DNA of 23,249 bases, taken from a virus. The DNA lies in the IMG/VR virus record IMGVR_UViG_3300027743_000091, positions 1 through 23,249 of that record; one strand, written 5' to 3'. The position numbers and the translations under genes are program-made. A model generated the notes under the pieces. The model searched no databases, had not been told where the DNA came from, and saw only the letters and a list, made by a program, of their open reading frames with translations. This document shows positions 1 through 23,249 of the stretch, in pieces (position 1 is the stretch's first letter; every line of letters begins with the position of its first letter).

Positions 1-12
1 GTTTGGGAATGC

Positions 13-375
13 CTAGGTTTCGATCTTCTTTTGGCCCCCCCGGGTCTTGATCGCGTGACAACTCGAGCACAGCGGTTGAAAGTTTTTTGGATCGAGACGA
101 AGCGGATCATCGAGCGATCGAAACGGGATCACGTGATCACAATCGGTCGCGAGTGTGATCACATTTCGATCGCGACATGATCGGCACAGTTGGTTCTCGG
201 GTCGCGACATAAACCAGGACCGGACCCGTTGGTAGTCCTCATCGTATCCGCGCGCGGTTCGACTGCCGCGGTGGGCCCGGGCGTGGAGGGTACAGCGCGA
301 CGGCCCGCGCCCGGTCCCAATGACGAGCGCATGGCACCCCGGCTCGAGACACGGGCGGGGGGGTGATTGCGTCAC
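13..375 (-). CDS. HNH endonuclease, phage packaging-associated type
   Basis: This 120-residue protein is an HNH nuclease of the kind found beside phage terminases, where it supports terminase cutting during DNA packaging. Two zinc-knuckle pairs, CRSC (residues 64-67) and CSSC (103-106), frame the nuclease core. Asp80-His81 is followed by Asn98 and by His107 with Lys110, which gives the H-N-H arrangement. The N-terminal third has a further Cys/His-rich stretch. The GTG start abuts the stop of the upstream gene and has a GAGGGGGG ribosome site about seven bases before it. It is the last gene before the left edge. If the ends are joined, terS follows 65 bases downstream on the same strand, which is the usual HNH-terS-terL order. 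The nuclease call is secure; the packaging role is inferred from position. Confidence 0.9.
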   Translation of the reverse strand: MTQSPPRPCLEPGCHALVIGTGRGPSRCTLHARAHRGSRTARGYDEDYQRVRSWFMSRPENQLCRSCRDRNVITLATDCDHVIPFRSLDDPLRLDPKNFQPLCSSCHAIKTRGGQKKIET

Positions 376-663
376 CTAGCGCCCCCCTCTGCTGGGCGAC
401 CCGCCCCCCTGGTGTGTCGACGCCGGCCCCTCACCCCCCGCACGCGGGGCCCCCTCCCCCTCGAGCGCGCGCGCAATCATCATCAGCTCGGCCGGCGAGC
501 GGAGGACCACACGAATCCGACCGCCGCCGATCGCCTCGTCTGAAATGTGATCGTCGATGTCCATCACCACATGCGGCCCTTGGAGTCGCATCTGTTGCGG
601 GTTCGCCAGGCGGCCATCGGCGATCAGTTGCGTCACGACTTTTCGCAATTCATCCACAGTCAT
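376..663 (-). CDS. Hypothetical early protein, 95 residues
   Basis: I do not recognise this protein. The start at 663 (MTVDELRKVV) was chosen because GAAGGGAA sits seven to fourteen bases upstream; the open frame continues to 837 but with no better start. Residues 1-68 look like a compact fold: a helical N-terminus, a central strand-rich part (PHVVMDIDDH, then GGGRIRVVLR) and a helix (SPAELMMIARAL). The last 25 residues are a Gly/Ser/Arg/Pro-rich tail, probably disordered, encoded by very G-rich DNA. It lies between a winged-helix gene and the HNH gene in the leftward operon, and its TAG stop directly touches the GTG of HNH, so the two are probably translationally coupled. Confidence 0.7.
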   Translation of the reverse strand: MTVDELRKVVTQLIADGRLANPQQMRLQGPHVVMDIDDHISDEAIGGGRIRVVLRSPAELMMIARALEGEGAPRAGGEGPASTHQGGGSPSRGGR

Positions 664-674
664 ACGTGTTCCCT

Positions 675-1079
675 TCAGGCCGCTGTGTTCCACGGGACCC
701 AGACGATCGCGCGCCGACCTGACGACGTCAGGCGACGCAAGCCGGTATCCCGCACAAACGCGCGCGTGTGGAGATCCCAGAGGCGCGCGCTCGCCGTTTG
801 ATGTCGGAGCTGGAAAAATTCCTCGACCTCGGCGCACGTCATACCCCGATCGCCGCGCCGGCGGATCTCTGAGAGAATTTCGGCGCAGAGCGTGCCGGCG
901 GTCGGGCTGATCGCATCGGCCGCGGCCTCGGATGTTTCGCGACCTTGCGCAAACGGCGCGCGGTAGTCCGTCGGCAGGACATCATCGCGGCCGCCCTGGC
1001 GGCCATCACACCGGCGTTCGTGGTCGGGCTCGAGTGGGTCGCCGCCGCAATGCAAACAACGTAAGGGGGTGTTGTACAT
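675..1079 (-). CDS. Winged-helix DNA-binding protein with N-terminal Cys pair
   Basis: The C-terminal part (about residues 79-130) reads as a winged helix. A first helix (MTCAEVEEFF) leads into a recognition helix (LRHQTASARLWDLHTRAFV), and a wing of the form RDTGLRRLTSSGRRAIVW follows. This pattern is common in small phage early proteins. The N-terminus has CLHC plus a later Cys, possibly a partial zinc site, followed by a charged linker. The ATG at 1079 has a weak GAGG upstream. It follows the 83-residue winged-helix gene by six bases. A DNA-binding role in regulation or replication is inferred; no target can be read from the sequence. Confidence 0.75.
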   Translation of the reverse strand: MYNTPLRCLHCGGDPLEPDHERRCDGRQGGRDDVLPTDYRAPFAQGRETSEAAADAISPTAGTLCAEILSEIRRRGDRGMTCAEVEEFFQLRHQTASARLWDLHTRAFVRDTGLRRLTSSGRRAIVWVPWNTAA

Positions 1080-1085
1080 GCGGCC

Positions 1086-1337
1086 TCAATTCAGCCCGCG
1101 GTAATTCCAGGCGTAGGCCTGGCCATCACGGCGGCCGACGTGCGACGCGGGGATCGCGCGGAGGATTTTTCCTTGTTTGGTCAGCTCATAGATCGCGTGG
1201 TTCACTTGCGCGACCGTCAACCCGGTTAAATCAATCAGCGTCAGGATCGTCAGATACCGACCCGGCCGCGCGCGCAGCTCAAGCCGGATCTGTTGCGTCG
1301 GCGTCAGGACGTCCGCGGGGCCGAGGTCGTTGATCAT
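1086..1337 (-). CDS. Small winged-helix-like DNA-binding protein, 83 residues
   Basis: The protein looks like a minimal winged helix. Helix 1 is around residues 12-25 (LTPTQQIRLELRA). Helices 2 and 3 span about 28-55, where the segment LTVAQVNHAIYELTKQGKIL is the typical recognition helix leading to the wing. The end AYAWNYRGLN closes the wing strand. It starts by an ATGA overlap with the 54-residue membrane-protein gene, so it is translationally coupled to it. Two winged-helix genes in a row in an early operon fit transcription control or origin binding, but neither function is proved. Confidence 0.75.
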   Translation of the reverse strand: MINDLGPADVLTPTQQIRLELRARPGRYLTILTLIDLTGLTVAQVNHAIYELTKQGKILRAIPASHVGRRDGQAYAWNYRGLN

Positions 1338-1498
1338 TTGCGCCCGTCCCCGCGTAACAGGATCCGGAGGCGTTCGCGCCGTCGGATTTCCTCAAACCGC
1401 GCGCGCTCGTGTGCGAGCCAGCGCCGATAGATCAGCGTGAGGCCGGCGACGAGCACAACGGCCAGGAGTCCGGCGGGGAGCGTGACGTCGGGGATCAT
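1334..1498 (-). CDS. Small single-pass membrane protein, 54 residues
   Basis: The start at 1498 was chosen for a near-perfect ribosome site, GGAGGAAA, six bases upstream, and for the ATGA overlap with the end of rusA. After a short N-terminus (MIPDVTLP) comes one hydrophobic segment at about residues 7-26 (AGLLAVVLVAGLTLIY). A strongly basic amphipathic tail follows, rich in Arg and Glu (RRWLAHERARFEEIRRRE and beyond). This is a single-pass inner-membrane protein with a positively charged cytoplasmic tail. Similar small proteins occur in early operons of many phages without a known role. A spanin or holin role is not supported by its position between rusA and a winged-helix gene. Confidence 0.75.
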   Translation of the reverse strand: MIPDVTLPAGLLAVVLVAGLTLIYRRWLAHERARFEEIRRRERLRILLRGDGRK

Positions 1499-1914
1499 TC
1501 GGTTTCCTCCATCACAATCACGCGCGCGCGGACCGTGTCGGCGTAGATTTTCCGGACCGACAGCGCGACGACCTGGCCATCGTCGGCATAGGCGATCCCG
1601 GTTAAGGCATCCATCAGCGCGCGACACAACTTGTCAACATCGGGGCGGACGCACGGGGTAACGCGGACCCGATCGCGGCCCTTCGGACGCGGCAAGCCGT
1701 AGACGACCGACACGGTCACGCCGCGGCCTTTCGGGACCATCGTCACGCCGGCCTGGCGCGCCGCCCAGCGGACCGCGGCCTCAAAGGATTTGCCGTGCTT
1801 GCTATCGGTTTTGGTGCGCAGTTTCCCGCGGCGGTCGAGAAATGAAAACGTCGAGCCCTTCACCGCGAAGGGCCCAGGGACTTCGAAATAGAAGGATTCC
1901 GGATTTGGGTCCAT
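1495..1914 (-). CDS. rusA: RusA-family Holliday junction resolvase
   Basis: RusA is a dimeric, Mg2+-dependent endonuclease that resolves four-way DNA junctions during phage recombination and replication. With the start at 1914 the protein has 139 residues, close to the usual 120-140. The hallmark segment is at residues 90-113: RPDVDKL supplies Asp92 and Asp94, and YADDGQV supplies Asp111 and Asp112, the acidic residues that bind metal. The N-terminus (FEVPGPFAVKG) matches the family's first strand. An in-frame start at 2004 exists, but it would overlap the upstream gene by 86 bases; the ATG at 1914 lies four bases after that gene's stop and has GGTAAAG upstream. It lies directly downstream of the replication gene. 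Confidence 0.93.
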   Translation of the reverse strand: MDPNPESFYFEVPGPFAVKGSTFSFLDRRGKLRTKTDSKHGKSFEAAVRWAARQAGVTMVPKGRGVTVSVVYGLPRPKGRDRVRVTPCVRPDVDKLCRALMDALTGIAYADDGQVVALSVRKIYADTVRARVIVMEETE

Positions 1915-1918
1915 CGCT

Positions 1919-2404
1919 TTACCGCGTTTCCGTTTTTCGCGCGCGCGCGAGTTGAGTAGTACGTACTGACGGATCACTGACGGATCGGGTGAAGTGGGCT
2001 TCACCCCTGGGGTGAAGTGGGCTTCGTGTGTACGCCTGTGGATGACTGTGGAAAACTCCCGTGTTCTCGGGTTTTCCTTCGGGTTTTTGGTACGCCCCCT
2101 GTTGAAATAGTGACAGCTGCCCCGGATCGCCTTTTTGGGGCAATGCGACCTCGAGAAATCGGTAGCGGGCGGCGCGGCGGGGGGCGTGGGTTTCCTCGAG
2201 CACGAGGACGCCGAGGCGCCGCAATTCCTGCAATGCGGTCTGGGTCGCGCGCTCGGTCCGTCCCATCATGCGGGCGACCCGCGCGACACTCGGGTAGACG
2301 CGCGATCCATCATCCGCGGCAAACGACGCGAACGCGGTGGCGTACGGCTTCAGCCAAGCCGGCAAGGCGGAATTGAGGACCGCCGAGACGAGGCGCCCGC
2401 TCAC
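1919..2404 (-). CDS. Phage replication protein: helix-turn-helix domain plus QLSLF clamp-binding motif
   Basis: The start is the GTG at 2404, which overlaps the upstream TGA (GTGA) and has GGAAGGG seven bases before it; the frame upstream of it is not needed. Residues 15-70 form a winged-helix replication-initiator type domain: ALPAWLKPYATAFASFA, then YPSVARVARMMGRTERATQTALQELRRLGVL. Residues 96-100 read QLSLF, the consensus pentapeptide with which bacterial proteins bind the DNA polymerase III beta clamp. The remainder (about 101-161) is polar and probably disordered, and its DNA carries origin-like repeats. No helicase or primase is encoded nearby, so the protein may recruit host factors directly. 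The replication role rests on domain type, motif, neighbours (rusA, HTH genes) and the embedded repeats. Confidence 0.75.
   Translation of the reverse strand: MSGRLVSAVLNSALPAWLKPYATAFASFAADDGSRVYPSVARVARMMGRTERATQTALQELRRLGVLVLEETHAPRRAARYRFLEVALPQKGDPGQLSLFQQGAYQKPEGKPENTGVFHSHPQAYTRSPLHPRGEAHFTRSVSDPSVRTTQLARARKTETR
1987..2088. other. Putative replication origin inside the replication gene
   Basis: Three repeat classes lie side by side. First is a 16-bp perfect direct repeat, GGGTGAAGTGGGCTTC, at 1987-2002 and 2010-2025; between the copies it creates a dyad of CTTCACCCC and GGGGTGAAG around one T. Next come two DnaA-box-like sites in tandem, TGTGGATGA (2037-2045) and TGTGGAAAA (2047-2055), each one mismatch from TGTGGATAA. 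Last are two copies of TCGGGTTTT, 12 bp apart (2067-2075 and 2079-2087), in a T-rich patch that could unwind. An origin inside the initiator gene is known from lambda O. The assignment is inference from arrangement. Confidence 0.5.
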
Positions 2405-2667
2405 CGGGCGCCCTTCCGATTCTTGCGCCAGCCGTAGTTTTTTTCGGCGGCGAGCGGGTTCCGCTTGCGCTCGTCGAGCCAGGCGAGGACCGCCGACCAC
2501 TGCCAGCCGATCCGCGCCGGCGTCAGCTGGATCGGTTTCGGAAAGCGCCCGTCGCGACACATGCGCCAGATCGTCGGGTATGACAACGGGATCCGCTCGA
2601 GGAGTTCCGCGGTCGTCAGGATGCGATCGTCCTGGGGATCGACTTTGGTCGGAAACGCTTTAACCAT
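2401..2667 (-). CDS. AlpA-family DNA-binding regulator / excisionase-like protein
   Basis: The protein has 88 residues and matches the AlpA/excisionase type of helix-turn-helix. An N-terminal strand and helix (ILTTAELLERIPLS) precede the recognition region (YPTIWRMCRDGRFPKP), and then comes the characteristic ARIGWQWSAVLAWLDERK ending. Such proteins act as prophage regulators or as recombination directionality factors. Because int lies elsewhere and on the opposite strand, this protein is a candidate for the missing excisionase, but it could equally be a transcription regulator. The ATG overlaps the upstream stop (TAATG), and its own stop overlaps the GTG of the replication gene, so it is tightly coupled in the early operon. 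Confidence 0.85.
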   Translation of the reverse strand: MVKAFPTKVDPQDDRILTTAELLERIPLSYPTIWRMCRDGRFPKPIQLTPARIGWQWSAVLAWLDERKRNPLAAEKNYGWRKNRKGAR

Positions 2668-2993
2668 TACGCGCCCGCCGATCGGGGCGCCTTCTTGGCG
2701 GCGCGGGCCGCGGCCGCTTTGGCATTGGCGGCGATTAACTTATGTCGAGCACTGCGGCGATCGCGCTCGTGACACTGGCTCACGTACTGCTCGACTTTGT
2801 AGAGCGTCCGATCGTACGGCTCGTGTGATTCGCGATCCTTCAACAGTGCGTACAAGGTTCGCGCGGAGAGGTGAAACCCGGCCGCACTCATCGCCGCGGC
2901 CAGTTCGCGGATTGACCAATCGTTGCGGAGGCGAATTTCATTGAGGTCCTCGAGGACGGCGCGCGTGTGCGTGGATGGCAACGACGACGACAT
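2667..2993 (-). CDS. HTH regulator, first gene of the leftward early operon
   Basis: The protein has 108 residues. Residues 14-72 look like an XRE/Cro-like helical domain: LNEIRLRNDWSIRELAAAM, then LSARTLYALLKDRE as the turn and recognition helix, then YDRTLYKVEQYV. The last 35 residues are Ala/Lys/Arg-rich and could form a basic DNA-binding tail. It is divergent to the repressor at 3218 and is the first gene read from the putative promoter at 3110-3081, the place of cro in lambdoid phages. The ATG has no strong ribosome site (GGACCC only). The Cro-like role is inferred from position and fold. Confidence 0.75.
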   Translation of the reverse strand: MSSSLPSTHTRAVLEDLNEIRLRNDWSIRELAAAMSAAGFHLSARTLYALLKDRESHEPYDRTLYKVEQYVSQCHERDRRSARHKLIAANAKAAAARAAKKAPRSAGA

Positions 2994-3020
2994 ACCGGCG
3001 GGTCCAATTCTGCGAACGCG

Positions 3021-3070
3021 ACCGCAAGGGTCGAGCTTGCGTCAGGTCACCGCAAGCGGTTCGCTTGCGT
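3021..3070. promoter_or_regulatory. Two tandem dyad operators in the early control region
   Basis: Two 22-bp elements lie 28 bp apart, at 3021-3042 and 3049-3070. Each begins ACCGCAAG and ends GCTTGCGT with six variable bases between. The second contains a perfect dyad, CGCAAGCG-GTT-CGCTTGCG. They lie just downstream of the putative leftward promoter, so a bound repressor could block early transcription. A related palindrome follows int at 5562-5583. Binding by the repressor at 3218 or by its divergent HTH neighbour is inferred. Confidence 0.6.
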
Positions 3071-3080
3071 GAAAACGCAA

Positions 3081-3110
3081 ACCCTAGCGAATGGTTCAAC
3101 CCCTTGTCAA
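3081..3110 (-). promoter_or_regulatory. Putative leftward early promoter
   Basis: On the minus strand a perfect -35 box TTGACA (3110-3105) is followed after 18 bases by TAGGGT (3086-3081), a -10 box that keeps the key T-A-N-N-N-T pattern. Transcription would start near 3074, enter the operator dyads and reach the HTH gene at 2993. No equally good rightward promoter for the repressor is visible; weak TAAGTT and TTATGT sequences lie at 3185-3194. Confidence 0.5.
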
Positions 3111-3217
3111 CCTACCCATATGAGCCCTCTATGAGAGCGTGTGCAGAGTTTGCAAAGTTGTGATTTGAGTAATAGGCTTACGGCTAAGTTATGTAATTCC
3201 CTGAAAGGGGTCCGGGA

Positions 3218-3679
3218 GTGGCAAGTCGCGCCGTGTCAGTCTTTCCGAAAATCTTTGCCGCCTGTCTCGCCGCCTATGGCGGGACGAAACAACAGCTGGC
3301 GCGCGAGCTGGGGATTACCCCCTCGTCGTTGAGTCACTTGGCCGTCGGGAACATGGGCGCCAGTGTCGACGTGTGTCTCCGCCTGGCGGCGGCGTCGGGG
3401 GTGTCGGCGTCGAAGATTTTACGGGCCGCCGGCAAACACGACGTCGCGGACCTGATCGAGCAGCTCTACGGGCGCGCGGCGACCGCGCGGATCGGGGTCG
3501 CGATGTCGCCCGACGAGCGGGAATTTATCGAAAAACTCCGGCGGGTCCGGCCGCGGTCGCGCCGCGCGATCCGGTTCTTGATCGATGCGTGTGCGTTTGC
3601 CAATGGCGCGCTCGAGTTGCCGAGCGAACACGCCGCGCGCCGCTTACCGTCGACGCATATCCGACGACGGGCGGGTTAA
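3218..3679 (+). CDS. CI-like lysogeny repressor, XRE family, no S24 peptidase domain
   Basis: The protein has 153 residues with one XRE helix-turn-helix at about residues 20-72 (GGTKQQLARELGITPSSLSHL is the scaffold and recognition part). A short helical segment follows (SPDEREFIEKLRRVRPRSRRAIRFLID), as seen in single-domain phage repressors. There is no Ser/Lys protease domain of LexA/CI type, so classical RecA-triggered self-cleavage is not expected. The GTG start has GAAAGGGG and GGGA upstream. The gene is divergent from the early operon and co-oriented with the 62-residue gene and int, the usual place for the lysogeny repressor. The HTH is clear; the repressor role is inferred from position. 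Confidence 0.8.
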   Translation: MASRAVSVFPKIFAACLAAYGGTKQQLARELGITPSSLSHLAVGNMGASVDVCLRLAAASGVSASKILRAAGKHDVADLIEQLYGRAATARIGVAMSPDEREFIEKLRRVRPRSRRAIRFLIDACAFANGALELPSEHAARRLPSTHIRRRAG

Positions 3680-3696
3680 TCTACGCCCTTCGTCCC

Positions 3697-3712
3697 CTGT
3701 CAGCGTTGACAG
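3697..3712. repeat. Short inverted repeat after the repressor gene
   Basis: CTGTCA (3697-3702) and TGACAG (3707-3712) form a perfect 6-bp dyad with a 4-base centre. It could be a small hairpin, a protein site, or part of a promoter: TTGACA at 3706-3711 reads rightwards, but no convincing -10 box follows at the right distance. The rest of 3680-3811 has no credible gene. Confidence 0.3.
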
Positions 3713-3763
3713 TTGCTCCACCATTGTGTCGGACCATACAGTTTGCGCTCGGCAGTTCGGTTG

Positions 3764-3796
3764 CCCGGCGCGTCCCCCCAGACGAGCGGGTTTAAG
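3764..3796 (+). terminator. Possible intrinsic terminator after the repressor
   Basis: CCCG and CGTC (3764-3774) can pair with GACG and CGGG (3781-3790) across a CCCCCA loop, with a small internal bulge, and TTTAAG follows directly. The stem is broken and the T tract short, so this is a weak terminator at best. It may be read-through into the 62-residue gene. Confidence 0.3.
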
Positions 3797-3811
3797 GGGG
3801 AGTATTCCACC

Positions 3812-4000
3812 GTGGCGACGAGTCGACGACCGCGATCTGCTCTGCACCTAGTTCCGCGCCCCACGCCCGCCAAAGCGATCCTCCGCGAACCTGATCGCCG
3901 CATTCGCGAACGCTTACCGCACACGCCACAACAGATCCGCCAGGCGATCGCCGACATCCTGGTGGACCTCGTCCCGGCGCGAAAAGCTGCACGGCGTTAG
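3812..4000 (+). CDS. Hypothetical basic protein, 62 residues, between repressor and attP
   Basis: I do not recognise this protein. The GTG at 3812 was chosen because AAGGGGGAG lies eight bases upstream; the frame stays open from 3713 but without a ribosome site. The N-terminal half is rich in Arg and Pro (ATSRRPRSALHLVPRPTP). The C-terminal half (RIRERLPHTPQQIRQAIADILVDLV) looks helical, followed by a basic end. Its TAG stop lies inside the first arm-type repeat of attP. Proteins of this size next to attP are sometimes excisionases, but no AlpA/Xis signature is visible here. Confidence 0.6.
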   Translation: MATSRRPRSALHLVPRPTPAKAILREPDRRIRERLPHTPQQIRQAIADILVDLVPARKAARR

Positions 4001-4016
4001 CACAACGTTAGCAAAT
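3994..4016. repeat. attP arm-type repeat, left copy
   Basis: This 23-bp element is two 11-bp units in tandem, CGTTAGCACAA then CGTTAGCAAAT. It recurs at 4255-4277 in the same orientation with a single difference (C at 4003, A at 4264). Paired direct repeats on both sides of a recombination core are typical arm sites bound by the N-terminal domain of tyrosine integrases. It overlaps the stop codon of the preceding gene. Confidence 0.7.
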
Positions 4017-4075
4017 CGCGGTTTGGGGCGTCTCAGAAGTTGCACTGTGAGAGTGCAGATACGGTCAATATGCGC

Positions 4076-4214
4076 GGATTCAGGCCCAAATATAGTGCCG
4101 GGGGCGGGAATCGAACCCGCACGAGGGGGTGACCCTCTCAGGATTTTAAGTCCCAAATTCCACGTGGAACACGGCGCGTTTATAAACCTCCCCCTAGTAT
4201 TTCGGCCTGAATCC
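4076..4214. repeat. 17-bp inverted repeats bracketing the att core
   Basis: GGATTCAGGCCCAAATA at 4076-4092 is matched in inverted orientation at 4198-4214 with one mismatch. The pair encloses the tRNA-derived core (4096-4155) and a perfect 12-bp palindrome, TTCCACGTGGAA, at 4158-4169. A smaller stem, TGCACT/AGTGCA, lies at 4041-4057. These may be core-type, Xis or host-factor sites, or a structural element. Confidence 0.5.
4096..4155 (-). other. attP core: 3' half of a tRNA-Leu(UAA) gene
   Basis: Read on the minus strand, this is the 3' part of a tRNA: GGGA, the loop CTTAAAA with anticodon TAA, then TCCT, a long variable arm, a T-arm with stem GCGGG/CCCGC around TTCGATT, and the acceptor strand CCCCGGC plus discriminator A. 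The long variable arm and TAA anticodon mean leucine. The 5' half is absent, so this is not a working tRNA gene. It is the segment a tyrosine integrase uses to enter a host tRNA-Leu gene while restoring its 3' end. CCA is not encoded. Confidence 0.85.
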
Positions 4215-4254
4215 TTGTATTCTATTTTCTGGTATTGCGCTGAGTTTCGTCGCA

Positions 4255-4277
4255 GCGTTAGCAAAACGTTAGCAAAT
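4255..4277. repeat. attP arm-type repeat, right copy
   Basis: This copy of the 23-bp double unit (CGTTAGCAAAA then CGTTAGCAAAT) matches the left copy at 22 of 23 positions. It lies about 100 bp from the core and 48 bp before int. The 11-bp internal period places both units on the same face of the helix. Confidence 0.7.
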
Positions 4278-4291
4278 GAATTTCGGATCAT

Positions 4292-4318
4292 CCTCTCAGG
4301 CGTTTAGGTCCTGAGAGG
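4292..4318 (+). promoter_or_regulatory. int: Hairpin that can hide the integrase ribosome site
   Basis: CCTCTCAGG (4292-4300) and CCTGAGAGG (4310-4318) form a perfect 9-bp stem with a 9-base loop. The right arm contains GAGAGG, the only good Shine-Dalgarno sequence for the integrase GTG at 4325. In the mRNA the left arm would act as an anti-ribosome site. A T4 run follows the stem, so a weak terminator is an alternative reading. The left part (4292-4311) is also an imperfect direct copy of the att core sequence at 4134-4153. Confidence 0.5.
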
Positions 4319-4324
4319 TTTTGA

Positions 4325-5563
4325 GTGCGTGACATGCCATCTAAGAACCTGACCGATCGCTTTCTCGCCGGCGCCCCGGACCCCGGCAATTACTTCGATA
4401 CGACCGTGAAAGGTCTCACCCTCCGCGTCACCGCCGCCGGCGGGAAACTGTGGGCGTTTGTCTACCGGGTTCAGGGCCGCGGGCCGCAGTGGATCCGGCT
4501 CGGGTCCTACCCCGCGACGACACTCGCCGAGGCGCGCGACAAGGCGCGGCCGCTCCGCCAGGCCGTCGACGACAAGCGGGACCCGATCGCCGAGCGCAAA
4601 GCCGCCGAGGCCGCGGCCCAGGCCCCGCCGGCGCCGGCCGCGCCGGTCATGACGTGCCGGAAATTCGCGCCGACGTTTATCGCGTTCCAAAAGGGCCGTA
4701 AGAAAACCTGGCGCGACGACCAGACGAAACTCGAGAACACGATCCTCCCGGTGTGGGGCGAGCTGCCGATCCGGTCCATCACGCGCACGATGATCGCGGA
4801 ACTACTGACGGACATCGCGGAGGACGCCCCGATCGGCGTCAATCGCTACCAGGCCGTCATTACGCGGTTTTTTGCCGTCGCGGGCAATCGCGGCCTCCTC
4901 GGGCCCGACGGGTTAAATCCCGCGGCCCGCATGTTCAAACTAGCCGACGAAAAAAACCGCGGGCGGACCCGGACCCTCACGGACGATGAGATTCGGACCC
5001 TCCGCGCCGAGTTGGACCTGATTCCCTCGGAGGCCGCCGACGCGATGCGGTTGCGGCTCATCCTCGGGCAGCGCGCCGAAGAAACGAACGGCGCCGAATG
5101 GCGGGAAATTAAACTCCACGAGCGCACCTGGTTCCTCGATGGGGTCCGGACCAAAAACGGCCTCGAGCAATTGCTCTGGTTGCCCGATATGGCCCTCGAG
5201 ATTTTCCAGCGCCGACGCGACGCCGCCGCGACCAATGCGACGCACGTCTTTCCGACCCTCGCCGATCGGCAACTCTTACAGGAGGAGCGCGACGTCTACG
5301 CAATCGCCGGGAAGTTTCACAATTTCGTCTGGAAGGATCTCCGGCGGACCTTCTCGACGCGCCTCGGGGATCTCGGGTTTGACGATGGCGTGATTGATCG
5401 CCTGTTGAATCACAAGGCCGCGACCGTCGGCCGCAAGCATTACAACCATGCGAAATATCTGCCTGAGAAACAAATCGCCCTGGCCGCTTGGGACCGGGAA
5501 TTGACGCGCATCCTCGCGAACGCGCCCAAGACGTCGACCGTGATCCCAATGCCCGCCCGCTGA
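4325..5563 (+). CDS. int: Tyrosine integrase (P4/DUF4102 type)
   Basis: The integrase joins attP to a bacterial tRNA-Leu gene and, with an excisionase, reverses this. The 412 residues show an N-terminal arm-binding domain (about 5-90, including FDTTVKGLTLRVTAAGGK and YPATTLAEARDKA), an Ala/Pro linker, a SAM-like core-binding domain (about 108-205) and the catalytic domain (about 215-395). Catalytic residues are Arg250 (LGQRAEE), Lys277 (RTKNG), Arg340 (KDLRRTF), His363 (LLNHKA) and the nucleophile Tyr373 (KHYNHAKY). The usual His of the H-x-x-R box is Lys337. The GTG at 4325 was chosen over the ATG at 4334 because GAGAGG lies seven bases upstream. It follows attP directly and is convergent with the late operon. 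Confidence 0.96.
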   Translation: MRDMPSKNLTDRFLAGAPDPGNYFDTTVKGLTLRVTAAGGKLWAFVYRVQGRGPQWIRLGSYPATTLAEARDKARPLRQAVDDKRDPIAERKAAEAAAQAPPAPAAPVMTCRKFAPTFIAFQKGRKKTWRDDQTKLENTILPVWGELPIRSITRTMIAELLTDIAEDAPIGVNRYQAVITRFFAVAGNRGLLGPDGLNPAARMFKLADEKNRGRTRTLTDDEIRTLRAELDLIPSEAADAMRLRLILGQRAEETNGAEWREIKLHERTWFLDGVRTKNGLEQLLWLPDMALEIFQRRRDAAATNATHVFPTLADRQLLQEERDVYAIAGKFHNFVWKDLRRTFSTRLGDLGFDDGVIDRLLNHKAATVGRKHYNHAKYLPEKQIALAAWDRELTRILANAPKTSTVIPMPAR

Positions 5564-5583
5564 CTTGCGGTCGACCGCAAGTC
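5562..5583. repeat. Perfect 22-bp palindrome overlapping the integrase stop
   Basis: The half-sites GACTTGCGGTC and GACCGCAAGTC form an uninterrupted dyad that begins inside the int TGA. It carries the ACCGCAAG/CTTGCGGT words of the early operators at 3021-3070, here facing outward. It may be a repressor site or a hairpin between the convergent int and late transcripts; no T tract follows, so it is a poor terminator. Bases 5584-5630 hold no gene. Confidence 0.6.
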
Positions 5584-5630
5584 GGTGGTCAGGGTGAGGC
5601 CCCCGGTTCTTTCCGCCGGAGGGTCACACC

Positions 5631-5888
5631 CTAGAACAGGGATGGCTGGCCCTTCCCCGCCCAATGGTCGGCGTCATGCTGCCAGGCGAGCCGCTGGGCC
5701 TCGGGGCAGGTCGTCGCGCGCGCGTGATACCCGCACACACACGACACGTCGCAGGGTTCGGACCAGAGGCCCACAGGATGCAGTTCCGCATACAGGCGGC
5801 GCGGATCGTCCAGGCGTGTGTGTGATGTGTGCGGAGCCCCGCCCGGGCGTGACCTGGCCGGGCGGGGGGGCGTCGGGCCGGAACTCAT
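5631..5888 (-). CDS. Hypothetical Cys-containing protein, last late gene
   Basis: I do not recognise this 85-residue protein. The first 25 residues are Pro/Arg-rich low complexity and the start at 5888 has no ribosome site, so the true start may lie further in. The rest looks like a small fold: LYAELHPVGLWSEP, then four cysteines (PCDVSCVCGY and TTCPEA), then a helix (AQRLAWQHDADHW) and a PSLF end. The cysteines could bind zinc. It is the last gene of the leftward series and is convergent with int. Confidence 0.55.
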   Translation of the reverse strand: MSSGPTPPRPARSRPGGAPHTSHTRLDDPRRLYAELHPVGLWSEPCDVSCVCGYHARATTCPEAQRLAWQHDADHWAGKGQPSLF

Positions 5889-5930
5889 GCCACTGAGCTG
5901 GGAGGCAAGACGCCGATCCCATGATACGCC

Positions 5931-6065
5931 TCAGAGCAGGATCGACGCGACCCAGAGCGCCAGGCCGGCGGCGAGCAGGTTCACGCGCGGGCTCGAGACG
6001 CCCGCCGCCGCGGCCAGGAAACAGACGAGCGCCAGGATCAGCAGGACCAGATCGATCGGATTCAT
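5931..6065 (-). CDS. 44-residue membrane hairpin protein, holin-like
   Basis: The whole protein is two hydrophobic segments, about residues 5-23 and 30-44, joined by the short turn SSPRVN; there are no soluble tails. The ATG overlaps the stop of the upstream zinc-ribbon-like gene (ATGA), which supports it as real and coupled. Very small two-pass proteins at the end of late operons can be holins, but this one lacks the charged C-terminus usual for holins. Similar proteins are widespread in phages with no known role. Holin is a guess from size and place. Confidence 0.65.
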   Translation of the reverse strand: MNPIDLVLLILALVCFLAAAAGVSSPRVNLLAAGLALWVASILL

Positions 6066-6265
6066 GACGGGCCGCCCTTCCAGGTAAATTCCGTTCCACA
6101 ACACACGCACACGTACTGGTCGCCGCGGAAATGTTCCGGCGGGGTCGCCGTGTCGCAATGCTTCGGACACGCCGGGCCCGGCGCGGGCTCGAGCGCGGCC
6201 CGCGGCGCCCAGGTGCCGACCTTGCGCCCGTTGAGGTGCGTTAGGCGCCGGCCATCACGTTCCAT
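6062..6265 (-). CDS. Small zinc-ribbon-like protein, 67 residues
   Basis: The protein has two Cys clusters, CPKHC and CVCC, about 20 residues apart, followed by GTEFTW. This is the layout of a small zinc ribbon. The region before the first cluster is basic and Pro/Ala-rich. The ATG at 6265 lies inside the end of the upstream gene (25-base overlap) and has no clear ribosome site, so the exact start is uncertain. Its stop overlaps the next ATG. The role is unknown. Confidence 0.55.
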   Translation of the reverse strand: MERDGRRLTHLNGRKVGTWAPRAALEPAPGPACPKHCDTATPPEHFRGDQYVCVCCGTEFTWKGGPS

Positions 6266-6573
6266 AACGTCGCAATCTGGGATCGGATTTCCTGATCGGT
6301 CGCGCTCGTCTCAATCGCGCCGGCCTCAAAGTTGTACGAGGTCGTCGCGGCGACGAGGTTGGTCCCATTAGTGATCGTCGGCCCGAGGCTATAGGCCATC
6401 TGCGTCGGGTTATTCAGGATCTGCTGGGCGAGCTGGCGCCGCTGTTGATGGAAGTCCGTCCCGGTGTTCTCGCCGGCGACGACGATCGCCTCCGAGGTCA
6501 GGAGCGAGGCGAGCCGCTTTTGGAAGTTCTGATCCGCGGCGAGCGCGGACTGGGATCGGGGTGTCGTCGGCAT
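6241..6573 (-). CDS. Conserved phage protein of unknown function, 110 residues
   Basis: AGAGAGGA lies about nine bases before the ATG. The protein begins with a polar N-terminus and a helical segment (FQKRLASLLTSEAIVVAGE). A His/Arg-rich helix follows (FHQQRRQLAQQILNN), then a strand-rich middle (TNLVAATTSYN), and the end TDQEIRSQIATLWNVMAG. From memory, proteins of this pattern occur in late regions of many soil and freshwater phages without a known function. It may be a virion component, since it sits after the tail genes. No enzyme motif is visible. Confidence 0.7.
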   Translation of the reverse strand: MPTTPRSQSALAADQNFQKRLASLLTSEAIVVAGENTGTDFHQQRRQLAQQILNNPTQMAYSLGPTITNGTNLVAATTSYNFEAGAIETSATDQEIRSQIATLWNVMAGA

Positions 6574-6588
6574 GGGTCGGGTCCTCTC

Positions 6589-7197
6589 TTAATACTTGGC
6601 GACGGGGAGGCCGAGGTCGGCGCGCAGCTCGGCGATGTGTTTATTCGAGGCGTCGGGCTCGGGCATGTAGCGGCACGAGTAGCCGTAGCGCATGAAATGC
6701 CGGAAAGCGTCCGGGTCGCCAGGGTCAGGAAAATCGCGTTTCGCCTCCTGATAGGTGTCATGGACGCGGTCCTGATAGGCGCGCCCGGTCGTCGGCTCGT
6801 CCGGGTAGGGATAGATTTTCCCCTGGTCGATCGGCGGGAGGCCGGGCAGGACCCAGGCGCCCGTCGACCCTTCCGCGTCGGGGATCGGGTTCCAGGTCAC
6901 GGACGCATTGGGCGCGCCGGCGCTGGCGACGATGTCGACGACCCAGCATTTCTCGCCGTCGGGCGTCGTCCCGGGGCCGTCGTCCGGGTCCAGGATGTTG
7001 ATCGCGTCATCGGAAATATCGTTGGGGTTGCCGCGTTTGCCGTTGAGGCCGACCGCGGCGTCCTTCGCGTTCAGCTCCGCGGCGACGATGCGAATAAAGT
7101 CCTCGGTGTGGGCGTTGCCGGTGTGGCAATTCTTGAACGCCTCCGGGTTTTGACTGGCGATGCGTTGCACGTCGGCGACGTAATTCGGACAGGACAT
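6589..7197 (-). CDS. Conserved phage protein of unknown function, 202 residues
   Basis: The start at 7197 (MSCPNYVADVQ) was chosen for the strong leader CCGAAAGGATTCT before it, the same 13 bases that precede the tail-tube gene. The protein is acidic. Residues 1-40 form a Cys/His-containing helical part (PEAFKNCHTGNAHTEDFI). A central block follows with GLNGKRGNPNDISDDAINI and CWVVDIVASAGAP, then a Pro-rich stretch and a C-terminal helix (SNKHIAELRADLGLP). I recognise the block as recurrent in uncultured phages, but no function is known to me. It stands where an endolysin is often encoded but has no lysozyme, amidase or peptidase signature. Confidence 0.75.
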   Translation of the reverse strand: MSCPNYVADVQRIASQNPEAFKNCHTGNAHTEDFIRIVAAELNAKDAAVGLNGKRGNPNDISDDAINILDPDDGPGTTPDGEKCWVVDIVASAGAPNASVTWNPIPDAEGSTGAWVLPGLPPIDQGKIYPYPDEPTTGRAYQDRVHDTYQEAKRDFPDPGDPDAFRHFMRYGYSCRYMPEPDASNKHIAELRADLGLPVAKY

Positions 7198-7213
7198 AGC
7201 AGAATCCTTTCGG

Positions 7214-7297
7214 TTAGGGTTTCCGGCGCGGCGGACGACACAGCACCACAACGACGAGGCTCACGACAATCCCGAGAATAATCACGAGGTCGATCAC
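7214..7297 (-). CDS. 27-residue membrane peptide coupled to the tail-tip gene
   Basis: A GTG start at 7297 overlaps the TGA of the 1042-residue gene (GTGA). The peptide is one hydrophobic span (MIDLVIILGIVVSLVVVVLC) followed by a basic end (RPPRRKP). The overlap, the clean membrane segment and the positive-inside tail argue that it is real, although short. It could be a minimal holin-like or lysis-regulating peptide; no direct evidence exists. Confidence 0.5.
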   Translation of the reverse strand: MIDLVIILGIVVSLVVVVLCRPPRRKP

Positions 7298-10200
7298 GAC
7301 GACCCGCCGACAATCTGCCCGCCGGCAATCAGCCGCCGGAGGGTGTCCTCGAGCGAGAAGCGGACACTCGAGGCCTTCACGGTAAAGCGCGGCGGGAGGC
7401 CGGCGACGAGGTCGATCTCCGTGATCGTCACGTCCTGGATCGTCAGTGTCGTGTGGATCCGCTGGGACGGCAGATCAATCACGATCGGTTTCCCACTCTT
7501 GGTCTTGAGGTCGCGCGTCGCATAGGCGACGGTAACGATCGGCCGCGAGAACAGCGCCAGGTCGGCGTCGCAGCGTTCGACCAGGGAGTCGACGCCGCGG
7601 CGGTTGTCGACGAGCAGAAACTCGACGACCCCGTCCCCGCCGGTGCGGGCCGCCTGTTCCGCCTGGGCCAGGAGGTCGTCGCGTTGGACCCAGATATGGA
7701 CGGCCGAGCCCTTGAGCATCGGCCGCGCCAGGCCCGTCACGCCGGTCAGCATCGGCGCCGGGATCGCCTGACTGCCGTAAATGACGGTCGTCGTAATGGC
7801 GCCCGGGCCCGACGCGGGAATGCCGGCGAGCGTGTTCCCGCCGATCCCGGTATAGCGGATCGTTTGGCCGCCGCCGATCGTGACCCAGCCGCCGGTGAGA
7901 CGAAAGGGCGCGCTCGAGGCGACCGGGAGCACGGTGGATCCCGGGTTGACCTGGCCGTCCGGTTGTTTGAGGCCCGAGGTGTCCGCGCCGGGCTCGGCGG
8001 CGCCGGTGATCGCCGCGTCGGCGATTGTGACCGTGACGGCGGTCGTGGTGTTGTCGTTGATGGTTTGGATCAGCCGGCGGGACCCGCCGACCGGGCTCAT
8101 GTAGAGTTCGCGCGCCGTCACCGCCGCGGCCCCGATCGGGAGCGTCACCGCGATCTGGTTCCCGACCGCCGTCGCCGTGCCGAGGGCCGCGGCGCCCAGG
8201 GCCGCATTCGCGACACTATCGGTAAACGTCGTGCCGGTGTTATTCGCGAGGGTCGTCACCAGACGGAACGCGCCGGCGCCGTTGAACCGTCGATAGAGTT
8301 TGCGCGCCGTGACACTGGCCGGCCCGATCGGAATGTTCGAGACGGGGATCCGTTGCACCGCGGTCCCGGTCGTGTTACTCGTCGGGACGGTGACGGCGCC
8401 GGCGTTATGCGGGGCCGTGTCGGTGTGTGTCGTCGCCGTGTTGTTATTGAAGGTCGCGACTAAGTACCAATTCGCGGGATCGGTTTGGATCCAGCGGCGG
8501 TAGAGTTTGCGGCCGGTCGTGCCGGCGGGCCCCGTCTCGATATACAGGATCGGAACCTGCCCCATATGTTGCGGGGTCGTGTCGACCAGGGGCGGCGGCG
8601 GGCCGTTAATGATCGAGGCGTGAGCCACCGTATCCCGGAACCTTGTGGAATCGTTCCCGGCCCCGGGCGCGGCCACTTGCCCCACGAAGCGCGCGCCCGC
8701 CGATTGCCAGCCAAACCAGGGATTGCCGTCTTGCTGCCGATAGATTTTGATCGCCGTGACGCGGGCGTCGAGCTGATACGCGATCGGGACATCAATCGCG
8801 TTATTCGGAGCCGCGACGGATACGGTGACGGACGCGGTCGGGAGACTTTCCCCGCCCGCCGTCACACATGTTAGCCAGTAATAATAAAAGCCGGGTTCGA
8901 TCTGCCCGCCCGTCGTCGCCGGCCATCCACTCGTAAAGACCCGCATCACCCCGGGGCCGCCCGCCGTCGGACCGGGGCCCGCCGTCACTTGTCCGGAGGG
9001 GTTCCCCGCGTTCGTTTCGCCGGTCGCGTTGGTAAACGTTAATTTGTAATCGAACGTGCCGGCGGGGACGCCCGCGCCCGCCGTCGGCGTTTGGGGTTGC
9101 GGGTAGATCGGCACGGGTAATTGCCCCGAGGCGGCCGAGGTCGTGATCGCATTACTGATCGCGCCGGCGACGGTTTCGCCGTAGGCCGTCACAAACGACG
9201 TCGCGTAGTCGTGCGATCCCTGATCGGGGCCGGTGCCATTGATCGCGGTCGCCGCGGTCGGCGCGGTCGCGGGCGGGGCGTGGACGCCGGCGGTGATCGC
9301 CGCGGGCGGGCCGGCGAGCGACTGGCCGGCCGCGGTGCGATAGGCGACCGACAGGGTATGGTCCCCGCTCGTCACGCCCGCCCCGCCGGCCAGGGCGACG
9401 ATCGGCGCGGTGGTCGGGCTCGAGCCCGTGCCGACGAGCGACCCGCCGGACTTGAGGACGACGCCGGTAAAGGCAATCCGATCCGACTGCGCGCCCTCCG
9501 GGGTCAGGCCGACGATCGCCGTCCCGCCGAGCGGGGGGAACACGGCGCCGTCCTGGATCGGGAGGAGCGTCTCGCCGGCGAGGACGTCGGTCGGAATGTT
9601 CTCGCCGTAGCCCTTCCCATAGACGCGGGTGCGGAGCTGGGAACTATCGGTATTGACCTGGATCGGCGGGGACATCAGGAACCGGTGCGCGTCGTCGATC
9701 GGGTTCGGGGGCGCGCTCGTGTCCTCCTGGAACAGATAGACGACGTGATCCTCGATCTTGCAATAGCCGCCGACGGCCGTTGCCAGGCGCGCGAGACAGG
9801 CGATAAACGGATCGGCGCCGTCGAACACGATCGTCACGGGCGGGAGGCCGGGCGCGATCCCGGCCGTCGAAAATCCCGGCGCAAAGGTCGCCGTGATCGC
9901 CTCGGCGATCGTCGTCGCCGAGGTGTCGACCCAGGTCCCGAAGGGCCGCCGCGCGTTCGCTTCCGCGGTGTCGTCAATCGCCGAGATATACCAGGCGAGG
10001 TGTGCGGGGATCGATTCAAAGGCCTGATCGATCGTCTGGACCGCGCCGGTAAAGAGCAGCACTTTCCCGGTCAGGATCCGGACCCGTTGGCCGACGGCCG
10101 GGGCGTCGCCTTCGATCGTGAAGTTGGCGGTATTGGGGGCGTCGTTCAGGACGTCATGGACCGTCACGCCCTGGATACGGACCCGCCCGGTGACGTTGAC

Positions 10201-10422
10201 CTCGTCGATCCAGATGCCGGCCGCGGTGTCGATCGGGACCGAGAGATCCCCGCGCGCGGTCCAGACGATCGCGACCTCCGCGGCGAGGCGCGGCGACGGG
10301 CTGATCGTCGCACTCGCGGTGACACTGATCGACGCGGCGGCGGCGAGCGCGGCCGCCTGGGCGCCGGCGCGGACCAGGGCCCCGGCGAAATACGCGCCCG
10401 CGAAATAGACGCCCCCGATCAT
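7294..10422 (-). CDS. Large tail-tip / baseplate hub protein with tandem modules
   Basis: At 1042 residues this is the largest protein here. Residues 1-30 are Ala/Gly-rich (GGVYFAGAYFAGAL). Residues 50-330 look like a tail-hub domain of the gp27/Tal type (RVRIQGVTVHDVLND, GQRVRILTG, LAWYISAIDD). Then come four fibronectin-like units (about 353-383, 404-428, 456-481, 511-536) sharing a core like TAxGETxAG, and four units (about 549-604, 620-672, 697-742, 757-803) sharing ARKLYRR, NNTGTTFTD and VANAALG-like parts. The C-terminus (about 820-1042) is again hub-like. GGGAG lies about ten bases before the ATG. It should sit at the distal tail tip and take part in adsorption; the hub assignment is inferred. 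Confidence 0.8.
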   Translation of the reverse strand: MIGGVYFAGAYFAGALVRAGAQAAALAAAASISVTASATISPSPRLAAEVAIVWTARGDLSVPIDTAAGIWIDEVNVTGRVRIQGVTVHDVLNDAPNTANFTIEGDAPAVGQRVRILTGKVLLFTGAVQTIDQAFESIPAHLAWYISAIDDTAEANARRPFGTWVDTSATTIAEAITATFAPGFSTAGIAPGLPPVTIVFDGADPFIACLARLATAVGGYCKIEDHVVYLFQEDTSAPPNPIDDAHRFLMSPPIQVNTDSSQLRTRVYGKGYGENIPTDVLAGETLLPIQDGAVFPPLGGTAIVGLTPEGAQSDRIAFTGVVLKSGGSLVGTGSSPTTAPIVALAGGAGVTSGDHTLSVAYRTAAGQSLAGPPAAITAGVHAPPATAPTAATAINGTGPDQGSHDYATSFVTAYGETVAGAISNAITTSAASGQLPVPIYPQPQTPTAGAGVPAGTFDYKLTFTNATGETNAGNPSGQVTAGPGPTAGGPGVMRVFTSGWPATTGGQIEPGFYYYWLTCVTAGGESLPTASVTVSVAAPNNAIDVPIAYQLDARVTAIKIYRQQDGNPWFGWQSAGARFVGQVAAPGAGNDSTRFRDTVAHASIINGPPPPLVDTTPQHMGQVPILYIETGPAGTTGRKLYRRWIQTDPANWYLVATFNNNTATTHTDTAPHNAGAVTVPTSNTTGTAVQRIPVSNIPIGPASVTARKLYRRFNGAGAFRLVTTLANNTGTTFTDSVANAALGAAALGTATAVGNQIAVTLPIGAAAVTARELYMSPVGGSRRLIQTINDNTTTAVTVTIADAAITGAAEPGADTSGLKQPDGQVNPGSTVLPVASSAPFRLTGGWVTIGGGQTIRYTGIGGNTLAGIPASGPGAITTTVIYGSQAIPAPMLTGVTGLARPMLKGSAVHIWVQRDDLLAQAEQAARTGGDGVVEFLLVDNRRGVDSLVERCDADLALFSRPIVTVAYATRDLKTKSGKPIVIDLPSQRIHTTLTIQDVTITEIDLVAGLPPRFTVKASSVRFSLEDTLRRLIAGGQIVGGSS

Positions 10423-10442
10423 GTTCGGGTAGACTCCCGCGG

Positions 10443-10652
10443 ATGGCTGACGACACCCGCACCGAATTGGAGCGACAAGCGCGGCATCTGGCGACGTATG
10501 CGGCCAGCGTCAACTGGACGCCCGGCGACAATACGCGGGAGTGGCTGTTGGGCTTGCGCGACCTGATCGAACACGTCCAAGCGTTGACCGAGCCGAATCC
10601 CGGCGAGATGGGGAGCGACCTCGACCTCTCGCACCTCGATGGGCCAAGTTAA
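10443..10652 (+). CDS. Isolated plus-strand 69-residue acidic protein
   Basis: I do not recognise this protein. It has a coding-like composition: a helical N-terminus (ADDTRTELERQARHLATYAAS), a second helix (TREWLLGLRDLIEHVQALTE) and an acidic Ser/Asp-rich end. It starts 20 bases from the divergent ATG of the tail-tip gene and lies opposite to the otherwise leftward late operon. No strong ribosome site or promoter is visible before it. No minus-strand frame in 10423-10699 looks coding. It may be a moron gene expressed in the lysogen. Moderate confidence only. Confidence 0.55.
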   Translation: MADDTRTELERQARHLATYAASVNWTPGDNTREWLLGLRDLIEHVQALTEPNPGEMGSDLDLSHLDGPS

Positions 10653-10669
10653 CCAAAGCGGCGTTATCA

Positions 10670-10701
10670 GATCCCCGATCCCTGATCCCTGATCCCCGAT
10701 C
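10670..10701 (-). repeat. 7-bp tandem repeat with G-quadruplex potential
   Basis: Four tandem heptamers of the form GATCCCY, plus a final GATC, fill 10670-10701. On the minus strand, which is the late mRNA strand, this gives four G-runs (GGGG, GGG, GGG, GGGG) with loops of 4, 4 and 3 bases, fitting the canonical G-quadruplex pattern. The repeat touches the stop codon of the fibre gene and follows the isolated plus-strand gene. Confidence 0.7.
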
Positions 10702-11950
10702 ATGGCGTGATCCACGCGGGCATCCACGCCGCGATCCACGTCCGCAGACGATGCATCACAGACGGGCTTGCTTCCGGTTTTGTATCTCGAAATGAGTCTG
10801 CTTGAGCTTGCACTTCCAGCCGCGTCACTTCCGCTAACAACGCCTGAATCAGCGCGTCGTGATGCTGCCAGCCCGTGATCAGGTCGGGGACATATTTCGA
10901 GTAATCGACGCCCCACGGTTTGGTTAAGCGTCCCTGATCGTCTACCTCGTCACTCCCGACACTGACCGCAAACGGCGCGACTAGTTGTGCCTCTTGCGCG
11001 AATACGCCGCGCCCTTGTGTGCCATCCGACTTCCAGAGGAAATTGTGAATCACCGTGTCCCGGAGCACGGCGGTATTCGTGTGCTCATACAGGGGGGTTT
11101 TCAGGCGGGCATCACTGGTGGTTAGGTACGCCGTCGCCGCCCCAGTGGTTTGGATCGATCCCACAAACCCATTCCCGTTATAGAAATAAACGACGTTCAC
11201 CGCCGCCGTCCCCGCCTGACCAATCGCCATTGCCCCCGGCGTTAAGGTCGTAAAGGTCTGCCCACCGGTAAACGGCGTCCCCGGCCCCACCGTGAAACAC
11301 CCCGCGCCGGGATCGGTGGTCCCGCCCCAACTGAACCCGCCCGATTGGTGGATGCGCCCGCGTTCGGCGGCCGGGCCGGTATAAAAAATGATGCCCCCAC
11401 CGGCCACATTCCCCGCCGCCACTTGGAGACACCCCGGCAGCCCCGCCGCTTCATTGCCAATCGTGGCAATAAAGGCCCCGCGATCCACGCCCGTGGCCCC
11501 GCCGCCCGACACTTGCACTTGGCCCGTATCCGCCCCGTCGTTCGTCCCGGCGGACAAGGTGCCTAAGTTCGCAAAACGAATCCCGCCCGCCACGGAGAGG
11601 TTCCCCGCCGTCGCCAGTTGGGGGAAGTTCACGCCGCTTTCAATGTCGGTCAGGGACTTGGCGGTAATCGTCGCGGCAATCAGGTCGCCGGCGACGATCG
11701 TCCGCGCCGTCGTGCCTTCCTGCACGCGCGTGATCATCAGGGTGTCGGTCGCGCGGGCCGTGACGCGGACCACTTCCGCCGTCGTCGGGTCCGGCAGCAG
11801 ATCCGCCGGCCACACGGTCGCATTGAACGGGGCGGCGGGAAAGCGCGCCCCTTCGCCGGCGCCGACCGTGAGCGTCGTCCCCGAGCTGGCCGGGCTCGGC
11901 GCCGTGGCGACCGTCGCGATCGCAAGATTCTTGTGGGCATCAAACGCCAT
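10700..11950 (-). CDS. Tail fibre with C-terminal S74 intramolecular chaperone
   Basis: The protein has 416 residues. The N-terminal 100 residues (MAFDAHKNLAIATVATAPSP, then VQEGTTARTI) resemble the tail-attachment part of phage fibres. A Gly/Ala/Thr-rich beta-type stalk runs to about 270. Residues 277-385 are a peptidase S74 domain: TTSDARLKT places the catalytic Ser279 and Asp280, followed by FLWKSDG, GVFAQEAQ and a final helix (DALIQALLAEVTRLEV). This domain trimerises the fibre and then cuts itself off. About 30 residues follow the helix. The DNA encoding the C-terminus (10740-10820) is clearly poorer in GC than its neighbours, which suggests a transferred module. The start lies two bases after the upstream stop, with GGTGG before it. 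Confidence 0.88.
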   Translation of the reverse strand: MAFDAHKNLAIATVATAPSPASSGTTLTVGAGEGARFPAAPFNATVWPADLLPDPTTAEVVRVTARATDTLMITRVQEGTTARTIVAGDLIAATITAKSLTDIESGVNFPQLATAGNLSVAGGIRFANLGTLSAGTNDGADTGQVQVSGGGATGVDRGAFIATIGNEAAGLPGCLQVAAGNVAGGGIIFYTGPAAERGRIHQSGGFSWGGTTDPGAGCFTVGPGTPFTGGQTFTTLTPGAMAIGQAGTAAVNVVYFYNGNGFVGSIQTTGAATAYLTTSDARLKTPLYEHTNTAVLRDTVIHNFLWKSDGTQGRGVFAQEAQLVAPFAVSVGSDEVDDQGRLTKPWGVDYSKYVPDLITGWQHHDALIQALLAEVTRLEVQAQADSFRDTKPEASPSVMHRLRTWIAAWMPAWITP

Positions 11951-11951
11951 A

Positions 11952-12386
11952 TCAGGCCACCGTAATCACAAGCGCGCCCGCGGGAAAGCGCGGCGACGGA
12001 TCGCCATTGAGAACCTCGCGCGCGGTACTGAGCGCGCCCCACACGAGCGGGTTCCCGCCGGTCGCGGCATCAAACAGCGCGAAGTGCGTCACCGTGCCCC
12101 AGTCGGAGGTCGGGACCGGAAACGTCACGACGACCGCGTTACTGGTCGCGCCGCCCGACCCGCTCGACGCGCCCGTCGTCCCGCCCTGGGTCGCGGTCCA
12201 GTTGGTATCCAAGGGCGGGAGGTTGACGCGCGCATACCCGCCGCCGGCGACCTCGGTCCCGCCGCCGGCGTCACTCGGCGCCGCGGTATAGAGCGCGACA
12301 TAGAGGGCCGCCGGTTTCGCGAGACTCGCCGCGCGGAACAGGTGATCGACGAGTTTGTTTTCAAGGTAATTGGTAGCGTTGGCCAT
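11952..12386 (-). CDS. Conserved phage structural protein, fibre-associated
   Basis: The 144 residues follow a pattern I know from many phages. The start ANATNYLENKLVDHLFRA is followed by ALYVALYTAAPSDAGGG and EVAGGGYARV, a low-complexity Gly/Ser/Thr loop, VVVTFPVPTSDWGTVTHFALFD and a final beta segment. These are small virion proteins encoded beside tail fibres, probably an adaptor or a minor tail component. AGGAA lies before the ATG, inside the end of the tape-measure gene, and TAA and ATG are adjacent. The S74 fibre gene follows after a single base, so the pair is likely co-expressed and may interact. Confidence 0.8.
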   Translation of the reverse strand: MANATNYLENKLVDHLFRAASLAKPAALYVALYTAAPSDAGGGTEVAGGGYARVNLPPLDTNWTATQGGTTGASSGSGGATSNAVVVTFPVPTSDWGTVTHFALFDAATGGNPLVWGALSTAREVLNGDPSPRFPAGALVITVA

Positions 12387-14060
12387 TTACGCGGTTCCTA
12401 ACTGGGTGCCGGCGCGGACCTGGCGCATGATGAGTTCCGCGACCCGGCGCGCGAGATTCGACTCCGAGTCGACCAGGTTAAAGGTATTGTTCACGGTCGC
12501 GCCGAGCCCCTGGCCGCGGGGAAAGACCGACGTCCCGGGCGGGAGGTTGGCGAGGACCTCGCCGCCGTGGACCTTCGCCAGGCCACCGGCGAAGTTCTCA
12601 ATCCCGCCCGCGAATCCCGGGATCGGCGAAAAGGCGCCGCCGAGCCGCGCCTGGTTCTCGAGGGTCGACGTCGTCGTAAAGAGGGAGTTCTGATTCAGGA
12701 GCGCATTCGAGGCGTTGGTGTATTGCATCAACTCGATCCAGCCCTCGATCGCGTCCTTACTGAGTTCGACACTGGCCGCGACGCCCTGATAGGCCGCGTC
12801 GACATGCCAGGCGCTTTCGGCGTGCGCGTCATTCGCGACCGTCGCGGCCTCGACGGCCTCACCGGCTTTCATCCACGCATCAATCACTGCCTGGTCGGCC
12901 GCCTTATCCGCGGCGGACCCGGGCGCCATCTTGAGCGCGGCAATATAGGCGGCGTCCCCGGTGAGCTGAAACGAATCGATCAGCGCGGCGTTCGACTTCT
13001 GGAGCGCGGCGCCGGCCCCGGCCGCCTCCTCTTGTTTCTTGACAAAGTCATTGACCTGGCGCATCCAGCCCGCGCCCGCCGACTGTTTCGCATTGAAGGC
13101 GTCCGCCTCCATCTTGGCGGCGTCGGCATTCATCAGCGCCAGCTGGTTCGCGTTTTTGGTTTCGCTCATCAACTTCTGATAGGCCTTGTCGAGCGCGGCG
13201 GCCTCCGCCTCCTTAGCCGCCGCCAGTTTGGCGGATTCGCGGGCGTGTTCCGCGGTCGCGGCGGCGGCGTCCTTCTGGCCCTGGGCGAGGATCTCGAGGG
13301 CCTTGGCGTGGACGCCATACTTATTCGTGAGCTGTTCGGTTTTCGCGCCGGCCTCGACCGCGATCGCGATCTCAATCTTCTGGGCCTCGGTCAGGTTGCG
13401 GACTTCGCGATGCGCGTCGGCGAGCTTCTCGCGCCAGTTGATATTCGCGTCGGTCGTCTTTTTCGTTTCCTCGGCGATGAATTTGATCGCGCCGGCGTAA
13501 CTAATCCCCTGTTTGGCGCCCATCTCGAGGGCCTTATTGATCGTGTCCAGTTTCGCGCCGGCGGTTTCGCCCGCGACCGAGCCAATCAGGCCCAGACTCT
13601 CGCCGACCTGCTGGATCGCGGCATCGAGACCGAGAAAGTCCGAGATGATCCCGCCAATTTTCCAACCCGTGACGGCCGCCGTGAAGATGGCGCCGGCGGT
13701 CCCCAGGACACCCAGTGAGGCGGCGCCCGCGCTCGCCGCCGTGCCGATCTCGAGGAGGCCGGCGACTTGCGGGCCGACACTCAGGCCGACCGCTTTCATC
13801 GCGTTATTGACACTCAGATAGGAGGCCGACAGCCCGGCCATCGTCGAACTAGTCGCGGTCACCGTCGTGTTCAGGTCCTGGATCCGCCCGCCCGCGGCGC
13901 CGATCTGGTTGAGCATCTTCTCCTGCGAGTCCGCCATCAGGCGGAGAGAGGACGCCGTGCGGCCGCCGGCGGCCTCGAGCCCGCCGAGCGCGGCCTCGGA
14001 TTGCTTGACGGCTTTATCGAAGTTCGAGAAGTCCGCCTGGAAAACGCCGGTGACCGCCAT
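12387..14060 (-). CDS. Tail tape measure protein
   Basis: The tape measure sets tail length and fills the tail tube. The protein has 557 residues. It begins with the usual MAVTGVFQADFSNFDKAVK helix, then has a long helical part with hydrophobic segments at about 85-150 (GLLEIGTAASAGAASLGVLG) and an Ala/Lys/Glu-rich coiled region at about 200-350. It ends with the Gly-rich motif FAGGIENFAGGLAKVHGGE and LPPGTSVFPRG, typical of tape measures. It is short for the family. At roughly 1.5 angstrom per residue the tail would be near 85 nm, an inference from known proportionality. It directly follows the chaperone pair. GGCGGAG precedes the ATG. Confidence 0.9.
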   Translation of the reverse strand: MAVTGVFQADFSNFDKAVKQSEAALGGLEAAGGRTASSLRLMADSQEKMLNQIGAAGGRIQDLNTTVTATSSTMAGLSASYLSVNNAMKAVGLSVGPQVAGLLEIGTAASAGAASLGVLGTAGAIFTAAVTGWKIGGIISDFLGLDAAIQQVGESLGLIGSVAGETAGAKLDTINKALEMGAKQGISYAGAIKFIAEETKKTTDANINWREKLADAHREVRNLTEAQKIEIAIAVEAGAKTEQLTNKYGVHAKALEILAQGQKDAAAATAEHARESAKLAAAKEAEAAALDKAYQKLMSETKNANQLALMNADAAKMEADAFNAKQSAGAGWMRQVNDFVKKQEEAAGAGAALQKSNAALIDSFQLTGDAAYIAALKMAPGSAADKAADQAVIDAWMKAGEAVEAATVANDAHAESAWHVDAAYQGVAASVELSKDAIEGWIELMQYTNASNALLNQNSLFTTTSTLENQARLGGAFSPIPGFAGGIENFAGGLAKVHGGEVLANLPPGTSVFPRGQGLGATVNNTFNLVDSESNLARRVAELIMRQVRAGTQLGTA

Positions 14061-14192
14061 TTAGTCGCGCTCCGCCTGGTCGTGTTCGGCGACGAGCGCC
14101 TCAACGAGCACCTGGTGGACGTCGGCGTCCATATCGCGGACCCACTCGTAGCGCCAGCCAAAGCGCCGCGCGATCGTCAGGTCCGAGATCAC
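14061..14192 (-). CDS. T-like tail assembly chaperone frame (43 codons)
   Basis: The frame begins with GTG overlapping the TGA of the chaperone gene and ends TAA directly before the tape-measure ATG. Its sequence (RRFGWRYEWVRDMDADV, then LVEALVAEHDQ) has the look of the C-terminal extension made by frameshifting between tail gene G and the tape measure. It lies in the -1 frame relative to G, and no stop separates it from the A9 slippery run. It may therefore be made only as the C-terminus of a 170-residue fusion; independent initiation at the GTG is possible but has no good ribosome site. Confidence 0.65.
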   Translation of the reverse strand: MISDLTIARRFGWRYEWVRDMDADVHQVLVEALVAEHDQAERD

Positions 14193-14572
14193 GGCGTCTC
14201 TCCAACCGTTTTTTTTTCGGCGTCGCGCGCCGATTGCATCGCGCTTTCGTGCGCTTCGATCGCACTCCGGATCTCGGCGAAACTGTCGGGATCAAGCGAG
14301 TCGATCACGTGCTGGAGGTCGTCGGCGGCGAGGTCGCGGATCTCGACGCGCGATCCCGCGTCGTCGGTCAGGGTCCAGTCCAGCAGATACGCCAGGATGG
14401 TCCCGATCCCGATCATGAGCGGGTTGGTCCGATAGCGCCCGTCCCCGTTCGCGGTATACATGCGCGCAAATTGCGCCCGCTGTTCGCCGGCGGTGAGGCG
14501 TTCGCGCACGATCAGCTGATCGCCGTTGGCGAGCGTGAGCGTCTTGGTCTGCGGGCGAACAAAGCGCGACAT
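14189..14572 (-). CDS. Tail assembly chaperone (G-like)
   Basis: The protein has 127 residues and is placed exactly where lambda G-type chaperones lie, between the tail tube and the tape measure. Its start MSRFVRPQTKTLTLANGDQLIVRERLT is typical of this class, as is the helical middle (GEQRAQFARMYTA, then PLMIGIGTILAYLLDWTL) and the charged end (IEAHESAMQSARDAEKK). These proteins coat the tape measure during tail assembly. The ATG at 14572 shares its A with the upstream TGA; a TTG one codon earlier is less likely. The run GAA AAA AAA A near the 3' end is a frameshift site. Confidence 0.82.
   Translation of the reverse strand: MSRFVRPQTKTLTLANGDQLIVRERLTAGEQRAQFARMYTANGDGRYRTNPLMIGIGTILAYLLDWTLTDDAGSRVEIRDLAADDLQHVIDSLDPDSFAEIRSAIEAHESAMQSARDAEKKTVGETP
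14209..14218 (-). promoter_or_regulatory. Programmed -1 frameshift slippery site (A9)
   Basis: In the G frame the codons read GAA AAA AAA ACG, so A-AAA-AAA fits the X-XXY-YYZ slippery rule. A -1 slip gives AAC GGT TGG and continues through the T-like frame to TAA at 14061, with a 513-base path and no intervening stop. This is the conserved G/GT arrangement of tail chaperones, seen here in sequence but not tested. Confidence 0.7.
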
Positions 14573-14862
14573 CAATAATCCTCTCGAGGCCCGAGGGTCG
14601 CGGTGAGGCGATCCCCGTCGATCCGAAACTCCTCAATCGGCCACACGGAGCGGCCGCGGCCAAACGCCGCGACGAACAATAGCGGGCGTTGGGCCATCTT
14701 GAATTTGTCCGACCCGACAATCCGCGCCGCCAGGGCCCATTTCGGTTTGACGCCCCGCGGCGTCGCCGCCTGGCGCATCAGGGTCCAGCCCTCGACGCCG
14801 GCGGCGATGTAATACGCCCAACGGATCTCGGCGCCCTGGCCGCGAATCAGTCCCGGGTTCAC
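14572..14862 (-). CDS. Conserved hypothetical tail-region protein, 96 residues
   Basis: I do not recognise a named family. The GTG at 14862 was chosen because it lies five bases after the stop of the tail-tube gene; the longer frame overlaps that gene and looks non-coding in its first 44 codons. The protein has the segments IRWAYYIAAGVEGWTLMRQAA, KPKWALAARIVGSDKFKM, RPLLFVAAFGRGRSVWPIEEF and DRLTATLGP, which suggest a small alpha/beta fold. It sits between tail tube and chaperone, where many siphophages have a small protein of unknown role. The ribosome site is weak. Confidence 0.65.
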   Translation of the reverse strand: MNPGLIRGQGAEIRWAYYIAAGVEGWTLMRQAATPRGVKPKWALAARIVGSDKFKMAQRPLLFVAAFGRGRSVWPIEEFRIDGDRLTATLGPREDY

Positions 14863-14867
14863 GGCGC

Positions 14868-15380
14868 CTAGCGGGCGATCGCGTCCTGACCCGGGGCGCC
14901 GTAGCGTTCCCCGAGGCGCTGCTGGTTCTCGCGGTCCCGATCGGCACTCCGGGTGCGCGACAGGTCCATCAGGATCGCGGGCTCCATCACCCAATTCCCG
15001 GCCGCGTCGAATTTGCTGGACCAGGTCACCGCGCCCTTGGCACTGACCGAAATCGCGCCGTCGATATTGCCCAGGCCCTTAAACAGAAACGTCGGCTCGA
15101 GCGTGTTGGGGATCAGCGTGATCATCGCGGCGACGTCCCCGAAGATGACCGAGAACAGTTGATCGGGCGTCGTCGCGGAGTCCCAGCAGCCCGTCATCGA
15201 TCCGGAGTAACTCGGGAGCCCTAACACGCTCTGCTTGTTGGTGTCCTGAAAGCAGGTGACATCCACGCGGTCCTTCGCGAGGTCGAGGTCCCACGAGTCC
15301 GTCGACGCCAGCGACGTGCCGGTCGCGCCGCCCGTGGGATCCAGGAGGACGTCGCCTTTCTTACCGTGAATACGAGCCAT
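14868..15380 (-). CDS. Major tail tube protein
   Basis: The protein has 170 residues, in the normal range for siphophage tube proteins. The N-terminus MARIHGKKGDVLLDPTGG, then SWDLDLAKDRVDVTCFQDTNKQ and LPSYSGSMTGCWD, is the recurrent tube pattern in which a beta-barrel strand is followed by a loop that contacts the next ring. The middle (LFKGLGNIDGAISVSAKGAVTWSSKF) completes the barrel, and a charged helical tail ends the protein. CCGAAAGGATTCT before the ATG is a strong ribosome site, fitting a protein needed in many copies. It follows the tail terminator and precedes the chaperones. Confidence 0.85.
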   Translation of the reverse strand: MARIHGKKGDVLLDPTGGATGTSLASTDSWDLDLAKDRVDVTCFQDTNKQSVLGLPSYSGSMTGCWDSATTPDQLFSVIFGDVAAMITLIPNTLEPTFLFKGLGNIDGAISVSAKGAVTWSSKFDAAGNWVMEPAILMDLSRTRSADRDRENQQRLGERYGAPGQDAIAR

Positions 15381-15400
15381 AAGAGAATCCTTTCGGGCGG

Positions 15401-15838
15401 TTAATCGGGACTGGCGAACACTTCGTAGTCGGCGCCGGCGATCTGCCAGCGTGAATCGTTGTCGATCGGATCGATCTGCACGTCGGGGCCGACGCGATCG
15501 ACCCGCAGCGTCGACATATGCGTATAGCCGGCCATGGGGAGGACCGTGTCCTCGAGCAGCTGGTGGATCCGATAGGCCGCGGCATTCGCCGGCGCGGGGG
15601 TTTTCGACAGGACCCAGGCCGTCACGCGATACTGAAAGGTTTCATAGAGCGGCGCGCGGAATGCTTCGGTATCTTCGTGCGTCTGGTTCTGCACAATCAC
15701 GAACCCGGTCCGCGGCGGGCGCGACGCCGGCGCGGTCGTGAGCCACACGCCATCGGGGACCAGGGCCGTGAGCGTCGCATCCGCGGCCAGGGCGGCGATG
15801 ATCGCGGCGTCGACAGCGGCGACGTTAGCGACGGACAT
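15401..15838 (-). CDS. Tail terminator / tail completion protein (DUF3168-like)
   Basis: The protein has 145 residues. It begins with a helix (VDAAIIAALAADATLTALVPDGVWL) and continues with strands (TGFVIVQNQTHED, ETFQYRVTAWVLSK), a helix (ANAAAYRIHQLLED) and a final sheet. This is the gpU / DUF3168 tail terminator fold, which caps the tail tube at the head-proximal end. Position supports it, between the gp10-like protein and the tube. The start overlaps the upstream gene by 14 bases, and AGGTGG precedes the ATG. Confidence 0.83.
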   Translation of the reverse strand: MSVANVAAVDAAIIAALAADATLTALVPDGVWLTTAPASRPPRTGFVIVQNQTHEDTEAFRAPLYETFQYRVTAWVLSKTPAPANAAAYRIHQLLEDTVLPMAGYTHMSTLRVDRVGPDVQIDPIDNDSRWQIAGADYEVFASPD

Positions 15839-16289
15839 CCAGGCCCACCTGTTCGATCACCGCCGTGAGGTCCTCGTACATCTCGCGCCGCCGCCGGACC
15901 ACAATCGGCACGAAGATATTCGCGCCAGGCATAAAGCCACGGTTCGCCGGTTTCTTTAACAGTTGCTTATTGCGACTAATGTTGTAGCGGACGACGGTCC
16001 CCACTTCAAACAACGTCGCATGTTGGGCGGTCGATCGGACCGCCAGGCGCACGGAATATGGTTTGTGCGCCGTCTCCCGGCGGACCCGGACCCCCTTCCG
16101 CAGGTTCCCGCCTTCATACTCATCATCCCCGGGGCCGACCGGATACGCCTCCCGGATCTCCGCCGCCGACCCCTCGGCCGCCTCGGCGATGATCGCCTCC
16201 GCCAGCTCGGTCATTTCCTGCGGGAGTTCGAGGAGCCGCTTCCGGAGGTCGTCGAGGCCGATCCATTTGATCGTCGCGATCGCGCTCAT
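15825..16289 (-). CDS. HK97 gp10-like head-tail joining protein
   Basis: The protein has 154 residues. It starts with a strand (ATIKWIGLDDLRKRLLELP), followed by a long helix (EMTELAEAIIAEAAEGSAAEIREAYP) and a beta region with GNLRKGVRVRR, ATLFEVGTVVRYN and MPGANIFVPIVVRRRREM. The FEVGT motif and the end pattern are characteristic of HK97 gp10 family tail-completion proteins. It connects neck and tail tube. It is coupled to the head closure gene by ATGA and has AGGGGA upstream. Confidence 0.87.
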   Translation of the reverse strand: MSAIATIKWIGLDDLRKRLLELPQEMTELAEAIIAEAAEGSAAEIREAYPVGPGDDEYEGGNLRKGVRVRRETAHKPYSVRLAVRSTAQHATLFEVGTVVRYNISRNKQLLKKPANRGFMPGANIFVPIVVRRRREMYEDLTAVIEQVGLDVRR

Positions 16290-16618
16290 GGGGTCCCCTG
16301 TTCGACGGCCATTAACTCCATCGTCGGCGGGCGATCGTCGACCGCGGTCGCGGCGGTGATCTGGTAGGTCTTGCCGTTATAGAGCATCCGGGTCCGGGTC
16401 GTGACGCCTGGGTGATAGTGGCCGCGCACGGTCGCGAGGACCGCGGTCATCACCGTCCCGCCTGAGGATCGTTCCTGGTCCGTCGCGGACACGGGCGCGA
16501 TCTGGACTTTCCACGTCGGCGGCGTCAGGTCGTGCCAGGTTTGGGTATAGCCGCCGACCCCGTCGGGGACGTCGACCGGGTCCTGGAAGGTCACGAGGTG
16601 TTTGTAGTCGCCGATCAT
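16286..16618 (-). CDS. Head closure / head-tail adaptor protein
   Basis: The ATG at 16618 (MIGDYKHLVTFQDPVDVPDG) was chosen because it overlaps the upstream stop as ATGA and because the segment matches the usual N-terminus of the family. The 110-residue protein has the pattern of SPP1 gp16-like head closure proteins (phage head-tail joining family): VTFQDP, GGYTQTWHDLTPPTWKVQI, then QERSSGGTVMTAVLATVRGHYHPGV, TRTRMLYNGKTYQI and DRPPTMELMAVE. It closes the portal-connector channel and offers the docking site for the tail. Confidence 0.88.
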   Translation of the reverse strand: MIGDYKHLVTFQDPVDVPDGVGGYTQTWHDLTPPTWKVQIAPVSATDQERSSGGTVMTAVLATVRGHYHPGVTTRTRMLYNGKTYQITAATAVDDRPPTMELMAVEQGTP

Positions 16619-16941
16619 GCGATCCCTGGCGTGTGATACCGCGCGAGGAGGAGTTTGATCCGCTCCCAAAATTTCGGGAAGTCTGTCTCATCGTCGCCGC
16701 GGTCCTGATAGAGCCGGCCGAGAAGTAATTTAATCGCCGCGGTGACATCGCCGGGCGCCGTCGTCGGATCGACCCACGTCTCCGCCAGGCCGCCGGCGCC
16801 CTTGAGAAACCGGAGGATCGTGTCCTCGGCCTCGTTCAGTTGATCCTGGAGTTCCTCGTCCGCGGGATCGCCCGGCGGGAGCGTGATATTCAAGTGGGCC
16901 TTCGCTTGTGTCAGCGTGACCAGTTTCGCGGTCGCCGGCAT
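16615..16941 (-). CDS. Head-tail connector (gp6-like)
   Basis: The protein has 108 residues. The start TAKLVTLTQAKAHLNITLPPGDPADEE is the hallmark of gp6-like connectors, as are the helices DQLNEAEDTILRFLKG and VTAAIKLLLGRLYQDRGD. Such proteins form the ring under the portal. The ATG shares its A with the upstream TGA, and AAGGAG lies eight bases before it, so the start is firm. It is followed by head closure, gp10 and terminator genes in the standard order. Confidence 0.9.
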   Translation of the reverse strand: MPATAKLVTLTQAKAHLNITLPPGDPADEELQDQLNEAEDTILRFLKGAGGLAETWVDPTTAPGDVTAAIKLLLGRLYQDRGDDETDFPKFWERIKLLLARYHTPGIA

Positions 16942-17360
16942 CAGCGCGACTCCTTCGCGTCCTTCCCGCGTTTACAGATCAAGCGCCAGGCACTCGAGCG
17001 GCCCGGGCGGTCGGTCGTCGTCGCGGCCTTGCAGAGCCAGAGCGAGCCGTCGTCCGTCACGACGTCGCCGCCGGTGTAGGTCGCGCCCTGCTCATAGACG
17101 TCCTTGTAGCTATCGGCGAATTTCCCCATCGGGCCGGGCGGGCCTGGCGGGCCGGCGGCGCCGTCCTGGCCATCCTTGCCGGGAACACCGTCCGCGCCGG
17201 CGGGACCGGGGAGGGGCGCGCGCGCCTTCAGCTCGGCGAGTTCTGCGGTGACGGTCGCCAGGTCGCGCCGGAGCGTCTGGACCTCGGCTTGATGGGGTTG
17301 CATCGCCGCCTTCAGCGACAGGCCGACGACCGTCGCGACATCCTCAAGCTGCACGGGCAT
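16941..17360 (-). CDS. Coiled-coil, collagen-like and carbohydrate-binding-like virion protein
   Basis: The 139 residues fall into three parts. Residues 21-46 are a heptad-like helix (EVQTLRRDLATVTAELAELK). Residues 52-78 are nine Gly-X-Y triplets. Residues 81-130 look like a carbohydrate-binding module of the chitin-binding 5/12 type (KDVYEQGATYTGGDVV, DDGSLWLCKAATTTD, SSAWRLICK). The layout suggests a trimeric rod with a binding head. Proteins of this build, placed between portal and connector, are known from other phages and probably decorate the head or neck, where they may hold the particle to surface glycans. The start overlaps the portal end by 17 bases. The role is inferred. Confidence 0.75.
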   Translation of the reverse strand: MPVQLEDVATVVGLSLKAAMQPHQAEVQTLRRDLATVTAELAELKARAPLPGPAGADGVPGKDGQDGAAGPPGPPGPMGKFADSYKDVYEQGATYTGGDVVTDDGSLWLCKAATTTDRPGRSSAWRLICKRGKDAKESR

Positions 17361-18714
17361 AGATCACCATCGCCTTTTCATGCATCCGGGTAATCTCCTC
17401 CGCGCTGGCGGGCTCGTCGTCATCCGCCGGCGGGAGGGCCAGCGTCGGCGGCGCGCCGGGGAGTTCGGGGATCGGCCGGCCGGCGAGTTGCTCGAGCGGC
17501 CAGTACTGCTGTTGCATATAGGGCGTGTGCCCGCCGGGGACCGGGGCGAGGCCGAAATACTTTTTCCGCGCCTCGTTGATCGTCATCCCGCCCGAGCTGA
17601 TCGCCTTCGCCGCCGCCTCGTTTTTCGAGAGCGAATCCATTCGCATCAGGTCATCCAGATCGAACTCGGTCCCGTAGGGTTTGGGCAGCTCGAGGCCTTC
17701 GTCGAGCGACAGCTCGAGGTTCTCGATCTTCTCCTGGAGACACTGCGAGTAGTACTGGATCGTCAGCGGTTCGATGTTGGCGTAGGGCGGCGGGTCGCCG
17801 ATCGAAATCATGTAGGGCTGAATGTGAAAGCAACTACAGACGGTCGTCGCCGACCATTGCAGTTGCTCGATCAGTTGCGCGTCGGCGGCGTTGACCGCCA
17901 TCTGTTCGTAGGTGAGCCCGTGCGACAGGAGCGCGACTTTGCCGGCGTTGTCGCCGCTGTAGCCGGCCATCCAGCGTTCTTTCAGATCCGCCGCTTGCGC
18001 GTCGGTGAGGTCCTGGGGCGTCGTGAGGATCCCGCTCGGTTGGGAGCCGTTGCGGAAAAACGCCGTCGCGCCGTTTTGAATGGCGAGCCCTTGCGACGCC
18101 GCGACCCCACACGCATAGATCGGACTGACGCCGACCAAGGGGTGATAGAGCGGGACCATCTTGTCGTGAATGATCTCGCGCGCGGGGACGACGACCTTGT
18201 CCTCGAGCGTCGCCAGGTCGTCGCGTTGCAATTCGTAAAAGACCTCGCCGTTCGGCGACACCATCGGGACGACGCGCGTCGGGTCGAGCACATAGAGCGC
18301 GACGACGACGCCGCGCGCGTCGCGTTCCTTCAAGACGTAGGTATTGCCGTGGACCAGTTTCGACATCATCCAATGCGTGATGAATTGGATCCGGTTCTGG
18401 TAACGGTTGGGTTTCTTGAGGACCGGGGAAAACGCGGGGGAGGTCGTCTCCGTCCAGATGCCATCGTCGTCGACCTGGACGAGCCGGAGGCCGAGCTTCG
18501 CAATGTCGGAGGCGATGAGCGTCGCACACGCAAAGACGGCGGAGTAGGTGAGCGACGTCTCGGCGGTGATCTCCTGGTTCTGTTGCCAGGCGCCCGTGAA
18601 GGGCTCACGGACGATCGGCCACCAGCCGCCGCGCGTCATGGATCGGACCGGCGTCGCGACCAGGCCCAGGACCTTGGTCACGAGATCGACAAATCCGCGG
18701 CGACTAATGTCCAT
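17344..18714 (-). CDS. Portal protein (HK97 family)
   Basis: The portal is a dodecameric ring at one head vertex through which DNA enters and leaves. The 456 residues match HK97-type portals: TAETSLTYSAVFACATLIASDIAKLGLRL near the N-terminus, KKPNRYQNRIQFITHWMMSKLVHGNTYV, VLDPTRVVPMVSPNGEVFYE, FFRNGSQPSGILTTPQDLT and EWDLDDLMRMDSLSKNEAA-type sequence near the end. ACGGGAGTGA precedes the ATG. Unusually, it follows the protease-capsid gene and does not precede it; the two are separated by a 101-base structured gap. Confidence 0.93.
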   Translation of the reverse strand: MDISRRGFVDLVTKVLGLVATPVRSMTRGGWWPIVREPFTGAWQQNQEITAETSLTYSAVFACATLIASDIAKLGLRLVQVDDDGIWTETTSPAFSPVLKKPNRYQNRIQFITHWMMSKLVHGNTYVLKERDARGVVVALYVLDPTRVVPMVSPNGEVFYELQRDDLATLEDKVVVPAREIIHDKMVPLYHPLVGVSPIYACGVAASQGLAIQNGATAFFRNGSQPSGILTTPQDLTDAQAADLKERWMAGYSGDNAGKVALLSHGLTYEQMAVNAADAQLIEQLQWSATTVCSCFHIQPYMISIGDPPPYANIEPLTIQYYSQCLQEKIENLELSLDEGLELPKPYGTEFDLDDLMRMDSLSKNEAAAKAISSGGMTINEARKKYFGLAPVPGGHTPYMQQQYWPLEQLAGRPIPELPGAPPTLALPPADDDEPASAEEITRMHEKAMVIYARAA

Positions 18715-18815
18715 TCACTCCCGTCTCAAATCAGGGCGCCCCGGCTCGCGGGCGCCGCGGCCAGATGGCGAAGTCCGCTCTCCCAGCGTCGGGACGCCCT
18801 GATCTGCATCGATGG
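18715..18815 (-). other. Structured gap between capsid and portal genes
   Basis: This 101-base gap is the longest non-coding stretch in the head genes. ATCAGGGCG (18730-18738) and CGCCCTGAT (18795-18803) form an outer stem, and two GGCGCC words inside it can form an inner stem. A 27-codon ATG frame (18809-18726) fits inside but has arginine-rich, featureless coding. A processing or translation-tuning hairpin between two genes of very different copy need is possible. Confidence 0.35.
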
Positions 18816-20726
18816 TTAGGCGTCGCCCTTCTTGCTGCTGGGCGCGCTCCCGACCGTGACCGTCGTCCCCGTCGGCGCCGGCCAGTTGGCCGCGGTGAGG
18901 TACTTCACCGCGTTCGCGTTGACGCGCTTCCAGTTGGCGAAGCGTTCCGCCCTGAGCGCGACGAGGTTATTTTGGAACAGCGAGACGAGGACGGTCGTCG
19001 CATCCGACGGTGACATCGGCGCCGAGTCCATCTGGAGCGAGGCCTCGCGTGAGGCGTCGATCGTCACCGCGCCATCGTCCGCATACAGGATGTAGGCCGG
19101 CTGCAAGGCGACGACGTTGGTCCCGGCGACGTTCGACGTGATGAACGTCATGCCGCGGTAACTCCCGCCCGAGATGCCGACCCCGGGAAACTCCGGGGAG
19201 CCGTCGATATTGGTCCGAAACGACAGCGCAAGCGCATTTGCCGACGACAACACAAACGCCAGGCCGTCGACCGGGATGTTATTGGTCGCGAAGTGATTAA
19301 TCAGGCCCATGATGTCGGCGAGCGGGTTCGCCGTCGCCGCCGCCGTCGGCGCGCCGTTCGTGATCGAGGCCGGGTTAATGCCGGCGACCGCCGCGACCGC
19401 CGGATCCAGGAACTGCTGATCCAGGAACTGCGCGATCCCCGCGATCATGTCCCGGCGGACCAGGTCCTCCGCTTTCGGGTTCGACAACCGGACCAGTTCC
19501 TCGGTGAGGACGATGATCCCGGCGACCTTCGTCACGCCGAGCGTATCGGACGAGAACGCGAGTTTCGTCAGCGGTTTCGGTTTCGCTTCCCCGACCCAGC
19601 CATACGCGCCGCCGGCCGTCTGCATCGGGACTTTCACGTTGAAGGGGACTTCCCGGAGGCCGGGGATCTTCCCGAGGACCGTCGCCGGATGCAGCAGCTC
19701 GATGAACTCGTTGATCATCGTCTGATTCACGAGGGGCTGGGCCCACGTCGCGTCGGTCGTCGTGCCGGGCGCGACGGCGGCCTTCAGCGAGAGCGCGACC
19801 TCGGGCGTCGAGTCGTCCCAGCGTTTCGCGTATTCGGCCGCTTCGTGCTTGTTGCCCTGGCAGACCATGAGCGCGCACGCCTTGCGGATAAACGCGGTCC
19901 CGAGCGGGACATTGGGTTTCACGAGGACGCGGTTGTACGCCTTGACGACGCCGGCGGGGGCGACGACGGGCGCCGCGGCCGCGATCGACATCTTCTCGTG
20001 GTCGCGCCAGCGTTGGAGATCCGCGTCGATCGATTTGACCTGATCTGACAGGCCGTCGTGTTCCGTCGCGGCCTCGGCCTCGAGCGTCGCGCCGTCGTCG
20101 GCGGCGCCTTCCATAATGTCCGTCATGCGCGCGGCGAGCGCGGCGCGCTTGTTCTCGAGGTTCTGAATGTGTTCGGCGGGTGTCTGTTTGCCCATGATGC
20201 GGGGCCTCATTGGTGATGTGCCCGTGACGCCGGGCAAAGTGAGGCCTGACGCGGCCGCCTGATCGAGGGACTTAATGACGGCAAAGGTCGCCGACTGGTG
20301 TGCGGGGACCGTCACGAGCGACAGCTCGAGGATCTCGGATTTGAGAAACCGCATCCCGCCGGACTTCAGCGGTTCGATCGCGTCGCGGATCGGCTTAAAG
20401 CCGATCGACACACCGCGGATCAACTTGTGGAGAATCGACGACCAGGCGCGATCGACTTCGTCCTTGAGCGGGCCGGGGTCGTCGATCAGCGGGAGTTCGG
20501 CCTCGAACGGGATCCCGGCCGGCGTCGCGCGGCCAAGGCGCGCAATCCCGACGGGCGCCTGGCGGTTATGGTGGAGGAGGAGCGGCAGCTCGGGCGCAAA
20601 CATCGCGCCCAGCGGTTCGACGATGTCGCCCATGCGGTCGGGCTCGGGCGTCGTCGCGATCCCGCGGATCAGCCGGCGACCCTGGTCTATCGATTTGATC
20701 TCGAGGACGGTCCAGGTATGTTGCAC
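18816..20726 (-). CDS. Fused prohead protease and major capsid protein
   Basis: One continuous frame of 636 codons carries both functions. Residues 1-155 are an HK97-type prohead serine protease: GIATTPEPDRMGDIVEP, His53 in LLLHHN, Ser107 in RGVSIGF and the LELSLVTVPA end. Residues 178-250 form the scaffold-like delta domain (IQNLENKRAALAARM, then a coiled part). Residues 270-636 are the HK97 capsid fold (PLVNQTMINEFIELLHPATVLG, GWVGEAKPKPLTKLAFS, LSSANALALSFR, FPGVGISGGSYRGM). The GTG at 20726 was chosen because conserved protease sequence starts there; a TTG at 20750 is the alternative. Neither has a ribosome site, and both lie in a hairpin. An internal ATG at 20195, with GAGG ten bases before, could make capsid protein alone. 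Confidence 0.92.
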   Translation of the reverse strand: MQHTWTVLEIKSIDQGRRLIRGIATTPEPDRMGDIVEPLGAMFAPELPLLLHHNRQAPVGIARLGRATPAGIPFEAELPLIDDPGPLKDEVDRAWSSILHKLIRGVSIGFKPIRDAIEPLKSGGMRFLKSEILELSLVTVPAHQSATFAVIKSLDQAAASGLTLPGVTGTSPMRPRIMGKQTPAEHIQNLENKRAALAARMTDIMEGAADDGATLEAEAATEHDGLSDQVKSIDADLQRWRDHEKMSIAAAAPVVAPAGVVKAYNRVLVKPNVPLGTAFIRKACALMVCQGNKHEAAEYAKRWDDSTPEVALSLKAAVAPGTTTDATWAQPLVNQTMINEFIELLHPATVLGKIPGLREVPFNVKVPMQTAGGAYGWVGEAKPKPLTKLAFSSDTLGVTKVAGIIVLTEELVRLSNPKAEDLVRRDMIAGIAQFLDQQFLDPAVAAVAGINPASITNGAPTAAATANPLADIMGLINHFATNNIPVDGLAFVLSSANALALSFRTNIDGSPEFPGVGISGGSYRGMTFITSNVAGTNVVALQPAYILYADDGAVTIDASREASLQMDSAPMSPSDATTVLVSLFQNNLVALRAERFANWKRVNANAVKYLTAANWPAPTGTTVTVGSAPSSKKGDA

Positions 20727-20778
20727 GGTTGGGCCGTATCTTGGGCCCAACCGGCGCGGGACACAATTTTACGTGTCC
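20726..20778 (-). promoter_or_regulatory. Two hairpins in the leader of the capsid fusion gene
   Basis: In the mRNA sense, GGACAC and GTGTCC (20778-20759) form a 6-bp stem. Five bases later CGGTTGGGCC and GGCCCAACCG (20753-20726) form a perfect 10-bp stem. Both have 8-base loops. The second stem ends on the first base of the GTG start. No Shine-Dalgarno sequence is visible, so translation may depend on this structure or on a protein that binds it. Confidence 0.5.
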
Positions 20779-20783
20779 AAAAA

Positions 20784-20909
20784 TCAGCGCGACGAGGGGG
20801 GCGGCGTCTGGGCGGGCGGCGTCGCGGGCGGCGTCGGATGGGTCGGCTGTTGCGGTGTGGTCGGCTGTTGCGGTGGTTTCGGTGCGCTGGGCTGCGGTGT
20901 GTTCGCCAT
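20784..20909 (-). CDS. Proline-rich 41-residue protein
   Basis: The ATG at 20909 has GAGGTAAA about seven bases upstream, a good ribosome site, and starts seven bases after the ribbon-helix-helix gene. The product is nearly all Pro, Gln, Thr and Ala: MANTPQPSAPKPPQQPTTPQ, a second copy of the PPQQPT-like unit, then PTPPATPPAQTPPPSSR. It should be an extended, disordered chain. Comparable tiny Pro-rich genes occur near capsid genes in other phages. No function is known; a scaffold-binding or decoration role is only a guess from position. Confidence 0.6.
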   Translation of the reverse strand: MANTPQPSAPKPPQQPTTPQQPTHPTPPATPPAQTPPPSSR

Positions 20910-20915
20910 AACGGT

Positions 20916-21104
20916 TTACCTCGGGTGTTGAAGTTCGCGGCGGAGGCCGCGACGGATCACGTCCTGGATACTCTCCCGCCGGCGCGCCGCCATTTTCGCC
21001 GCGGCGTCGTAGTCGGCGGCCAGCAGTTTGACATGCACGGAGGGGGCCAGTCGGCCCGACGGATCGAGACTCGGGCGGCCGCGGCGTTTGGGTAGCTGCA
21101 TCAT
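20916..21104 (-). CDS. Ribbon-helix-helix DNA-binding protein
   Basis: The protein has 62 residues. After a basic arm with RRGRPSLDPSGR come a strand (LAPSVHVKLLA), helix A (ADYDAAAKMAARRR) and helix B (SIQDVIRRGLRREL). This is the CopG/Arc-like ribbon-helix-helix pattern, which acts as a dimer on DNA. It overlaps the end of terL (ATGA), and GGGGGGA precedes the start. A repressor set between terminase and capsid genes could tune late transcription or packaging; this is inferred. Confidence 0.8.
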   Translation of the reverse strand: MMQLPKRRGRPSLDPSGRLAPSVHVKLLAADYDAAAKMAARRRESIQDVIRRGLRRELQHPR

Positions 21105-22720
21105 CGTCCCCCCATAAACAACATCTGGACCCGCGGCGGTTTATTCGCGACGCCGGCGGCGATCGCATCCGTGCGGGCCTCCCAGGAGAGAACCGCCGCC
21201 ATTGCGAGGTCGATTTTAAGCGGAGAGTCGGGTCGTTCCTTGCGAATTAACCACAGCGGTTGCCCCTGCTCGTCGCGGCCGCCTGGCAGGTCATGGCGCC
21301 GACTGTGGCCCAGGTGTCGGGTGAGGCGCGGATCGCCGTCATGCGAGACGGCGCCACTGCGGATCGCGGTTTGAAAATTCTTGAGCGCATACGTCATAGG
21401 GCGCCGGCGGTTCGTCCACCAGGCGACGACCTTCTTATCCCCGAGCGCGGGATCGCCGGCCCACTGCGCGATCCACGATCCCCAGTAGGGCGGATCCGCA
21501 TAGAGGCGCCACACGGTAAATTCCTTGAACAGGCCGCGGATCGTCTGGTCGACCTCGTCGGTCGGGACCTGCCAGTCGGTCCGCCCGGGCGGGCATTCCC
21601 ACACCCCGGGGACCCACTGAAACCCACTCTCGACGTGGGTCGCGACAATCCCCGTCGCGTCGTGAAACATCGCGCCGTCAAAGCCGAGCGTAATGGCATC
21701 GCCCGGCGCGACGGGGTTCGCGCGCGTCAGTTGCAGCCAGCGCGGGACATCAAACGCCTGGGTCCCGCCCTTCACCAGGCGATTGAGCCACACGCGCTCG
21801 AGATAGGCGCGATCGGCCTCGGGGTCCTGCCAGGCCGCCGCGATCGCCTCAATGTCCGACCAGGCACTCGAGGGCCCCGAGGCCTCAACGATCGCCGCGC
21901 GCAATCCTTCGGGTGTCTCGAGGTCGTGTGTCTCGGAGGCGTCGCGGTGAAAGTAGAACAAGCGCGCATCGGTGACGCGGCCGGCCTCGACGGCCTGGGC
22001 GTAATCCATCGTCGCCTCGGCGACTGAGCCCATCCCTGGTTCGGGCGCCGTCGTTGTCTCGAGCGTCCACGCATCCGCGGCGCGACGTTTCGGAATGTTG
22101 GCGAGCATCGTGCGATGCGCGCGGACCAGGCGCGGCAGTGTGAAGCGATGCGTCTCGTCGAAATGCTGGAAGGTCGTCCGCGCGCCGTCGCGCGCATCCG
22201 GGGCCGCGGCGAGCGCGACCGCCTTCCCGCCGCCGGTCTTGCGGAGGATCCGCTCGAGGCCAATGTCGAAATCATCGCGGAGCGAGGACAGCTCGAGGAT
22301 CACGCGGAGCGCGGTATAGGCGAGGTCCTCGGATTGTTCTTCGGTATAGGCGACGAGCGGAATATACGGATCGGTGACAGGCCCGCCGATCGGATCCCCG
22401 CTCGCCGTCCAGCCGATCCCGCGGACCGGCGCCGCCGGATGCAGCTCACAGGCGGCGAGCCAGGCGGCCAGCTCGGTTTTCGCGGTGCCCTTGCGGAGTG
22501 AGATCCCGACGCGCTTAAAGCGCCGGCGGAGGGCCATCGGGTGATCGCGCGGATAGACCTCATACATGCGATAGATCAGCGCGACCTTTTCGGCGTCGAG
22601 TTTCGCGGGTTGCCCGCGCAGGTCGCCCGGGCCAAACACGAGATGCTGTTCGATGAAATCACACACGCCCGGGCCGAGCGTCGGCCACAGCGCCCGATCG
22701 TGTGGGACCGTCAGGATCAT
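21101..22720 (-). CDS. terL: Terminase large subunit
   Basis: TerL is the packaging motor and nuclease. The 539 residues contain an ATPase domain with the Walker A variant SLRKGTAKTE (about 75-83), Walker B FDE (187-189) and a coupling segment TTTAPEPGMG. The nuclease domain has acidic residues Asp348 (LGFDGAMFHDATG), Asp409 (YADPPYWG) and Asp504 (KIDLAMA). The RKGTAKTE form of Walker A is of a type known from terminases in high-GC hosts. The start overlaps the terS stop (ATGA). It pairs with terS for DNA recognition and docks on the portal. Confidence 0.95.
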   Translation of the reverse strand: MILTVPHDRALWPTLGPGVCDFIEQHLVFGPGDLRGQPAKLDAEKVALIYRMYEVYPRDHPMALRRRFKRVGISLRKGTAKTELAAWLAACELHPAAPVRGIGWTASGDPIGGPVTDPYIPLVAYTEEQSEDLAYTALRVILELSSLRDDFDIGLERILRKTGGGKAVALAAAPDARDGARTTFQHFDETHRFTLPRLVRAHRTMLANIPKRRAADAWTLETTTAPEPGMGSVAEATMDYAQAVEAGRVTDARLFYFHRDASETHDLETPEGLRAAIVEASGPSSAWSDIEAIAAAWQDPEADRAYLERVWLNRLVKGGTQAFDVPRWLQLTRANPVAPGDAITLGFDGAMFHDATGIVATHVESGFQWVPGVWECPPGRTDWQVPTDEVDQTIRGLFKEFTVWRLYADPPYWGSWIAQWAGDPALGDKKVVAWWTNRRRPMTYALKNFQTAIRSGAVSHDGDPRLTRHLGHSRRHDLPGGRDEQGQPLWLIRKERPDSPLKIDLAMAAVLSWEARTDAIAAGVANKPPRVQMLFMGGR

Positions 22721-23196
22721 TGAATCGTCGGATTGAGGAGCGCCCGCGGATCGGCGCGCGCGGTCGCGGCCTGGGGCGTTGGCGCCGGCGCGCGCTCCTC
22801 CTCCGCGGTCGCGCGGATCCGCGTCGCCAGTTGTTTCACGAGCGATTGAAAGCGGCCGGCCGCGGCCAGGCGGACCGAGGGCGCCTCGGCGGCGTTGTGT
22901 GTGATCGTCAGCGCCAGGTCGGCGAGGTCGACGAGCTGGGCGTCGGTCGCGTCGAGCGGGTAGGCGGCGCGGATCGCCGCGGCCCAGGCCGGCGCCTCGA
23001 GCGCGGGGACCACAGGGACCGGGGCGTCACTCTCCCGCGGATCGCGTGTGTCGGTCAGGCGTCCCGCGTCCATCCATCGATGGACCGTGGATCGATTGAC
23101 ACCTAACTGGGCCGCGATCTCGACGGGCGACAAACCGAGCGCATTCAGACGTTTTGCCTCAGGTCCTAAGTGTTGGAATTTTCGTGTACGTTGCAT
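22717..23196 (-). CDS. terS: Terminase small subunit
   Basis: TerS recognises the packaging site and recruits TerL. The 159 residues start with a helix-turn-helix (LSPVEIAAQLGVNRSTVHRWMDAGRL, about 22-47). A linker and a helical oligomerisation region follow (TDAQLVDLADLALTITHN, then VRLAAAGRFQSLVKQLATRI), and a Pro/Ala-rich tail ends the protein. The ATG at 23196 has no strong ribosome site; upstream are 19-bp spaced GTTGCA repeats, the first of which overlaps the start codon. On the joined circle HNH lies 65 bases upstream. Confidence 0.88.
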   Translation of the reverse strand: MQRTRKFQHLGPEAKRLNALGLSPVEIAAQLGVNRSTVHRWMDAGRLTDTRDPRESDAPVPVVPALEAPAWAAAIRAAYPLDATDAQLVDLADLALTITHNAAEAPSVRLAAAGRFQSLVKQLATRIRATAEEERAPAPTPQAATARADPRALLNPTIQ

Positions 23197-23234
23197 GGGG
23201 ATTATTCTGTTGCATCCGTCGCGCGTCGTTGCAA
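23190..23234. repeat. Three GTTGCA repeats at 19-bp spacing, possible packaging site
   Basis: GTTGCAT at 23190 and 23209 and GTTGCAA at 23228 start exactly 19 bp apart; a weaker GTTGGAA lies at 23172. They sit between the window end and terS, overlapping the terS start. In cos phages terminase small subunit binds such repeats (cosB) between the cohesive end and terS. The match in place is strong; binding is inferred. Confidence 0.55.
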
Positions 23235-23249
23235 ATTGAAAAAGCGACC

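Follow-up and report, generated by a model that had tools for sequence, protein, structure and literature searches.

The described origins closest to the locus reported here are those of phage lambda, in gene O, and of Stx phages, in which dyad iterons of ~20 bp lie within the gene for an O-like initiator (PMC7466680). There are four to six such iterons in these origins, annotated in lambda at nt 349-433 of O, and lambda also has an A-rich tract. Iteron plasmids that depend on DnaA generally have their origin outside coding sequence and encode a Rep of another family. In P1, F, pSC101 and RK2, which are plasmids of this kind, the origin brings together initiator iterons, DnaA boxes and an unwinding region (PMC5043065). 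In phage SPP1, oriL consists of initiator-binding direct repeats within the initiator gene (gene 38), the unwinding element is also inside this gene, and the phage encodes a loader (gp39) and a helicase (gp40) (PMC6316719).

In this study, we examined a 23.2-kb IMG/VR virus record (the window, meaning the whole stretch of 23,249 nucleotides that was analysed), which contains an integrase gene and a terminase gene. By analogy with lambda, the block of repeats at 1938-2055, situated inside the gene for the initiator (Rep), is probably the replication origin of this small soil phage. The features concerned are listed here by position.

1495..1914, minus strand: RusA-like resolvase gene, directly downstream of Rep
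1919..2404, minus strand: gene for the initiator (Rep), starting with GTG; product of 161 aa with an O-like winged helix
1938..1949, either strand: (CG)6 run, recurring in relatives in two phases
1950..1966, minus strand: GTAC-rich stretch, recurring in relatives
1967..1975, minus strand: GATCCGTCA repeat 2 (GAWCC array)
1978..1986, minus strand: GATCCGTCA repeat 1 (GAWCC array)
1987..2006, either strand: iteron copy 2, perfect 8-4-8 dyad GGGTGAAG-TGGG-CTTCACCC
2010..2025, either strand: iteron copy 1, incomplete dyad (16/20 bp)
2037..2045, minus strand: DnaA-type box TCATCCACA, one mismatch from TTATCCACA
2047..2055, minus strand: DnaA-type box TTTTCCACA, one mismatch from TTATCCACA
2213..2254, minus strand: predicted recognition helix, codons 51-64 (wHTH model and covariation)
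2237-2239, minus strand: codon of T56, the residue covarying with the iteron (comparison of 44 initiators)
2401..2667, minus strand: AlpA-like regulator gene, directly upstream of Rep

The Rep product has an N-terminal winged helix with a match to HTH_36, and matches phrog_391, 'replication initiation O-like' (E=3e-7). In its structure model, helices 40-47 and 51-64 precede a pair of strands, as in a wHTH. No tblastn match was found in named phages, and a PDB fold search gave generic winged-helix matches only, none at E<=0.001. As to the phage itself, no relative was found in the genome contigs searched for a host, and ARAGORN found no tRNA in the window. The terminase large subunit (21101-22720, minus strand) has its closest counterparts (46-49%) in actinobacterial phages (Gordonia, Mycobacterium). 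A segment just upstream of the integrase gene (4094-4170), with a T-arm-like cgggaatcgaacccg, looks like a tRNA gene in its 3' portion and is possibly an attachment site.

Along the last third of the Rep gene, a pair of DnaA-type boxes comes first, then two iterons, two copies of GATCCGTCA and finally the CG run. The initial annotation had proposed an origin-like cluster at this place, built on a perfect 16-bp direct repeat with a central dyad. This repeat (GGGTGAAGTGGGCTTC) is indeed present at 1987-2002 and 2010-2025, giving iterons 23 bp apart, and none of 200 dinucleotide shuffles of the window produced a 16-mer repeat so closely spaced. The dyad is complete in the copy at 1987-2006, its sole match in the window, which has one iteron cluster. 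The window's only other close perfect repeat of at least 16 bp is a tandem 17-bp repeat (GGTCGGCTGTTGCGGTG; 20841-20876) with copies 18 bp apart. Both DnaA-box-like 9-mers were found as described, each with one mismatch; they form a tandem pair 10 bp apart among six sites in the window within one mismatch of TTATCCACA (1.18 expected). A third DnaA-box-like site, TCATCCACA on the plus strand at 650-658, is distant from the cluster. Two T-rich 12-bp repeats also named in the initial annotation (~2068-2091) did not hold up as an element, agreeing at only ~9 of 12 positions and showing no conservation; what recurs in most relatives is a drop in G+C upstream of the iterons, weak in the window. The proposed extent of the cluster took in the repeats and fell short elsewhere, missing the CG run and a perfect 11-bp tandem (ACTGACGGATC; 1965-1986) that amounts to GATCCGTCA twice on the sense strand; the conserved block spans 1938 to ~2055.

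The window and nine relatives, six found from the Rep protein plus L085, L069 and L070, make up a clade of ten short-Rep phages, most of whose records are 22-25 kb. All ten genes share one layout: TTTCCACA boxes come first, next a dyad/iteron block, then GATCCGTCA (usually two copies at a distance of 11 bp) and lastly a GTAC-rich stretch with a CG run behind it. Relatives that keep the gene thus also keep the repeats, one of the points on which the initial annotation had hung its claim. The same ordered module, without boxes, is found in three relatives with a longer Rep (L234, L235 and L275), which share with the window a homologous wHTH, the same iteron logic, GATCC repeats and the CG run. 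As a search pattern, GATCCGTCA with a CG run was rejected, its matches outside the clade being mostly due to chance, yet it yielded L234 and L235. The iteron sequence itself varies among phages (GGGTGAAG, GGGTGACA, GGGTGCAG, GGGTGCAA, GGGTGCTG and others), and dyad arms pair at 6.7 of 8 positions within a gene as against 4.9 of 8 across genes (13 genes; permutation p<1e-5). Dyads stand in another register in L085 and L234 and are imperfect in L005 and L069.

The variation of the iterons could be related to the protein. For 44 related initiator genes, we counted GTG[AT]C and GTG[AC]A over the 345 nt that follow the domain, assigned each gene to a class on this basis and set the classes against all columns of the domain alignment. 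One column stood out, that of residue 56 in the window protein, a T that belongs to the predicted recognition helix and has the invariant R52 four positions before it: Arg or Lys goes with GTG[AT]C (19:1) and other residues with GTG[AC]A (22:2), for a Fisher p=3.8e-9 over 44 genes that include close relatives and so are not independent. Mutual information was 0.73 for this column and 0.19 for the next best. Among 22 disjoint nearest pairs, eight differ in residue type, and seven of these shift iteron type as expected; unselected genome matches alone gave 12:1 and 1:5 (hypergeometric p ~0.003). It was in the window's clade that this position first drew attention, so that this part of the test was not blind, and some of the 44 genes had been gathered through GGGTGAAG or GATCCGTCA, none through the residue. 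That a residue of the predicted recognition helix foretells an iteron base strongly supports binding of these repeats by Rep.

Conservation at the DNA level, together with covariation with the encoded protein, strongly supports the lambda-ori-like cluster within the initiator gene that had been suggested. The window iterons lie at nt 380-418 of the gene, within the range annotated for lambda. In contrast to lambda, there are only two of them, DnaA-type boxes stand beside them, a GATCC array takes the place of the A-rich tract, no loader was found and Rep ends soon after the putative origin. With SPP1 (PMC6316719) the window shares direct repeats, presumably for the initiator, within its gene, whereas neither a loader nor a helicase like those of SPP1 was found in the records of its clade; with the DnaA-dependent plasmids (PMC5043065) it shares iterons accompanied by DnaA-type boxes. 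An in-gene iteron origin as such is already known from lambda O and SPP1 gene 38; the window departs from these in its DnaA-type boxes, in how small its initiator is and in having an array of GAWCC.

That the repeats fire as an origin is suggested by their likeness to lambda ori, and we propose the following course of events. The 161-aa winged-helix Rep, presumably as a dimer, would use its recognition helix to bind the dyad iterons, which are of the GTGAA type, as the covariation supports. The bound array would then distort and open adjoining DNA, on the A+T-richer side by the boxes or on the side of the GATCC repeats; opening next to an initiator-bound array is known from lambda and iteron plasmids (PMC7466680, PMC5043065). 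Host DnaA on the TTTTCCACA and TCATCCACA boxes may bring in host DnaB, a step to which, taken by itself, we give slightly better than even chances. Replication would proceed from the 1938-2055 block. More speculatively, the GATCCGTCA pair might act as a strand-capture or helicase-entry site.

The part assigned to DnaA draws on the distribution of the boxes. TTTCCACA occurs 21 times in the ten clade genes and is found neither in L234, L235 and L275 nor in 27 usable gene tails, which we took, with no selection on DNA motifs, from HMM matches in bacterial genomes (240 from Alphaproteobacteria, 274 from Gammaproteobacteria and 199 from Acidobacteria). All clade boxes are on the sense strand, and in nine of the ten genes one sits 66-69 bp before GATCCGTCA. 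With lengths of 158-172 aa (123 in L070), the Reps of the clade stop shortly past the module, in contrast to those of the long-Rep relatives, which have ~290-340 aa and a C-terminal part. The clade records, which may be incomplete, gave no match to an IstB/DnaC-type ATPase (PF01695) or to DnaB (PF03796); the neighbour of Rep is RusA, and no loader with a PF01695 match adjoins the initiator. Of the long-Rep relatives, L235 does have a DnaC/IstB-like ATPase (PF01695), and the wHTH initiator of L234 (610-1632, plus strand) has a C-terminal DnaA_N-like domain (PF11638, E=1.3e-4, slightly under the Pfam cut-off), making it apparently a phage initiator fused to the helicase-recruiting domain of DnaA. 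In E. coli, DnaB is recruited in part through domain I of DnaA (PMC5448010). Both boxes and a PF01695 match are missing from L275, and the association between boxes and a missing loader is that of one clade against three relatives. Host DnaA would bring DnaB to the window's putative origin because the phage is without the long-Rep C-terminal part and without a detectable loader or DnaB; we infer that in this clade it replaces the phage-encoded helicase-recruiting part. The earlier proposal that phage protein and host DnaA both act here is strongly supported for the protein by covariation, and for DnaA it finds support in the comparison of boxes across genes.

It is nevertheless possible, if less likely, that the origin is real while the TTTCCACA boxes bind some other phage or host factor or form a second Rep site. 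Most boxes are one or two bases off TTATCCACA, which may not be the consensus of the host, and this would suit such a role. However, the box series of L001 includes a perfect TTATCCACA, cyanobacteria use TTTTCCACA as a DnaA box, in agreement with the general consensus (PMC4674748), and no boxes occur alongside initiators that have helicase-recruiting parts of another kind.

Two further explanations concern the dyads. They could be a Rep-bound regulatory site, serving autoregulation, copy control, incompatibility or partition, with the true origin elsewhere. The covariation bears on recognition by Rep, not on origin firing, and GC skew, an earlier suggested check, shows no switch at the block, both of which this explanation would accommodate. 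We regard it as improbable, given that the place within the gene, the array form and the winged-helix initiator match lambda ori and SPP1 oriL, that the window has a single iteron cluster, and that the 3' part of its own gene would be an unusual site for an operator. Still less credible is an mRNA hairpin controlling expression of Rep or RusA: although the arms are complementary and covary as RNA stems do, the half-site sequence tracks a DNA recognition helix, and the repeats include partial direct copies instead of full stems.

Repeats like those behind the window's iterons recur in many other O-like genes. In many of the 27 unselected tails, phage-specific iterons are followed by repeated GAACC/GATCC, with 62 GAWCC on the sense strand against 11 antisense. 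Clustering is 1.81, compared with 0.91 in codon shuffles (largest of 2000: 1.26); a spacing of 12 nt is the most common, and the three frames account for 37, 10 and 15 copies. Sense-strand examples from unselected O-like genes of bacterial genomes are L288, L304, L306, L307, L309, L316, L317, L319 and L320. The element takes the form of GATCCGTCA in the window and of GAACCATCA and similar sequences elsewhere, 11-12 bp apart and just 3' of in-gene iterons, and on this comparison the window's two GATCCGTCA copies represent one version of the GAWCC array found behind iterons in many O-like genes. Lambda O has no such array after its iterons, and we found no description of the element in the open-licence literature. 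Dam methylation at GATC was rejected as a general explanation, since GAACC forms prevail elsewhere. The position of the array suggests, speculatively, a role in strand opening or helicase entry.

As a stand-alone marker, tandem GATCCGTCA proved unspecific: the whole-genome matches listed were mostly in unrelated contexts. In viral contigs most matches are in initiator genes behind iterons, many of them from one Klebsiella-type family. Many of the records L009-L077 form a family with near-identical initiator genes, parts of which match Klebsiella, Aeromonas and Vibrio phage records and in which repeated TCAAAATTTGA-type sequence precedes three GATCCGTCA 12 nt apart. Pairs of GATCCGTCA are not confined to O-like genes: L040 and L066 have them in large primase/helicase-like ORFs, L019, L028 and L030 where there is no long ORF, and in some cases further CCGTCA copies lie nearby.

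The repeat block could be read as protein or as DNA. Between the window and L235, whose wHTH domains are 47% identical, 33 identical nt (CCAGGGGTGAAGCCCACTTCACCCGATCCGTCA) are read in different frames, and within the clade the module is read in two phases. A frameshift in the window copy (its other frame reads GVKPTSPDPSV) was ruled out because this phase is shared by the greater part of the clade. In L070, Rep stops at nt 369 and the boxes, iterons and GATCC repeats lie beyond it (nt 385-463), although a sequencing error is possible there. These comparisons indicate that DNA rather than protein is conserved in the block. That the repeats are the by-product of a conserved protein tail with a DPS/EPS-type linear motif, and no DNA element, is hardly tenable: DPS-type peptides do recur in many initiator tails and frame 0 is the commonest (37/62), yet all three frames are in use, the stretch shared with L235 changes frame and the non-coding case of L070 speaks against a protein motif.

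In conclusion, the origin reading of the block widens the lambda paradigm of an origin within the initiator gene so that it takes in uncultured phages of many kinds, and provides a sequence rule by which part of initiator specificity could be read from one residue. We put forward tentatively, at somewhat less than even odds for the two parts jointly, that GAWCC is an undescribed general element of O-like origins in Proteobacteria and Acidobacteria and that DnaA boxes have taken over, within the clade of the window, from the phage's own helicase-recruiting part. The latter would imply three interchangeable routes to the helicase, namely an own loader, a fused DnaA-N domain and host DnaA, and would offer a natural experiment on helicase recruitment in which DNA-binding domain and iterons stay constant and the partner differs. 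If GAWCC is an origin element, sequence alone would suffice to locate the origins of many temperate phages, and whether the array serves DNA opening or the entry of the helicase could be put to a direct test.
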